64,000 bases of DNA from Pseudomonas sp. Seg1. Its GTDB lineage: Bacteria > Pseudomonadota > Gammaproteobacteria > Pseudomonadales > Pseudomonadaceae. The translations under genes and the position numbers were made by a program. A model generated the notes under the pieces. The model was not told the origin of the DNA. It saw only the letters and a list, made by a program, of their open reading frames with translations, and made no database searches. Position 1 is the stretch's first letter. Each line of letters opens with the position of its first letter. The stretch is taken from assembly GCF_018326005.1 (NCBI RefSeq), contig NZ_AP021903.1, positions 5,197,001 to 5,261,000 of the forward strand, read 5' to 3'. Shown one piece after another: positions 1 through 64,000 of the stretch.

Positions 1-1980
1 ATGCTGGAATATATCCAGACCGATATGTGGGTGCGCTTCCAGAAGCATCGCGGCAATCAATGCATTTATGTCTGCGCCGACGACGCCCACGGTTCGGCGA
101 TCATGCTGCGCGCGGAAAAAGAAGGCATCACCCCGGAACAACTGATCGCCAACGTGCAGGCTGAACACAGCGCCGACTTTGCCGAGTTCCTGGTCGACTT
201 CGACAATTTCCACTCCACTCACGCCGAAGAAAACCGTGAGCTGTCGAGCCAGATCTATATCAAGCTGCGTGACGCCGGGCACATTGCCCAGCGCTCGATC
301 ACCCAGTATTTCGACCCGGAAAAGAAAATGTTCCTGGCCGACCGCTTCATCAAGGGCACCTGCCCGAAATGCGGCACCGAAGACCAGTACGGCGACAACT
401 GCGAAAAATGCGGCGCGACCTACGCGCCAACTGATTTGAAGGATCCGAAGTCGGCGATCTCTGGCGCCACACCGGTGCTCAAGGATTCCCAGCACTTCTT
501 CTTCAAGCTGCCGGATTTCCAGCAGATGCTGCAAACCTGGACCCGCAGCGGCACCCTGCAAGACGCCGTCGCCAACAAGATCGCCGAATGGCTGGACGCC
601 GGCCTGCAACAGTGGGACATCTCCCGCGATGCGCCGTACTTCGGCTTCGAGATCCCGGACGAGCCGGGCAAGTATTTCTACGTATGGCTGGATGCGCCGA
701 TCGGCTACATGGCCAGCTTCAAGAACCTTTGCGATCGCACGCCGGAGCTGGACTTCGACGCGTTCTGGGGCAAGGACTCCACCGCCGAGCTGTACCACTT
801 CATCGGCAAGGACATCGTCAACTTCCACGCCCTGTTCTGGCCGGCGATGCTCGAAGGCGCGGGTTACCGCAAGCCAACCGGGATCAACGTTCACGGCTAC
901 CTGACCGTCAACGGCCAGAAGATGTCCAAGTCCCGTGGCACCTTTATCAAGGCGCGCACGTACCTGGATCACCTGTCGCCGGAATACTTGCGCTACTACT
1001 ACGCGGCCAAACTGGGCCGTGGCGTCGATGACCTCGACCTGAACCTCGAAGACTTCGTGCAGAAGGTCAACTCCGACCTGGTCGGCAAAGTTGTCAACAT
1101 CGCCAGCCGTTGCGCCGGTTTCATTCAGAAAGGTAACGCCGGCCTGCTGGTCGACAACAATGCCGCGCCAGAGCTGACCGAGGCTTTCCTCGCCGCCGCA
1201 CCAAGCATTGCCGACGCCTATGAAGCCCGCGACTTCGCCCGTGCCATGCGCGAAACCATGGCTCTGGCCGACCGCGCCAACGCGTGGATCGCCGACAAGG
1301 CGCCATGGTCGTTGAACAAGCAGGAAGGCAAGCAGGATGAAGTCCAGGCGATCTGCGCCACCGGTATCAACCTGTTCCGCCAACTGGTGATCTTCCTCAA
1401 ACCGGTGCTGCCGCTGCTGGCTGCCGATGCCGAGGCGTTCCTCAACGTCGCACCGCTGACCTGGAACGACCACACCACCCTGCTGGCCAACCACCAGCTC
1501 AACGAATTCAAGCCGTTGATGACCCGCATCGACCCGGTAAAAGTGCAAGCCATGACCGACGCCTCGAAAGAAGACCTGACCGCCAGCCAGACCGACACTG
1601 GCGCAGCCGCACCGGCAGGCAACGGCGAACTGGCCAAGGATCCGCTGTCGCCGGAAATCGACTTCGACGCCTTTGCCGCCATCGACCTGCGCGTTGCACT
1701 GATCGTCAAGGCCGAACACGTGGAAGGTGCCGACAAGCTGTTGCGCCTGACGCTGGACATCGGTGACGAGCAACGCAACGTGTTCTCCGGGATCAAGAGC
1801 GCTTACCCGGACCCGTCCAAACTCGACGGTCGCCTGACCATGATGATCGCCAACCTCAAGCCACGGAAAATGAAGTTCGGTATTTCCGAAGGCATGGTGA
1901 TGGCGGCAGGTCCTGGCGGTGAAGAAATCTACCTGCTGAGCCCGGACAGCGGCGCCAAGCCGGGTCAACGCATCAAGTAA
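1..1980 (+). CDS. metG: methionyl-tRNA synthetase, 5'-truncated by the window
   Basis: Charges tRNA-Met with methionine in the cytoplasm. The visible 659 residues begin inside the Rossmann domain ([14 protein letters not shown]); the family's N-terminal ~24 residues with the HIGH motif lie upstream of base 1, so the ATG at base 1 is internal. The zinc knuckle has Cys121, Cys124, Cys134 and Cys137 (visible numbering), and the catalytic KMSKS loop is at 307-311. The last ~110 residues, after an Ala/Gly-rich linker, are the EMAP/Arc1p-like tRNA-binding domain ([20 protein letters not shown]) of long, dimeric bacterial MetRS. It is followed by a clear terminator, separating it from the rsx operon. 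Confidence 0.97.
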
Positions 1981-1997
1981 GACGCGGCGGCCAATCG

Positions 1998-2034
1998 ATC
2001 CCACCGACGTGCCCTGCATGCCGGTGGGATTTTT
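1998..2034 (+). terminator. rho-independent terminator of metG
   Basis: Perfect 9-bp stem, atcccaccg (1998-2006) pairing with cggtgggat (2022-2030), followed by TTTT. It begins 18 bases after the metG stop codon. Confidence 0.85.
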
Positions 2035-2103
2035 CATATCTGGCCCACCCTGCCGGATAATGCCTAACCTTAAGAGACACCCGCCCGTTTCGCCGGCAGA
2101 ACC

Positions 2104-2673
2104 ATGACCGAACTTGTGCTTACGCTTTTCAGTGCCGCGCTGCTCAACAACTTCGTGTTGCACTGGCCGCTGGGCGTCGATCCGCTGCTGGCGGGCAGTC
2201 GCCGTCAGGTGCATGCGCTAGGGCTGGCGACGTTGTGCCTGATGCTGATCGTAGGCGTAATCAGTCAGGCCATCTGGCACTGGCTGCTGGTGCCATTGCA
2301 ACTGCAAGCCCTGCGTCTATTCGTTTTTCTGCCGTTGAGCGTGCTGTTGATCGCACCGCTGCTGAAAGCGCTGGCTCGCGGGCTGCCCGACTGGCCGTTC
2401 GAGGGTTTGTGGCCGCTGTTGCTGGGCAATGCCGGCATACTCGGGCTGGCGCTGATCAATGCGCAAAACGATCAAGGGCTGCTGCTTGCAACGGCATTGA
2501 GCCTTGGCGCGGGGCTGGGCTTCTGGCTGGTCCTGTGCCTGTTCAGCGATTTGCGCGAGCGCACGGCCGGCAACGACATTCCTCTGCCCTTTCGCGGCTT
2601 GCCGATCGACCTGATCGGCGCCGGATTGATCGCAGTGATTTTTCTCGGATTCAGTGGACTGATCAAAACATGA
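2104..2673 (+). CDS. rsxA: RnfA/RsxA-like membrane subunit, cluster cysteines missing
   Basis: Integral inner-membrane subunit of an Rnf/Rsx-type electron transfer complex; 189 residues, about six hydrophobic segments. Family signatures are [12 protein letters not shown] near the N-terminus, [14 protein letters not shown] mid-protein, [15 protein letters not shown] and the C-terminal FLGFSGLIK. In E. coli RsxA (from memory) the first two blocks read NNFVL..LGLCP and TTNCAVLG, whose cysteines bind the [2Fe-2S] cluster shared with RnfE in Rnf/Nqr complexes. Here they read LGVDP (Cys to Asp) and GNAGILG (Cys to Ala), so both are lost. First gene of the rsxABDGE-nth operon; its stop overlaps the rsxB start (ATGA). 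No strong Shine-Dalgarno precedes the ATG. Confidence 0.88.
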
Positions 2674-3878
2674 GTCTGATTCAACGCATCGATGCCCTGC
2701 TGCCGCAGACCCAATGCGGCAAGTGCGGCCACCCCGGATGCAAACCCTACGCCGAAGGCATCGCCGCCGGCGAGCCGATCAACAAATGCCCGCCGGGCGG
2801 TGACGAAACTGTCGCGGCATTGGCCGAGTTGCTGAAAGTGCCGGTGCTGGAACTGGACATCAGCCGGGGTTCGGCACCGCCGCAAGTCGCCTACATCCGC
2901 GAAGCCGAATGCATCGGCTGCACCAAGTGCATTCAGGCCTGCCCGATCGACGCCATCGTCGGTGCGGCAAAATTGATGCACACGGTGATCATCGACGAGT
3001 GCACCGGTTGCGACCTGTGCGTGGCGCCGTGCCCGGTGGATTGCATCGAAATGCATCCACTGCCGCTCGGCACATTGCCGGTGGTGGGCGGGCTGGCATT
3101 CAGTCTTGAAGAACAACGCGCGCGCGCCGTCAAACGCGACCATGCTCGCCAGCGTTTCGAACGCCGTAACGCGCGCCTGCAACGAGAAGAACAGCAGAAA
3201 CAGGCTGAACGCGATGCCAGGGCGAAAAAAGCCACGCAATCTGAGGTAACAACGCTCGACCCCGTGCAGGCTGCGTTGGAGCGTGTGCGCGCGCAAAAAG
3301 CCGCCACCGCTGATGCTGCGTTGAAGAAAGCCAAGATCGACGTCGCGATGAGCCGCGCGCAGTTGCACAAATCGCTGAAAGCCTTCGGCCATCCGCCGAC
3401 CTTTGAGCAGCAGTCGCAATTGATCGTGCTGCAGCAACAATTCGAAGCAGCCGAGCAGGCCCTGGCGAAACTCGAAAGCGCCACACCCGCCGCTCCGGTC
3501 ACGCCAGTCCCGGCGAAGGACGCCGACCTGAAACGAGCAAAGATCCAGTTGGCCATGCGGCGCGCCGAGCTGAAAAAAGCCCAGACTGCCGAAGCGCCAC
3601 CCGAGCAAATTACGGCGCTGGAGCAATCACTGCGTGAAGCCGAGCAAGCCCTTCACGCCGCCGAAAACTCAAGTGATCAGCCTGTGCCTGACCTTGTACG
3701 AGTGGAAAAACGCCCGATCGACGCCCAGCTTCGTCAGTTGAAAACCGAATTGGCCTACGCCCGCGCCGACTTCAACAAACTCGAACGTCGCGCCGACACG
3801 CCCGCCGAAACCCTCGACAAGGCCCGCGCCCGCCTGCAAGACGCCGAGCGCCAGGTGCAAGACCATGTCGCCCCTTGA
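2670..3878 (+). CDS. rsxB: RsxB/RnfB ferredoxin subunit without membrane anchor, with long C-terminal extension
   Basis: Iron-sulfur subunit of the Rsx complex, 402 residues against about 190 in E. coli. It starts [20 protein letters not shown], directly at the cysteine-rich domain (CGKCGHPGC then a Cys before PPGG), so the usual N-terminal membrane helix is absent. Two [4Fe-4S] ferredoxin motifs follow: [12 protein letters not shown] and [12 protein letters not shown]. After residue ~150 comes a ~240-residue, Ala/Lys/Glu/Gln-rich extension with imperfect repeats of the type [14 protein letters not shown] and [14 protein letters not shown], likely helical or coiled-coil. It resembles the Ala/Lys-rich tail of enterobacterial RsxC. 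The start is fixed by ATGA overlap with rsxA; upstream in-frame sequence runs through rsxA in another frame and is Arg-rich, not a membrane helix. No rsxC follows. Confidence 0.92.
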
Positions 3879-4848
3879 GGCGCCGGACGATCGCCTGCAA
3901 CAGGCGATGAGACAGGTACTGCTCGCTACGCTGCCGGGGCTGCTGGCCTTGTTCGCGCTGTACGGCTGGGGCGTGTTGATCAATTTGATTCTGTCGGTCA
4001 GCACCGCGTTGATCGTTGAGGCGTGCGTCATGCGTCTGCGCCGCCAATCGTTACAGCCGACGCTGAGCGACGGCAGTGCGCTGGTCAGCGCGACACTGCT
4101 GGCCGTCGCGTTGCCAGCGTATTGCCCATGGTGGCTGACGGTGACCGCAATCGCCTTCGGTCTGTTGTTTGGCAAGCACCTGTATGGCGGCGTGGGTAAA
4201 AATCCGTTCAACCCGGCCATGCTCGGATTTGCCTTGATCATCGTGATGTTTCCACAGCCGATGACACATTGGCCGGCTCACGGCCTGGCGCTGTTCGACG
4301 CCGTGCAGCAGGTGTTCAATCCCGCTCAGGCGCCGGACGCCTGGGTTCAGGCCACAGCGCTGGACAGTCTGCGCATCAATAAAAGTCTGACCATCGATGA
4401 GTTGTTCGCCGCCAGTCCGGCATTCGGGCGCTTCGGCGGCCAGGGTGTGGAATGGGTGAACCTGGCATTTCTCGCGGGCGGGCTGTTCCTGCTGCAACGA
4501 CGAGTGTTCGGCTGGCATGCGCCGGTTGGCATGCTTGCCAGCCTGTTTGTGGTCAGTCTGTTGTGCTGGAACGGCTCGGGCTCGGACTCACACGGCTCGC
4601 CGCTGTTTCACCTGCTCAGTGGCGCCACCATGCTTGGCGCATTCTTCATCATTACTGAACCGGTGTCCGGCGCCAAAAGTCCTCTCGCCCGCTTACTGTT
4701 TGGCGTCGGTGTCGGCTTGCTGACTTATCTGATTCGCACCTGGGGCGGGTATCCGGACGGTGTCGCGTTTGCGGTGTTGCTGATGAATCTCTGCGTGCCG
4801 GCGCTGGAACGGTTTGCCGCCAGTCGACAAGCACAGGTGAGCCCATGA
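3865..4848 (+). CDS. rsxD: RnfD/RsxD-like membrane subunit
   Basis: NqrB/RnfD-family integral membrane subunit, 327 residues, with about nine to ten hydrophobic segments. Family blocks include [20 protein letters not shown] (103-122), [20 protein letters not shown] and [15 protein letters not shown]. Overlaps rsxB by 14 bases. In E. coli RsxD (from memory) FMN is attached to a threonine in the block GISQATPLDTF; the aligned stretch here reads [11 protein letters not shown] (171-181), two residues shorter and without the (S/T)xAT motif. The covalent flavin site is therefore probably lost. The SGAT at 252-255 matches a different conserved block, not the flavin site. Confidence 0.92.
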
Positions 4849-5450
4849 ATCGGACGACAAGCGCGCTCACGCTGCTGCTGTTGGCCGTCGTCGGCGTCGG
4901 TGCGACGTACTTTGTACAACGCAGCAATGCACCGCAGATTGCCGCTGCGCAACGTCTGTTCGACAGCCGCAAACTGCTCGACGTGCTCGCGGCAGAGACC
5001 TATGACAATCAACCGCTGGAACAGCCGCTGGTCCTGGCAAACGTCGCCTTGAGCCACAGCACACTGACCGGCGGCTATCGCGCGACCAAGGCTGGCCAGT
5101 CAGTCGCGGTGTTGCTGCGCAGCCAGACCGAGGGCTATGCGGGCAGCATCGAGTTGCTGATCGCCATCGATGCGGAAGGAAAATTGCTCGGTGTGAAAAC
5201 CCTCAAGCAGACAGAAACCCCGGCACTGGGCGGACATTTGGGCGACTGGCCGAATACGTGGTTGCAGGTATTTACCGGCAAATCGAGCAATCAACCGACG
5301 GATTCCGGTTGGGCGCTGAAAAAGGATCAGGGGCAGTTTGATCAGATGGCTGGCGCGACCATTACGTCTCGCGCGGTGATCAATGCAATCCATGATGCAC
5401 TGCGCTACTTCGATGAGCATCGTGTGCCATTACTGGGGAACGAACCATGA
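4845..5450 (+). CDS. rsxG: RnfG/RsxG-like FMN-binding subunit
   Basis: 201-residue subunit with one N-terminal membrane helix (residues ~7-25) and a periplasmic FMN-binding domain. The flavinylation motif DQMAGATITSRAV near residues 165-177 retains the GATIT core to which ApbE attaches FMN through a threonine in this family. TLKQTETPALGGHLGDW is also typical. ATGA-type overlaps with both neighbours indicate translational coupling. This is the only membrane subunit of the operon in which the expected cofactor site is still clearly present. Confidence 0.93.
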   Translation: MNRTTSALTLLLLAVVGVGATYFVQRSNAPQIAAAQRLFDSRKLLDVLAAETYDNQPLEQPLVLANVALSHSTLTGGYRATKAGQSVAVLLRSQTEGYAGSIELLIAIDAEGKLLGVKTLKQTETPALGGHLGDWPNTWLQVFTGKSSNQPTDSGWALKKDQGQFDQMAGATITSRAVINAIHDALRYFDEHRVPLLGNEP

Positions 5451-6028
5451 CCCGGTCGGCGACGCTGGCGAACTCATTGATGCTGATGTTGCTGCTGGGC
5501 ACCACCGGCTCATTGGCCAGCGCACTGGTAACGGTACTGATGTTCGTCCTGGTCGTGGGTGCTTACGGCATGTGCATGCGCCCGCTGCGGTCGCGCCTGA
5601 CGGGGACAAACACTTTACTCGCCAGCTTGCTGCTCGCCGCTACATTGACCAGTTGCGCCGAGATTCTCGCGCAACGCTGGTTTTTCCCATGGCATCAGGC
5701 CTTGGGGCTTTATGCCGGCCTGATCGCTTTGCAGTGCGTAGCATTGGAACACAATGGATTCTTCCGACAGTCGCGAATCGAGCGCTTCAAACTCGCGGGT
5801 CTGTTCGGTGCCTTGATGCTGATCCTCGCCTTGTTGCGAGAGCTCGCCGGCCAGGGGACCCTCGGCCGAGGCATCTTCGAACATTGGCAAGGTCTTGTTT
5901 TATTCAGTGAAGGGTTGCATCTGGCAACTCTGGTTCCGGGCGCGCTGATTCTGTTGGGGCTGTTGCTGGCCGCCCGACAGGCGTGGACCCGCTCGAACTC
6001 TATTTCCAAGGAAACGCATCGCCCATGA
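5447..6028 (+). CDS. rsxE: RnfE/RsxE-like membrane subunit, divergent
   Basis: 193-residue six-helix membrane protein of the Rnf-Nqr fold, paralogous to RsxA and shorter than E. coli RsxE (~231). The best-conserved block is LLRELAGQGTLGRG, matching LREIIGNGTL of E. coli. The first cluster cysteine (LLGLCP in E. coli, from memory) is replaced in LLGTTGSLA; the second survives in IALQCVALEHN. With both cysteines missing from RsxA, a normal RnfA-RnfE [2Fe-2S] site cannot form. Overlaps rsxG and nth by 4 bases each. Confidence 0.85.
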   Translation: MTRSATLANSLMLMLLLGTTGSLASALVTVLMFVLVVGAYGMCMRPLRSRLTGTNTLLASLLLAATLTSCAEILAQRWFFPWHQALGLYAGLIALQCVALEHNGFFRQSRIERFKLAGLFGALMLILALLRELAGQGTLGRGIFEHWQGLVLFSEGLHLATLVPGALILLGLLLAARQAWTRSNSISKETHRP

Positions 6029-6663
6029 ATGCTGCAAAACGTCTTGAGATCTTTCGCCGACTGCATGAAGACAATCCCGAGCCGAAAACCGAACTGGCCT
6101 ACTCCTCGCCTTTCGAACTGCTGATTGCCGTGATCCTTTCGGCGCAATCGACCGACGTGGGCGTCAACAAGGCAACGGCGAGGCTGTTCCCGGTAGCCAA
6201 CACCCCGGCGGCGATACATGCGCTGGGCGTCGAAGGTCTGTCCGAATACATCAAGACCATCGGCCTCTACAACAGCAAAGCCAAGAACGTCATCGAGACT
6301 TGCCGCTTACTGGTCGAGCGCCACGGCAGTGAAGTACCGCAAACGCGTGAGGAGCTCGAAGCCTTGCCGGGCGTGGGCCGAAAGACTGCCAACGTGGTGC
6401 TCAACACGGCTTTCCGCCAACTGACCATGGCCGTCGACACCCACATTTTCCGCGTCAGCAACCGCACCGGTATCGCTCCCGGCAAGAATGTTGTCGAAGT
6501 GGAAATGAAACTGATGAAGTTCGTCCCCAAGGAATTTCTGCTCGATTCCCACCACTGGCTGATTCTTCACGGACGCTATGTGTGCCTGGCACGCAAGCCG
6601 CGGTGCGGCAGCTGCAGGATCGAAGATTTGTGCGAGTACAAAGCCAAAACATCGGACGATTGA
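6025..6663 (+). CDS. nth: endonuclease III
   Basis: DNA glycosylase/AP lyase for oxidised pyrimidines in base excision repair; 212 residues, the usual length. The helix-hairpin-helix and catalytic lysine are in LPGVGRKTANVVLN, the catalytic aspartate in VDTHIFRVSNR, and the C-terminal [4Fe-4S] loop has the C-x6-C-x2-C-x5-C spacing (CLARKPRCGSCRIEDLC). The ATG overlaps the rsxE stop; an in-frame codon 14 triplets upstream would only extend into rsxE. The rsx-nth linkage is conserved in many gammaproteobacteria. Confidence 0.97.
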   Translation: MNAAKRLEIFRRLHEDNPEPKTELAYSSPFELLIAVILSAQSTDVGVNKATARLFPVANTPAAIHALGVEGLSEYIKTIGLYNSKAKNVIETCRLLVERHGSEVPQTREELEALPGVGRKTANVVLNTAFRQLTMAVDTHIFRVSNRTGIAPGKNVVEVEMKLMKFVPKEFLLDSHHWLILHGRYVCLARKPRCGSCRIEDLCEYKAKTSDD

Positions 6664-6770
6664 TCAAGCATTAGGTTTATTGATTGATCGATTGAAAAAA
6701 TCTTTTTTACCCGTCGCTGCATTACCGATATAAGGAGCGCCAAAGGCAGTCTTAGCCGGGAGTCAGCTTT

Positions 6771-6950
6771 ATGAGTACCGAAAAAGAGCGATTGGACGTA
6801 GAAGACGATTTCACCCCCACTGAGACCGATGACCCGGAACCGGTTGTCGAGGTGGCCAAAACCAACCTCAGCAAACGTCGCACAATCGATAACCTGCTGG
6901 AGGAGCGCCGACTGCAAAGGCAATTGGCCGATTACGATTTTGATCTCTGA
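6771..6950 (+). CDS. PA3496-family small protein
   Basis: 59-residue acidic then basic protein beginning MSTEKERLDVEDDFTPTETD and ending RRLQRQLADYDFDL. It resembles the PA3496 family found directly after nth in pseudomonads. Residues 6-26 are strongly acidic; TNLSKRRTIDNLLEERRLQR is a probable amphipathic helix. No signal peptide or membrane helix. The role is not known to me. It sits 107 bases after nth and is closed by its own terminator, so it is probably a separate transcript. Confidence 0.85.
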   Translation: MSTEKERLDVEDDFTPTETDDPEPVVEVAKTNLSKRRTIDNLLEERRLQRQLADYDFDL

Positions 6951-6956
6951 TGCTTG

Positions 6957-6984
6957 AAAGCCTCCCGAAACGGAGGCTTTTCAC
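6957..6984 (+). terminator. rho-independent terminator
   Basis: Perfect 9-bp stem aaagcctcc (6957-6965) and ggaggcttt (6972-6980) with a 6-base loop and following T residues, 7 bases after the PA3496-family stop. Confidence 0.88.
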
Positions 6985-7039
6985 TTTCTGCGGCTAGCTG
7001 AACTCGATCGGCCCATGACCCCGTCAGCTGATAAAACAT

Positions 7040-7666
7040 TCAGACGAGTCCATTGCGTTGCGCCAGCTCGATCAAATCAACCAGTGAACGCGCATTGAGT
7101 TTCAGCAATAAGCGGGTCTTGTAGGTACTCACGGTTTTGTTGCTCAGAAACATGCCGTCGGCGATTTCCTTGTTGGTCTTGCCTCGCGCCAATTGTTGCA
7201 ACACCATCATTTCGCGCCCGGACAGACGATCCACCATGTCTGCTTCACTGGCATTACCCAGACTGGTACGCACTGTATGCAACGCCTGATTTGGAAAGTA
7301 ACTGTAGCCGGACAAAACGGCCTTGATTGCGCTAAGCAATTCAGTCAGGTCCTGTTGCTTACACACATATCCCGCCGCTCCCGATTGCATGCAGCGCATT
7401 GAAAAATGTCCAGGTGCCTGGGAGGTCAGTACCAGAACTTTAATTGGCATGGCGGTCGAGGTCAGACGCGCAATAACTTCCAGTCCATCAAGTTTGGGTA
7501 TTCCAATATCCAGAATTACAATATCCGGCATCTGCTCGCGCGCAAGTTGCAATGCATCCACACCGTTATCAGTTTCTGCAATGACTTCGTAGCCATGACG
7601 TTCCATCAGCATACGTACCGCAAGACGAATGACGGGATGGTCATCCACGATCAGCACTTTATTCAT
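7040..7666 (-). CDS. LuxR-family response regulator, EvgA/BvgA-like
   Basis: 208-residue regulator: REC domain (1-~120; acidic pocket Asp8-Asp9, phospho-acceptor Asp53 in IVILDIGIPKLDG, Lys in YVCKQQD) followed by a LuxR/NarL-type HTH (LSGREMMVLQQLARGKTNKE, then FLSNKTVSTYKTRLL). The SNKTVSTYK segment and overall sequence resemble E. coli EvgA. The start MNKVLIVDDHP at 7666 was chosen because the REC fold begins there; the frame is open 39 codons further but that part is Cys/Arg-rich and unlike the family. No histidine kinase gene is adjacent, so its partner must be encoded elsewhere. Confidence 0.88.
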   Translation of the reverse strand: MNKVLIVDDHPVIRLAVRMLMERHGYEVIAETDNGVDALQLAREQMPDIVILDIGIPKLDGLEVIARLTSTAMPIKVLVLTSQAPGHFSMRCMQSGAAGYVCKQQDLTELLSAIKAVLSGYSYFPNQALHTVRTSLGNASEADMVDRLSGREMMVLQQLARGKTNKEIADGMFLSNKTVSTYKTRLLLKLNARSLVDLIELAQRNGLV

Positions 7667-8167
7667 GGGCAAGTCCAGTTTCGCTGTTCGAATTTTTAGA
7701 ACACGCACCATATCCCAGTCACTTGCGCAGTGGCATGTCGGGGCTCTCATGCACTTGCATCGAAAGACATTCCCTACAACCATTGAGGATAATTCCTACA
7801 AAAAATCCTTTTCACTCTATAAATCCGACGCTGTAACGCACTAACTCCCTCGTTATATTCCCCACTTTAACTTGTAACAGATTACGACCCTTGTGCCATG
7901 CAGCGGCCATTCCACACTCCGACTCCATTACGGATGGACGACATATACCTAACAAGAATGATCACGCGTGCAAACTGGAAACATCAAGCAATAACACTCT
8001 CTTTCACAACTTTCATGCACCTCCACGCCCCACAAACACTTGAAACAAGATATTTATACTCAATCAAACACTTTTGCTATAAATACAACAACACCCTCTC
8101 AACTATCACAATCTCACAAAACATGAACAACCCATCTATGAGAAAAACCAAACACAAGAGCACAAGC
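7667..8167. other. AT-rich intergenic stretch between divergent genes
   Basis: About 500 bases between the response regulator and the membrane-protein gene. Bases 8041-8100 are about 30% GC by hand count, far below the surrounding core. The + frame is open from 7898, but its product there has no recognisable domain and atypical codon use, so I read it as mostly non-coding. It presumably holds divergent promoters; no specific site was recognised. Confidence 0.5.
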
Positions 8168-8881
8168 ATGTTAAAGATAAAAAACAAAATCACCAATCCA
8201 ATGACGGTAATCGCTATATTCGCTGGCATCTCAGAAGCATCTGCAGCGATATCCTTGCCGTTCCTCAACAGTGAGGATCGCGCCATCTATGTATGGTTCC
8301 TGATCAGCTTTCCGTTCTATTTGTTATTTCTTTTTTTTATAACTTTGAACTTCAATTATCGCTCACTCTATTCACCTTCCGATTTCGGTAAGGACGCGAC
8401 TTTCTTGAAAGCCATGGACAGCAATGACCGCGACAACAAACGCAACACATCCAAAGAGGGATCCACCACACACCATACTTTCGGAATTTCGAGTCGCGTC
8501 GTACCTCATGATACCGCCGCACAATGCGCGGACTCGTGCGAAATCCACAACGCGCCCGATCCGCCTACGCCCCCCCGTACGAGGTCAAACCTGACGGTCC
8601 AACACAATATTCAGTTGCCCGTTTGCGTCAGCAACCTGCACATCATTGATGCCCGTGACATCGATGCGTCGAGAGAACTCGCCACAATTGTGCAAAGAAT
8701 CCGGCTCAACGACAGGAAAGCCACCCGCGTCATCGTGTTTCTTTCCAATCATGTGTCAGACGCTTCACTGACGAAGAGTGCGCTGCTACAGATCAAACAC
8801 GCCAGAAAAGACTCAGGCACCACGCTGTGTATTGTTTACAACCTGTGCTCACAAGCGGTGACGCTGTTGGGACGGACTTGA
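8168..8881 (+). CDS. unrecognised two-helix membrane protein with soluble C-terminal domain
   Basis: No named family recognised. Two hydrophobic segments form a hairpin: TNPMTVIAIFAGISEASAAI and YVWFLISFPFYLLFLFFITL, followed by the conserved-looking LNFNYRSLYSPSDF. A ~60-residue polar linker leads to an apparently alpha/beta C-terminal domain with strand-like VIVFLSNHV and TLCIVYNLC. The N-terminal part is AT-rich; the C-terminal half has ordinary composition. Start is uncertain: ATG 8168 has an AAGAG 7 bases upstream; ATGs at 8123 and 8138 and the far-upstream 7898 are alternatives. Similar membrane hairpins occur, as I recall, in scattered hypothetical proteins of bacteria. Likely horizontally acquired. 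Confidence 0.6.
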   Translation: MLKIKNKITNPMTVIAIFAGISEASAAISLPFLNSEDRAIYVWFLISFPFYLLFLFFITLNFNYRSLYSPSDFGKDATFLKAMDSNDRDNKRNTSKEGSTTHHTFGISSRVVPHDTAAQCADSCEIHNAPDPPTPPRTRSNLTVQHNIQLPVCVSNLHIIDARDIDASRELATIVQRIRLNDRKATRVIVFLSNHVSDASLTKSALLQIKHARKDSGTTLCIVYNLCSQAVTLLGRT

Positions 8882-8956
8882 AGGATGGGGTCGTTGTCGC
8901 GCAAGCGGACAGACCAGAGACATTGCTCGATGAGCGCCGAAAAAAAGAATCATGTA

Positions 8957-8996
8957 AAAAAGGGCGGCCCTGTCTCGAAGACAAGGCCGCCCTTTT
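8957..8996 (-). terminator. terminator of argG, probably bidirectional
   Basis: Long inverted repeat: aaaagggcggcc on the left and ggccgccctttt on the right, extended by tgtc/gaca around a CGAA-type loop, with one mismatch. A-run and T-run flanks allow it to work in both directions, for argG (minus) and the membrane-protein gene (plus). Confidence 0.9.
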
Positions 8997-9017
8997 ATTG
9001 CGCGTCAGTCTGAAAAA

Positions 9018-10235
<1,218 letters not shown>

Positions 10236-10364
10236 GCCATCACTCCACGGGGTTCTACGGAAAGCCGAGGAGTCTACCGCTCAAACGCGATAATTTACAG
10301 AGGCGCGACAGCTTAAGACGACAAAGCGACAGAATCTGTCGAGAGCGCGACGATGACCGGCGGG

Positions 10365-11285
10365 TCAGGAAGTCGCCGCAGTGTTGGCTGGAGTGCTCGC
10401 TTGTGGTGCCGGGGCCGTGACTGGAGCCACGCGCGCGAGTTTTACGTTAACCCGACGATTCTTCGCCCGATTGGCCGCATTGGTGTTCGGCACAATGGGA
10501 TATTGCTCGCCATGGAAACGCACGGTGATCTGCGATTCCTGAATGCCGTTGGCCTTGAAGAAGTCGACCACCGCCAGCGCCCGACGGCGCGACAGTTCAC
10601 GGTTGGTCAAGCGATTGCCGCTGTTGTCGGAATGCCCATCGAGCTCAATGTGATTGACCGTCGGATCAGCCTTCATGAATTCGAGCATCACTTGCAGCTT
10701 GGCCTTGGCGGCAGCGTCCAGGTCAACGCCCTCGCCGGGGAAGCCGATCTGCGACTGCTTGATCTGGTCGAAATTCTGCGGCAGCAATTTCGCCACACAG
10801 GTTTGATAGTCGTTAAACGCCTTACTGAATTTCACCGGCAACAAACGCACTTCCGACACGCGGCCATCGCCCGAAGCACGACGCACGACCGGGCTACGAC
10901 CGTCCAGCAGACCGCTGATCAGGCCACCGGCCTGGGACTGCGAGCTGCTGAACAAGACATTGCCACTGCCGAGCCTGACGCTGCCCAGATTGATGTCACC
11001 GCGCCCCGGCTGCCAAGGCGCGGCGGCTGCCAGCAAAGTCGCCGAACCGCCGCCGAGCATGGCGTTGTAGGCATTCAGACGAAAGATCGCCTGTTCGCCA
11101 GCCTTGCGCACGAATTCACCCGAACCGAAATCGGTGATCGGCTGGCTCAGGCGGCACTCGAACTTGTCGCCGGCGACCGTCCACTCAATGTTCTCCAGGC
11201 GAGTCTGGTAGGTGAGCGCCATCGCGGGAAGGCTGGCAAACACACTGAGCAAGGCTAAATAACGCTGGCGCACGGGAGGCTCCAT
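10365..11285 (-). CDS. motY: MotY-like flagellar stator-associated OmpA-family protein
   Basis: 306 residues. N-terminal signal peptide (LALLSVFASLPAMA, probable cleavage before LTYQTR), an N-terminal stator-interaction domain starting LTYQTRLENIEWTV, and a C-terminal OmpA-like peptidoglycan-binding domain (HIELDGHSDNSGNRLTNREL ... NRRVNVKL). MotY forms the T-ring that supports Mot stators in polar flagella of Pseudomonas and Vibrio. The ATG at 11285 was preferred to an in-frame GTG at 11300 because it leads straight into a signal peptide. The Pro/Ala/Thr-rich C-terminal tail is low complexity. No other flagellar gene is nearby, as usual for motY in pseudomonads. Confidence 0.9.
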   Translation of the reverse strand: MEPPVRQRYLALLSVFASLPAMALTYQTRLENIEWTVAGDKFECRLSQPITDFGSGEFVRKAGEQAIFRLNAYNAMLGGGSATLLAAAAPWQPGRGDINLGSVRLGSGNVLFSSSQSQAGGLISGLLDGRSPVVRRASGDGRVSEVRLLPVKFSKAFNDYQTCVAKLLPQNFDQIKQSQIGFPGEGVDLDAAAKAKLQVMLEFMKADPTVNHIELDGHSDNSGNRLTNRELSRRRALAVVDFFKANGIQESQITVRFHGEQYPIVPNTNAANRAKNRRVNVKLARVAPVTAPAPQASTPANTAATS

Positions 11286-11433
11286 TGGCTTCTGAAACAC
11301 AAAGACCGATTCACACTATGTTTACGGCATACCTACGGGATATCGGAAGCATCCCGCAAAACTTGATAGCGAGTGCCTGCAAGAGTCTTTTCCGGTAGCA
11401 TTCGCCTCAGTTTGACCCGCCTGGAATCCCCTC

Positions 11434-12480
11434 ATGTCCGACCGCCTGACCCTGCTGCGTCCCGACGACTGGCACATTCATCTTCGCGATGGTGCCGTGT
11501 TGACCAATACCGTTGCCGATGTTGCGCGCACCTTTGGCCGCGCCATCATCATGCCCAACCTGGTCCCGCCAGTGCGCAACGCCGCTGAAGCCGACGGCTA
11601 TCGCCAGCGGATTCTCGCTGCCCGCCCGGCCGGCAGTCGCTTTGAGCCGCTGATGGTGCTGTACCTCACCGACCGCACCCAGCCCGAAGAAATTCGTGAA
11701 GCCAAGGCCAGCGGTTTCGTACACGCCGCCAAGCTGTACCCGGCCGGTGCGACCACCAACTCCGATTCCGGGGTGACCAGCATCGACAAGATTTTCCCGG
11801 CGCTGGAAGCCATGGCCGAAGTCGGCATGCCCCTGCTGATCCACGGCGAAGTGACCCGTGGCGATGTCGATGTCTTCGACCGCGAAAAGATCTTCATCGA
11901 CGAGCACATGCGTCGTGTGGTCGAGCGTTTCCCGACCCTGAAAGTGGTGTTCGAACACATCACCACCGGCGATGCCGTGCAGTTCGTCAACGAGGCCTCG
12001 GCCAACGTCGGCGCGACCATCACCGCACATCACCTGCTCTATAACCGCAACCACATGCTGGTTGGCGGGATTCGGCCGCACTTCTATTGCCTGCCGATCC
12101 TCAAGCGCAATACGCATCAGGAAGCTCTGCTCGACGCCGCCACCAGCGGCAGCGCGAAGTTCTTCCTCGGTACCGACTCGGCGCCGCACGCCCAGCACGC
12201 CAAGGAAGCCGCCTGCGGCTGCGCCGGCTGCTACACCGCGTACGCCGCCATCGAGATGTACGCCGAAGCTTTCGAACAGCGTAATGCGCTGGACAAGCTC
12301 GAAGCGTTCGCCAGCCTCAACGGTCCGCGCTTCTATGGCCTGCCGGCGAATACCGATCGCATCACCCTGGTTCGTGAAGAATGGACCGCCCCAACCAGCC
12401 TGCCATTTGGCGAGCTGACCGTTATCCCGCTGCGCGCCGGTGAAAAACTGCGCTGGCGCCTGCTGGAGGAACACGCGTGA
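11434..12480 (+). CDS. pyrC: dihydroorotase
   Basis: Cyclises carbamoyl-aspartate to dihydroorotate in pyrimidine synthesis. 348 residues, class II length. The metal-binding HxH is in [10 protein letters not shown], the carboxylated lysine in [16 protein letters not shown], and further metal histidines in LLIHGEV and FEHITTGDA; the catalytic aspartate is in FLGTDSAPH. Overlaps rnt by 4 bases (GTGA), so the two are probably coupled. Confidence 0.97.
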
Positions 12481-13154
12481 GTGAAGACCATTTCGACGAC
12501 GAACTGGACGGTCAAAGTGGCGGTGGCGGTTCCCGTCACCCGATGGCAGCACGCTTTCGTGGCTACCTGCCGGTTGTCGTCGACGTAGAAACCGGTGGCT
12601 TCAATTCTGCCACCGATGCGTTACTGGAGATTGCCGCGACCACCATCGCCATGGATGAAAAGGGTTTTGTCTACCCGGATCACACCTACTTCTTCCGCGT
12701 TGAGCCGTTTGAAGGCGCCAACATCGAAGCGGCAGCGCTGGAGTTCACCGGGATCAAGCTCGATCATCCGCTGCGCATGGCCGTCAGCGAAGAGACGGCA
12801 CTGACCGACATCTTCCGCGGCATTCGCAAGGCGCTGAAGGCCAACGGCTGCAAACGGGCGATTCTGGTCGGCCACAACAGCAGCTTCGATCTGGGCTTCC
12901 TGAACGCCGCCGTTGCGCGACTGGACATGAAGCGCAATCCGTTCCACCCGTTTTCCAGCTTCGACACCGCGACGCTGGCCGGTCTGGCGTACGGTCAAAC
13001 CGTACTGGCAAAAGCCTGCCAGGCCGCCGACATCGATTTCGACGGCCGTGAGGCGCACTCCGCGCGTTACGACACCGAGAAAACCGCTGAGCTGTTCTGT
13101 GGCATCGTCAACCGCTGGAAACAGATGGGCGGCTGGGAAGACTTCGACGACTGA
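12477..13154 (+). CDS. rnt: ribonuclease T
   Basis: DEDDh 3'-5' exoribonuclease for tRNA end turnover and 3' maturation of stable RNAs. 225 residues. ExoI motif VVDVETGGF (Asp36, Glu38), mid motif [12 protein letters not shown], and the C-terminal [16 protein letters not shown] with catalytic His and Asp. The GTG start at 12477 overlaps the pyrC stop and has GGAGGA 8 bases upstream, which decides the start. A strong terminator follows. Confidence 0.95.
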
Positions 13155-13180
13155 TCCTCGTCGGGTAAATCCTGCACATG

Positions 13181-13208
13181 AAAAAACCGGCCACGTGGGC
13201 CGGTTTTT
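13181..13208. repeat. rnt terminator; copy 1 of a perfect 28-bp direct repeat
   Basis: Hairpin ccggcc-acgtg-ggccgg between an A6 run and a T5 run, 26 bases after the rnt stop. The same 28 bases recur without mismatch at 14241-14268 as the terminator of the peroxiredoxin gene, and the bases just left of each copy (ctgcacat and ctccacat) also match apart from one position and a 1-base indel. The two copies bracket the toxin-antitoxin-like module. Confidence 0.9.
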
Positions 13209-13211
13209 CGT

Positions 13212-13625
13212 TTAATGCTTATAGAGCTTAAATTCTCGATCAATCCACATGACGTAGAAAACCCGATGGTTTTTGTAGCCAACCATCGCTACACGCTCGA
13301 AAGCCCGAAACACCAACAATCTGACATCACCTGTTAAAAAATCAGGTATCCCGACTTTCAAGCTGTTTCTCTCAATCGTTTCACAGCCATATCGATGCCT
13401 ATGCTCCTTGCGCAGTTCTCTCCAAGGCATTTTTCCCAGAATCCTCAGACGCTCAAGCATTTTCGAGCGTTCGACGGCCTCGCAATCTTGAATGCACCAT
13501 CCATTCTGCAAATATTCAAATGAGAAAACCGGAGGTCGTGCTTCCGATGAATCCATTTCGATGGTGGACGTCCTTGCCGTTACTGCAGCCGCCGCATCGC
13601 GTTCCCTGCGTTTGAACCTGGCCAT
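13212..13625 (-). CDS. putative toxin partner of the Panacea antitoxin
   Basis: 137-residue basic protein. The first ~30 residues are polar; the rest reads FSFEYLQNGWCIQDCEAVER ... LRILGKMPWRELRKEHRHRYGCETI ... LLVFRAFERVAMVGYKNHRVFYVMWIDREFKLYKH. The ending RVFYVMWIDREFKLY resembles small RelE/ParE-fold mRNase-like toxins, but I could not place it in a named family. It begins 3 bases after the upstream antitoxin-like gene, consistent with co-transcription. No membrane segment. The toxin role is inferred from size, basic character, and pairing. Confidence 0.65.
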   Translation of the reverse strand: MARFKRRERDAAAAVTARTSTIEMDSSEARPPVFSFEYLQNGWCIQDCEAVERSKMLERLRILGKMPWRELRKEHRHRYGCETIERNSLKVGIPDFLTGDVRLLVFRAFERVAMVGYKNHRVFYVMWIDREFKLYKH

Positions 13626-13628
13626 TTT

Positions 13629-14099
13629 TCAGTTCACCAAATGCTCTCGGAAATACTCCTGCATCTCACAGGCGGGAATTTCTCGGCTGAACTCCCCTTC
13701 CTTGAAGTTTCTACGCCAAGGGGCTTCTTCATGTGTCAGCTGACGTAGTTTCCACGCCGAGAATTGGCCATAAACGTCGAACACTTCGTTGAGCAAACTT
13801 TGTTGTTTGGCACTGAAGACATCTGGATTGAAATCACTTGGAGGAGGAATGGCACTCGATCCAAATTGGCTGAATCTTCGATACAGATCCGGAACCACTG
13901 GCCCGTGCATCCACGCTTCCAGCTTTTCAGGGAAGAGAGCCTCGCCATGGACGGCCAGACTGAATCCTTGAGCGTAATAAACCATTTTTTGAATTTTAAG
14001 ATTGGAGATCTCCCCCTCATGCCCTTCCAGGCAGAGGAAATAATCCGCAACGTCCAGGCTACTCGGCATTTGAATCCCCTTCTGCATCATGCAATCCAT
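13629..14099 (-). CDS. Panacea-domain (DUF4065/SocA-like) antitoxin
   Basis: 156 residues from the ATG at 14099. SLDVADYFLCLEG, then SNLKIQKMVYYAQGFSLAVH and EAWMHGPVVPDLYRRF are signatures of the Panacea (DUF4065) domain, known as an antitoxin domain paired with many toxin types and in SocA. The start at 14099 follows TAAGGA at 6-base spacing; 14069 (MPSSLDVADYF, after AAGGGG) is about equally good, and the frame is open to 14147. Gene order is antitoxin first, toxin-like gene 3 bases downstream. The DNA is lower in GC than its neighbours (about 43% in 13981-14040 by hand count), suggesting transfer. Confidence 0.82.
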   Translation of the reverse strand: MDCMMQKGIQMPSSLDVADYFLCLEGHEGEISNLKIQKMVYYAQGFSLAVHGEALFPEKLEAWMHGPVVPDLYRRFSQFGSSAIPPPSDFNPDVFSAKQQSLLNEVFDVYGQFSAWKLRQLTHEEAPWRRNFKEGEFSREIPACEMQEYFREHLVN

Positions 14100-14240
14100 T
14101 GCACCGTCCTTACTGAAGTGAGGCGACCTGTTATCGCTCGAGCACAACCCTATCCAACCACTGTTCAGTCATCCAGTATTTTTCTCGCGCATTTGAAACA
14201 AATGATGCCGATAGGCTGTTTCAAATAATTCTCCACATAA

Positions 14241-14268
14241 AAAAAACCGGCCACGTGGGCCGGTTTTT
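14241..14268. repeat. peroxiredoxin-gene terminator; copy 2 of the 28-bp repeat
   Basis: Identical in all 28 positions to 13181-13208. It lies 20 bases downstream of the stop of the minus-strand peroxiredoxin gene, where it should act as its terminator. In the arrangement without the module, one shared bidirectional terminator would have separated rnt from the peroxiredoxin gene. Confidence 0.9.
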
Positions 14269-14288
14269 TTGTACCTCGACGTTGCGCC

Positions 14289-14891
14289 TTACAGGGCAGC
14301 AGCGTTCTCGGTCAGGTATGCAGCAACGCCTTCTGGCGAAGCGTTCATGCCTTTGTCGCCTTTTTTCCAGTTGGCAGGGCAGACTTCGCCGTGCTCTTCG
14401 TGGAATTGCAGAGCGTCGACCAGACGGATCAGCTCTTCCATGTTACGGCCCAGCGGCAGGTCGTTGATGATCTGCGAGCGGACAACACCCTTGTCGTCGA
14501 TCAGGAATGCGCCACGGAAAGCCACGCCGCCTTCGGACTCAACGTCGTAGGCCTTGGCGATGTCGTGTTTCATGTCGGCAGCCATGGTGTATTTCACCTG
14601 GCCGATGCCGCCATTGTTCACTGGGGTGTTGCGCCAGGCGTTGTGGGTGAAGTGCGAGTCGATCGACACGGCGATCACTTCAACGTTGCGAGCCTTGAAG
14701 TCAGCCATGCGGTTGTCCAGAGCGATCAGCTCGGACGGGCAGACGAAGGTGAAGTCCAGTGGGTAGAAGAACACCAGGCCGTATTTGCCTTTGATGGCCG
14801 AGGACAGAGTGAAGCTGTCAACGATCTCGCCATTGCCGAGTACGGCCGGGACGGTGAAGTCAGGGGCTTGTTTGCCTACGAGTACGCTCAT
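14289..14891 (-). CDS. typical 2-Cys peroxiredoxin (AhpC/TSA family)
   Basis: 200 residues. Thioredoxin-dependent reduction of hydrogen peroxide and organic peroxides in the cytoplasm. Peroxidatic cysteine in FYPLDFTFVCPSE (around residue 51), resolving cysteine in HGEVCPANW near the C-terminus, and the conserved arginine in the GRNMEEL region. The ATG has AGGAG 6 bases upstream. It is divergent from bfd across a 314-base gap, which holds both promoters, a Fur-like box near bfd and nothing else I recognise. Close to the TsaA/PA3529 type. Confidence 0.95.
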   Translation of the reverse strand: MSVLVGKQAPDFTVPAVLGNGEIVDSFTLSSAIKGKYGLVFFYPLDFTFVCPSELIALDNRMADFKARNVEVIAVSIDSHFTHNAWRNTPVNNGGIGQVKYTMAADMKHDIAKAYDVESEGGVAFRGAFLIDDKGVVRSQIINDLPLGRNMEELIRLVDALQFHEEHGEVCPANWKKGDKGMNASPEGVAAYLTENAAAL

Positions 14892-15141
14892 TGATATCTC
14901 CTGGTGTAAAAACTTGAAGTTCAGGGTCCGGGCCAGCCTGCCACCCTCAGGCGACAGCCCTGTGACACGAACCCCCTTCGCAAGGGCCGACCATCATACA
15001 CTGCGTTTTTGGCCTGTCCTTAACGGTTTTTTAAAGCAGGCGGATAACGGCGCTGCATTTACGGGGCCAGGCAGATGGCCAGTCATTACCGCTCGTCAGT
15101 CACGCGCAAATCCTGCGCAAAGCGTTCCGAAAGCACTTTGA

Positions 15142-15160
15142 CAATCATTCTCGTTAACAT
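15142..15160. promoter_or_regulatory. possible Fur box upstream of bfd
   Basis: caatcattctcgttaacat resembles half of the Fur consensus (its reverse complement contains GAGAATGATT, a common Fur-box core). It lies 46 bases before the bfd ATG. Fur control would fit, since bfd is iron-starvation induced in Pseudomonas. Judged by eye; not a perfect palindrome. Confidence 0.45.
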
Positions 15161-15205
15161 TAAGATCCATCGCAATTGAGTCACAACCAGCGACGGTTCT
15201 CACTT

Positions 15206-15424
15206 ATGTATGTTTGTCTCTGCACTGGCGTCACCGACGGACAGATCCGCGAAGCGATCTATGAAGGTTGCTGCAGCTATAAAGAAGTCCGCCAGGCCAC
15301 CGGCGTCGCCAGCCAATGCGGCAAATGTGCCTGCCTTGCCAAGGAAGTCGTACGCGAAACCCTGACCAAGCTGCAAACCGCCCAGGCTGCGATCCCCTAT
15401 CCTGTAGAATTTACCGCTGCGTAA
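15206..15424 (+). CDS. bfd: bacterioferritin-associated ferredoxin
   Basis: 72-residue [2Fe-2S] protein that reduces the heme of BfrB to release stored iron. Cluster ligands Cys4, Cys6, Cys38 and Cys41 (MYVCLCTGV and SQCGKCACL) match the known Bfd pattern. The start is the ATG at 15206; an upstream in-frame codon at 15176 lies in the leader and would add ten atypical residues. bfrB is the next gene on the same strand but behind a terminator, allowing opposite iron regulation. Confidence 0.95.
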   Translation: MYVCLCTGVTDGQIREAIYEGCCSYKEVRQATGVASQCGKCACLAKEVVRETLTKLQTAQAAIPYPVEFTAA

Positions 15425-15442
15425 ATTACCCCTATTTCAAAG

Positions 15443-15467
15443 AACCGGACTTATGTCCGGTTTTTTT
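15443..15467 (+). terminator. rho-independent terminator of bfd
   Basis: 8-bp stem aaccggac / gtccggtt around the loop TTAT, followed by seven T residues. Confidence 0.92.
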
Positions 15468-15625
15468 ATGCCTGAAAATCAATTGGTTAGCGTCTAGACG
15501 CGGAACACAAACATTCTTATTCCGATTAATTTTCATATATTATTCAATAACTTAGGTTTGACACTTATAAGTACGAAGCTCAAACTCCGCCTTATATACA
15601 GCTATTACAGGGCAGGACTCCGATC

Positions 15626-16099
15626 ATGAAAGGCGACATTACAGTCATCCAGCATCTCAACAAGATCCTTGCCAATGAGCTGGTCGCGATCAATCAGTAC
15701 TTCCTGCATGCACGTATGTATGAAGATTGGGGCCTGAACAAGCTGGGCAAGCACGAGTACAAAGAATCCATCGACGAGATGAAGCACGCGGACAAGCTGA
15801 TCAAGCGCATCCTGTTCCTCGAAGGCCTGCCGAACGTGCAGGACCTCGGCAAGCTGCACATCGGCGAGCACACCCGGGAAATGCTGGAGTGCGACCTGCG
15901 CATCGAGAAGACCGGCCACGCTGATCTGAAAGCCGCGATCGCTCATTGCGAAACCGTTGGCGATTTCGGCAGCCGCGAACTGCTCGAAGATATTCTCGAA
16001 TCCGAAGAAGAACACATCGACTGGCTGGAAACCCAACTGGGCCTGATCGATAAAGTCGGTCTTGAGAACTATCTGCAATCGCAGATGGGCGAAGAGTAA
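15626..16099 (+). CDS. bfrB: bacterioferritin (BfrB type)
   Basis: 157-residue subunit of the 24-mer iron store. Ferroxidase ligands include Glu18 ([11 protein letters not shown]), Glu51 and His54 ([14 protein letters not shown]), with later Glu and His in SEEEHIDW; Met52 in the same helix is the heme ligand. An AGGA lies 8 bases before the ATG. The upstream 200 bases are AT-rich (e.g. ttcatatattattcaa), consistent with a strong promoter, though no defined operator was recognised. Confidence 0.96.
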
Positions 16100-16126
16100 G
16101 TTAGCGCCCGCTAAACAAGAGACACT

Positions 16127-16164
16127 AAAAAGCCCCGCCCTCTTTCGAGGCGCGGGGCTTTTTA
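16127..16164 (+). terminator. rho-independent terminator of bfrB
   Basis: Stem aaaaagccccg with cggggcttttt, GC-rich inner loop region, T-run at the end; 27 bases after the bfrB stop. Confidence 0.92.
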
Positions 16165-16241
16165 TTGGCTGCAGATCAAAAGATCACAGCCTCGTTTCAC
16201 TCGACAGCTCCAACAGGGAGCAGGTGCCGGGTAAAACCAGT

Positions 16242-16267
16242 GTGAGAGCCAGATTGCTGGCTCTCAC
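16242..16267 (-). terminator. probable terminator of grxD
   Basis: Perfect 11-bp stem gtgagagccag / ctggctctcac with loop ATTG, 9 bases downstream of the minus-strand grxD stop. On the minus strand it is followed after four bases by GGTTTT, a weak U-tract. Confidence 0.6.
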
Positions 16268-16276
16268 AGAGGCCGA

Positions 16277-16618
16277 TCAGGCTTCCGACTTGTTCGCAGC
16301 AGCCGCTTCGACAGCCGCCTTGATGGTGCTTTGCAGCGAACCGTCAGCAGCCATCTCGGTCATGATGTCGCTACCGCCGACCAGTTCACCGCCGACCCAC
16401 AGTTGTGGGAAAGTCGGCCAGTTGGCGTACTTCGGCAGGTTGGCGCGGATTTCCGGGTTCTGCAGGATGTCCACGTACGCAAACTTTTCGCCACACGCCA
16501 TCACAGCCTGTGCAGCTTTCGCGGAGAAGCCACATTGTGGGGCATTCGGCGAACCTTTCATGTAAAGCAGAATGGTGTTGTTGGCAATCTGCTCTTTAAT
16601 CGTTTCGATGATATCCAT
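16277..16618 (-). CDS. grxD: monothiol glutaredoxin Grx4
   Basis: 113 residues. Iron-sulfur cluster carrier/assembly protein with the monothiol active site CGFS (NAPQCGFSAKA), the glutathione-binding WPTFPQLWVGGELVGG, and the ending typical of Grx4. The ATG at 16618 has GAGG upstream; the frame is open ten codons further, but those do not match the family. Placement beside bfrB and bfd forms an iron-handling neighbourhood. Confidence 0.95.
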   Translation of the reverse strand: MDIIETIKEQIANNTILLYMKGSPNAPQCGFSAKAAQAVMACGEKFAYVDILQNPEIRANLPKYANWPTFPQLWVGGELVGGSDIMTEMAADGSLQSTIKAAVEAAAANKSEA

Positions 16619-16715
16619 GGAGCACCTCGGCTGAACTTTCCGACTCATGGGTCGGCACGGTGGCGCATTGTAACGGAATCCCGAGCGCCCTGCTCGGTCT
16701 CCCCGACAGACATGC

Positions 16716-18821
16716 TCACGCCGCCGCGACGGTCACCGGCACGCCATTCAGCGCGGCATTGCCGGACAACTCGTCGAGCTGACATTCATCGGTCAGATCG
16801 TTCGCGCTCGAACCCGGCTGGCCGCTGGCAATCGCCATCTGCACCCCCGGCCTTGCATGTCCCCAACCGTGCGGCAGGCTGACCACGCCTTTCATCATGT
16901 CCAGACTGCCGAGCACTTCCACTTCGATCTGCCCGACCCGCGAGCTCACACGCACCAACTGCCCATCGTTGAGGCCTCGGCTGGCAAGATCGTCCGGATG
17001 CATCAACAACTGATGACGCGGCTTGCCCTTCACCAGACGGTGATAGTTATGCATCCATGAATTGTTACTGCGCACATGGCGGCGCCCGATCATCAGCAGT
17101 TCATCGGCGGCTGGCGCCCGTAAGGCGGCGAAGCGTGCGAGGTCGGCGAGGATCTCGGGGGGCGCAGCCTGCACGCGCTGATCAGGCGTTTTTAAACGCT
17201 TGGCCAGATTCGGCTTCAATGCTCCAAGGTCTAGCCCGTGGGGATGATCGAACAGTGTCGCCAGCGACAGTTTGTGTTCGGAGGCATCGCCGTAGTAACC
17301 CATGCGCAGGCCCATGTCGATCATCTTCGCCGGTGGCATGGTCGGCTTCAGCTCCTTGCCGGTCTTCTCGGCAAAGGCCTTGGCCAGGCTGACGAAGATC
17401 TCCCAGTCATGCAGCGCGCCTTCGGGCTTGGCGAGGATTGCGCGATTGAAGCGGGTCACGTTGCGCACCGCGAACAGGTTGAACGTGGTGTCGTAGTGAT
17501 CGTTCTCCAGCGCCGAGGTCGACGGCAGGATCAGATCGGCGTAACGCGTGGTCTCGTTGATGTACAGGTCGATGCTGACCATGAACTCCAGACCATCAAG
17601 CGCTTGCTCCAACTGCCGCCCGTTCGGCGTCGACAGCACTGGGTTGCCGGCGACGGTAATCAGTGCACGGATCTGCCCCTCGCCTTCGGTGAGCATCTCT
17701 TCGGCCAGAGCCGAGACCGGTAACTCACCGCCATACTCGGGACGGCCCGACACACGACTTTGCCATTTGTTGAAATGCCCGCCGGAGGTCGACGCCACCA
17801 GATCCACCGCCGGTTCGGTACACAGCGCACCACCGACCCGATCCAGATTGCCGGTGACCAGATTGATCAACTGCACCACCCAGTGGCACAACGTGCCGAA
17901 CGCCTGGGTAGAAACGCCCATACGTCCGTAACACACGGCGCTCGGCGCAGCGGCAAAGTCGCGGGCCAGCTGACGGATCTGCTCGGCAGGCACGGCGCAC
18001 AATGGACTCATGGCTTCGGCAGTGAACGACGCCACGGCCGTGCGAACCTCGTCCAGACCCTCGACCGGCAAATGACTGCCGCGGGCCAGGCCTTCGTCAA
18101 ACAGCGTGTTGAGCAGCCCGAACAGCAATGCAGCATCACCACCGGGACGTACGAACAGATGCTGATCGGCCATCGCTGCCGTCTCGCTGCGGCGCGGATC
18201 GACCACCACGACCTTGCCGCCGCGCGCCTGAATCGCTTTCAGGCGTTTTTCAACATCTGGCACGGTCATGATGCTGCCGTTGGACGCCAGCGGATTACCG
18301 CCGAGAATCAGCATGAAATCGGTGTGATCGATGTCCGGGATTGGCAACAGCAAACCGTGGCCGTACATCAGGTAGCTGCTGAGGTGATGCGGCAACTGAT
18401 CGACCGAGGTGGCGGAGAAGCGATTGCGGGTTTTCAGCAGGCCGAGAAAGTAATTGCTGTGGGTCATCAGCCCGTAATTGTGCACGCTCGGATTGCCCTG
18501 ATACACCGCGACAGCATTCTGCCCATGTCGCTCCTGAATCGCCGCCAGCCGCTCGGCTACCAGTGCAAATGCCTCGTCCCACTCGATTGGCAGCCATTCA
18601 CTGCCGACCCGGCGCATTGGCTGACGCAGGCGATCGGGATCATTCTGAATGTCTTGCAGGGCGACGGCTTTGGGACAGATATGGCCACGACTGAAGGTGT
18701 CGAGGGCATCACCCTTGATCGAGGTGATCGCGACATGGCCGTCGGTTTCAGTGGTTTCGATGGTCAGACCGCAAATGGCTTCGCACAGGTGGCAGGCACG
18801 GTGATGGAGAGTCTTGGTCAT
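16716..18821 (-). CDS. molybdopterin oxidoreductase, substrate unknown
   Basis: 701-residue cytoplasmic protein of the DMSO-reductase/formate dehydrogenase superfamily, with no Tat signal. The N-terminal [4Fe-4S] site is Cys10-x2-Cys13-x3-Cys17 and Cys49 (RACHLCEAICGL ... GHICPKA). Cofactor-binding blocks LILGGNPLASNGSIMTVPD, VVVDPRRSETAA and the C-terminal VSLPHGWGHARPGVQ are present. In formate dehydrogenase H the molybdenum-ligating residue lies in VDCCARVUHG; the matching stretch SVDQLPHHLSSYLMYGHG has Leu at that position and no Cys. The protein ligand to molybdenum is therefore unclear. It stands alone between grxD and an unknown gene, with no accessory subunit or membrane partner next to it. 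Confidence 0.87.
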   Translation of the reverse strand: MTKTLHHRACHLCEAICGLTIETTETDGHVAITSIKGDALDTFSRGHICPKAVALQDIQNDPDRLRQPMRRVGSEWLPIEWDEAFALVAERLAAIQERHGQNAVAVYQGNPSVHNYGLMTHSNYFLGLLKTRNRFSATSVDQLPHHLSSYLMYGHGLLLPIPDIDHTDFMLILGGNPLASNGSIMTVPDVEKRLKAIQARGGKVVVVDPRRSETAAMADQHLFVRPGGDAALLFGLLNTLFDEGLARGSHLPVEGLDEVRTAVASFTAEAMSPLCAVPAEQIRQLARDFAAAPSAVCYGRMGVSTQAFGTLCHWVVQLINLVTGNLDRVGGALCTEPAVDLVASTSGGHFNKWQSRVSGRPEYGGELPVSALAEEMLTEGEGQIRALITVAGNPVLSTPNGRQLEQALDGLEFMVSIDLYINETTRYADLILPSTSALENDHYDTTFNLFAVRNVTRFNRAILAKPEGALHDWEIFVSLAKAFAEKTGKELKPTMPPAKMIDMGLRMGYYGDASEHKLSLATLFDHPHGLDLGALKPNLAKRLKTPDQRVQAAPPEILADLARFAALRAPAADELLMIGRRHVRSNNSWMHNYHRLVKGKPRHQLLMHPDDLASRGLNDGQLVRVSSRVGQIEVEVLGSLDMMKGVVSLPHGWGHARPGVQMAIASGQPGSSANDLTDECQLDELSGNAALNGVPVTVAAA

Positions 18822-18954
18822 GGCCAGTCTCTGTTGTGTTCTGGGCAGGCAACAACGCCTGCGGGAACAAAACTATGGCCCGTGCGCCAGCCAGGCGCCA
18901 GCGACGTTCGTCTTGTGAATCGACGACCATCAGGCGAGCCGATAGCCCGTCGAA

Positions 18955-19245
18955 TCAGTTCGACGGCAACTGCGGCGGCGCCTGCAACTGGATTTCCTGA
19001 ATGGTTTCGATCTGCTCGTGAGCGACGTGTACGCCGGTGAGCTCGCCGATCAGGCGCCAGTGCTCGTCGAGCCCGGCACTGATCGTGGCCATGCGGTCGA
19101 TCATCTGGCGGCTGGCAGCCTTGACCACGTCATCTTCGCTGCGCAACAACTCGAAGGACATGGAGGTGACCGACGCGGTGAGATGGGTCAGGGAGCGAGC
19201 CGTGTGACCCAGCAATTCCATCAACAGTTTTTCTTTCGATTCCAT
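18955..19245 (-). CDS. hypothetical protein, 96 residues
   Basis: Not recognised as a named family; a gene of this size precedes argF in other pseudomonads as I recall. It begins MESKEKLLMELLGHTARSLT, is predicted mostly helical, and has no signal peptide, membrane helix or cysteines. The start codon is the only good ATG. A 133-base gap separates it from the molybdopterin oxidoreductase on the same strand. Confidence 0.7.
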   Translation of the reverse strand: MESKEKLLMELLGHTARSLTHLTASVTSMSFELLRSEDDVVKAASRQMIDRMATISAGLDEHWRLIGELTGVHVAHEQIETIQEIQLQAPPQLPSN

Positions 19246-19506
19246 TCAAAGGCTTCCTGCGTCGCTCGAAAGGTAGTTATAACTCAGCACTTTGCTTTAG
19301 CAAATGTTTCAGCCTGCGCATCCGACCAAGCGAATCTGCAACCACTCGGTCTCGAACCGACCAAAGCGCTGCATCCGCGTCACGCCGGATTGCCAAGCCC
19401 CGGGAAGCCAGTGTACAAAGTGCTTCGCTGCTGTCCTGAACCCGGCTTCAAATGCGTTACTGCACCGTGCAGTCCGCCCTCCGAATCCCACAACAAAAGT
19501 AGCCTA

Positions 19507-19540
19507 TTGGAAAAACGCGACATTTAGTGTCAATATCGCG
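19507..19540. promoter_or_regulatory. possible ArgR operator and argF promoter region
   Basis: In the 400-base gap 19246-19645 before argF, the minus strand reads TGTCGC-N8-AA (19507-19522, ttggaaaaacgcgaca on the plus strand), matching the Pseudomonas ArgR half-site TGTCGC-N6-8-AA. A second, poorer TGTC lies at 19528. No ORF or repeat in this gap looks real; the rest is unassigned. By-eye match only. Confidence 0.4.
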
Positions 19541-19645
19541 CCTTCCCCTATTTCGTCGCCCCCGTGCGGCTTACGCCGCAGGTCTCGCCCGTTGTTCCGT
19601 TAAACAAGGCTTTGAGCATCTGCGGTTTGTAGCAAAAGGTAGTCA

Positions 19646-20569
19646 ATGATGAGCGCAAGGCACTTTCTCTCCCTGATGGATTGCACGCCCGAAGAGCTGG
19701 TCAGCGTGATCCGTCGAGGCGTTGAGCTCAAGGACCTGCGTAACCGCGGCGTACTGTTCGAGCCTCTGAAAAACCGCGTGCTGGGGATGATCTTCGAGAA
19801 ATCCTCGACCCGTACCCGGATCTCCTTCGAGGCGGGCATGATCCAGCTCGGCGGTCAGGCGATCTTCCTGTCGCCGCGTGATACGCAACTGGGCCGTGGC
19901 GAGCCAATCGGCGACTGCGCCATTGTCATGTCGAGCATGCTCGATGCGGTGATGATCCGTACCTTTGCCCACAGCACCCTGACCGAATTCGCCGCCAACT
20001 CGCGCGTGCCGGTGATCAACGGCCTGTCCGATGACCTGCACCCGTGCCAGTTGCTGGCCGACATGCAGACCTTCCTTGAACACCGTGGCTCGATCCAGGG
20101 CAAGACCGTGGCCTGGATCGGCGACGGCAACAACATGTGCAACAGCTATATAGAAGCGGCGATCCAGTTCGACTTCCAGTTGCGCGTTGCCTGCCCGGAA
20201 GGTTACGAGCCGAATCCTGAATTCGTGGCCAGGGCCGGCGATCGCGTGACCATCGTCCGCGATCCGCAGGATGCCGTGCGCGGCGCGCATCTGGTCAGCA
20301 CCGACGTCTGGACCTCGATGGGCCAGGAAGAGGAAACTGCCAAACGCCTCAAGCTGTTCGCACCGTTCCAGGTCAACCGTGCCCTGCTCGACCTCGCTGC
20401 CGAGGACGTGCTGTTCATGCACTGCCTGCCGGCGCACCGTGGCGAAGAAATCAGTCTCGACCTGCTTGATGACCCGCGCTCCGTCGCCTGGGATCAGGCA
20501 GAAAACCGTCTCCACGCACAGAAGGCCCTGCTCGAGTTCCTCGTCGAACCGGCATATCACCACGCATGA
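19646..20569 (+). CDS. argF: anabolic ornithine carbamoyltransferase
   Basis: Makes citrulline from ornithine and carbamoyl phosphate. 307 residues. Carbamoyl-phosphate loop SSTRTR, HPCQ motif in [13 protein letters not shown], and the C-terminal [13 protein letters not shown] are all intact. AAGG sits 6 bases before the first of two adjacent ATG codons. Length and sequence fit the anabolic Pseudomonas ArgF rather than catabolic ArcB, and no arc genes are nearby. The stop overlaps the next gene's start (ATGA). Confidence 0.95.
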
Positions 20570-21675
20570 GCCATGAATTACTGCTGAACCTGCGCAACCT
20601 CGCTTGCGGCTATCAAGATCAACGAGTGGTGCAGAACCTCAATCTGCACCTCAATGCCGGTGACATCGGCTGCCTGCTCGGCTCGTCCGGCTGCGGCAAG
20701 ACCACCACGTTGCGCGCCATTGCCGGTTTCGAGCCGGTGCACGAAGGTGAAATCACCCTGGGTGGCGAAACCATTTCCAGCGCCGGTTTCACCTTGGCGC
20801 CGGAGAAACGCCGGATCGGCATGGTGTTTCAGGACTACGCGCTGTTCCCGCACCTGAGCGTCGCGGACAACATCGCGTTCGGCATTCGCAAACACCCGCA
20901 AAAAGATCGCGTCACCGAAGAGTTGCTCGAATTGGTCAACCTGAAGAACCTCGGCAAGCGCTTCCCGCACGAGTTGTCCGGCGGCCAGCAGCAACGTGTC
21001 GCCCTCGCTCGGGCCCTGGCGCCCGAGCCGCAACTGCTATTGCTGGATGAGCCGTTTTCCAACCTCGACGGCGAGTTGCGCCGAAAGCTCAGCCACGAAG
21101 TGCGCGACATCCTCAAGGCTCGCGGCACCAGTGCGATTCTGGTGACCCACGATCAGGAAGAAGCCTTTGCCGTGAGCGATCACGTCGGCGTCTTCAAGGA
21201 AGGTCGGCTGGAGCAGTGGGACACGCCGTACAACCTGTATCACGAGCCGGCGACGCCGTTCGTGGCAAGTTTCATCGGTCAGGGTTATTTCATTCGCGGC
21301 CAGCTCGCCAGCCCGGAATCGGTGCAGACCGAACTCGGCGAACTGCGTGGCAATCGTGCCTATACCTGGCCGATTGGCGGCGCAGTGGATGTGTTGCTGC
21401 GCCCGGATGACATTGTTTATGCGCCGGACAGCGCGCTGAAGGCACGGATTGTCGGCAAGACTTTCCTTGGTGCTTCGACGCTGTATCGCCTGCAATTGCC
21501 GACCGGTGCGCAGCTGGAGTCGATTTTCCCGAGTCATGCTGATCATCAGGTTGGCGCAGAGGTCGGGATTCGTGTTGCAGCCGAGCATTTGGTACTTTTC
21601 CAGGCCTCCGGCAGCACCGCGGCACAAATCCCTGCCGTGGAAAACGGCGTGCGCCGCTACAGCACCGCCCTCTGA
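20566..21675 (+). CDS. ABC transporter ATP-binding protein, FbpC/PotA-like, orphan
   Basis: 369 residues. Walker [16 protein letters not shown]-loop [12 protein letters not shown], signature [15 protein letters not shown], Walker [13 protein letters not shown], switch His in [14 protein letters not shown]. The C-terminal ~120 residues form a TOBE-like regulatory domain ([10 protein letters not shown]), as in iron(III) and polyamine transporter ATPases. It overlaps argF by 4 bases, yet no permease or binding-protein gene lies nearby, so its partner is elsewhere. Substrate cannot be told from the sequence. Confidence 0.92.
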
Positions 21676-21690
21676 CCCAACACCATTGCC

Positions 21691-21781
21691 CTGTAGGAGT
21701 GAGCCTGCTCGCGATCGCGGTACATCCGTCACAGAAGATTTGACTGATATACCGTGATCGCGAGCAGGCTCACTCCTACAG
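21691..21781. repeat. REPIN (inverted REP pair)
   Basis: Arms ctgtaggagtgagcctgctc and its near-complement ending cgagcaggctcactcctac flank a ~31-base centre, between two convergent genes. The same REP core (gcgagcaggctc) occurs in a second pair at 50128-50215. This is the common fluorescens-group REP type, and presumably also the transcription end for both flanking genes. Confidence 0.92.
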
Positions 21782-21790
21782 GGGGTTGCG

Positions 21791-22573
21791 TTAACCGAGG
21801 ATCAGGGTGCCGCTCGCCACGAGCGTGGCATGGCCACCGATCTTCACCCGCTCACCCTCAAGCCGACAGAACAACTCGCCACCCCGCGCCGAGCGCTGGC
21901 AGGCGGTCAGGCTCGACTTGCCCAGACGTTTTGACCAATACGGAATCAGGCTGCAATGGGTCGAACCGGTGACCGGATCTTCGTTGATGCCAATTGCCGG
22001 AGCGAAGTAGCGCGAGACGAAATCGTGCTGGTTGCCGCGCGCGGTGACGATCGCCCCAAGCCACGGCAGCCTGGCCAGTGCGACCATGTCCGGTTTGCAG
22101 TCGAGCACGGCCTGCTCCGACTCCAGCACCACAAACAGCTCGTTGGAGCCGAGTACATCCACCGCTTCAACGCCCAGCGCCCGTTCGACATCCAGCGTCA
22201 CGCCAATTTCCGAAGGCACGATTGACGGGAAGTCCAGCCACAAGCGGCCATCCTCACGACTGACACTCAGCGGCCCGGACTTGCAAATGAAGTCCAGACG
22301 CTCAGCAGTTTCCTTGTAGATCTCGAACAGCACATAAGCGCTGGCCAGCGTCGCGTGGCCGCACAACGGTACTTCGGTGGTCGGGGTGAACCAGCGGATA
22401 TGCCACGCCGAACCTTCACGCACCAGAAACGCGGTTTCCGCCAGATTGTGTTCGGCGGCGATCTTCTGCATCAACTCATCCGCGAGCCACGCGTCGAGCC
22501 GATAGACCATCGCCGGGTTGCCACTGAATGGCCGATCACTGAATGCGTCGACCTGATGAAAATCAAGCTGCAT
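21791..22573 (-). CDS. PhzF-family isomerase/epimerase-like protein
   Basis: 260 residues with the two-lobed diaminopimelate-epimerase-like fold. N-terminal VDAFSDRPFSGNPAMVY, the catalytic glutamate in AAEHNLAETAFLV, PLCGHATLASAYVLF and NEDPVTGSTHCSLIPYW are PhzF/YddE signatures. No other phenazine gene is present, so it is a generic PhzF-like enzyme of unknown substrate. GGAG stands 6 bases before the ATG. Confidence 0.93.
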   Translation of the reverse strand: MQLDFHQVDAFSDRPFSGNPAMVYRLDAWLADELMQKIAAEHNLAETAFLVREGSAWHIRWFTPTTEVPLCGHATLASAYVLFEIYKETAERLDFICKSGPLSVSREDGRLWLDFPSIVPSEIGVTLDVERALGVEAVDVLGSNELFVVLESEQAVLDCKPDMVALARLPWLGAIVTARGNQHDFVSRYFAPAIGINEDPVTGSTHCSLIPYWSKRLGKSSLTACQRSARGGELFCRLEGERVKIGGHATLVASGTLILG

Positions 22574-22671
22574 AACCTACTCCCTGAGTCAGTCGGCAGA
22601 GCATGCAGCGCTGGCCGGGTCAGCGCCAGTGACAGAACCGGCCAATTTTCTTCATACAGCGCTGGTTTCTC

Positions 22672-23142
22672 TTACGCGCGACCGATGTCGGCGAATTTGG
22701 CTTGGGTATGTTCAGCCAGCACGGCAGGTGCCAGTTCAACTTCCAGCCCGCGCCGACCGGCGCTGACATAAATAGTCGCAAAAGCCTGAGCCGAGTTATC
22801 GATGAAGGTACGCAGGCGTTTCTTCTGTCCCAGCGGACTGATGCCGCCCAACAGATAACCGGTGGAGCGCTGCGCCGCTGCCGGATCCGCCATCTCGACT
22901 TTTTTCACCCCTGCCGCATGAGCCAGACCTTTGAGGTCGAGACTTCCGACGACCGGCACCACCGCCACCAACAATTCGCCCTTTTCACTGGCAGCCAGCA
23001 GCGTCTTGAACACCTGCGCCGGCTCAAGCCCCAGCTTCTCTGCGGCCTCCAGCCCATAGGACGCGGCCTTCGGGTCATGTTCGTAACTGTGCACGCGATG
23101 TTCGGCACGAACTTTTTTCAACAAGTCCAACGCAGGGGTCAT
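22672..23142 (-). CDS. ybaK: Cys-tRNA(Pro) deacylase
   Basis: 156 residues, editing enzyme that hydrolyses mischarged Cys-tRNA-Pro. YbaK/EbsC fold: conserved lysine in [28 protein letters not shown] and [21 protein letters not shown] lies 5 bases before the ATG. The gene precedes the divergent glpF. Confidence 0.94.
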
Positions 23143-23333
23143 GGCAGCTCCAGGCTTGGCAGTGGCAGAAAAATCCTGCGCCGGATTCTAGGCGATCAGA
23201 TCACAAAAGGCTCTAGTTCAACGCCGCGTTTCCCGTGGCCTGCAGACTTTCCAGAACGATGGGGAACACCGCTCACCGAGGATCATTCATGGGGCTAATA
23301 GTTTTATTGTGACCGACAGTTCACTTTCGACCT

Positions 23334-23360
23334 TTGACAGGTTTGTTTCTTGTCTATATT
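23334..23360 (+). promoter_or_regulatory. possible glpF promoter
   Basis: In the 362-base ybaK-glpF gap, TTGACA (23334-23339) is followed by TATATT (23355-23360) at 15-base spacing, or by a poorer -10 at 17 bases. A TTTTTTCGAA stretch directly after could be part of a GlpR site. Nothing else is recognised in this gap. Confidence 0.4.
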
Positions 23361-23504
23361 TTTTCGAATCTGAATAATGTAAGAATTATGGTTACCGCAG
23401 CACTCAGCAGTAAACCGGGAACAGGATGGGGATCCTGCCCCGGGGAAAATCGCGCCTTGCCCTGTCGGCAAAGCGCCAGACAACAACAAAAATCGAGGTT
23501 TTCA

Positions 23505-24356
23505 ATGACAACTGCTTTACAGCAACCAACGCTCTCGGGCCAATGCCTGGCCGAGTTTCTGGGTACTGCCTTACTGATCTTTTTCGGTACCGGCTGCGTC
23601 GCCGCGCTCAAAGTCGCGGGCGCCAGCTTCGGCCTGTGGGAAATCAGCATCATCTGGGGCGTCGGCGTAAGCATGGCGATCTACCTCACCGCCGGCGTTT
23701 CCGGCGCACATCTGAACCCGGCCGTGAGCATCGCGCTGACCATCTTCGCCGACTTCGAAAAACGCAAACTGCCGTTCTACATCCTGTCGCAGATTGCCGG
23801 CGCCTTCTGCGGCGCACTGTTGGTTTACACGCTGTACAGCAACCTGTTCTTCGATTTCGAACAAACTCACCACATGGTTCGCGGCTCGGCTGCCAGCCTG
23901 GAGTTGGCGTCGGTGTTCTCCACCTTCCCGAACCCGGTGCTGTCCACCGCCCAGGCCTTTCTGGTCGAGATGATCATCACCGCCATCCTGATGGGCGTGA
24001 TCATGGCCCTGACCGACGATAACAACGGCTTGCCGAAAGGCCCGATGGCGCCGCTGCTGATTGGTTTGCTGATCGCCGTAATCGGCAGCTCGATGGGCCC
24101 GCTGACCGGTTTTGCGATGAACCCGGCACGTGACTTCGGTCCTAAACTGATGACTTTCTTCGCGGGCTGGGGTGAAATTTCCTTCACTGGCGGTCGCGAT
24201 ATTCCGTACTTCCTGATTCCGATTTTTGCACCGATTGTCGGTGCCTGCCTCGGCGCTGCCGGGTATCGCGGGCTCATCGCCCGTCACCTGACCGGCGCCA
24301 CACCTGCTACAAAGGATGCAGAACCGGCCATTGACGGCAAACCAAGAACTTCTTGA
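23505..24356 (+). CDS. glpF: glycerol facilitator (aquaglyceroporin)
   Basis: 283-residue six-helix inner-membrane channel for glycerol. Both pore motifs are intact: SGAHLNPAVSIAL and GFAMNPARDFGPKL; the Asp after the second NPAR and the GWGEISFTGG loop are GlpF-type. GAGG precedes the ATG by 6 bases, so the long in-frame upstream extension from 23334 is rejected. First gene of glpF-glpK-glpR-(repeat)-glpD. Confidence 0.96.
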   Translation: MTTALQQPTLSGQCLAEFLGTALLIFFGTGCVAALKVAGASFGLWEISIIWGVGVSMAIYLTAGVSGAHLNPAVSIALTIFADFEKRKLPFYILSQIAGAFCGALLVYTLYSNLFFDFEQTHHMVRGSAASLELASVFSTFPNPVLSTAQAFLVEMIITAILMGVIMALTDDNNGLPKGPMAPLLIGLLIAVIGSSMGPLTGFAMNPARDFGPKLMTFFAGWGEISFTGGRDIPYFLIPIFAPIVGACLGAAGYRGLIARHLTGATPATKDAEPAIDGKPRTS

Positions 24357-24385
24357 AACAGTCGGCGCAGGCTCCTGCCAGATAG

Positions 24386-25936
<1,551 letters not shown>

Positions 25937-26031
25937 GCCAACCTTCAGAGACTGATAGGCAACTAACTGGTCGGGAGGAGATTCCTGCGGCATCATGGGC
26001 AAATTTTGCACGGCAGCCCAAAGGAAGCCCC

Positions 26032-26787
26032 ATGAATCTGCCTCCCCGTCAGCAGCAAATCCTCGAGCTGGTCCGCGAACGCGGCTATGTGAGCATCGAG
26101 GAGATGGCCACGCTGTTCGTTGTTACCCCGCAAACCATCCGCCGCGACATCAATCAGCTCGCGGAAGCCAATCTGCTACGTCGCTACCATGGCGGCGCGG
26201 CCTATGATTCCAGTGTCGAAAACACTGCCTATGCGATGCGCGCCGATCAGATGCGCGATGAAAAACAACGCATCGGTGAAGCGATCGCCGCACAGATCCC
26301 CGATCATGCCTCGCTGTTCATCAACATCGGCACCACCACCGAATCGATTGCCCGCGCCCTGCTCAATCACAATCACCTGAAGATCATCACCAACAACCTG
26401 CACGTGGCGTCGATGCTCAGTGCCAAGGATGATTTCGACGTGCTGTTGACTGGCGGCAATGTGCGCCGCGATGGCGGTGTGGTGGGTCAGGCGAGCGTGG
26501 ACTTCATCAATCAGTTCAAGGTTGATTTTGCGCTGGTCGGTATCAGTGGCATCGACGAGGACGGCAGCCTGCTCGACTTCGATTATCAGGAAGTGCGGGT
26601 TTCCCAGGCGATCATTGCCAATGCGCGCCAGGTGATCCTGGCAGCGGACTCGAGCAAGTTCGGGCGTAACGCGATGATCCGCCTCGGCCCGATCAGCCTG
26701 ATCGATTGTCTGGTGACCGATCAGCAGCCAGTGCCGGCGCTGGCGCAGTTGCTGACCCAGCACAAGATTCGCCTGGAAGTCGTTTAA
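26032..26787 (+). CDS. glpR: glycerol-3-phosphate regulon repressor
   Basis: 251-residue DeoR-family repressor. N-terminal winged HTH ([20 protein letters not shown]) and C-terminal sugar-phosphate sensor domain ([23 protein letters not shown]). AAAGGAA precedes the ATG. It is expected to repress glpFK and glpD until glycerol 3-phosphate binds. Only a repeat element separates it from glpD. Confidence 0.95.
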
Positions 26788-26790
26788 CCC

Positions 26791-26900
26791 CTCGTTCCCA
26801 CGCTCTGCGTGGGAATGCCGCCCGGGACGCTCTGCGTCCCATCTCAAAAGCCGACGCAGAGCGTCGATGGATGCATTCCCACGCGGAGCATGGGAACGAT
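26791..26900. repeat. nested inverted repeat, 'cgttcccacgc' family
   Basis: Left arm cgttcccacgctctgcgtgg and right arm ending gcggagcatgggaacgat form an outer palindrome; an inner pair, gggacgctctgcgtccc and gacgcagagcgtc, makes further hairpins. This type is common between Pseudomonas genes. It lies between glpR and glpD and may separate their transcripts. Confidence 0.85.
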
Positions 26901-26909
26901 CTGCCTGTG

Positions 26910-27023
26910 AATGTTCGAAAATTTTCCTTTCCCTGCCCTTCGATGAGTATTTTCAATCGAACGCGACTGGCTGTGCGCGTCTTTATGGGCTACCATTTTC
27001 GCAAATGAACATTCATGTTCGAT
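26910..27023. promoter_or_regulatory. three possible GlpR operators upstream of glpD
   Basis: Site A (26910-26928) has aatgttcgaaaattttcct, site B (26948-26965) has tattttcaatcgaacgcg, and site C (27004-27023) contains the perfect inverted repeat gaacat-tc-atgttc. All carry the ATGTTCG/CGAAC-type half-sites of GlpR operators. Assignment is by resemblance and context only. Confidence 0.5.
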
Positions 27024-27061
27024 TTCCAATACAGAAAATCAAAAGAGCCCGAGGCCAGCCG

Positions 27062-28597
27062 ATGTCCACATCTACCTTGCGTACGCCCCCTATCTCCGAG
27101 ATCTACGACCTCGCCGTCATCGGCGGCGGGATCAATGGCGTGGGGATCGCAGCGGATGCCGCCGGTCGCGGGCTTTCGGTGTTCCTTTGCGAAAAGGATG
27201 ACCTGGCCAGCCACACGTCGTCAGCCAGCAGCAAGCTGATCCACGGTGGCCTGCGCTACCTCGAACATTACGAATTCCGTCTGGTGCGCGAAGCGCTGGC
27301 CGAGCGCGAAGTGTTGCTGGCCAAGGCGCCGCACATCGTCAAACCGATGCGCTTCGTGCTGCCGCACCGTCCGCACCTCCGTCCGGCGTGGATGATCCGT
27401 GCCGGCCTGTTCCTGTATGACAACCTCGGCAAGCGCGAAAAACTGCCGGGTTCGAAAAGCCTGAAGTTCGGTGCCGATAGCGCGTTGAAAAGCGAAATCA
27501 AGAAAGGCTTCGAATACTCCGACTGCTGGGTCGACGACGCCCGCCTCGTTGTCCTCAACGCCATGGCCGCCCGTGAAAAAGGCGCCCACGTCCACACCCA
27601 GACCCGTTGCGTCAGCGCCCGCCGCGCCAAAGGCCTGTGGCACCTGAACCTGGAACGCGCCGACGGCAGCCTGTTTTCGATCACCGCCAAAGCGCTGGTG
27701 AACGCGGCCGGCCCGTGGGTGGCCAAGTTCATCCGTGACGATCTGAAGATGGAATCGCCGTACGGCATCCGCTTGATCCAGGGCAGCCACATCATCGTGC
27801 CGAAGCTGTACGAAGGTGATCACGCGCACATTCTGCAAAACGAAGACCAGCGCATCGTTTTCACCATTCCGTACCTGAACCATTTCACCCTGATCGGCAC
27901 CACCGACCGTGAATACACCGGTGATCCAGCGAAAGTGGCAATCACCGAAGGCGAAACCGATTACCTGCTGAAAGTGGTCAATGCCCACTTCAAGAAGCAA
28001 ATCAGCCGCGACGACATCCAGCACAGCTACTCGGGCGTACGTCCGCTGTGCAACGACGAATCCGACAACCCGTCGGCCGTCACCCGCGATTACACCCTGG
28101 CGCTGTCGGGCAGCAGTGAAGAAGCGCCGCTGCTGTCGGTGTTCGGCGGCAAGCTGACCACCTACCGCAAACTCGCCGAGTCGGCGATGGCGCAGTTGCT
28201 GCCGTTCTTCACCCAGATGCGTCCGAGCTGGACGGCCACCGCCACCCTGCCCGGCGGCGAAGACATGACTACGCCGCAGGCCTTGAGCGCACTGATCCGC
28301 GACAAGTTCGACTTCGTGCCAACCGAGATCGCCCGGCGCTGGGCCACCACCTACGGCAGCCGTACCTGGCGCATGCTTGAAGGTGTGGAAACCCTGGCGG
28401 ACATGGGCGAACACCTCGGCGGCGGGCTCTATACCCGTGAAGTCGATTACCTGTGCAGCGAAGAATGGGCGACGACGGCCCACGACATTCTGTGGCGCCG
28501 GAGCAAACTGGGGCTGTTCACCACCCCGGCCGAACAGGAAAAACTGGCGGCGTATCTGGGTAAGGTCGAGCAGAACCGCAAGATTGAAGCGGCCTGA
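27062..28597 (+). CDS. glpD: aerobic glycerol-3-phosphate dehydrogenase
   Basis: 511-residue membrane-associated flavoenzyme that passes electrons from glycerol 3-phosphate to ubiquinone. FAD Rossmann loop LAVIGGGINGVGIAADAAGR, SSKLIHGGLRYLEHYEF, and the C-terminal LSVFGGKLTTYRKLAE are typical. GAGG lies 7 bases before the ATG at 27062; the longer frame from 26867 runs through the repeat and operators and is not used. A strong terminator follows. Confidence 0.96.
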   Translation: MSTSTLRTPPISEIYDLAVIGGGINGVGIAADAAGRGLSVFLCEKDDLASHTSSASSKLIHGGLRYLEHYEFRLVREALAEREVLLAKAPHIVKPMRFVLPHRPHLRPAWMIRAGLFLYDNLGKREKLPGSKSLKFGADSALKSEIKKGFEYSDCWVDDARLVVLNAMAAREKGAHVHTQTRCVSARRAKGLWHLNLERADGSLFSITAKALVNAAGPWVAKFIRDDLKMESPYGIRLIQGSHIIVPKLYEGDHAHILQNEDQRIVFTIPYLNHFTLIGTTDREYTGDPAKVAITEGETDYLLKVVNAHFKKQISRDDIQHSYSGVRPLCNDESDNPSAVTRDYTLALSGSSEEAPLLSVFGGKLTTYRKLAESAMAQLLPFFTQMRPSWTATATLPGGEDMTTPQALSALIRDKFDFVPTEIARRWATTYGSRTWRMLEGVETLADMGEHLGGGLYTREVDYLCSEEWATTAHDILWRRSKLGLFTTPAEQEKLAAYLGKVEQNRKIEAA

Positions 28598-28615
28598 TCT
28601 GACCGGCGCTTGAAC

Positions 28616-28649
28616 AAAAGCCCCTGAATCGCGAGATTCAGGGGCTTTT
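28616..28649 (+). terminator. rho-independent terminator of glpD
   Basis: Perfect 15-bp stem aaaagcccctgaatc / gattcaggggctttt with loop GCGA and trailing T residues. Confidence 0.95.
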
Positions 28650-28674
28650 TCTTTTCTCAGGATCAGGCGCTGAC

Positions 28675-28779
28675 CTGTGGCGAGGGGATTTATCCCCGAT
28701 GGGTCGCGCAGCGGCCCCTCACTTGAAACAAAAGCGGGGCTGCTAAGCAGCCCATCGGGGATAAATCCCCTCGCCACAA
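28675..28779. repeat. long inverted repeat, 'gcgaggggatttatcccc' family, copy 1
   Basis: Terminal arms ctgtggcgaggggatttatc and its complement ending ggataaatcccctcgccaca enclose gc-rich inner hairpins. The same arms recur at 35129-35251, and a related element with a different arm sequence is at 50241-50370. A dispersed noncoding repeat of fluorescens-group pseudomonads. Confidence 0.9.
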
Positions 28780-28801
28780 GGCTGCACCGACACCAGCGAT
28801 A

Positions 28802-29689
28802 TCAGCTCCCCAGATGCAACAGCAGAAAATCAATAAACACCCGCGACTTGTGCGGCAAGTGCGCCGTGTTGGGAAACACCACATTGATCGACCGCTGCGG
28901 CAACGAATACGCCGGCAACAAACGAATCAACCGTCCACTGGCAAGGTCATCCTCGATCAGCCACTTCGGCAGCACCGACACCCCAAGCGACGACAGGGCC
29001 ATCGAACGCATTGCCGCCGAAGAATTGGTTTCGAAGTGATGCACACCGCTGACCTCGACGCCCTGCCCTCGCTCATCGCGCATTAACCACTGGGTCGGCG
29101 TCTGCAGATTGCTGTTGGCGATCCATGGCACACCACTCAGGTCCTGTGGCTCGCGCACCGGATGACGACCGAGAAATTGCTCGGTGGCGACCAGGACGAT
29201 TTCATAGTCAGCAATCTTGCGACTCTTGAACGCCGAGTCGGCCAGGCGGCCCAGACGAATCACCAGATCAAGCTTCTCCGCCACCAGATCATTCAATGAA
29301 GAGTTGACGTGGTAGCTCAGCCTGATCTGCGGATAGGTCTGCAAAAACAACGGGATCAACGGCAGGATGTATTTCTCGCCGTACTCACTGGTCGAACTGA
29401 TCCGCAACTTGCCGGACACCCGATTGCTGCCCTTCAGGACGTTATCAAAGGCACTGTCGATATCGGCGACGATTTCCTTGAACTCGTTATAGAAGCTCTG
29501 ACCGGTTTCAGTCAGCGCTACCGTGCGGGTCGTGCGGATCAGCAGCGTAGTGGCCAACGCCTCTTCCAGCGCCTTGATGTGCAGGCTGGCCATGGCCCTG
29601 CTGATATTCAGGTAATCGGCAGCCTTGGTGAAAGACCCCAGATCGACGATCGCGAGAAACGTCTGGACCCGATTCAAATGCCCGTGCAT
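28802..29689 (-). CDS. LysR-family transcriptional regulator
   Basis: 295 residues from the ATG at 29689. N-terminal winged HTH (LNRVQTFLAIVDLGSFTKAA ... SRAMASLHIKALEE) and a periplasmic-binding-like effector domain (LRISSTSEYGEKYILPLIP). Closest in type to the DsdC/CrgA-like LysR group by eye. In-frame GTG (29704) and TTG (29710) codons are alternative starts. Divergent from the MFS gene, so it most likely controls that transporter. Confidence 0.9.
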   Translation of the reverse strand: MHGHLNRVQTFLAIVDLGSFTKAADYLNISRAMASLHIKALEEALATTLLIRTTRTVALTETGQSFYNEFKEIVADIDSAFDNVLKGSNRVSGKLRISSTSEYGEKYILPLIPLFLQTYPQIRLSYHVNSSLNDLVAEKLDLVIRLGRLADSAFKSRKIADYEIVLVATEQFLGRHPVREPQDLSGVPWIANSNLQTPTQWLMRDERGQGVEVSGVHHFETNSSAAMRSMALSSLGVSVLPKWLIEDDLASGRLIRLLPAYSLPQRSINVVFPNTAHLPHKSRVFIDFLLLHLGS

Positions 29690-29794
29690 GGCGCCCTGAT
29701 TCACTGTCAAATCCCTTCAAACATTGTGTTCAGCCCCATTGCATCGACGCCCGGAGTCTATCGCCCCTAAGCTCGCCGACAAAGGGGAAACACC

Positions 29795-31162
29795 ATGAGT
29801 TATCGCTACAAGGTCGCGTCGATCTTCCTGATCGGCTTCTTTATCGACTGCATCAATATCTTCATGTCGGCCGTGGCCTTGCCCAGCCTGTCGGCAACGC
29901 TGCACGTCAGCAGCGCGTCCGTGGCGTGGGTCGCCAACGCCTACATTCTCGGGCTGACCCTGATCATCCCACTGAGCACCTGGCTGGCCGCGCGTTTCGG
30001 TAGTCGGAACGTGCTCACCGCTTCAATGCTGCTGTTCAGCGTAGCGGTGTGGATGTGCGGGCTGGCGAACAGTTTCGCGGAACTGGTGATCTGGCGTTTC
30101 GTGCAGGGCATCGGTGGCGGTCTGCTGATACCGGTCGGGCAGGCGCTGACGTTCAATCTGTTTCAGGGTGAGCAACGAGCGAAGATCTCCACGCTGGTGA
30201 TGGCGGTTGCGTTGATTGCCCCGGCGATTTCACCGACGGTTGGCGGCTTCATCGTCGACAGCAGTTCATGGCGCTGGGTGTTTTACAGCAATGTGCCGTT
30301 CTCGCTGATCGCGGCTGGATTGTCGTGGCGGTGGATCAAGGAAGCGAAAACGGGCGACCTGTCACGCCCGGACATCAAAGGCCTGTTGCTGGTGAGTACG
30401 GCACTCGCCAGCCTGCTGATGGGCATGTCGCTGTATGGCGGCGACGCCCGGACCTGGCTGGCCATGGCCTGCATCGCAGCGGGCCTGCTGTTCATAGCGC
30501 TGTACCTGCGCCATTACCGCCAGTCGCGCCACGCAATCATCGATCTGAGCTTGCTCAGCAGCACGCGGCTCAGCACGTCGATCTTCATCTATTACGCGAT
30601 TCCCGGCGTGTTCACCGGGGTCAATCTGTTGAGCATCTTCTTCCTGCAGAACACCCTGCACTTCAGCGCCCGGCTGACCGGCGCATTCATGATTGTCTAC
30701 GCCATCGGCGCGTTCATCGCGATGACCATTGGCGGCCGGGTCTACAACCGGGTCGGCGCCAGGCGCCTGTTCATCCTCGGCATGCTGTTGCACAGCGCCG
30801 GCATCGTCACCCTCACACAGGTGAATGCGCCGAGCGATCTCTGGCTGATTGTCATCGCCTACAGCCTGATGGGCATTGGCGGCGGCATCGGTGCGAACAC
30901 CGCGCAAACCACCTCACTGATGGATTTCAACGGCAGCGACACGCACAAAGCCAGCGTGATCTGGAACATCAATCGGCAGCTGTCATTCAGCCTCGGTGCC
31001 GCGCTGTTTCTGATGATTTTCAACCTGCTGCTCAAGCCGTTCGACGCCCCTTCGGCCTATCACGCGACTTTTGCGATTGCGGCGTTGGTCGGCCTGTTCC
31101 CGCTGTTTTTGATGAGTCAATTGAACCCTGCAAAGGCAAACCATGAACAACAACCCGATTGA
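29795..31162 (+). CDS. MFS transporter, DHA2/EmrB-like
   Basis: 455 residues, about 14 hydrophobic segments. Motif C-like region and family blocks: VAWVANAYILGLTLIIPLST, WRFVQGIGGGLLIPVGQA, SPTVGGFIVDSSSWRWVFY. These are typical of drug-efflux permeases of the EmrB/QacA type. AAAGGGG precedes the ATG. Substrate unknown. It overlaps the next gene by 20 bases. Confidence 0.92.
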   Translation: MSYRYKVASIFLIGFFIDCINIFMSAVALPSLSATLHVSSASVAWVANAYILGLTLIIPLSTWLAARFGSRNVLTASMLLFSVAVWMCGLANSFAELVIWRFVQGIGGGLLIPVGQALTFNLFQGEQRAKISTLVMAVALIAPAISPTVGGFIVDSSSWRWVFYSNVPFSLIAAGLSWRWIKEAKTGDLSRPDIKGLLLVSTALASLLMGMSLYGGDARTWLAMACIAAGLLFIALYLRHYRQSRHAIIDLSLLSSTRLSTSIFIYYAIPGVFTGVNLLSIFFLQNTLHFSARLTGAFMIVYAIGAFIAMTIGGRVYNRVGARRLFILGMLLHSAGIVTLTQVNAPSDLWLIVIAYSLMGIGGGIGANTAQTTSLMDFNGSDTHKASVIWNINRQLSFSLGAALFLMIFNLLLKPFDAPSAYHATFAIAALVGLFPLFLMSQLNPAKANHEQQPD

Positions 31163-31556
31163 ACTAGCGCAACACAGCATTCACCACGTGCATGAACTGA
31201 TTCACCGCGTGTTTACCGATACTGACGGCAGCGGCGCAGCCACCATCGCACCGCTGATGGACGCCTTCGCCAAGGACTTCAGCATGGTCACCACCTCGGG
31301 AGTGACGGTTGATCGAGCGCAGGTCGAACAACTGTTCAGGCGAAATGTGGGTGGCAGGCCGGGGCTTGAGATCGTTATAAGTGATCTGCACACGGTCTGG
31401 CAGGAAGGCGAAACGATTGCGCTGAGCTATACCGAAACCCATCGCCAGGGTGAGAACGTCACCTCACGCGTCTCGGTAGCGATTCTGCGAGTCCAGGCAG
31501 ACCGTGTTGAGTGGCAATACCTGCATGAAACTGCGTTCACCCCGACTAACGGTTAA
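31143..31556 (+). CDS. NTF2-like (SnoaL/DUF4440-type) protein
   Basis: 137 residues with the pattern of the NTF2-like cone fold: helix-rich start (IHHVHELIHRVFT), LMDAFAKDFSMVTTSGVTVD, then strands IVISDLHTVWQEGETIALSY and VEWQYLHETAF. AAAGG stands 6 bases before the ATG. Translationally coupled to the MFS gene, so it probably acts on or senses the same compound. No catalytic residues can be assigned. Confidence 0.75.
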   Translation: MNNNPIELAQHSIHHVHELIHRVFTDTDGSGAATIAPLMDAFAKDFSMVTTSGVTVDRAQVEQLFRRNVGGRPGLEIVISDLHTVWQEGETIALSYTETHRQGENVTSRVSVAILRVQADRVEWQYLHETAFTPTNG

Positions 31557-31563
31557 AAGCTCG

Positions 31564-31608
31564 TTCGGTTTTCCGAACGCGACTTTGCGGTCGATTCGGT
31601 TAACCGGA
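31564..31608. promoter_or_regulatory. two AauR binding sites upstream of aatJ
   Basis: TTCGG-TTTT-CCGAA at 31564-31577 matches perfectly the TTCGG-N4-CCGAA consensus I recall for AauR of P. putida. TTCGG-TTAA-CCGGA at 31595-31608 matches with one change. The centres are 31 bases apart, three helical turns, and about 100 bases upstream of the sigma-54 promoter: normal enhancer geometry. Confidence 0.88.
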
Positions 31609-31684
31609 TCAGTTGTGGCGAAAAATACCGCCACAAAAACTTAATCACCTTGTAAATCAGCCAGTTAACCTTCGACGACTGGTC

Positions 31685-31700
31685 TGGCACGACTCATGCT
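31685..31700 (+). promoter_or_regulatory. sigma-54 promoter of aatJQMP
   Basis: TGGCACGACTCATGCT: GG at 31686-31687 and GC at 31698-31699 have the exact -24/-12 spacing of the TGGCAC-N5-TTGC consensus. It lies 117 bases before the aatJ ATG and downstream of two AauR sites, as expected for an AauR-RpoN-activated operon. Confidence 0.88.
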
Positions 31701-31816
31701 CTACACTCTCTCGACGAATGCCTGCTGTGCCAACACTTCAGGAGCCGTCAGGCATTCGAAGCACAAAAGGGCCGACAAACTGGCTCCATAAAAAAAACAA
31801 TGTCGAGGAAAATTTG

Positions 31817-32731
31817 ATGCGCATCGTTCCCCATATCCTGGGCGCAGCCATTGCTGCCGCTCTGATCAGCACGCCAGTTTTCGCCGCCGAACTCACCGGC
31901 ACCCTGAAGAAGATCAAAGAGTCCGGTGTGATCACCCTGGGCCACCGCGACGCCTCCATCCCGTTTTCCTACATCGCTGATGCGTCGGGCAAGCCAGTCG
32001 GCTACTCCCACGACATCCAGCTGGCCATCGTCGAAGCGATCAAAAAAGACCTCGACCTGCCAAACCTGCAAGTCAAATACAACCTGGTGACCTCGCAAAC
32101 CCGTATCCCGCTGGTGCAGAACGGCACCGTGGACGTCGAGTGCGGCTCCACCACCAACAACGTCGAGCGTCAGCAGCAAGTTGACTTCTCCGTCGGCATC
32201 TTCGAAATCGGTACTCGCCTGCTGTCCAAGAAAGGCTCCCAGTACAAGGATTTCGATGACCTGAAAGGCAAGAACGTCGTGACCACCGCCGGTACCACGT
32301 CCGAGCGCATCCTCAAGTCGATGAACGCCGACAAGCAGATGGGCATGAACGTCATCTCCGCCAAAGACCACGGCGAATCCTTCCAGATGCTGGAATCGGG
32401 TCGTGCCGTTGCATTCATGATGGACGACGCCCTGCTGGCCGGCGAAGCCGCCAAAGCCAAGAAGGCTGATGACTGGGCCGTCACCGGCACCCCACAGTCG
32501 TACGAAATCTACGGTTGCATGATGCGCAAAGGCGACGAGCCGTTCAAAAAGGCTGTCGACGATGCGATCAAGGCAACCTATGCATCGGGCGCGATCAACA
32601 AGATCTACGACAAGTGGTTCATGCAACCGATCCCGCCAAAAGGCCTGAACCTGAACTTCCCGATGAGCGACGAACTCAAGGCCCTGATCGCCAATCCGAC
32701 CGACAAAGCGGCTGACGACAAGAAATCCTGA
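31817..32731 (+). CDS. aatJ: glutamate/aspartate ABC transporter substrate-binding protein
   Basis: 304-residue periplasmic protein for acidic amino acids. Signal peptide MRIVPHILGAAIAAALISTP, cleavage near VFA-AEL; SBP family 3 domain with VITLGHRDASIPFSYIAD and VDVECGSTTNNVERQQQVDF, the block typical of GltI. GAGGA lies 7 bases before the ATG. First gene of aatJQMP under sigma-54/AauR control; the longer frame from 31613 would include the promoter and is rejected. Confidence 0.95.
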   Translation: MRIVPHILGAAIAAALISTPVFAAELTGTLKKIKESGVITLGHRDASIPFSYIADASGKPVGYSHDIQLAIVEAIKKDLDLPNLQVKYNLVTSQTRIPLVQNGTVDVECGSTTNNVERQQQVDFSVGIFEIGTRLLSKKGSQYKDFDDLKGKNVVTTAGTTSERILKSMNADKQMGMNVISAKDHGESFQMLESGRAVAFMMDDALLAGEAAKAKKADDWAVTGTPQSYEIYGCMMRKGDEPFKKAVDDAIKATYASGAINKIYDKWFMQPIPPKGLNLNFPMSDELKALIANPTDKAADDKKS

Positions 32732-32748
32732 TTTCTGACTAACCTTAT

Positions 32749-32777
32749 CTCCTGAAGGGGCGCAGCCCTTTCAGGAG
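32749..32777 (+). terminator. stem-loop between aatJ and aatQ
   Basis: ctcctgaaggg pairs with ccctttcaggag with one bulge; only TTTG follows. Likely a partial terminator or mRNA-stabilising hairpin, which would explain excess binding protein over permease, as in other ABC operons. Confidence 0.6.
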
Positions 32778-32924
32778 TTTGTCACTCCCTGCTGGCACTT
32801 TTTTGGAAACACTCGAACCGGTGGCTGTCGAGCCGATCGCGTGTGCCTGACCGTCAAGGTCAGGGAGGGAACGGAGTTCCCCAAGCGGGCACTTGTACAT
32901 CGATCGAATCGAGGGGAGACCCTA

Positions 32925-33671
32925 ATGAATTACAACTGGGACTGGGGCGTGTTCTTCAAGTCCACCGGCGTGGGCAGCGAGACTTATCTCGACTGGTTCA
33001 TCTCCGGGCTGGGCTGGACCATTGCCATCGCCATCGTGGCCTGGATCATCGCCCTGCTGCTGGGCTCGATACTGGGTGTCATGCGCACCGTGCCGAACCG
33101 CATCGTGTCGGGCATTGCGACCTGCTACGTCGAGCTGTTCCGTAACGTGCCGCTGCTGGTTCAGCTGTTCATCTGGTACTTCCTGGTGCCCGATCTGCTG
33201 CCGCCGGACCTGCAAGAGTGGTACAAGCAGGACCTCAACCCGACCACCTCGGCTTACCTGAGCGTCGTTGTGTGCCTGGGCCTGTTCACCGCCGCGCGCG
33301 TCTGCGAACAAGTGCGCACCGGCATCCAGGCGCTGCCGCGTGGCCAGGAATCGGCCGCCCGTGCGATGGGTTTCAAGCTGCCACAGATCTACTGGAACGT
33401 GCTGCTGCCCCAGGCCTACCGGATCATCATTCCGCCGCTTACCTCGGAATTTCTGAACGTGTTCAAGAACTCCTCCGTGGCGTCCTTGATCGGTCTGATG
33501 GAACTGCTCGCGCAGACCAAACAGACCGCCGAATTCTCGGCCAACCTGTTCGAAGCGTTCACCCTGGCGACCCTGATCTATTTCACCCTGAACATGAGCC
33601 TGATGCTGCTGATGCGCCTGGTCGAGAAGAAAGTTGCCGTGCCCGGCCTGATCTCCGTGGGGGGTAAATAA
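32925..33671 (+). CDS. aatQ: glutamate/aspartate ABC transporter permease
   Basis: 248-residue inner-membrane permease of the HisMQ/GltJ type. MNYNWDWGVFFKSTGVGSET is a typical start; the EAA loop reads ESAARAMGFKLPQIYWNVLL. GAGGGGAG lies just before the ATG. Pairs with AatM and AatP for uptake of the amino acid delivered by AatJ. Confidence 0.95.
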   Translation: MNYNWDWGVFFKSTGVGSETYLDWFISGLGWTIAIAIVAWIIALLLGSILGVMRTVPNRIVSGIATCYVELFRNVPLLVQLFIWYFLVPDLLPPDLQEWYKQDLNPTTSAYLSVVVCLGLFTAARVCEQVRTGIQALPRGQESAARAMGFKLPQIYWNVLLPQAYRIIIPPLTSEFLNVFKNSSVASLIGLMELLAQTKQTAEFSANLFEAFTLATLIYFTLNMSLMLLMRLVEKKVAVPGLISVGGK

Positions 33672-34342
33672 TGGAATTCGATTTCAGTGGCATCGTCCCG
33701 GCCATTCCCGGTTTGTGGAACGGCATGGTGATGACCCTCAAGCTGATGGCCATGGGCGTGGTGGGCGGGATCATTCTCGGCACCATTCTCGCGCTGTGCC
33801 GGCTGTCGCATAACAAACTGCTGTCGAACGTTGCCGGCGCGTACGTCAACTATTTCCGTTCGATCCCGCTGCTGCTGGTGATCACCTGGTTCTATCTGGC
33901 GGTGCCGTTCGTGCTGCGCTGGATCACCGGCGAAGACACCCCGATCGGCGCGTTCACCTCGTGCATCGTCGCGTTCATGATGTTCGAAGCGGCGTACTTC
34001 TGCGAAATCGTCCGGGCCGGCGTGCAGTCGATCCCGAAAGGCCAGATGGGCGCGGCGCAAGCGCTGGGCATGAGCTACGGGCAGATGATGCGCCTGATCA
34101 TCCTGCCCCAGGCGTTCCGCAAGATGACCCCGTTGCTGCTGCAACAGTCGATCATCCTGTTCCAGGACACCTCGCTGGTTTACACCGTGGGCCTGGTGGA
34201 CTTCCTCAACGCCTCCCGCGCCAGTGGCGACATCATTGGCCGCTCCAATGAGTTCCTGATTTTCGCGGGGCTCGTGTACTTCATCATCAGCTTCGCCGCC
34301 TCGCGGTTGGTCAAGCGTCTGCAAAAAAGGTTCGCCGTATGA
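33671..34342 (+). CDS. aatM: glutamate/aspartate ABC transporter permease
   Basis: 223-residue partner permease (GltK type). EAA loop [20 protein letters not shown]; about five membrane helices. The start overlaps the aatQ stop by one base (TAATG), showing tight coupling. Confidence 0.95.
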
Positions 34343-35073
34343 TCTCTATCAAGAACATCAACAAGTGGTATGGGGACTTCCAGGTGCTGACTGATTGCAG
34401 CACCGAGGTCAAAAAAGGCGAAGTGATCGTGGTCTGCGGCCCGTCGGGTTCCGGCAAATCGACCCTGATCAAATGCGTCAACGCGCTGGAACCGTTCCAG
34501 AAAGGTGACATCGTCGTCGACGGCACTTCGATTGCCGACCCGAAGACCAACCTGCCGAAACTGCGTTCGCGCGTGGGCATGGTGTTCCAGCATTTCGAAC
34601 TGTTCCCGCACCTGACCATCACCGAAAACCTGACCATCGCGCAGATCAAGGTGTTGGGCCGCAGCAAGGAAGAGGCGACCAAGAAAGGTCTGCAACTGCT
34701 CGAGCGCGTTGGCTTGTCGGCCCACGCCCACAAGCACCCGGGCCAACTGTCCGGCGGTCAGCAACAGCGTGTGGCGATTGCCCGTGCGCTGGCGATGGAC
34801 CCGATCGTCATGCTGTTTGACGAACCGACCTCGGCGCTCGACCCGGAGATGGTCAACGAAGTGCTCGACGTGATGGTGCAACTGGCTCACGAAGGCATGA
34901 CCATGATGTGCGTGACCCACGAAATGGGTTTCGCCCGCAAAGTGGCTGACCGCGTGATTTTCATGGATGCCGGCAAGATCATCGAAGACTGCCCGAAAGA
35001 AGAGTTCTTCGGCGACATCAACGCCCGCTCCGAACGCGCGCAGCACTTCCTCGAGAAAATCCTGCAGCACTAA
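34339..35073 (+). CDS. aatP: glutamate/aspartate ABC transporter ATP-binding protein
   Basis: 244-residue ATPase of the GltL/GlnQ type. Walker [16 protein letters not shown], signature [15 protein letters not shown], Walker [13 protein letters not shown], switch [13 protein letters not shown]. Overlaps aatM by 4 bases; last gene of the uptake operon before a hairpin and a long repeat. Confidence 0.96.
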
Positions 35074-35081
35074 AAGCACCA

Positions 35082-35109
35082 ACCCGCTCCCCGACTATGG
35101 GGAGCGGGC
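35082..35109 (+). terminator. hairpin after aatP
   Basis: Perfect 11-bp GC-rich stem acccgctcccc / ggggagcgggt-like with a 6-base loop, 8 bases after the aatP stop, but no T-run follows. A weak terminator or an mRNA 3'-end stabiliser. Confidence 0.45.
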
Positions 35110-35128
35110 TGCCTGACAATGAGATCCC

Positions 35129-35251
35129 CTGTGGCGAGGGGATTTATCCCCGATTGGGCTGCGAAGCGGCCCCAGCACTTCAAAGTCAAACAGCGTGCAT
35201 AGGTTTGACGACTGCTGCGCAGCCGATCGGGGATAAATCCCCTCGCCACAG
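35129..35251. repeat. long inverted repeat, 'gcgaggggatttatcccc' family, copy 2
   Basis: Arms ctgtggcgaggggatttatc and ggataaatcccctcgccaca identical to copy 1; the centre differs in length and sequence. It fills most of the aatP-aauS gap, so aauS needs its own promoter close to 35252-35314 or reads through. Confidence 0.9.
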
Positions 35252-35314
35252 AGTTCACCTCCAAACCAGCGGTGATTCACAAACAAGTGTTGTGGTTGAC
35301 CCAAGGCATCTGTG

Positions 35315-37216
35315 ATGAAATGCGACCCCACTCTCTATCGCGCCGCGCCGCCATCACTTGCCGTGAAGCCCCGTCTGATTCGTCATCTGTTCCTGCCGCC
35401 ACTGGTCATCGCGCTGATGATCGGTCTGGGTTTTATCGGCTTCTGGACCAGTGAGCATTTCGGCATTCGCAGCCTTAGCGAGAACGGCCAGCGTCAGCTG
35501 GAACTGCACGCCCGCGCGGTCGAAAGCGAGATCAGCAAATACACCTACCTGCCCAGCCTGCTGGAACTGGAAACCAGTGTCCCGCAACTGCTGGCCGAGC
35601 CGACGCCGGAACACCGGCAAACGGTCAACGACTACCTCGAAGGCCTGAATCGGCGCAGCCGCAGTCGGGCCATCTATGTGATGGACACCACCGGCCGCGT
35701 CATGGCCACCAGCAACTGGCGCGATGTCGACAGTTACCTGGGTGAAGACCTGTCCTTCCGCGCCTATTTTCAAAAAGCCGTACGCGGCGAACCCGGCCGG
35801 TTCTACGGAATTGGCAGCACCAACGGCGAACCCGGTTACTACCTCGCCCATGGTCTCGAAGAACACGGCAAGATTGTCGGCGTCGCGGTGGTCAAGGTGC
35901 GCCTCGAAGCCATGGAAGAACGCTGGCAACGGGCGCGTCTCGAAGCCTTTGTCAGCGATGAAAACGGCATCATCATTCTCTCCAGCGATCCGGCCCGGCG
36001 CCTCAAATCGGTAGTGCCGTTGAGTGACGAGACCAAAGAGAAACTCGCCCGCAGCCTGCAGTACTACTGGTTCCCGCTCAACGAACTGCAACCGCTGGCC
36101 CGCGAAACATTGGCCGAGGGCGTAGAAAAACTCACCTTCCCGGCCAACAGCGAAGTTGATTCCGACGAAGAAAACATCAGTTATCTGGCGCAGACCCGCC
36201 TCTTGAGCGATACGCCGTGGAATTTCACCCTGCTCACGCCGTTGCAGGATCTGCGCCGTGAAGCGATCAATCAGGGGATTCTGGTCGCCGTCGCGTTTGC
36301 CTTGGTGGCGTTTCTGCTGATCGCCTGGAACGAGCGGCGCAAGGTCATCGCCACCCGCCTCGCCGCCCGCGAAGCCTTGCAGGAAGCCAACAACCAACTG
36401 GAGCGTCGGATTACCGAACGCACCGCCGACCTGCGCGCCAGCAACGATCGATTGAAAAGCCAGATCCGTGAACGGCGCCAGGCTGAAGAGACGTTGCGCC
36501 GCGCTCAGGATGAACTGGTCCAGGCCGGAAAACTGGCCGCCATTGGCCAGATGTCCACCAGCATCGCCCACGAATTGAATCAGCCACTGGCGGCGATGCG
36601 CACGTTGTCGGGCAACACCGTACGTTTTCTGGAGCGTGGTCAGCTCGATGTCGCCAGCACCAATCTCAAGACCATCAACGACCTGATCGACCGCATGGGC
36701 CGTATCACCGCCAGCCTGCGTTCGTTTGCCCGCCGGGGTGACAATCAGGGCCAGGCCAGCCTCGGCAAAGCCGTGGACGCGGCGCTGCAGTTGCTCGGCG
36801 CACGGCTGGAAAACCCGGCATTGCAACTGCACCGGCAATTTATTGATGTGCAGTTGCACATTGACCAGACCCGCCTCGAACAGATTCTGGTCAACCTGAT
36901 CGGCAATGCCCTCGACGCCATGCAAGCGCAACCGCTGCCACAACTGTGGCTGGAAGGTGAAGAGTTCAACGGCAAATATCGCCTTCGGGTGCGCGACAAC
37001 GGCCACGGTGTCGACGCCGAAGCGCGCAAGCATCTGTTCGAACCGTTCTTCACCACCAAACCCGGCGAGCAAGGCCTGGGTCTGGGCCTGACCCTTTCCG
37101 CCAGCCTCGCCGCCGCCACCGGTGGCCATCTGGGTGTCGAACACCCCGGTGGCGGTGGTACCACCTTCGTCCTCAGTTTACCGTTGGTAAGCCCTACTCC
37201 TGCCGAGCCAATATGA
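35315..37216 (+). CDS. aauS: sensor histidine kinase for acidic amino acids
   Basis: 633 residues, DctB-like. Membrane helix at ~25-45, a periplasmic double-PAS-like sensor region (IYVMDTTGRVMATSNW, GYYLAHGLEEHGKIVGVAVV), second helix at ~328-346, a coiled-coil linker, then the kinase: phospho-acceptor His419 in TSIAHELNQPLAAM, N box LVNLIGNALDAM, G boxes DNGHGV and GLGLGLTLS. ATG 35315 has AAGG upstream; a GTG one codon earlier is possible. Overlaps aauR by 4 bases. Adjacent to the operon it is expected to control. Confidence 0.93.
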   Translation: MKCDPTLYRAAPPSLAVKPRLIRHLFLPPLVIALMIGLGFIGFWTSEHFGIRSLSENGQRQLELHARAVESEISKYTYLPSLLELETSVPQLLAEPTPEHRQTVNDYLEGLNRRSRSRAIYVMDTTGRVMATSNWRDVDSYLGEDLSFRAYFQKAVRGEPGRFYGIGSTNGEPGYYLAHGLEEHGKIVGVAVVKVRLEAMEERWQRARLEAFVSDENGIIILSSDPARRLKSVVPLSDETKEKLARSLQYYWFPLNELQPLARETLAEGVEKLTFPANSEVDSDEENISYLAQTRLLSDTPWNFTLLTPLQDLRREAINQGILVAVAFALVAFLLIAWNERRKVIATRLAAREALQEANNQLERRITERTADLRASNDRLKSQIRERRQAEETLRRAQDELVQAGKLAAIGQMSTSIAHELNQPLAAMRTLSGNTVRFLERGQLDVASTNLKTINDLIDRMGRITASLRSFARRGDNQGQASLGKAVDAALQLLGARLENPALQLHRQFIDVQLHIDQTRLEQILVNLIGNALDAMQAQPLPQLWLEGEEFNGKYRLRVRDNGHGVDAEARKHLFEPFFTTKPGEQGLGLGLTLSASLAAATGGHLGVEHPGGGGTTFVLSLPLVSPTPAEPI

Positions 37217-38541
37217 ACCACGACCTTAGTGTGCTGATCGTCGAAGACGACCCCCATGTGCTGCTCGGCTGCCAGCAAGCGCTGACACTGGAAGACATTC
37301 CCTGCGTCGGTGTCGGCAGTGCCGAAGAGGCGCTGGAGCGTGTCGGCGACAACTTTGCCGGGATCGTCATCAGCGACATTCGTCTGCCGGGCATCGATGG
37401 CCTGGAGTTGCTGACCCGCCTCAAGCAACGCGACCGCAGCCTGCCAGTGGTGCTGATCACCGGTCACGGCGACATCTCCATGGCGGTCGGCGCGATGCAG
37501 AAAGGCGCCTACGACTTCATGGAAAAACCGTTCTCGCCGGAGCGTCTGGTCGACGTCGCCCGTCGTGCGCTGGAGCAACGCAGCCTCGCGCGCGAAGTCT
37601 CGTCGTTGCGTCGGCAACTGGCCGAGCGCGACTCCCTTGAAGGCCGGATCATCGGCCGTTCGCCGGCCATGCAGAACCTGCGTGAACTGATCGCCAACGT
37701 CGCCGACACTTCGGCCAACGTCTTGATCGAAGGCGAGACTGGCACGGGTAAGGAATTGGTCGCCCGTTGCCTGCACGATTTCAGCCGCCGTCACAGCAAG
37801 CAGTTCGTCGCGTTGAACTGCGGTGGTCTGCCGGAAAACCTTTTCGAAAGCGAGATCTTCGGCCACGAGGCCAACGCCTTTACCGGCGCCGGCAAACGCC
37901 GTATCGGCAAGATCGAACACGCCGACGGCGGCACGCTGTTCCTCGATGAGGTGGAAAGCATGCCGCTGCCGTTGCAGATCAAACTGCTGCGCGTGCTGCA
38001 GGAACGCACCCTCGAACGCCTCGGCTCGAACCAGAGCGTGGCGGTGGATTGCCGGGTGATCGCAGCGACCAAATCCGACCTCGACGAGTCGAGCAAGGCC
38101 GGCGAATTCCGCAGCGACCTGTATTACCGCCTCAACGTGGTCACGCTGGAATTGCCGCCATTGCGCGAGCGCCGCGAAGACATCCTGCAACTGTTCGAAC
38201 ACTTCACCCAGCAGTCGGCCCTGCGCTTCGACCGCGCCTTGCCGGAACTGGACAACCAGACCCTGTCGAGCCTGATGAGCCACGACTGGCCGGGCAATGT
38301 GCGTGAACTGCGCAACGTCGCCGAACGTTTCGCCCTCGGCCTGCCGGCCTTCAAGAAGTCCGGCGCGGGCAGTGCGGGTCAGGGTCTGGCGTTTGCCGAA
38401 GCGGTGGAAGCGTTCGAGCGCAACCTGCTCAGCGACGCCCTGCACCGCAGCGGCGGCAACCTGACCCAGGCCAGCCTGGAGCTGGGTATGGCCAAGACCA
38501 CGCTGTTCGACAAAGTCAAAAAATACGGGTTGAGCCACTGA
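37213..38541 (+). CDS. aauR: sigma-54-dependent response regulator of acidic amino acid uptake
   Basis: 442 residues, DctD-like. REC domain with Asp55 (IVISDIRLPG), AAA+ domain with Walker A EGETGTGKEL and arginine-finger region, and a Fis-type HTH at the end (GGNLTQASLELGMAKTTLFD). The sigma-54 contact loop, normally GAFTGA, reads NAFTGA (Asn221), first position changed. Binds the TTCGG-N4-CCGAA sites before aatJ. The stop overlaps glpM by one base. Confidence 0.93.
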   Translation: MNHDLSVLIVEDDPHVLLGCQQALTLEDIPCVGVGSAEEALERVGDNFAGIVISDIRLPGIDGLELLTRLKQRDRSLPVVLITGHGDISMAVGAMQKGAYDFMEKPFSPERLVDVARRALEQRSLAREVSSLRRQLAERDSLEGRIIGRSPAMQNLRELIANVADTSANVLIEGETGTGKELVARCLHDFSRRHSKQFVALNCGGLPENLFESEIFGHEANAFTGAGKRRIGKIEHADGGTLFLDEVESMPLPLQIKLLRVLQERTLERLGSNQSVAVDCRVIAATKSDLDESSKAGEFRSDLYYRLNVVTLELPPLRERREDILQLFEHFTQQSALRFDRALPELDNQTLSSLMSHDWPGNVRELRNVAERFALGLPAFKKSGAGSAGQGLAFAEAVEAFERNLLSDALHRSGGNLTQASLELGMAKTTLFDKVKKYGLSH

Positions 38542-38879
38542 TGGATCTGCTGCTGAAAGCCGCACTCGGTGCCGCGGTTGTCGTGATTCTCGCGGCACTG
38601 GCCAAGACCAGAAACTATTACATCGCGGGCCTGGTGCCGCTGTTTCCAACGTTTGCGCTGATCGCCCATTACATCGTTGGCAAGGGGCGCTCGGTGGATG
38701 ATCTGAAGACCACCATCGTCTTCGGGATGTGGTCGATCATTCCGTATTTTGTGTATCTGGCGACGTTGTATGTGATGGTCGACCGGTTGCGGCTGGAAGC
38801 GTCACTGGCCATCGCGGCGGTGGCCTGGTTGATGGCCGCCACTGTGTTGGTGACCGTTTGGGTGCGCCTGCACAGCTGA
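38541..38879 (+). CDS. glpM: GlpM-family membrane protein
   Basis: 112 residues, four hydrophobic helices, starting MDLLLKAALGAAVVVILAAL and containing AGLVPLFPTFALIAHYIVG. It matches, as I recall, GlpM of P. aeruginosa, a small inner-membrane protein linked to alginate production and encoded near glp genes. Coupled to aauR by TGATG. Function is not established. Confidence 0.85.
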   Translation: MDLLLKAALGAAVVVILAALAKTRNYYIAGLVPLFPTFALIAHYIVGKGRSVDDLKTTIVFGMWSIIPYFVYLATLYVMVDRLRLEASLAIAAVAWLMAATVLVTVWVRLHS

Positions 38880-39070
38880 CCCTCACCCCAGCCCTCTCCC
38901 TCCGGGAGAGGGGGCCGATCGAGGTGTCTTGCGTCTGACATCGACCTGAAAGATCCAGTCGATTATGGATTCGCTACAACACCCTCAGGTCGGCGTATCA
39001 CTCCAGCATCCCCCATTCAGTCCCCTCTCCCTCTGGGCGGTCCGACGTTTCGGGAGGGTCAGGGTGAGGG
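38880..39070. repeat. inverted pair of 'cctcaccccagccctctccc' elements
   Basis: cctcaccccagccctctccc with ccgggagaggg at the left end, and ctccctctgggcgg ... cgggagggtcagggtgaggg at the right, in opposite orientation, filling the gap between the convergent glpM and DsbA-like genes. Dispersed noncoding repeat. Confidence 0.8.
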
Positions 39071-39082
39071 GCTTTTAGCTTT

Positions 39083-39748
39083 TCAGTTGACGGTGCCACC
39101 TTTTGACTCAGCCATAATCTGCCGAATCGCGCCGACAAACGTCTCCACCGGCTGTCCACCCGTCACCGCGTACTGGCCGTTAAATACCACCGTCGGCACC
39201 GAACTCACCCCGCGCTGCAACCACAATTGCTCGTCTTCGCGCACCTGGTCGGCAAATTCATCGGACGCCAGAATCGCCTCGGCACGCTGACGATCCAGCC
39301 CGACACTTTCAGCAATCTGCACCAGTTGGCCGTGATCGGAAGGATTGCCGCCATCGCTGAAATAAGCCCTGAACAACGCCTCCTTCAACGGCAACTGCAA
39401 ACCCTCAAGCCCGGCCCAATGCAGCAAGCGGTGCGCATCGAAGGTGTTGTAGATGCGACTGTTGCCGTTGGTGCGAAAGGCAAACCCGAGTTCGGCGCCA
39501 CGGGCACGAATCGCCTCGCGATTCTTCTGCGACTGCTCCGGCGTCGAGCCGTATTTCTCGCCGATGTGCTCGGTAATGTTCTGCCCTTGCGGGCCCATCT
39601 TCGGGTTCAGTTCGAACGGCTGGAAATGAATGTTGGCCTGCACTTCGTTACGCAGGATCTCCAGCGCCTGCAGCAAGCCGTACAGACCGACGACGCACCA
39701 GGGGCAGGAAACGTCGCTGACGAAGTCGATGTTCAGAGTGGAATTCAT
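39083..39748 (-). CDS. DsbA-family oxidoreductase (FrnE-like)
   Basis: 221 residues, no signal peptide, so cytoplasmic. Thioredoxin-fold with active site CPWC in FVSDVSCPWCVVGLYGL, a helical insertion, and the cis-Pro loop GVSSVPTVVFNGQYAV. FrnE-type proteins are thought to act on protein or small-molecule disulfides. GAGG stands before the ATG. Stands alone. Confidence 0.92.
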   Translation of the reverse strand: MNSTLNIDFVSDVSCPWCVVGLYGLLQALEILRNEVQANIHFQPFELNPKMGPQGQNITEHIGEKYGSTPEQSQKNREAIRARGAELGFAFRTNGNSRIYNTFDAHRLLHWAGLEGLQLPLKEALFRAYFSDGGNPSDHGQLVQIAESVGLDRQRAEAILASDEFADQVREDEQLWLQRGVSSVPTVVFNGQYAVTGGQPVETFVGAIRQIMAESKGGTVN

Positions 39749-39813
39749 GACTCACCTCGCACGGCAAAATCCAGACGATACACCTGTCAGGTCTTGCAGC
39801 GACAGTGATGGCC

Positions 39814-39883
39814 CTATCGCTGGCAAGCCAGCTCCCACAAGGATCACACCGAACCTGTGGGAGCGTGGCTTGCCCGCGATGAG
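39814..39883. repeat. REP-type inverted repeat
   Basis: atcgctggcaagccagctcc and gtgggagcgtggcttgcccg are imperfect complements around an ~18-base centre, with cgcgat at the outer end. Another Pseudomonas REP family, distinct from the pair at 21691. Confidence 0.8.
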
Positions 39884-39910
39884 GACAGAAGCAACACCAC
39901 GATATTTCGG

Positions 39911-40945
39911 TTACAGCAGATTCCCGCCTACCACCGGCTCAATCTGCGCCCAGTGCGAAGTGTCTTCACGGTGCGCCTGCAAATACGGCAACACTGCCGC
40001 CAGCAGCGGTGCCTTGAAGGCCTCTTGAAAGCGATGCGCCAACCCGGGAATCAGCTTCAACTGGCTGCCACGAATATGCGCCGCCAGATGCACGCCATGC
40101 ATCACCGGCAGCAACGGATCGGCCGTGCCATGCACCACCAGCGTCGGCACCCGCAATTGATTGAGCAGAGCCACCCGGCTCGGCTCCGCCAGGATCGCCA
40201 TGATCTGCCGTTTGACCCCTTCGGGATTGAACGCACGGTCATACGACGCCGCCGCTTGTTGCAGCAAAACCTGTCGATCATCGGTGACCGCCGGGCTGCC
40301 CAGCGCGGCCAGCAAGTCAGCCTGTTGCTCCAGCGCCACCTCGCGGTTGGGCGCACCGCGTCGCGACAATAACTGCACCAGCGCCGCACTCGGCGCCGGC
40401 AAACCTTCGGCACCGGAACTGGTCATGATCAACGTCAGGCTCTCGACCCGCTGCGGCGCCATCGCGGCCAGGTGCTGGGCGATCATCCCGCCCATGCTCG
40501 CGCCCAGCACATGGAATTGCTCGACGTGCAACGCATCCATCAAACCCAGCGCATCGTCGGCCATGTCGGTCAACGTGTACGGCGCCGCCACCGGCAACCC
40601 GAGTTTGTAGCGCAACACTTCAAAGGTCAGATTGGCCTCGACCGGGGCCTGCCGCCAGGTCGACAGACCGACATCGCGGTTGTCATAGCGGATCACCCGA
40701 AAGCCCTGCTGACACAGCGCCACCACCACTTCGTCCGGCCAGTGAATCAACTGCCCACCCAGGCCCATCACCAGCAGCAGCGCCGGGTCCGACGCCCGGC
40801 CAATGCTCTGGTAGGCCAGGCTCACCTGCGCCAGGTCGACCCGTTCGGTCGGCACATTGACGTCGCACCGTGAGGCGGCGTAGGCCGGCGAGCCGAACAA
40901 AAGCGCGGCCAGCACGGCCGCGATCGAGAGAAAAAACTTACCCAT
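39911..40945 (-). CDS. exported alpha/beta hydrolase
   Basis: 344 residues. Signal peptide [20 protein letters not shown] (cleavage near AYA-ASR), then an alpha/beta-hydrolase fold: oxyanion region [15 protein letters not shown], nucleophile Ser in [14 protein letters not shown], acid in HGTADPLLP, catalytic His in PGLAHRFQ. The ATG at 40945 was chosen for the signal peptide; the frame is open to 41059. Substrate unknown. Confidence 0.9.
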
Positions 40946-41154
40946 GAAAAACACCGAAACGCAGAACCCCAGTAGAGCGCGAGTCTGATGAAGTTTGTAC
41001 AAGCGCGCTGCCACAGTTCGATGACAGTTTGATGAAGAGTGCCGAGCGGTCACCATCACGGCGATAACTATCTACCGCCATGGCCGAGCGCTTTCGCCGT
41101 TGAATGGCTCAGGACCGGAGCGCCTCCGCCGCTCCCCACCGCGAGCCGTTAACC

Positions 41155-44100
41155 ATGCCCGATCGATTATTGTTGAACACCCCCACCCTTGAGCCGCCCG
41201 TCCAGTCGACCGCAGGGCGCTTGCCGGCCCACCACGACGAGGGTCTGCTGCTGGATGCCGCCCACCGCTGGCGAGAAAGCTGCGAGGCGTTGCACCAGTT
41301 GTTTGCCCAAGTGCCTGCCGCGCGGGACACGCTGTTACAGGTGCTCAAGCAGCACCTGAATCTGGAACAAACCGGCGTCGGCCTGCTCTTTGACGCGCAG
41401 GATCCGCGTCCGCAACGGTTCATCCCGCTGGTGCAGGTGTGTGCCTTTGTCTTGCAGCAGCCATCGGCAACAATTGCCGTCGATGCGTCCTGTCAGGTCA
41501 CCGGCATTTCTACCGCTCACAGTTTGTTCGGCATCACGCCGGTGCAATTGCTCGCGAAGCTCAAGGCGCTATCCCTCGAACAGGCCCTGGAGGCGCGCTG
41601 GAACACCTATTGGGATGCCCGCGCGCCGGGCAGCCCGGTATCGCGCCGCGAGCGCGCCAGCCAGTTGTACCGCGAACATCTGGACGCGGCCGCGCAGCTC
41701 GCCTTCGCCCGGCGCAGCCTGACCGCCGAACAATTGCTGGCGCTCGCCACACTACAGGAGGCCAGCGCCGCCACACCCGCCATCACCACCGAGCAACTGT
41801 CACTGGTGCTGAGTAATGGCAGCAAGGTCAAATTGCCCGCTGCCTGGGTCATCAGTTTCGGGACCGAGGCGCCGGTCACCCAGTGGTTGTACTTGCCGTT
41901 GCGACCCGAAGCATTCCAGGTGTTTGCCCAACGTCAGGACCTTGAGACCTGGCTATCGACGCAACCGTTGGTACCCGCCGGTCTGCCGCACACCGACCTG
42001 AAATTTGAATACACCGGCAGACACCTGCCATTGACGGCAGGCATGACCGATCTGCTGGCTCACCAATACAAAGCCCAGCTCGATGCGCTGCGCAATGGCA
42101 GTGTCGGCAAAGCGGACCTGTACGAACAGGCCAGCCTGGCCCTCGACAACGTCGATCAGACCGATCATCAGCGCAAGACCGGCGCGGTGTTTGCCTCGCC
42201 GCCAACGCTCGACAACGTAGTGATCAAGCCTGAGCAGCAGGCCCTGTTCGGCAGCCTCTACGCCGACATTCCCTGGCCCCTGCGCCAGGCAGCGCTCAAC
42301 CGGCACCGCGACGCGCTCGAAACGCTGCTCGACAGCGCCGATGCCAACACCGCCCTGCAACCTTTCAAGCAGGCACACGAGACGCTGGAGACCGCCGAGC
42401 AATCCGCTGACAAGGCTGCGACTGCCTTGCTCGGCCGTGCGCGCGTCCTCGATCTGACGACGTTCAACCGTGAGTTCACCGCCCTGCACCAGGCGCACAA
42501 GAGCGGTCTGCACGCCGAAGCCGAATTACAAGGCTTGCTGGCCGAACTGAACCAGGACGAACGAGACCGGATCAAGGCCCTGCTCGACACGCCACAAAAC
42601 CCCGGCGCCGAGCATGTCGCGGCCAGCCTGATCCTGTCTACACATGAGCCGGATGCCGAGAGCTCGGCCCCCGCTGAACTCAACGGCCCGTTTGTCATGA
42701 CCCACCCGCAGGCATTGCTCGATCGGGCGTCTGCGCACAGCGTATTGCTGTACTGGCCGGGCACCGGCGGTGGTTTGCAACGTTTCGCCAATCGGCGGGC
42801 GCTGGAACAGCAGGTATTCAAGATTGCCGAGGTGGACACGGTACTTGCCTTGCAGTTGAAAAAAATCAGCGGTGATCCGCTGCAGCATGGCCTCAACCAA
42901 CTGACCAGTGACTTCGACGAACAGGCCGGCCTCCTGCGCTCGCGCCTTGCCGACACGAGTAAAAAAGCCGAGTACGACGAACAACTCGCCGACCTGCGCC
43001 AGCGCAGCCTCGGCACGTTACAGGTGCCGGTCAACGCCGCTCGCAGCCTGGCGTTCACTCAGGTGCTGGAGCAGGCAAACAGCGGCACGCTCGCCGACAC
43101 GCTACCGGACTGGCTCGCCCGGCTCGGCAAGACTGAGCGCAGTGCGCTCAAGCAACTGACCGAGACGTTCCTGCTCGCGATGCAACGCAGCCATAAGCAA
43201 CTGACCCTCGCTCTGGAACCACGGGACGACTTCACCCGCACACATCTGCATGAGCGACTGCGCAAGGACTTCGCACTCAAGGGCAGTTTCGAGATCACCC
43301 TCGACTTGCCCGACTCGGTAAAAATGGTCAAACGCTACAAACCCGCTCCCGGCCACTCGGGCTATGAATTGGTGCTGGAGCCCAGTGCCACCCGCAGCAA
43401 AATGCCGCTGGTGGAACTGGCCCAACTGAACATCGACAACACGCCATCGATGCAGCTCGAACCGCTTTCACTGCGCCTGACGTACATGCGGGTGGAGGTC
43501 AATGCAAGCGATGCGGTCGAGGCTGAAACCTTGAAAAAAGGTCTCACCCTGACCTGGCTGAAACGCGTGCTGCCGGAACTGGATCTGCCCCAGGCCTACG
43601 AAAAACGCATTCGCGAAGCGTTCACCGGCGCGTCCGACGAATCGGCTTTCGTCAGGGAGCATCGCCGCGAATGCCTGATCGAACCCTGGCGCGCGATGCT
43701 CAGACTGCAAGGTGAATTCGCCCGTTTGCAACACCACATCAGCCTGGAGGAATTGCAGATCCTCACCATTGCTGCTGACGCCAACACCGCGCAAGCCTGG
43801 CGATCCGAGCGCAAACGCGTGGTCATTCTTCCGGCCTATCTCAGCGCCGGCGGCACGGACACGCCCAATGAAGGTGCAGTCACCTTGTCCGGTGTGACCT
43901 TCATCGAGGAGCAGGTCAGCGGCATCACTCTGCTGTACCTGCCCGACAGTCCCGACGACCACTTTCTGCGCCGATACGACAACCTCGAAGCAGCGCGCAT
44001 GGCGTTGTACAGAATGTGCACACAGGACACCTGGATCCGCTATCTGGCCGGCCGGGCCTTGCAGGGTAAAGTCCGGGCGCACGTAAGCCGGCTCAACCAG

Positions 44101-46686
44101 GCCGTGCTCAAGCATTTCGACGCGATCATTGGCGTCGGCGAGCGCTGGCCGGCCAGTACCTCGTTCGCCGCGCACTTGCTGGATGCGCACATGGGACGAC
44201 TGATCGAAGCCCATCGCGGCACCTCGCGCTCCAACGATGCGCTGTACATGGAACGCCACGCGCTCAAGGGACCGCGCGCGTTCAACTACCTGAAAATGGC
44301 CATCGGCCTGCTGCCCTTCATCGGCAGCGCCATCGCCGTTTACGATGCCTGGACGGCGGCCAACCAGGCGGTGGCCGCGTTTCTGCGTGGCGAGGTCGGT
44401 GACGGTCTGGCCGAACTCGAATCGGTCCTGCTGTCATTGATCGACGCGGCCATGGATCTGCTGCCCGGCGAACTGGCGTCTTCGGCCTTGTCGCGTGCGG
44501 CCCGCTCAATGACTCGCGCACGCCAGATGCGCGTTTTACTCAGAACCACGGCAGCGCTAAAGAACACATCCCGGCGTCAGGCTCGACATCTCGCGGCACG
44601 GTTCTCCGGTTACGAATATGAAAAACCGATTTCCCTGGCCGGCCTGCAACCGGGCCGCGATGGCGTGTATCGCGGCATTTACCGGCATGCCGACGGCGAT
44701 TTCATTCTGCGTCAGGGGCGGATCTTCGAGGTGCAGCGCAGCAACGATTCACGCAACTGGCGCTTGCGCGGCACGCGCAAGGCCACCTACAAACAACCGG
44801 TCGCACTCAATGAAAACGGCGAATGGGACACCTGGTTCGGCGTCTACGGCAGTACGTTCGAGGGCGGTGGTCTGGGTGGCGGAAATGTGGCTGGGCATCT
44901 GGCTGATGCGCTTGATCCGATCTGGCCGCAGGCAATTCGTCAACGCCTGCCGCGCTGGTGGGCGGACCGGACCTTTCGCCGTCATCACTACCTGACCGAG
45001 CTCGCCGACGACCTTGCCGTGCAACTGGAAAGACGCGGCGGAAACAGCGACGTAACCATCAACCGTTATGGCGCAGCGAAGACGGATGCGGCACGCCAAC
45101 CCCTTCTGCCTGCCGCCGAAGCTGCCGCCATCGGTGATATTGAACTGGCTACCCGACGTTATCAGGCATTGCTCGAACTGGAACCGCTGACCCACGGCAA
45201 CAAACGTCGCGCCTTGATCGAGATGCAAAGCAAAAACGCCGCACTCCTGGCTGACCGATACACACGCCGCGCCATTCACAACTCGCACAGTACCGTGCCA
45301 CTGACAAAACGGATCCTGGAACTGAACAGGCAACTGGATGAACTGCCGCACGATGCTCTCGCGCAACGCCTGACACTGATGGAAGAGCGCCGCCAACTGC
45401 GGCTGGAATACCTGCGCAAACTGGACCGGATGGAAGACCTCAGGGTTGACGTCAACCATTGGTATGAACGCGTTCGCGTTGCGGCGGACAAGAAACTGGT
45501 GGCCAGCCTTGTCGATGACCTGAACGCCAAACACAGTCCGTTTCTACTGAGCTTTCAGAAAACCTATCAACGCCTTGAGGCGGTACAGCGTGCCGGTAGC
45601 GTCGGCGACGCTTCATGGATTTATCTGCTGGGGCAGGCGCGCCGATTACGGGAAAAGGTCGCCCGTGCGCTCAATACCCATCACGATCTGCTCAGCGCCA
45701 ACGTCACCCGCGTACAGCGCGATGCCATTCTTCAAGACTGCGTCGATACGTACGCGCAATTTATCCGTGAAATGAAAGTCTGGACCGCCAGCTACCCGCA
45801 GTATTTCCATGAAGAACTGATAGAGCCGCTGATCTCCGGGATAGAAAAGCTCGGCGAACAGGCGCGCAAAAACATTGGCACCCCGGTGCATGCCACGCCA
45901 CCGCAAGGCAGTATCAATCGCAAAGTCTTTCCCACCGAAGACGATCAATGGCTGATCGGCGTAGAGCGATGGGACAAGAAAAACAAGAAGCTTCAGTTCG
46001 AAATGAACAGCGGCGAAGTCTGGGAACAGACCGCAAGCGGCAAGTATCGACTGACAGAGTCTGCGCCACCGGCGCCGCCTCAACTGAGCCTGTCGACACT
46101 GGTAAACGAAGCGCGCAAACGCCTGGACTTTCAGGCGAGTTATCGGGCCCGGGTCGAGTCCTACGCCGATCAGGACATGCTGCCGGTCGACCTTGAACAC
46201 ATGATGGTCAGTGAAGCCGCAGAGCTGAGACACCGCGCCGACCGGATCGCGAACGTCGCGCCGCAGGATCCGGTCATTCCCCAACTACGCAATAAGGCCA
46301 ACGAGCTGATAGCCACCGGTCGCAACCTGCGTACCCGCCAGTCACTGACCAGTAAAAGGCCCACTGACGGCATGCTGCTGGACCTGATCGAACAGGAGGC
46401 CGTAGAGATCCGCAAACCCAGCCTGCTGAAAAACCTCAGCAAACCAAAAGCGCGCAAAGACTACCTGCAGGAGTATGAGATCTGGGATCAGACCCTGATC
46501 CCCAATGAGCTACTGTGGTATGCCCACTTTCATTACGCCAGCGCAACGCCGGTGATGCGCACATTCGAAAAGGCCCACCTGAAACTGCCTGAACACCGCT
46601 TCTTGACTCATGCCGATAACGCCAGCCTGCCATATGCCGATATTGGTAAACAGTCGGCGGTGTTGACGCATTTCGAAGCGCTTTGA
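41155..46686 (+). CDS. giant dermonecrotic-toxin-like protein
   Basis: 1,843 residues from the ATG at 41155 (an in-frame ATG at 41104 has no better ribosome site). The N-terminal half, rich in Leu/Gln/Ala helices with FGITPVQLLAKLKALSLEQAL, resembles the DUF6543/dermonecrotic toxin domain of Pseudomonas proteins. Near residues 1043-1110 there is a hydrophobic stretch, MAIGLLPFIGSAIAVYDAWT and LLSLIDAAMDLLPGELAS, the kind of segment used by large toxins for membrane insertion. The C-terminal ~700 residues are mostly helical and end in LWYAHFHYASATPVMRTFEK, a conserved-looking close. No classical signal peptide, type VI marker or adjacent immunity gene was recognised. Activity cannot be assigned. 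Confidence 0.78.
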   Translation: MPDRLLLNTPTLEPPVQSTAGRLPAHHDEGLLLDAAHRWRESCEALHQLFAQVPAARDTLLQVLKQHLNLEQTGVGLLFDAQDPRPQRFIPLVQVCAFVLQQPSATIAVDASCQVTGISTAHSLFGITPVQLLAKLKALSLEQALEARWNTYWDARAPGSPVSRRERASQLYREHLDAAAQLAFARRSLTAEQLLALATLQEASAATPAITTEQLSLVLSNGSKVKLPAAWVISFGTEAPVTQWLYLPLRPEAFQVFAQRQDLETWLSTQPLVPAGLPHTDLKFEYTGRHLPLTAGMTDLLAHQYKAQLDALRNGSVGKADLYEQASLALDNVDQTDHQRKTGAVFASPPTLDNVVIKPEQQALFGSLYADIPWPLRQAALNRHRDALETLLDSADANTALQPFKQAHETLETAEQSADKAATALLGRARVLDLTTFNREFTALHQAHKSGLHAEAELQGLLAELNQDERDRIKALLDTPQNPGAEHVAASLILSTHEPDAESSAPAELNGPFVMTHPQALLDRASAHSVLLYWPGTGGGLQRFANRRALEQQVFKIAEVDTVLALQLKKISGDPLQHGLNQLTSDFDEQAGLLRSRLADTSKKAEYDEQLADLRQRSLGTLQVPVNAARSLAFTQVLEQANSGTLADTLPDWLARLGKTERSALKQLTETFLLAMQRSHKQLTLALEPRDDFTRTHLHERLRKDFALKGSFEITLDLPDSVKMVKRYKPAPGHSGYELVLEPSATRSKMPLVELAQLNIDNTPSMQLEPLSLRLTYMRVEVNASDAVEAETLKKGLTLTWLKRVLPELDLPQAYEKRIREAFTGASDESAFVREHRRECLIEPWRAMLRLQGEFARLQHHISLEELQILTIAADANTAQAWRSERKRVVILPAYLSAGGTDTPNEGAVTLSGVTFIEEQVSGITLLYLPDSPDDHFLRRYDNLEAARMALYRMCTQDTWIRYLAGRALQGKVRAHVSRLNQAVLKHFDAIIGVGERWPASTSFAAHLLDAHMGRLIEAHRGTSRSNDALYMERHALKGPRAFNYLKMAIGLLPFIGSAIAVYDAWTAANQAVAAFLRGEVGDGLAELESVLLSLIDAAMDLLPGELASSALSRAARSMTRARQMRVLLRTTAALKNTSRRQARHLAARFSGYEYEKPISLAGLQPGRDGVYRGIYRHADGDFILRQGRIFEVQRSNDSRNWRLRGTRKATYKQPVALNENGEWDTWFGVYGSTFEGGGLGGGNVAGHLADALDPIWPQAIRQRLPRWWADRTFRRHHYLTELADDLAVQLERRGGNSDVTINRYGAAKTDAARQPLLPAAEAAAIGDIELATRRYQALLELEPLTHGNKRRALIEMQSKNAALLADRYTRRAIHNSHSTVPLTKRILELNRQLDELPHDALAQRLTLMEERRQLRLEYLRKLDRMEDLRVDVNHWYERVRVAADKKLVASLVDDLNAKHSPFLLSFQKTYQRLEAVQRAGSVGDASWIYLLGQARRLREKVARALNTHHDLLSANVTRVQRDAILQDCVDTYAQFIREMKVWTASYPQYFHEELIEPLISGIEKLGEQARKNIGTPVHATPPQGSINRKVFPTEDDQWLIGVERWDKKNKKLQFEMNSGEVWEQTASGKYRLTESAPPAPPQLSLSTLVNEARKRLDFQASYRARVESYADQDMLPVDLEHMMVSEAAELRHRADRIANVAPQDPVIPQLRNKANELIATGRNLRTRQSLTSKRPTDGMLLDLIEQEAVEIRKPSLLKNLSKPKARKDYLQEYEIWDQTLIPNELLWYAHFHYASATPVMRTFEKAHLKLPEHRFLTHADNASLPYADIGKQSAVLTHFEAL

Positions 46687-46704
46687 TCGCCGTCCCTAAA
46701 ACAA

Positions 46705-46736
46705 AACACCCGCTGGCTTTTTGGCTCAGCGGGTGT
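46705..46736 (-). terminator. terminator of metE, shared with the toxin-like gene
   Basis: Perfect 11-bp stem aacacccgctg / cagcgggtgtt. On the minus strand it is followed by TTGTTTTAGG, so it mainly serves metE (stop at 46763); on the plus strand it lies 19 bases after the toxin-like gene. Confidence 0.82.
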
Positions 46737-46762
46737 TCTGCATCAATCGACAGGCCAGAGGT

Positions 46763-49075
46763 TTACGCCAGTTGACTGCGCAACTGCCGCGCCGCCGCCA
46801 CCATGTTCACCAGCGCCGCTTCCGTCTCCGGCCACGCACGCGTCTTCAAGCCGCAATCGGGGTTGACCCACAGGCGCTCGGCGGGAATCCGCTTCACTGC
46901 CTTGCTCATCAGTTTGACCATCTCGGCAGTGTCCGGCACCCGTGGCGAGTGAATGTCGTAGACCCCCGGGCCGATGTCGTTCGGGTAGTCGAACGCTTCA
47001 AAGGCTTCCAGCAATTCCATGTCCGAGCGCGAGGTTTCGATGGTGATGACGTCGGCGTCCATGGCGGCAATTGCCTTGATCACGTCGTTGAATTCGCTGT
47101 AGCACATGTGGGTGTGGATCTGCGTTTCATCGTTGACGCCGGAGGCCGTAAGACGGAACGCTTCCACCGCCCAATCCAGATACTCCTGCCATTGCGCCCG
47201 GCGCAGCGGCAGGCCTTCGCGGAAAGCGGCTTCGTCAATCTGCACGATCTTGATCCCGGCGCGTTCCAGATCCACCACTTCATCACGCAGGGCCAGCGCC
47301 AATTGCTGCGCCTGGACTTTGCGCGACACGTCTTCGCGAGGGAACGACCACATCAGCATGGTCACGGGACCGGTGAGCATGCCTTTCATGACCTTGTCGG
47401 TCAGGCTCTGCGCGTAGGTGATCCAGTCAACGGTCATGGCTTGCGGACGACTGAGGTCGCCATAAATCACCGCCGGTTTCACACAGCGCGAACCGTAGCT
47501 CTGTACCCAGCCGAAACGCGTGAACAGGTAGCCGTCGAGCTGCTCGGCGAAGTACTCGACCATGTCATTGCGCTCGGCTTCACCGTGTACCAGCACGTCC
47601 AGGCCGAGGCGTTCCTGCACCTGCACGGCGTGGCGGATTTCACTGCGCATGGCGTCGTGATAATCGTTGGCCGACAGCTTGCCCTGCTTGAACGCCTGAC
47701 GCGCCAGACGGATCGCACCGGTCTGCGGGAACGAGCCAATCGTAGTGGTCGGGAACGTCGGCAATTGCAGACGCGCCTGTTGCCGGGCGATGCGTTTGGC
47801 AAACGGCGAATGACGCTGACTGTCCTCAGCATTGATCGCGCTGATCCGCGCCTGCACCTCGGGTTTATGAATGCGCGACGACTGCGCACGGCTGGCCTGA
47901 ATCGCCCGGCTCTGAGCCAGTGCGTTTTGCACTTTGGGCGCTTGTGGATCGTTCAAGGCATCGCGCAGCACCGAGATTTCGCTGCACTTCTGTACGGCAA
48001 ACGCCAGCCAGCTCTTGAGTTCCGGATCGAGCTTGTCTTCACGCTCGACATCCACCGGGCTGTGCAGCAACGAGCAGGAACTGCTGACCCACAGGTTGTC
48101 GCCAAAACGCTCCTGCGCCGATTGCAGTTGCGCCAGCGCCTGCTCCAGTTCGCAGCGCCAGACGTTGCGCCCGTTGACCAGGCCCACCGAAAGAATCTTG
48201 TAGGTCGGCAGGCGATCCAGCACATGGCCGAGTTGCTCCGGTGCCCGCACCGCATCGATGTGCAGTCCTTGCACCGGCAGGCCCACGGCCAGGCCGAGGT
48301 TGTCCTGCAGACCACTGAAGTAGGTCGCCACGAGTTTCTTCAGCGGCGAATACTGGAGGATGTGATAAGCGCGTTCGAAGGCGCTTTTCCACGCTTGCGG
48401 CAAGTCGAGGGTGAGGATCGGTTCGTCGATCTGCACCCACTCCACGCCTTGGGCAGCGAGGCGGCCGAGGATTTCGTTGTACACCGGCAGCAGGCGTTCA
48501 AGCAGATCGAGTTTGTCGAATTCATTGCCTTTGGCCTTGCCCAGCCACAGGTAAGTCAGCGGGCCGATGATCACCGGTTTGACGTTGTGCCCCAGTGCCC
48601 GGGCCTCTTCGACTTCGTCGAACAGCTGTTCCCAGCTCAGCTTGAACGGTTGGTCAGCGGTGAATTCCGGGACGAGATAGTGGTAGTTGGTGTCGAACCA
48701 CTTGGTCAGCTCTTGGGCGTACTGAGTCTTGCCGTGCTCGCCGCCGCAGCAGCCTGCCGTCGCGCCGCGAGCCATGGCGAACAGCGTATCGAGGCTCGGC
48801 TGGCCGTGTTCATCGCGCACATTGTCGAAACGCTCGGGGATCACGCCGAAGGTCAGCGAATGAGTCAGCACCTGGTCATACCAGGCGAAGTCGCCGACCG
48901 GCAGCAGGTCGATGCCGGCATCTTTCTGCAACTGCCAGTGAGCGGCGCGCAGATCACAGCCGACCTGGTTCAGCGCGGCCTGATCGAGATCGCCTTTCCA
49001 GTAGGCTTCGAGGGCTTTTTTCAGTTCGCGGTCGGCGCCGATGCGCGGAAAACCAAGGGTGTGGGCCACGGCCAT
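46763..49075 (-). CDS. metE: cobalamin-independent methionine synthase
   Basis: 770 residues. Transfers a methyl group from methyltetrahydrofolate polyglutamate to homocysteine. N-terminal [21 protein letters not shown]-terminal zinc site in [12 protein letters not shown] and [13 protein letters not shown]. The ATG at 49075 starts the family's N-terminus; the frame extends 50 codons further but through the metE-metR control region. Divergent from metR, the classical arrangement. Confidence 0.97.
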
Positions 49076-49132
49076 GTCGAAGGTGCTCCATTTGCGTAAA
49101 AGATGGCGCCATTGTCGACAGCCCGACCAACA

Positions 49133-49145
49133 TGAGACAAACTCA
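49133..49145. promoter_or_regulatory. possible MetR binding site
   Basis: TGAG-ACAAA-CTCA is a perfect palindrome of the form TGAR-N5-YTCA, close to the MetR consensus TGAA-N5-TTCA, placed between the divergent metE and metR starts. Confidence 0.55.
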
Positions 49146-49188
49146 ACCTTTTCGTGTTGATCACAAGTTTTCCTCATGGAGCCAGCCG

Positions 49189-50106
49189 GTGCTTGAAATC
49201 CGTCACCTGAAAACCCTGCACGCACTGCGCGAAGCCGACAGCCTGGTCGATGCTGCCGATCGTTTGCACCTGACCCAATCGGCGCTGTCCCACCAGTTCA
49301 AGGAACTCGAAGAGCGCATGGGCATGCCGTTGTTCGTGCGCAAGACCAAACCGGTGCGCTTCACCAGCGCCGGCCTGCGCCTGCTGCAACTGGCCGACGC
49401 CACTCTGCCGCTGCTGCGCGCCGCCGAGCGTGATATCGGTCGCCTGGCCGGCGGCACCGCCGGACGTTTGCACATGGCGATCGAATGCCACAGCTGCTTC
49501 CAGTGGCTGATGCCGACCATCGACCAGTTCCGCGATGCGTGGCCGGAAGTCGAACTCGACCTCGCTTCGGGCTTCTCCTTCGCCCCGCTGCCGGCGCTGG
49601 CCCGGGGCGACCTGGACTTGGTGGTGACCTCCGACCCGCTGGACATCTCCGGCATTACCTACGTGCCGTTGTTCACTTACGAAGCCATGCTCGCGGTGGC
49701 CAATCAGCACGCGTTGGCCAGCAAACCGTACATCGTCCCTGAGGATTTGCTGACGGAAACGCTGATCACCTACCCGGTGGAACGCGATCGTCTGGACATC
49801 TTCACGCGCTTCCTCGAACCGGCCGACATCGAACCGGCACAAGTACGCACCTCGGAACTGACGGTGATGATGATGCAACTGGTCGCCAGCGGCCGTGGCG
49901 TCTGCGGCATGCCGCACTGGGCGCTGCATGAATACAGCTCGCGTGGTTACGTGAAGGGCAAGCGGCTGGGCGAGAAAGGTCTGTTCGCCACGCTGTACGC
50001 AGCGATCCGTGCGGACATGCTCGATGCGCCGTACATGCGCGATTTTTTGCTGACGGCCAAGGACACCTCGTTCTCGACCCTGGATGGCGTCAGCGCCGTA
50101 CGCTGA
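49189..50106 (+). CDS. metR: LysR-family regulator of methionine synthesis
   Basis: 305 residues. [21 protein letters not shown] and effector-domain blocks [12 protein letters not shown] and [16 protein letters not shown] match MetR, which responds to homocysteine. The GTG at 49189, with GGAG 7 bases upstream, gives [15 protein letters not shown], aligning with the family's N-terminus. The upstream ATG at 49132 would place the palindromic operator inside the coding region, so I reject it. Confidence 0.93.
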
Positions 50107-50127
50107 TCGAAACAACGCCACCCTCCC

Positions 50128-50215
50128 CTGTAGGAGCGAGCCTGCTCGCGATAGCGGTGTGTCAGTCACCTGGATGCTGACTGAAAGATCGCTATCGCGA
50201 GCAGGCTCGATCCAC
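50128..50215. repeat. REPIN (inverted REP pair), second copy
   Basis: ctgtaggagcgagcctgctc and its partner cgcgagcaggctcgatccac, 21 bases after metR. Same family as 21691-21781, with several base differences. Confidence 0.9.
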
Positions 50216-50240
50216 CTAGTCATTGTGATGAGAGGGTTTA

Positions 50241-50370
50241 GCGAACCATCGCACCGCCCCGATGGGCTGCGCAGCAGCCCCAAACCAGTCGCCGCGAATG
50301 TTCAGAATTACCGCGTACTCAGGATTTACGACTGCTGCGCAGCCGATCGGGGCGGTGCGACGGTTCGCTG
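50241..50370. repeat. long inverted repeat with 'gcgaaccatcgcaccgcccc' arms
   Basis: Arms gcgaaccatcgcaccgcccc and ggggcggtgcgacggttcgc with inner gggctgcgcagcagcccc-type hairpins; downstream aatcccctcgccacag matches the end of the 28675 and 35129 elements. It appears to be a variant of that family. Confidence 0.85.
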
Positions 50371-50396
50371 AATCCCCTCGCCACAGGAGGCAGGTG

Positions 50397-50756
50397 TCAG
50401 TCCGGCACCTGCAAATTATCCAGCACCCGATTCACCGCCAACTCCCCGAGCATGATCAGCTGCGCAATCCCTAACAACGTCCGGCGTTGCGACGCTGGCA
50501 AGAGGTGGGCGAAGTCACTGGCAATGGTTCTTGCTGAAGCAAGGGTCTCGAAGGCATCGGCCAGCATCTCCTCGTTTTTGAAGTCCGCGGTAACGGCGTA
50601 CATCCTGCGGGTTCTACGGGGAGGTGGCGTGGACCCCGGCGGGCAGAGGTAGTGATCGAGGGCGCGGTCGGCGGCGTCGTTGAGCTTTTTCGAATCGAGG
50701 GATTCGTAGGGTGAGGTGAGATCGGTTTCGGGCGGGTTGGGTGTTGGTTTGATCAT
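50397..50756 (-). CDS. DUF6124-family protein
   Basis: 119 residues. MIKPTPNPPETDLTSPYESL, KKLNDAADRALDHYL and the C-terminal helical part (SDFAHLLPASQRRTLLGIAQ, MLGELAVNRVLDNLQ) match the Pseudomonas family formerly annotated DUF3077, now DUF6124 as I recall. AAGGAG lies 8 bases before the ATG, so the ten-codon upstream extension is rejected. Function unknown. It is preceded by an unusual hairpin-rich leader. Confidence 0.82.
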   Translation of the reverse strand: MIKPTPNPPETDLTSPYESLDSKKLNDAADRALDHYLCPPGSTPPPRRTRRMYAVTADFKNEEMLADAFETLASARTIASDFAHLLPASQRRTLLGIAQLIMLGELAVNRVLDNLQVPD

Positions 50757-50786
50757 GGTGAAGCTCCTTTGAAGTGGAGCCGCCAT

Positions 50787-51060
50787 ATCCTGTCGCTAAA
50801 CAGGAAGGGTGGCAGCTGTACGCAGGTTAGCGAACCGGTCAAAGGTACCCGGCAGACCGCGAAGGTCTCCCGCATACAGCCACCATAGCGAAATCGCAGA
50901 CATAAATATCCGCAACGCAGCCTGGAACGCTGATGCACCCTTTGAGTTGATCCGAGTCGCTAAACCCGATCGCTGATTCGTCAGCGACCGCACCACAATA
51001 GAACCCGCCCCCAAGGCGCACAAGCCGGCGGATTCTGGCGTAGCTGTAGGCAATTACGCA
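50787..51060 (-). ncRNA. candidate structured leader RNA of the DUF6124 gene
   Basis: Upstream of the DUF6124 gene on its own strand are several perfect short hairpins: ggtt-agcg-aacc (50825-50836), agacc-gcgaa-ggtct (50854-50868) and cgctga-ttcg-tcagcg (50971-50986, a UUCG/CGAA tetraloop stem), given as plus-strand sequence. The remaining gap, 51061-51395, holds a short aaaagatcgcagcc repeat and nothing else I recognise. All three minus-strand frames here are open for 60-85 codons but the products look unlike proteins. A cis-acting RNA is inferred, not shown. Confidence 0.4.
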
Positions 51061-51395
51061 AGGTCGTGTAGCCTGATTACGTGTCTTGCCGTTTCATTTA
51101 AACGCAGCTGTTTAAAAGCAAAAGATCGCAGCCTTCAAACCCGAGCCTGAACCTGCTGCGCCCACAGAGCCATCGCACAGCAACATTGCCGCCGCGTGGG
51201 CCTGTTGCTGCATATCGGCCGCCCCGGCGGAGGTGAGCTCGAGACTGGCCAGCCCTAATCGAAAGCGCTCGCCCGTCCCAATAGGAGTCACGCAGGTTTC
51301 TGATCATTGGAAGAGCGCAAGTTTAGGAGCAACCCCATCCACTGTCCTTGGAGGGTCAGTGGATAAGGCAAATCAAAGTTGCACTATTGATGTGA

Positions 51396-54300
51396 TCAGG
51401 TAGGTTTTTTTTGATCGGGAAGGTACATGGCAAACCCCGGGAGCTGATTGCTCAAAGACACGCCGTGGCTCCACCATTCTTTTGATTGGGAGCTATAGCC
51501 CATTCGGAATGCATTGATACCTTCTCCGCCTTGCGTCACACCCCCATTCCACCAGCCGTCTGGGTAGAAGTGCTCAGTGGCTATGAATTTTTTATTTAGG
51601 ATTTTCCAGTGATAGTCGTATTCATGAATTGGGATTGGTTCGGCACCAATGCTTTGCGCCCATGCGAGGTATTCCTCATGATTGAATTTCTGATTATTGG
51701 AAGATACGTAATGGGCCACATTGGAAACGGTAACGGGGAACTCCTTAATTTGATTCGCCTGGTCGCGTACTCTGATAGTGGTCCTTCCGTTGCCTTGACT
51801 TCTGACGATACCGAGAAGGCGATCAACCGAAGCAATGCGCTCATCGAGGGATTCATAGATATAAGGAGGAACCCCACCTTCGGCACTACGATCGAACGCG
51901 GTTCCGATAGGATCGACGCCAGTCAGGACCCATGGCAGTCCCGAGCCTTCGATTGATATGTTGTACCCGCTGATTCTGAGCAGGGACGGATCCACGATAA
52001 GTTCAGGACGCGTCATTACGGTTAATGTCCTTGCGGCAGATATCTCCCCCGGAGCGTACAGCGCCTTGGCGGTGAAACTGTGCAGCGCGGCGTTCAGTTC
52101 TTTCACCTCAAGTTCCCAACGGCCGTTATCGGCACGCACCTCCGCTATACCTTTGGACGTCGGCCCGTCAAAGATCTCGACTTTCAGGCGCGGTGTACCG
52201 CCGCCGGTCAATTTGAGTGAGGTATCGTACGTCTTGCCGTTAGAGGGAATTTCAATGCCTGTCGAGTCTTTCACCGAGGTGATGCTTGGCTTGATGGCAT
52301 TCGAAAGGGTGAGGATTCTGCCGAGCGATACCTGCCCCGTACCGTACTGCGCCTTGGCAGTGAACGTGCGAGTGGCAATGCCGGTCAGTGTGATTTCGCA
52401 GGTCCAGATGCCACCGGCATTGACCGGGTGTTTACCTTTAGTGGCAGCTCCCTCGAACACCTCGACTTCCTGAAGCGGTGCCGCAGTGCCGGTCAGTTTG
52501 ATCTTCGGATCGACCGTGCCACCGTTATGCGGAATGTCTTCACCCTTGGAGTCTTTCACCGTGCTGATCACGGGTTTCACATCCTGCACGGCTTTGACTT
52601 TGTAAACGCGCGGCGGGAAGGTCACCGCCTCATCCTCGACCTGACTGCCACCCAACCCGGCCTTGAACTGCATCGTCAGGTCAGCGCCATCTTTCAAGTT
52701 TTTCAGGTCGGTCAGCGGGATCTGGTGCAGGTAATAGCCTTGGTCGATCCACCCCTGGTTGGTCTGTGAGCCCGGTGGCTGCAAGAACGTCTTGTCGTAT
52801 TTGCTTTCGTCTTTGTTGGTGCCTTCCACGCGCAACCAGACGTATTGCTTGAGCGCAATCAGCGGCCAACTGTTGATGCGCATGGTCGCGTTAGCGGTCA
52901 AGGCTCTGACGTCCAGCTCCGGCCCCTCGCCGTTGTTCGCCGCTTGCGTGATCAAGGGCTTACCCAATGCCGGTTCTTCTTGCGGAATCGCCAGCACCGT
53001 CAGCGCCAACTCTTTCGAAGGCACCGGCGCACCACCGCGCGTCACGGTGTAACTCACCGTCACCGCTTTGCCCAGGTTGAAGGCCACGACCGCGTTTTTC
53101 AGCGGGATCGATTGTGGCCCCAGCGTGGTCACGGTTTTTTTCGCGGAGGTGTCCGAGCCGTTCGGCGGCGTGCCGGTCCAGGTGACGATGATGTCATCAC
53201 CGATGGCCATACCGGTGTAGCCGACGATGGCAGTCAGGCTGTCCTTGGCCGCTAACGGATTGAGGCTGGTGCTGCCATTGGCCTCCTTGATCTTCGGCGC
53301 GTCCAGATCCAGCGCCGCGCCAATACGCAACGTCAATTCATGCGAGTTCCCTACCGTCGCCCCCGCCCGCTGAATGCTGTAATCAGCGACCACCGTGCCG
53401 TTGAGGTTGGCCGTCACGTATTGCTTGTTTACGGTGATGCGCACAGGTTTGCCGGCGGTGGCGGGGATCAGGTCGATATGGCCGCTGGTGCTGCCGCCGC
53501 TGGCCGAACCGCGCCAGCGCCAGGTCACGCGGTCCTTGTCGCGGGTGCCCAAATACGGCACCACCAGCGTGGCGCCGAGCGGCGGCACTTTGTCCGGATC
53601 GAGCACGTCATTGTCTGCGCCCTCGACTTCCGGTCGGTCAAACGTCGGCAAGGCCACGCCGACCTGCATCGGAAATACCAGCGATTCGCGCACGCTCAGC
53701 AGCGCCGTTTCGCTGTTGGTGACGGTGTAAAAGACCTTGACGTTCAGGCCGTTGAAGCGCCGGATTTCGGCATTGCTCACGTTGCGTTGGACGGGCTGGT
53801 TTTCCGCGATGTCGCCGACCGGACGCGGATCTTCGTAATAGACGGTACTACCACCCGGCGCCTGGGCCTGCCAGATCAGATTGATCAGGTCGCTGCTGTT
53901 GCGGCCGGGATACCAGGGAATGTTCACCGTCGCCCAAGGTGTCTCCGGCGGCAAAGTCCCACCCGGGGCCTCGTCCACGGTTGGTTCACGCAGTTGGCTG
54001 ATGTCACCAATCACCGGGACGCTGGCGTTCTTCGAAGGGCGGTCGGCTGCACCGCTGCGCTTACAGACATAGCCGACCGAGGCGCTGCCCTTGGCGATGG
54101 CCCTGACCGATGCATTGGGAATGGGAAATTTCAGAGGAAACGATACGACCGCGACCGGCAATTCAAGTGGCCCGACGATGATCTGCGAGCCTTGCGCCGG
54201 GGTGCCTGTCCAGGTCAGGAACACCTTGTCACCGACCTTGAAATCAGCTGCCGGCGTGTTGACGAGGACCTCCACATCGTCATCGCCGAGCTGATCGAGA

Positions 54301-55109
54301 TTGATGCTGTTGGCCGGCTGGCCTTTGACCAGCACCAATGGAACGTCCAGTCGATTGCCGCCCAGATCCACCAGCACTTTGCGAATGGCCGACCACGGCG
54401 CGCGCTCGTCCGGGTAATTGCCGCAGCGATCGACGACCTGATAAGCCACCGCCACTTCCGGGCCATCACCCGCCGTCTCGATCACGGCGCGACTGAACAC
54501 CACGTCGATCGGATGGCGGACCGGGTCCAGGGCCTGTTCCGGCGTGACGACGTGAGTGACCTGCTGACTGCCCCAGCGGGCGAGGATGCGATCGTAGCGG
54601 GTGAGGTTGCGGTAAGGCACGATGCGCATCGTCACGCCTTTGGCCGGCAGGGTTTCATCGACCTCGTCATGGTCGAGGGAAAACTTCAGATCGGAGTGGC
54701 CGTCATCGCCAGCGATGTCATCGTATTCGCCGGGCCGCGTGAGCTTGACCAGCAGGATCAGTTCGGGTTTGGAATCTTCCGACGTCTGGTTCTTGTAGGT
54801 GATCCGGTAGAACACCGGCTTGGCCTCGCCGTCGAGCACGTGGGCCTTGGGAATGGTGAACGACAGGTCCTTGTTGAGCTCGATATCGAGATCGAGGGTC
54901 TTGCTCCAGATTGCCGAATTGGCATTGCCCCAGAACACCTCGGCCTTGTCGCCAATGCTCATGTTGAACCAGGCGGGAATGATGCCTTGCAGATCGTCCT
55001 CCACCGCCCGGATGGGGATGCCACCGCTGTAATGCTCGGCAGGATTCAGGGTGACCAGCGCGGGGAAATACAGCGGTTTGAGGGCTAGCGGATGTTGGGA
55101 CGTGGTCAT
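51396..55109 (-). CDS. large Ig-like repeat protein with variable-looking C-terminus
   Basis: 1,237 residues, no signal peptide or membrane helix seen. The N-terminal ~860 residues hold several beta-rich modules with the recurring pattern D.(V/I)..TWTGTP.. ... SVSYTVTRGG (e.g. DKVFLTWTGTPAQGSQIIVG, DDIIVTWTGTPPNGSDTSAK). Two clear tandem Ig-like repeats follow (KPVISTVKDSKGEDIP and KPSITSVKDSTGIEIP). Then a BIG2-like segment (SVDRLLGIVRSQGNGRTTIR) and a Trp/His/Tyr-rich last ~90 residues (EHFYPDGWWNGGVTQGGEGI). The DNA for the final ~190 codons is about 40% GC in 51661-51720 against about 75% in 53461-53520 (hand counts), suggesting a swapped C-terminal module. Adhesin- or effector-like; function unknown. 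GGAG precedes the ATG. Confidence 0.82.
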   Translation of the reverse strand: MTTSQHPLALKPLYFPALVTLNPAEHYSGGIPIRAVEDDLQGIIPAWFNMSIGDKAEVFWGNANSAIWSKTLDLDIELNKDLSFTIPKAHVLDGEAKPVFYRITYKNQTSEDSKPELILLVKLTRPGEYDDIAGDDGHSDLKFSLDHDEVDETLPAKGVTMRIVPYRNLTRYDRILARWGSQQVTHVVTPEQALDPVRHPIDVVFSRAVIETAGDGPEVAVAYQVVDRCGNYPDERAPWSAIRKVLVDLGGNRLDVPLVLVKGQPANSINLDQLGDDDVEVLVNTPAADFKVGDKVFLTWTGTPAQGSQIIVGPLELPVAVVSFPLKFPIPNASVRAIAKGSASVGYVCKRSGAADRPSKNASVPVIGDISQLREPTVDEAPGGTLPPETPWATVNIPWYPGRNSSDLINLIWQAQAPGGSTVYYEDPRPVGDIAENQPVQRNVSNAEIRRFNGLNVKVFYTVTNSETALLSVRESLVFPMQVGVALPTFDRPEVEGADNDVLDPDKVPPLGATLVVPYLGTRDKDRVTWRWRGSASGGSTSGHIDLIPATAGKPVRITVNKQYVTANLNGTVVADYSIQRAGATVGNSHELTLRIGAALDLDAPKIKEANGSTSLNPLAAKDSLTAIVGYTGMAIGDDIIVTWTGTPPNGSDTSAKKTVTTLGPQSIPLKNAVVAFNLGKAVTVSYTVTRGGAPVPSKELALTVLAIPQEEPALGKPLITQAANNGEGPELDVRALTANATMRINSWPLIALKQYVWLRVEGTNKDESKYDKTFLQPPGSQTNQGWIDQGYYLHQIPLTDLKNLKDGADLTMQFKAGLGGSQVEDEAVTFPPRVYKVKAVQDVKPVISTVKDSKGEDIPHNGGTVDPKIKLTGTAAPLQEVEVFEGAATKGKHPVNAGGIWTCEITLTGIATRTFTAKAQYGTGQVSLGRILTLSNAIKPSITSVKDSTGIEIPSNGKTYDTSLKLTGGGTPRLKVEIFDGPTSKGIAEVRADNGRWELEVKELNAALHSFTAKALYAPGEISAARTLTVMTRPELIVDPSLLRISGYNISIEGSGLPWVLTGVDPIGTAFDRSAEGGVPPYIYESLDERIASVDRLLGIVRSQGNGRTTIRVRDQANQIKEFPVTVSNVAHYVSSNNQKFNHEEYLAWAQSIGAEPIPIHEYDYHWKILNKKFIATEHFYPDGWWNGGVTQGGEGINAFRMGYSSQSKEWWSHGVSLSNQLPGFAMYLPDQKKPT

Positions 55110-55228
55110 GGTGGCGGGCTCCGGTCGATGGTGGGGGCGACGGAGTGATTGAACGTGGGATCGGGGAATTGCGCACCTGTCAGATCTGACAGGTGCGGGC
55201 GGGTTTTCGACGAACGGTCATTACCAAA

Positions 55229-55265
55229 AAGCGAAGGTCAAAAGATCGCAGCCTTCGGCAGCTCT
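55229..55265. repeat. short dispersed repeat
   Basis: aaaagatcgcagccttcggc ... ctcttacagga; the core aaaagatcgcagccttc is also at about 51119-51136, and a variant (aaaagatcacagcctc) is near 16177. A small dispersed Pseudomonas repeat found outside genes. Confidence 0.55.
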
Positions 55266-55287
55266 TACAGGAGGGAACAGTGGAGGG

Positions 55288-55785
55288 TCAGAGCTCACGC
55301 CACATGTGGATCTTGTCGAAGTAGTCTTCGCCGACCCGCACCGCCAGTGGCTCCAGGCCGAACTGGATGAAACCGCAGCGCTGATACAGCTTGAACGCGG
55401 CGTCATTGCCGGCGGTGACGGTGAGCTGGATGAGCTTCAGCTCGGGATGTCTGCCGGCTTCGGCGAGTGCGGCTTGCACCAGTTCCTGACCGAAACCGTG
55501 CTGACGAAAATCCGCCGAAACGTACATGCCGAACAGCGTCACCTTGTGCCGGGCCTTCTCACGCGGTTCAAACGCGAAACCGACGATGCCGGCCAGCACA
55601 CCCGCTTCGAATGCGCCCAGCACTGCATCGAGTTTGCTGGTCAGACGCGCCTCCCACCAACTCAACGGCATCACCGCTCGCTCGCGCACGCTGGAGGTAA
55701 ACGCCTGCGGATGCCGGTCATACGCTTCGAGCATCAGCTCGCGATAGGCCAGCGCATGACTGGCGTCCAGTCGTTCGATCCACAT
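55288..55785 (-). CDS. GNAT-family N-acetyltransferase
   Basis: 165 residues. Acetyl-CoA-binding motif A VTLFGMYVSADFRQHGFGQE, then a C-terminal AFKLYQRCGFIQFG typical of the fold. Substrate unknown. It starts 2 bases after the stop of the LysE-type gene on the same strand, so the two form an operon. Confidence 0.9.
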   Translation of the reverse strand: MWIERLDASHALAYRELMLEAYDRHPQAFTSSVRERAVMPLSWWEARLTSKLDAVLGAFEAGVLAGIVGFAFEPREKARHKVTLFGMYVSADFRQHGFGQELVQAALAEAGRHPELKLIQLTVTAGNDAAFKLYQRCGFIQFGLEPLAVRVGEDYFDKIHMWREL

Positions 55786-55787
55786 GG

Positions 55788-56426
55788 TCAGGCCGTCCTG
55801 CGTTGCTCAAGCATCAGACGCACAGCCAGACCGCCGAGCACCATCCCCATGAAATAACGCTGCAGCGCCAGCCACGTCGGATTGCGCACGAACCATGAAG
55901 CAATACCCGCCGCAAACAACGCGATCAGCAGATTGACGCAGAAGCTGACGCTGATCTGGGTCAGGCCGAGGATGATGCTTTGGGTGAACACCGAGCCGTG
56001 TTCAGGGCTGATGAATTGCGGAAACACCGAGAGGTAGAACACGGCGATTTTCGGGTTCAGCGCGCTGGTGAGAAAACCCATGGTGATCAGTTTGCGCGAC
56101 GAATCCGGCGGCAACTGCTGGGCTTCGAACGGCGAGCGCGCGCCGGGTTTCACCGCTTGCCAGGCCAGCCACAGCAGGTACAGCGCACCGGCCCACTTCA
56201 ATACTTCATAAGCCATCGGCACCGCGAGGAACACCGCCGTCAAACCGGCGGCTGCGGCAAACATATGCACGAAGAACCCGGCCACCACACCGAGCAATGA
56301 CGTAACCCCGGCCTTGCGTCCCTGGCAGATCGAACGCGAGATCAGGTAGATCATGTTCGGCCCCGGCGTCAGCACCATCAGCAACGCGGCGGCAGCGAAG
56401 ATCAGCAGGTCTTGAAGCGGGATCAT
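55788..56426 (-). CDS. LysE-family amino acid/metabolite exporter
   Basis: 212-residue inner-membrane protein with about six helices. Family hallmark LMVLTPGPNMIYLISRSICQ in the first loop and KWAGALYLLWLAWQAVKPG. AAGGA precedes the ATG. Likely exports an amino acid or homoserine lactone-like compound; the downstream GNAT gene may act on the same compound. Confidence 0.92.
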   Translation of the reverse strand: MIPLQDLLIFAAAALLMVLTPGPNMIYLISRSICQGRKAGVTSLLGVVAGFFVHMFAAAAGLTAVFLAVPMAYEVLKWAGALYLLWLAWQAVKPGARSPFEAQQLPPDSSRKLITMGFLTSALNPKIAVFYLSVFPQFISPEHGSVFTQSIILGLTQISVSFCVNLLIALFAAGIASWFVRNPTWLALQRYFMGMVLGGLAVRLMLEQRRTA

Positions 56427-56450
56427 GGTGGGCGTCCTTTGCGTGGATGA

Positions 56451-56882
56451 TCAGGCGATCGCAGTCAGCGAGGCTCGATAAAACGGCAGGATCAGGTCGC
56501 GTGTCAATGGCGCCAGAACCACAGCAGGATCAGTGGTGGGGTCGACCCAGATGACTTCTTCGATTTCAGCGGCCGGAGACACCTCGGCGTCGATGCTCAG
56601 CTGGAATATCTCGGCCTGAACGATAAACCCCGGTTCGTTGGCGGCGGGTGCCGAGAACTGCCCGAGGAACGTTGCCTGAGCAGGATCGATCGCCAATCCC
56701 AGCTCCTCCTCCAGCTCACGGGCCAGCGCATGCACCGGCAACTCATGCGCCTCGATCTTGCCGCCCGGTTGCATGAACGCCGTGGTGCCGCGCTTGCGTA
56801 CCAGCAACGTCTGGCCATCGGCACGAACCAGCAGGGCGGCGGCGATACGAATCAGTGGAGGGACAACGGATGCAGAGGTCAT
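56451..56882 (-). CDS. Nudix hydrolase
   Basis: 143 residues. Full Nudix box GGKIEAHELPVHALARELEE-ELG (G-x5-E-x7-REUXEEXGU pattern). Start LIRIAAALLVRADGQTLLVR is typical of NTP pyrophosphohydrolases of this family. It lies 24 bases upstream of the LysE-type gene on the same strand. Confidence 0.92.
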   Translation of the reverse strand: MTSASVVPPLIRIAAALLVRADGQTLLVRKRGTTAFMQPGGKIEAHELPVHALARELEEELGLAIDPAQATFLGQFSAPAANEPGFIVQAEIFQLSIDAEVSPAAEIEEVIWVDPTTDPAVVLAPLTRDLILPFYRASLTAIA

Positions 56883-56951
56883 GGCTCAGCCACCAGCCTT
56901 GAAAAAACGCAAGGATCCCATGCTTGCCCGATGACGTCACGTTGCCCGGCC

Positions 56952-58310
56952 TCACCCCTGAGCCTTGAGCGCGGCTTCGACCTCCTCCGGCACCTTGACG
57001 AATATCCTGTACTTGGCGCCTTCCATGGCTTCGAAGGCAATCAGCTTTTCCACCAGCAGACCGCTGAGGACTTTGCCGGCATTGAGCAGCAACATGCCGT
57101 TATCGGCATTGAGATTGCGTGCCAGGATCATTCCCGCCGCCAGATCCCGAGTGGTCAGTACCTTGACCGTCGGATCCGCCAAGGTGACGTCACTGAGGAA
57201 GGCCGCACACACCTGAATGAAATCTTCGACCAGATCGGGATCGTACAAGCGCCCGGCGTACTGGCGCAGGTACAGCAGCGCTTCGTCACTGTTCATCTGT
57301 CGCTCGAGAATCAAACCACGCTGCAACTCGACGAAGTCCACCGCCAGTTTCAGCAAGCGTGAACCAAACGGAATCGCTTCGCCCTTGAGCCGGTCAGGAA
57401 ACCCGCTGCCGTCCCAACGCTCCTGATGATGCAGGATCAGGCGTGCCGCATCCTTCATCGGGTCCAGCGTCATCAACAGTGATTCGCTCTGCTTGGGATA
57501 AGCGCGATAACGCTCGCGATCGGTATGCCGTAGCAGGTCCGAGGGCGTGATCATCATGCCGTCGGTCCAGCTCAGTTTGCCGACGTTGTACAGCGCCGCC
57601 GCCATGGTCAGGTCGCGGCTGGTGGCCTCGTCCAGACCATGCTGTGTGCAGTAGCTGCGCACCAGTTCGATGATCTGCCGGTTGGTCTGTTTGGCCGGGG
57701 GCAAGCGCAGATTGGCCAGCAACGAGAACACTTCGGTGCCGGTGACATAGCTGTGCTTGAGCTCTTCGTAGGCCAGATCAAGCATGTCGGCGGTCTGCTG
57801 CAGTTCAGCCGTACGCGCGGCGACATGCTTTTCAAGGGTACTGTTGAGCAGCTTGAGCTGGTCGTTCTGCACCCGCGTCACCTGCTCCAGACGCTGGCGC
57901 TCCTGCTCGGAGTGCTGATGCTCAAGGGACTGGCGCAGGATCAGCAGCAACTCCTCGTCATTCCACGGTTTGCTGATGTAGCGGTGAATCTGCCCGTCAT
58001 TGATCGCCTTGATGATGGCGGACGGGTCGGCATAACCGGTGAGCATGATGCGCACAGCGGCCGGATGGCGTTCGCGGACAAGGGCCAGCAACGAGGCGCC
58101 GTCCATATTGGGCATGCGTGCGTCACTCATGACCAGATCCACCGGCTGCGTCTGGAGCATCTCCAGCGCCTGCGCGCCACTGGTGGCCAACAGAACATCG
58201 TAGGGCTGCCCCCGCAACAAGCGGCGCAAGCTGTTCAGAATCGACTCTTCGTCATCGACCAGCAGCACCTTGGGGCGGCGGCTGTGCGTCGAGGTGGATT
58301 GCTCTTCCAT
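56952..58310 (-). CDS. response regulator with degenerate HD-GYP output domain
   Basis: 452 residues. REC domain (14-~130) with Asp63 (LVMSDARMPNMDG) and KPW at 114-116, a coiled-coil linker (~132-180), and an RpfG-like HD-GYP region. The GYP loop is present as HHQERWDGSGFPDRLKGEAI (His294-His295, GFP 303-305), but the metal-binding HD pair is replaced: AAALYNVGKL has Tyr241-Asn242 where HDIGK is expected. Cyclic-di-GMP hydrolysis is therefore unlikely; a binding or protein-interaction role is more plausible. The last ~80 residues are an extra alpha/beta segment. Divergent from the GGDEF/EAL operon, 254 bases away. Confidence 0.9.
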   Translation of the reverse strand: MEEQSTSTHSRRPKVLLVDDEESILNSLRRLLRGQPYDVLLATSGAQALEMLQTQPVDLVMSDARMPNMDGASLLALVRERHPAAVRIMLTGYADPSAIIKAINDGQIHRYISKPWNDEELLLILRQSLEHQHSEQERQRLEQVTRVQNDQLKLLNSTLEKHVAARTAELQQTADMLDLAYEELKHSYVTGTEVFSLLANLRLPPAKQTNRQIIELVRSYCTQHGLDEATSRDLTMAAALYNVGKLSWTDGMMITPSDLLRHTDRERYRAYPKQSESLLMTLDPMKDAARLILHHQERWDGSGFPDRLKGEAIPFGSRLLKLAVDFVELQRGLILERQMNSDEALLYLRQYAGRLYDPDLVEDFIQVCAAFLSDVTLADPTVKVLTTRDLAAGMILARNLNADNGMLLLNAGKVLSGLLVEKLIAFEAMEGAKYRIFVKVPEEVEAALKAQG

Positions 58311-58564
58311 GGCGTGCCCTCAAGCGTGACAGTGAACTTGATCGACGCACCGACCTACCACCCCGCTTGCCCCGCGCCTGCCTCAAAGGCTAGATGATTT
58401 TTTGCAGCGCTCACGCAAATCTTCGGCCCGGCTGCACAGGCGAAATGCCGGCGGGACAACTATGCTCATCACGTTGTACGACTCCGTCAGCCTTCGAACA
58501 GGCCTGACATGAGGGAAAGGATGCTCCCGATGACAGCAGCATGTGACCCCATGGACGTTGCGGC

Positions 58565-60829
58565 ATGAGCCTGCCATCGACGCAGATCAATCGCCGTGTG
58601 CTCATTGTCGATGACAGCCCGGCCATTCATGGCGATTTTGCCAAGATTCTCAGCCCCGCCGCCCCCGAAGACGACGGTCTGGACGCAACCGAAAGCCTGT
58701 TGTTCGGCACACCGTCTGTGGCCCAGCCTCAGCTATTCGAAATCGATTCGGCGTTTCAGGGCCGCGAAGCCCTGGACAAGCTCGAAGCAGCGTTGGCCGA
58801 CAATCGTCCGTATGCCATGGCCTTTATCGACATGCGCATGCCACCGGGCTGGGATGGCCTGGAGACCATCGAACGGCTGTGGCAGGTCGATCCCAGGTTG
58901 CAGGTCGCGCTGTGTACGGCTTATTCCGACTATTCCTGGGAAGACATCGACCGGCGCCTGGCGTTGAACGACCGCTTGCTGATTCTGAAAAAGCCCTTCG
59001 ATGCGATCGAGATTCGCCAGATGGCCAGTGCCCTGACGGTCAAATGGCAAATGACCGAAGACGCCGAACTCAAGCTCAACCGGCTCGAACAAGCGGTTCA
59101 GGCGCGCACCCGGGAACTGTCCGACGCCAACATCATCGTGCAGAACAGCCCGACCATCCTTTACCGGCTGCGCGGCGACCCTTCGTTTGCGCTGATGTAT
59201 ATCTCCCACAACATCACCCGCTACGGCCATGTCGCGGCGGACCTCGTCGGCTCAGCGAACTGGGCTCAGTTACTGATTCACCCGGACGACCAGCCCTGCG
59301 TCGATGCCGCCATGGCCCGGGTGCTGGATCGTCATGCGTCGGGGGCGTCGATCGAATTTCGTTTGCGCACCGGTCAGGGCACCTGGCGCTGGGTGGAAAA
59401 CCGCTACATCCCGGTGCGCGATCACGACGGCCGGCTGCTGGAAGTCGAAGGCATTATTCTGGACATCACCGAGCGCCGCCTTGCCGAGGAAAAACTGGCA
59501 TTGCTGGCCCGCCTCGACGGCCTCACAGGGCTGGCCAATCGCGCCACGCTGATTGAGCGTCTGCATCAGGCGTTTGCCGCCGCACGCCGAGGCGCCATGC
59601 CCTTCGCGGTGTTTTATCTGGACCTGGACCACTTCAAGCGGATCAATGACACATTGGGCCATCCCGTCGGCGATCTGCTGTTGCAGGAGGTGGCCCGGCG
59701 CATCAGGACCGGTGTGCGCGAAAACGATGTCGTCGCGCGCCTCGGGGGTGACGAGTTCGCGATCCTGCAATTGGACGTCAGCGACCCGACCCAATCGGCC
59801 GCGATGGCGGCCAATATCCGCGACGCACTGCTGACGCCCTACAACCTGGCCGGCAATGCGTTGCACATTTCCGTGAGCATCGGCATCAGCACCTACAGCG
59901 CCAGCAGCCTCGATGCCGACAGTCTGCTCGGGCAGGCCGACATGGCGCTGTATCGCGCCAAGGAAATGGGCCGCAACCAGTACCACTTCCACTCGGAGGA
60001 GATCTCCCGGGAAGTGGCCGAGCGCATGACCATTGTCAGTGAATTGATGACCGCGCTTGAGGGCGATGAGCTGCGGCTGCATTACGCGCCGGAGATGGAT
60101 TTGCACAGCGGCAGGATTCTGGGCATGGAGGCACAAATCGTCTGGCAACATCCGCGACTCGGGCTGCTGACGGCGGGCGCCTTTGTGCCGGCGGCGGAGC
60201 GAACCGGCGCGATCATTCCGCTGGGCCGCTGGGTGCTGGATCGCGCCTGCCGCCAGATGCAGATATGGCGCGACGAAGGTGTCGCACCGCCGGTGATCGC
60301 GATCAAGCTTTCATTGGCCCAACTCAAGAGCGGCCCGGAGCTGATTTACGACGTACTGCGCACCACTGCACGCTGGGAGCTGGCGCCCTGGGACCTGCGT
60401 TTTGATGTCACCGAGGCGACGCTGGCCCAGACCAAGTGGACGCACAACGACGTACTGCCGCGCCTGCGCGAACTGGGCGTGACCATCGCCATCGATGATT
60501 TCGGCACCGAATACTCATCGTTCGATTACCTGAAAACCTACCGGGTCAATCACCTCAAACTCGCCCAGAGCTTTATCGACAGCGCGACTCAGGATGTGGC
60601 CGGCGCCAACGCTCTGCGAGCGATCGTCAATTTCGCCCGGGACCTGGACATCGGCATCATCGCCGAAGGCCAGCCTCCGCAGAATCGGCATTACGCAGCG
60701 TCCGCCGTTGCCCCGCTGCCCAGCGCGCAGGGTCTCTACTTCAGCGAAGCCGTCAGCGCCGAGCAGGCAGGACAATTACTCAAGGACGGACACGCATCGG
60801 CTGCGCCCACACAGGAAGACGAGGGATGA
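58565..60829 (+). CDS. REC-PAS-GGDEF-EAL protein; cyclase site intact, EAL degenerate
   Basis: 754 residues, no membrane helix. REC (10-~160) with Asp89 in AFIDMRMPPGWDGLETIERL and KKPF; coiled-coil; PAS (~190-310, with YISHNITRYGH); GGDEF domain (LDGLTGLANRATL; site GGDEF 394-398 intact); EAL-like domain in which the signature is GMEAQIVW (EAQ 522-524), the K-I-D metal residue is KLAQSF (Lys665-Leu-Ala), while DDFGTEYSSFDYL survives. Reading: a phosphorylation-controlled diguanylate cyclase with a dead, perhaps c-di-GMP-binding, EAL. Overlaps the next gene by 4 bases. Confidence 0.92.
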   Translation: MSLPSTQINRRVLIVDDSPAIHGDFAKILSPAAPEDDGLDATESLLFGTPSVAQPQLFEIDSAFQGREALDKLEAALADNRPYAMAFIDMRMPPGWDGLETIERLWQVDPRLQVALCTAYSDYSWEDIDRRLALNDRLLILKKPFDAIEIRQMASALTVKWQMTEDAELKLNRLEQAVQARTRELSDANIIVQNSPTILYRLRGDPSFALMYISHNITRYGHVAADLVGSANWAQLLIHPDDQPCVDAAMARVLDRHASGASIEFRLRTGQGTWRWVENRYIPVRDHDGRLLEVEGIILDITERRLAEEKLALLARLDGLTGLANRATLIERLHQAFAAARRGAMPFAVFYLDLDHFKRINDTLGHPVGDLLLQEVARRIRTGVRENDVVARLGGDEFAILQLDVSDPTQSAAMAANIRDALLTPYNLAGNALHISVSIGISTYSASSLDADSLLGQADMALYRAKEMGRNQYHFHSEEISREVAERMTIVSELMTALEGDELRLHYAPEMDLHSGRILGMEAQIVWQHPRLGLLTAGAFVPAAERTGAIIPLGRWVLDRACRQMQIWRDEGVAPPVIAIKLSLAQLKSGPELIYDVLRTTARWELAPWDLRFDVTEATLAQTKWTHNDVLPRLRELGVTIAIDDFGTEYSSFDYLKTYRVNHLKLAQSFIDSATQDVAGANALRAIVNFARDLDIGIIAEGQPPQNRHYAASAVAPLPSAQGLYFSEAVSAEQAGQLLKDGHASAAPTQEDEG

Positions 60830-62697
60830 AAAAGCCTTCCCCGCAAACCAACCGGCGCATCCTGATCATCGACGACACGCCGGCGATTCACGATGACTTC
60901 CGCAAGATCCTCGCCCCGCAGGCGCAAGACGAAGTCGATCTGAATCAGCTTGAGCAAACGCTGTTTGGCAGCCCCCTGTCGCCGCATTTGACGTTCCAGC
61001 TCGACTCCGCCTATCAAGGTCAGGAGGCCCTGGCCCTGGTGCAGCGCGCACTGGCTGCCGGCAGCCCTTACGCCCTCGCCTTCATCGACATGCGCATGCC
61101 GCCCGGCTGGGACGGCCTGGAAACCATCGAGCAATTGTGGCGCGCCGATCCTGACCTGCAAATCGCCTTGTGCACCGCCTACAGTGACTACAGCTGGGAA
61201 GCCATGGCCGAACGTCTGGAGTTCGGCGATCAATTGCTGATCCTGAAGAAACCGTTCGACAGCCTGGAAATCCGCCAGATGGCCAACGCCCTGACGTGGA
61301 AATGGCAGCTGGCCCAAGACGCCGCCCTGAAAATGCTCGGCCTTGAACGAACCATCGAGGCGCGGGTGCACGAATTGCTGAAAGTGTCGCACCTGCTGCA
61401 ATACGACAGCCTCACCGGCCTGCCCAACAGCACCCTGCTCGGTGATCGTTTGAGTCAGGCGCTGGCCGTCTGCCGGCGCCATGACAAGCAACTGGTGGTG
61501 ATGTTTCTGGGGCTGGACCGGTTCAAGCGCATCAACAATGCGCTGGGGCATCCGGCGGGTGACGAGATGCTCAAACGGGTGGGCCAGCAACTGTTGTTGT
61601 GCGTGCGTGAATCGGACTCGGTCTTTCGCTACGGCTCCGACGAGTTCGTGGTGATTCTCAGCGACATCAGCCACCCTCAGCAGACCCGCGGCATCGCCGA
61701 AAAAGTGCTTGCCGCCATCCGCCTGCCACAGACGATTGCCGGCCATGACGTCAGCGTTACGGCCAGCGTGGGCATCAGCGTCTACCCCGAAGACGGACTG
61801 GATGCCATCGAGCTGATCAAGAAAGCCGAGACCGCGATGCGCAACGTCAAGGAAACCGGCCCCAACGACATCGGTTTCTTCATCGAAGCCATGAACCTGC
61901 GGGCCCGTGAGCAACAAGGCATCGAGTCAGGCATTCGCCGGGCCCTGCAACAGCACGAATTCGTCCTCCACTATCAACCGAAAATCGATCTGCGCAGCAG
62001 CCGGGTGGTCGGCGCCGAAGCACTGGTGCGCTGGCAGAAACCCGGGCACGGCTGGGTGTATCCGGCGGACTTCATTCCTGTGGCCGAAGACAGCGGACTG
62101 ATCGTGCCACTGACCCAATGGGTGCTGGGCGAGGCCTGTCGCCAGACGCAGGCCTGGCAAGTGGCCGGACTGCCGCCGATCCGCATGTCAGTGAACATTT
62201 CACCGATCGACTTTCGTCAGCGGGATTTCGTCGACAGTGTCGAGCGGGCGCTGGCGCAGTCGGGGCTGGCGGCCGATTGGCTGGAGCTGGAAATCACCGA
62301 AAACGTACTGATGCAAAACGTCGAGGCGACGATGAGCGCGCTCAATCGTCTGAAGGCATTGGGCATACGCCTGGCCATCGACGACTTCGGTACCGGCTAC
62401 TCCAGCCTGAGCTACCTGCGCCGTTTTCCCATTGATGTGCTGAAGATCGATCAATCGTTCATTCGCAGCCTGAGCAATGACAGCAACGATGCCGCCCTCG
62501 TCGGCGCCATCATCAGCCTGGGAAAAAGCCTGGGCCTGAAGGTCATCGCCGAAGGCATCGAAACGGCCGGACAACTGGCCTTTCTCAAAACTCACCACTG
62601 CGAAGAAGGACAGGGCTACTTTTTCAGCAAAGCCCTGCCGGCCACTGAATTTGTGGCTTTGCTGAGCGGCGCCGGATCCGCGCCATGGACGGTTTGA
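60826..62697 (+). CDS. REC-GGDEF-EAL protein; cyclase site degenerate, EAL intact
   Basis: 623 residues, no membrane helix. REC domain very similar to its upstream neighbour's (RRILIIDDTPAIHDDFRKIL; Asp88 in AFIDMRMPPGWDG). It lacks a PAS domain. The cyclase signature reads GSDEF (270-274), losing the second glycine. The EAL domain is complete: EAL 398-400 in GAEALVRWQK, NISPIDFRQ, ELEITENVLM, IDDFGTGYSSLSYL, LKIDQSFI and VIAEGIET. Reading: a phosphorylation-controlled c-di-GMP phosphodiesterase with a regulatory GGDEF. The ATG overlaps the stop of the cyclase gene; its stop overlaps an in-frame start of the peroxidase gene. Confidence 0.93.
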   Translation: MKKPSPQTNRRILIIDDTPAIHDDFRKILAPQAQDEVDLNQLEQTLFGSPLSPHLTFQLDSAYQGQEALALVQRALAAGSPYALAFIDMRMPPGWDGLETIEQLWRADPDLQIALCTAYSDYSWEAMAERLEFGDQLLILKKPFDSLEIRQMANALTWKWQLAQDAALKMLGLERTIEARVHELLKVSHLLQYDSLTGLPNSTLLGDRLSQALAVCRRHDKQLVVMFLGLDRFKRINNALGHPAGDEMLKRVGQQLLLCVRESDSVFRYGSDEFVVILSDISHPQQTRGIAEKVLAAIRLPQTIAGHDVSVTASVGISVYPEDGLDAIELIKKAETAMRNVKETGPNDIGFFIEAMNLRAREQQGIESGIRRALQQHEFVLHYQPKIDLRSSRVVGAEALVRWQKPGHGWVYPADFIPVAEDSGLIVPLTQWVLGEACRQTQAWQVAGLPPIRMSVNISPIDFRQRDFVDSVERALAQSGLAADWLELEITENVLMQNVEATMSALNRLKALGIRLAIDDFGTGYSSLSYLRRFPIDVLKIDQSFIRSLSNDSNDAALVGAIISLGKSLGLKVIAEGIETAGQLAFLKTHHCEEGQGYFFSKALPATEFVALLSGAGSAPWTV

Positions 62698-62741
62698 TGC
62701 CCTCCCGTGAAACTGGCCTCGAATCAGGGAGTTCCTTGTCG

Positions 62742-63695
62742 ATGAACCTTTTGCATCGCGCCATGCTTTTGCTGTTTTGCGTGCTCTGCGCAAACGCCCG
62801 CGCCGAGCCGCTGGACGAACCGCTCAAGCCTTTGCCCAAGGTTGAGCAACAGGATGCCCGGCGTGTCGAACTCGGTCGCCGGTTATTCCACGAGCCACGG
62901 TTATCAATCAACAACACGCTGTCTTGCTCCAGCTGCCACCAACTGGACAAGAACGGTGCCGACAGCCGTGCCTTTTCACTGGGCTTCGACGGCAAACCGG
63001 TAGCGTTCAACACGCCTAGCGTTTTCAACGCCGCCCTCAACTTTCGCCAGTTCTGGGACGGCCGCGTCGAGACCCTGGAGCAGCAGAGCAACGTCGTCAT
63101 CACCAGCCCGCATGAAATGGGCAGTGACTGGAGCACCGTTGTCGAGCGTATCGCCAGCGACGCCGATTATCGCCGGGACTTCGCCGCCGCCTACCCGGGC
63201 GGTGTGAGCAAGGCTAATATCCAGCAAGCGCTGGCCAGCTTCGAACGCACCTTGCTTACCCCTGACTCGCGTTTCGATCAATACCTGTCGGGCAACACCG
63301 ACATCCTGACCCTGGAAGAAAAGTACGGCTACCAGCGTTTCAAGGATTACGGCTGCATTGCCTGCCATCAAGGCGTGAACATCGGCGGCAACATGTTCCA
63401 GAAATTCGGGGTGTTCGGTGATTACATCGCTGATCGCGGCCACCCGACGGAGGCCGACCAGGGACGCTTCAATGTCACCGCTGACGAAGCGGATCGTGCC
63501 GTGTTCAAGGTGCCGAGTCTGCGCAATGTCGCACTGACCGCGCCCTACTTCCACGATGGCTCGGCGCCGACCCTCGAGCGAGCCGTGGACGTGATGTTCC
63601 AATACCAGTTGGGGCGTATGCCGAGCGACGAAGACAAGGCCCTGATCATTCAGTTTCTGCAGACCCTGACCGGCCGATGGGAGGGCACGCCATGA
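62742..63695 (+). CDS. diheme cytochrome c peroxidase (CcpA/MauG family)
   Basis: 317 residues from ATG 62742. Signal peptide MNLLHRAMLLLFCVLCANAR, then the periplasmic enzyme with two c-type heme sites, CSSCH (in NNTLSCSSCHQLDKNGADSR) and CIACH (in DYGCIACHQGVNIGGNMFQ). FNTPSVFNAALNFRQFWDGR and VPSLRNVALTAPYFHDGSAP are family blocks. A start at 62697 overlapping the EAL gene's stop is possible; 62742 has AGGGAG and leads directly into the signal peptide. It overlaps the following kinase gene by 4 bases. Peroxide reduction or redox sensing in the periplasm is inferred. Confidence 0.92.
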   Translation: MNLLHRAMLLLFCVLCANARAEPLDEPLKPLPKVEQQDARRVELGRRLFHEPRLSINNTLSCSSCHQLDKNGADSRAFSLGFDGKPVAFNTPSVFNAALNFRQFWDGRVETLEQQSNVVITSPHEMGSDWSTVVERIASDADYRRDFAAAYPGGVSKANIQQALASFERTLLTPDSRFDQYLSGNTDILTLEEKYGYQRFKDYGCIACHQGVNIGGNMFQKFGVFGDYIADRGHPTEADQGRFNVTADEADRAVFKVPSLRNVALTAPYFHDGSAPTLERAVDVMFQYQLGRMPSDEDKALIIQFLQTLTGRWEGTP

Positions 63696-64000
63696 ACCAC
63701 ATCTCACGTCGCGGCAGCCTGCTGTTGCTCACTCTGCTCGCGGTGATCCTGGCCTCGACCCTGTTGTTTCTTTACCTCAAGTCCAGTTCCGAACGGACCA
63801 TGACGTACACCGATTCCCGGGACCTGATCCGGCAAATCAAACAACAGAACGCGCTATGGGAAAACGAGGTGCTCAAGGCCAGAGTGGCGATCTCTCACAA
63901 CTACGACCCGTTGGTATCGCCGATGAACGAGATGAGCCGGCTCTGGGAGCGCTTTGATTCTCTGGAGTCCGGGCACGGGCGCAACGACTCGGCGCAATGG
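63692..64000 (+). CDS. probable DAHL-domain sensor histidine kinase, 3'-truncated by the window
   Basis: 103 residues visible. N-terminal membrane helix (SLLLLTLLAVILASTLLFLY), then a periplasmic helical domain starting DSRDLIRQIKQQNALWENEV and ARVAISHNYDPLVSPMNEMS, which I recall from the DAHL sensor domain of Pseudomonas hybrid histidine kinases. The kinase part would lie beyond base 64,000 and is not seen. Operon position after two REC-output genes and a peroxidase makes it the likely phosphodonor. Confidence 0.7.
   Translation, partial: MNHISRRGSLLLLTLLAVILASTLLFLYLKSSSERTMTYTDSRDLIRQIKQQNALWENEVLKARVAISHNYDPLVSPMNEMSRLWERFDSLESGHGRNDSAQW

Follow-up and report, generated by a model that had tools for sequence, protein, structure and literature searches.

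An Rnf/Rsx locus without RnfC in Pseudomonas sp. Seg1: possible dismantling and re-use of a redox complex

The analysed window, a stretch of 64,000 nucleotides from Pseudomonas sp. Seg1, carries the gene order metG–rnfA–rnfB–rnfD–rnfG–rnfE–nth on the forward strand, and contains no rnfC. Neighbouring genes from rnfA to nth overlap by 4 to 14 bases. Gene order and overlaps bear out the preliminary description of an rsx/rnf operon with overlapping genes and no rsxC. The gene on the left border, which we take to be metG (1..1980, cut by the window start), adjoins rnf across the fetched loci. The right border is formed by nth, encoding endonuclease III (6025..6663; TIGR01083, 283 bits), and synteny places it there in canonical loci, in reduced ones and in those with rnfB* alone. 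Every gene from rnfA to nth was named by Pfam and NCBIfam models. RnfD (3865..4848; 327 aa; TIGR01946, 369 bits) and RnfG (4845..5450; 201 aa; TIGR01947, 156 bits) score over the cut-offs of their families. RnfA (2104..2673; 189 aa; PF02508, 68 bits) and RnfE (5447..6028; 193 aa) fall far under the Rnf family cut-offs, with 109.9 of 229.3 bits for TIGR01943 and 46.2 of 213.4 bits for TIGR01948, respectively. The rnfB frame (2670..3878; 402 aa; TIGR01944, 214 bits) encodes a soluble RnfB fused in frame to an RnfC tail. Such an anchor-less RnfB with an RnfC tail is here called RnfB*, and RnfADGE together with RnfB* is abbreviated AB*DGE.

The search for RnfC covered the window's own genome, which is complete (6.6 Mb, one contig, 100% complete). 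Among the 10 of 29 first-look candidates that were scored, the rnfC model TIGR01945 gave a best score of 57.3 bits against a cut-off of 246, and this match was NuoF. NuoF was also the single match to PF01512 in this genome (4 of 4 candidates scored), and the single match to PF13375 (RnfC_N; 19 of 19 candidates scored) was a weak one of 23.9 bits to a PYC_OADA/biotin-lipoyl protein (biotin carboxylase). The RnfC subunit of Rnf/Rsx, with its NAD/FMN domain and dicluster, is thus missing from the window's genome. Relocation is known elsewhere in the class, where rnfC of one genome (G267) lies about 86 kb from rnfABDG, but a relocated rnfC was rejected here because the three profile models find none; the gene is likewise lacking from all 60 loci retrieved for the divergent class of RnfD and from all 80 loci in a separate named set, and relocation, or a gap due to assembly error, is highly improbable. 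The genome-wide check therefore points to loss and not to relocation, and the earlier statement that NADH cannot be taken up in the known way without RnfC holds: the NAD(H) branch as it is known can no longer function.

The RnfB part of RnfB* (2676..3053) comprises the Fe-S domain and the [4Fe-4S] dicluster found in Rnf/Rsx (PF04060, PF14697) and matches canonical RnfB at 71% over 126 aa in BLAST. It is followed by the RnfC-derived tail (3090..3875), which corresponds to the RnfC sequence after the second [4Fe-4S] motif. BLAST aligned this tail with the RnfC C-terminus at 46% over 187 aa (E 3e-34), an HMM trained on 21 non-Pseudomonas RnfC tails gave it 23.3 bits (best of 1900 shuffles: 8.9), and an alignment of the junction is further evidence for it. 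The window protein, whose start codon lies at 2670, lacks the membrane helix with which canonical RnfB begins, and the membrane anchoring typical of Rnf/Rsx is missing. A hydropathy test found a membrane-like stretch in 0/77 fused RnfB proteins versus 37/38 canonical ones; in this set no RnfB was obtained from 9 of the 86 genus rows (eight ADGE loci, and L134, which was missed by the pattern) or from L191, a further miss among the 22 class rows. Judged from sequence, the catalytic (NAD/FMN) core of rnfC is gone and the RnfC tail is now fused to an anchor-less RnfB. For A. vinelandii, a passage of PMC12174285 describes a contact of the long C-terminal helix of RnfC with RnfB.

Alignments revealed further changes in the membrane subunits. 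At the positions of Cys26 and Cys114 of E. coli RsxA, the window RnfA has Asp26 (2179-2181) and Ala110 (2431-2433); the window RnfE has lost the first [2Fe-2S] ligand and kept the second, Cys97 (5735-5737), so that only one of the four cluster cysteines of Rnf/Rsx is present. Three of these four intramembrane cysteines are absent in all 60 rnfC-less loci, and all four are kept in 39 of 39 canonical loci. The second RnfE ligand is retained in 58/60 rnfC-less loci, and Asp occupies the first RnfA position in 50/60. The ligand cysteines are named for Rnf in a section of PMC11889175, according to which their mutation in the A. woodii complex abolishes activity and growth. With the RnfB anchor lost and three of four ligands gone, not only the NAD branch but also the ferredoxin branch appears to be cut. 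The preliminary description, which concluded that the electron donor or the function must differ, was right about the NAD branch and otherwise understated the case; it also overlooked the RnfC tail surviving on RnfB and the loss of the anchor and of three ligands.

The flavin sites are retained. The threonine motif of RnfD, presumably the covalent-FMN site, is represented by Thr164 (4354-4356) in an alignment with PDB structures; the riboflavin residue Asn116 is kept, and the riboflavin Asp is replaced by Glu265 (4657-4659). RnfG retains Thr172 (5358-5360) and Tyr98 in the same type of alignment. Both threonines are putative attachment sites as in Rnf/Rsx. In RnfD and RnfG, the FMN site is conserved in 59/60 and 58/60 rnfC-less loci, respectively, with Ser in the remainder, and the change of the riboflavin Asp to Glu is found in 60/60; overall, FMN and riboflavin residues are retained in 58 to 60 of the 60 loci. 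The window's genome has one RnfD/NqrB match (the window rnfD), one FMN_bind protein (RnfG) and one flavin transferase ApbE. Across the genus, ApbE is present in 108/108 genomes with RnfD versus 9/41 others, and 4 independent pairs, too small a number for a test, gave 2.2 in the same direction and 0.0 in the opposite one.

Comparison of Pseudomonas operons showed that the loss of rnfC is not peculiar to the window's genome. Among 149 genomes sampled, AB*DGE is the commonest state (78, including G076, whose RnfB* piece of 251.5 bits lies at a contig edge); 19 have the full canonical complex, 11 have ADGE without RnfB, 33 have RnfB* without the membrane part and 8 have nothing left. The P. protegens and P. 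koreensis types also have AB*DGE. At the metG–nth site, some related species have rnfADGE alone, some the fused rnfB alone and some no rnf gene. The ADGE state was seen on the fetched locus in nine of the 11 genomes (G009, G025, G057, G072, G081, G102, G127, G130 and G134, not G103 and G145). In six other members of the genus, a second, different rnfC/rnfD pair is located elsewhere in the genome. In open-licence PMC papers, we found no earlier account of a Pseudomonas Rnf that lacks RnfC.

The reduced type forms one clade in the RnfD tree. In a tree of metG and nth, reduced rows (L090, L093, L098, L099, L100) and B*-only rows (L137, L138) are interspersed with canonical ones, a placement that is in part weakly supported, and 16 to 19 state changes are counted. 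Because of this scatter, we rejected the idea that the reduced type arose once and then followed the species tree by vertical descent; replacement by transfer or repeated origin may explain the reduced operons among canonical rows. The five rnf genes of reduced operons have dN/dS values of 0.11 to 0.27. Constraint is weaker for rnfA and rnfE (0.20 and 0.27 versus 0.05 and 0.14 in canonical operons), whereas rnfD and rnfG are no higher than their canonical counterparts (0.13 and 0.17 versus 0.17 and 0.24).

We propose, with a probability of roughly 0.55, that the window locus encodes an Rnf/Rsx complex that has been taken apart and put to new use, as an RnfADGE flavin module and an independent RnfB*. 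The gene content of related species indicates that the two parts are inherited separately, and they are probably also separated in function. The 11 genomes with ADGE and no RnfB and the 33 with RnfB* and no ADGE make one linear complex from donor to acceptor doubtful. That the membrane part can stand alone is suggested by Bacteroides, where, as stated in part of PMC12718326, deletion of RnfB or RnfC spares a toxin sensitivity that depends on the membrane subunits. Most likely, the locus no longer supports electron transfer between ferredoxin and NAD or ion pumping of the Rnf type. The path from ferredoxin through RnfB, [2Fe-2S], RnfG, RnfD and RnfC to NAD would no longer run, and, as far as sequence can tell, the ion pumping tied to the [2Fe-2S] cluster would be lost with it. 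RnfADGE would then be a one-branch flavin module of membrane and periplasm, connecting a membrane partner at RnfD, by analogy with NqrB most likely the quinol pool at a putative quinone site, with the periplasmic FMN of RnfG and, beyond it, a putative periplasmic substrate; RnfA and RnfE would serve as scaffold. RnfB* would act as a stand-alone soluble [4Fe-4S] carrier for cytosolic proteins, its RnfC tail being a docking element. Candidate partners of the tail are RseC, RnfADGE, Nth and SoxR; for RseC, a passage of PMC11729352 describes two-hybrid interactions with RsxB and RsxD. Extended to most of the sampled genus, with RnfADGE as a cluster-less conduit from quinol to a periplasmic substrate, RnfB* as a soluble ferredoxin and RnfB-RnfC fusion as a recurrent route to loss of the NAD module, the proposal is tentative. 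The direction from quinol to periplasm, taken alone, is more tentative still.

Several observations speak against such a split: rnfA and rnfE have been retained and not dropped, if less constrained than in canonical operons, RnfB* and RnfADGE co-occur in most genomes (78/149), and the conserved RnfE Cys and RnfA Asp suggest that the site may still hold something. The subunits might thus still form one complex, in which RnfB* docks through its RnfC tail and electrons pass a remodelled RnfA/E site, which has Asp/Cys ligands or holds a different cofactor, on their way to RnfG and RnfD; as in NQR, quinone and not NAD would be the final acceptor. The overlapping genes of a single operon would fit, as would the contact of the RnfC tail with RnfB known from a part of PMC12174285, but a normal [2Fe-2S] cluster cannot be held by one Cys, RnfB has no membrane anchor any more, and either part occurs without the other; we regard this arrangement as unlikely. 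Equally unlikely in our estimate is a slowly decaying relic, in which constraint relaxed after the loss of RnfC, the pieces are going one by one and RnfADGE does little. The number of state changes, the raised dN/dS of rnfA and rnfE and the eight genomes with no rnf gene left would be expected of such decay; dN/dS well below 1 in all five genes, with values for rnfD and rnfG that do not exceed the canonical ones, the retained flavin residues and the retention of ApbE alongside RnfD argue against it.

The locus resembles Rnf/Rsx (RnfABCDGE; E. coli rsxABCDGE-nth) in position, gene order, the FMN sites of RnfD and RnfG and the Fe-S domain of RnfB; it differs in the absent RnfC core, the soluble tailed RnfB, the lost RnfA/E ligands and the riboflavin Asp to Glu change. 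Na+-NQR has homologous subunits (RnfD/NqrB, RnfG/NqrC, RnfA/NqrE and RnfE/NqrD), but the window operon has no NqrA- or NqrF-like gene and lacks the NQR [2Fe-2S] ligands too; a passage of PMC4014512 describes NqrA as an RnfC that lost its cofactors. The NQR/RNF-like systems that Meheust et al. (2021) portray in a part of PMC8238504 share a partial Rnf, one electron branch and ApbE-dependent flavins. There, RnfD/NqrB is fused to an NqrF NAD domain, mainly in Actinobacteria and CPR, whereas the window RnfD consists of PF03116 only. A lone RsxB adjoining nth (NCBIfam NF005415, PRK06991) is likewise an anchor-less RnfB with a tail; RnfB* scores 252.6 bits, under its cut-off of 281, and has a much longer tail of Pseudomonas RnfC type.

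Current models hold the [2Fe-2S] cluster of RnfA/E and RnfC to be indispensable. Here a natural lineage has lost both the cluster ligands and RnfC, but has retained its flavin sites along with the flavin transferase. It allows one to ask what role the RnfD-RnfG core has by itself, which purpose the so far unexplained tail of RnfC serves and how evolution disassembles redox pumps. Annotation of such operons as SoxR-reducing Rsx complexes calls for caution, since SoxR occurs in 6/8 genomes of the genus without any rnf gene and in 4/19 with the full complex. SoxR exceeded its cut-off in 67/78 AB*DGE, 11/11 ADGE and 18/33 B*-only genomes, and RnfB and SoxR showed no difference in 3/3 independent pairs; SoxR reduction as the retained function was rejected, as these counts and pairs give no clear link of SoxR to the rnf states. 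Two genomes of other families carry a partial RnfB–RnfC fusion, in which RnfB is joined to the RnfC dicluster and tail; the cysteines are intact in both genomes.

The preliminary description of an rsx/rnf operon without rsxC at 2104..6028 was borne out. In the window, metG is followed by rnfA, rnfB, rnfD, rnfG, rnfE and then nth; from rnfA onward, adjacent genes overlap by 4 to 14 bases, which leaves no space for rnfC. The full rnfABCDGE occupies the same site between metG and nth in 17 fetched canonical loci of the genus, and E. coli K-12 has the arrangement rsxABCDGE-nth. The Seg1 genome is a single contig (6.6 Mb, 100% complete). The genome-wide search for an RnfC homologue that the description had proposed, done with profiles from three models, revealed no RnfC elsewhere in it. 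The rnfC model, with 10 of its 29 first-look candidates scored (the other two models had every candidate scored), matched best at NuoF, with 57.3 bits vs a cut-off of 246. NuoF is also the sole Complex1_51K protein of this genome, and the one weak RnfC_N match belongs to a carboxylase that carries a biotin-lipoyl domain.

The RnfB of the window, 402 aa long with its start codon at 2670, is more than a plain RnfB. The first 130 residues align with canonical RnfB of Pseudomonas (71% over 126 aa), the N-terminal membrane helix of canonical RnfB is absent, and the final 187 residues align with the C-terminus of canonical RnfC (46%, E 3e-34), the likeness starting directly after the second [4Fe-4S] motif of RnfC. 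An HMM trained solely on 21 tails of RnfC proteins from other families gave more than 10 bits for 72 of the 77 fused RnfB tails of the genus (window tail: 23.3), for 12 of 19 RnfB tails that come from RnfB-only loci in other families and for none of 38 canonical RnfB ends; shuffled-tail controls reached at most 7.6 (1540 controls) and 8.9 bits (360 controls). Among 8643 open frames of all loci in the analysis, 237 reached at least 10 bits: 167 RnfB-like, 61 RnfC-like, which include the 21 training loci, and 9 others, of which eight are cut or broken RnfC or RnfB pieces and one is unrelated. Within the 64 kb window, rnfB was the sole such frame. The RnfC-tail match and the HMM results show more than a simple deletion: the rnfC core is lost and the tail joined to rnfB, giving a soluble fusion, RnfB*. 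Recombination between neighbouring rnfB and rnfC at their similar dicluster motifs could have produced this in one step.

Excerpted text on the A. woodii Rnf identifies RnfA C25 and C113 and RnfE C25 and C108 as ligands of the membrane [2Fe-2S] cluster and reports mutants at these ligands as inactive (PMC11889175). All four positions are Cys in the 17 canonical genus loci and in 22 loci of other families, E. coli included. No RnfA Cys was found at the matching places in 60 reduced (rnfC-less) loci, where the first site is Asp in 50, Gln in 4, Ala in 3, Gly, Glu and a gap in one each, and the second Ala in 49, Gly in 6, Val in 4 and Thr in one. RnfE of these 60 loci has no Cys at the first site and Cys at the second in 58; the window keeps one of the four ligand cysteines. 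The RnfD Thr motif, which we take to be the flavin site, retains the FMN Thr in 59 of 60 reduced loci, as does RnfG in 58 of 60 (Ser in the remainder of both). Riboflavin Asn of RnfD and Tyr of RnfG are retained in 60 of 60. The riboflavin-binding Asp of RnfD (A. woodii D249, located by alignment with PDB 9eri) is Glu in 60/60 reduced and Asp in 39/39 canonical loci.

Among 149 genus genomes, the flavin transferase ApbE was present in 108 of 108 with RnfD vs 9 of 41 without. FMN_bind proteins occur in 110, namely all 108 RnfD-bearing genomes and also G001 and G147, two of the nine, which have an NqrB-like match. The other seven of the nine (G006, G051, G056, G065, G066, G086 and G094) have ApbE but neither RnfD nor an FMN_bind protein. 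Independent RnfD/ApbE pairs on the tree point in the same direction, but their number is too small for a test. The Seg1 genome has one RnfD/NqrB match, the window RnfG as its sole FMN_bind protein, and one ApbE, whose gene is flanked by those for a GAPDH and a pyridine-nucleotide oxidoreductase. In G148, a canonical genome, ApbE has an NqrB-like match ~4 kb away.

The published electron order, in excerpts of PMC12174285, is RnfB, [2Fe-2S], RnfG, RnfD, RnfC, NAD. Both ends of this chain are cut in the window; two flavin subunits with ApbE are retained, plus a soluble ferredoxin with an RnfC tail. This tail would fit a docking element, because the same excerpts describe a long C-terminal RnfC helix in A. 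vinelandii that contacts RnfB and RnfH and whose function is not understood. Bacteroides mutants without RnfB or RnfC remain sensitive to a toxin needing the membrane subunits (excerpted text of PMC12718326), and therefore the membrane part can stand without them. We thus favour two separate devices, a membrane-periplasm flavin conduit and a cytosolic electron carrier. The conduit would run between membrane and periplasm, with a direction, donor and acceptor that we infer, and RnfB* would act as the carrier. What speaks against two devices is that the RnfE Cys is nearly constant and the RnfA Asp frequent, that rnfA and rnfE are retained, and that both parts share one operon in most genomes.

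The window complex falls short in three structural tests of Rnf membership, and the system should properly be named Rnf-derived. A literature search over open-licence papers found no published account of an rnfC-less form with fused RnfB.

The 149 genus genomes comprise 19 with full rnfABCDGE, 78 with AB*DGE, 11 with ADGE without B, 33 with B* alone and 8 with none. Fetched loci confirmed the state between metG and nth for 9 of 11 ADGE and 25 of 33 B*-only genomes. Among the best 80 of at least 520 relatives, with species names taken from their records, 70 named loci are ABDGE, including those of P. protegens FD6, P. koreensis DSM 16610 and P. brassicacearum; the 10 with B only include P. antarctica and P. 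canadensis. Six reduced-state genomes (G021, G022, G057, G072, G093, G103) and the canonical-set genomes G060 and G082 have an additional, distinct rnfC and rnfD at another place. In G021, G057, G060, G072, G082, G093 and G103 this extra pair scores 373-390 bits (RnfC) and about 210-218 bits (RnfD) and lies away from metG-nth; in G021, G057, G072, G093 and G103 an ApbE gene is found within a few kb of it.

In an RnfD tree of 72 rows, including 33 of 61 reduced rows with the window among them, the reduced RnfD are set apart together by a branch with SH-aLRT 100, and canonical RnfD of the family adjoin them (SH-aLRT 94). In a metG+nth tree the states are intermixed: it takes 19 changes across 107 rows, or 16 across 105, and a small number of deep reduced rows fall among canonical ones, some with weak support. 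The reduced state may have been transferred into the same site or have originated repeatedly. Computed on 12 loci each, dN/dS for A, B, D, G and E was 0.20, 0.11, 0.13, 0.17 and 0.27 in reduced and 0.05, 0.08, 0.17, 0.24 and 0.14 in canonical loci; all five reduced genes are under constraint, with RnfA and RnfE relaxed.

A class sample of 185 genomes gave RnfB matches in 162, RnfC in 108 and RnfD in 112 (E limits 1e-20, 1e-60 and 1e-60). RnfD without RnfC was found in five: the window, G241, G256, G283 and G301. G241 (locus L171; a draft of 430 contigs) and G283 (L166/L167; operon split over contigs) encode an anchored RnfB that continues in frame into the dicluster and tail of RnfC, with no NAD/FMN domain left and the RnfA/E cysteines intact, and are possible intermediates. 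By subtraction of lists, 51 class genomes have RnfB alone. All 19 fetched loci of this kind (L146-L164) lack the RnfB anchor; the sequence fetched includes nth in 16, and metG and/or nth in all 19, which hints at a link between soluble RnfB and this neighbourhood in other families. G267 (L169) has metG-rnfABDG and an RnfA without cluster cysteines; its rnfC does not adjoin this operon but sits on the same contig at a distance of ~86 kb. Loss of the NAD module with its tail moved to RnfB thus seems recurrent. Split operons of other families were also observed in G163, G214 and G265, with rnfD on a different contig from rnfB/rnfC, and in G244, with a distance of ~35 kb.
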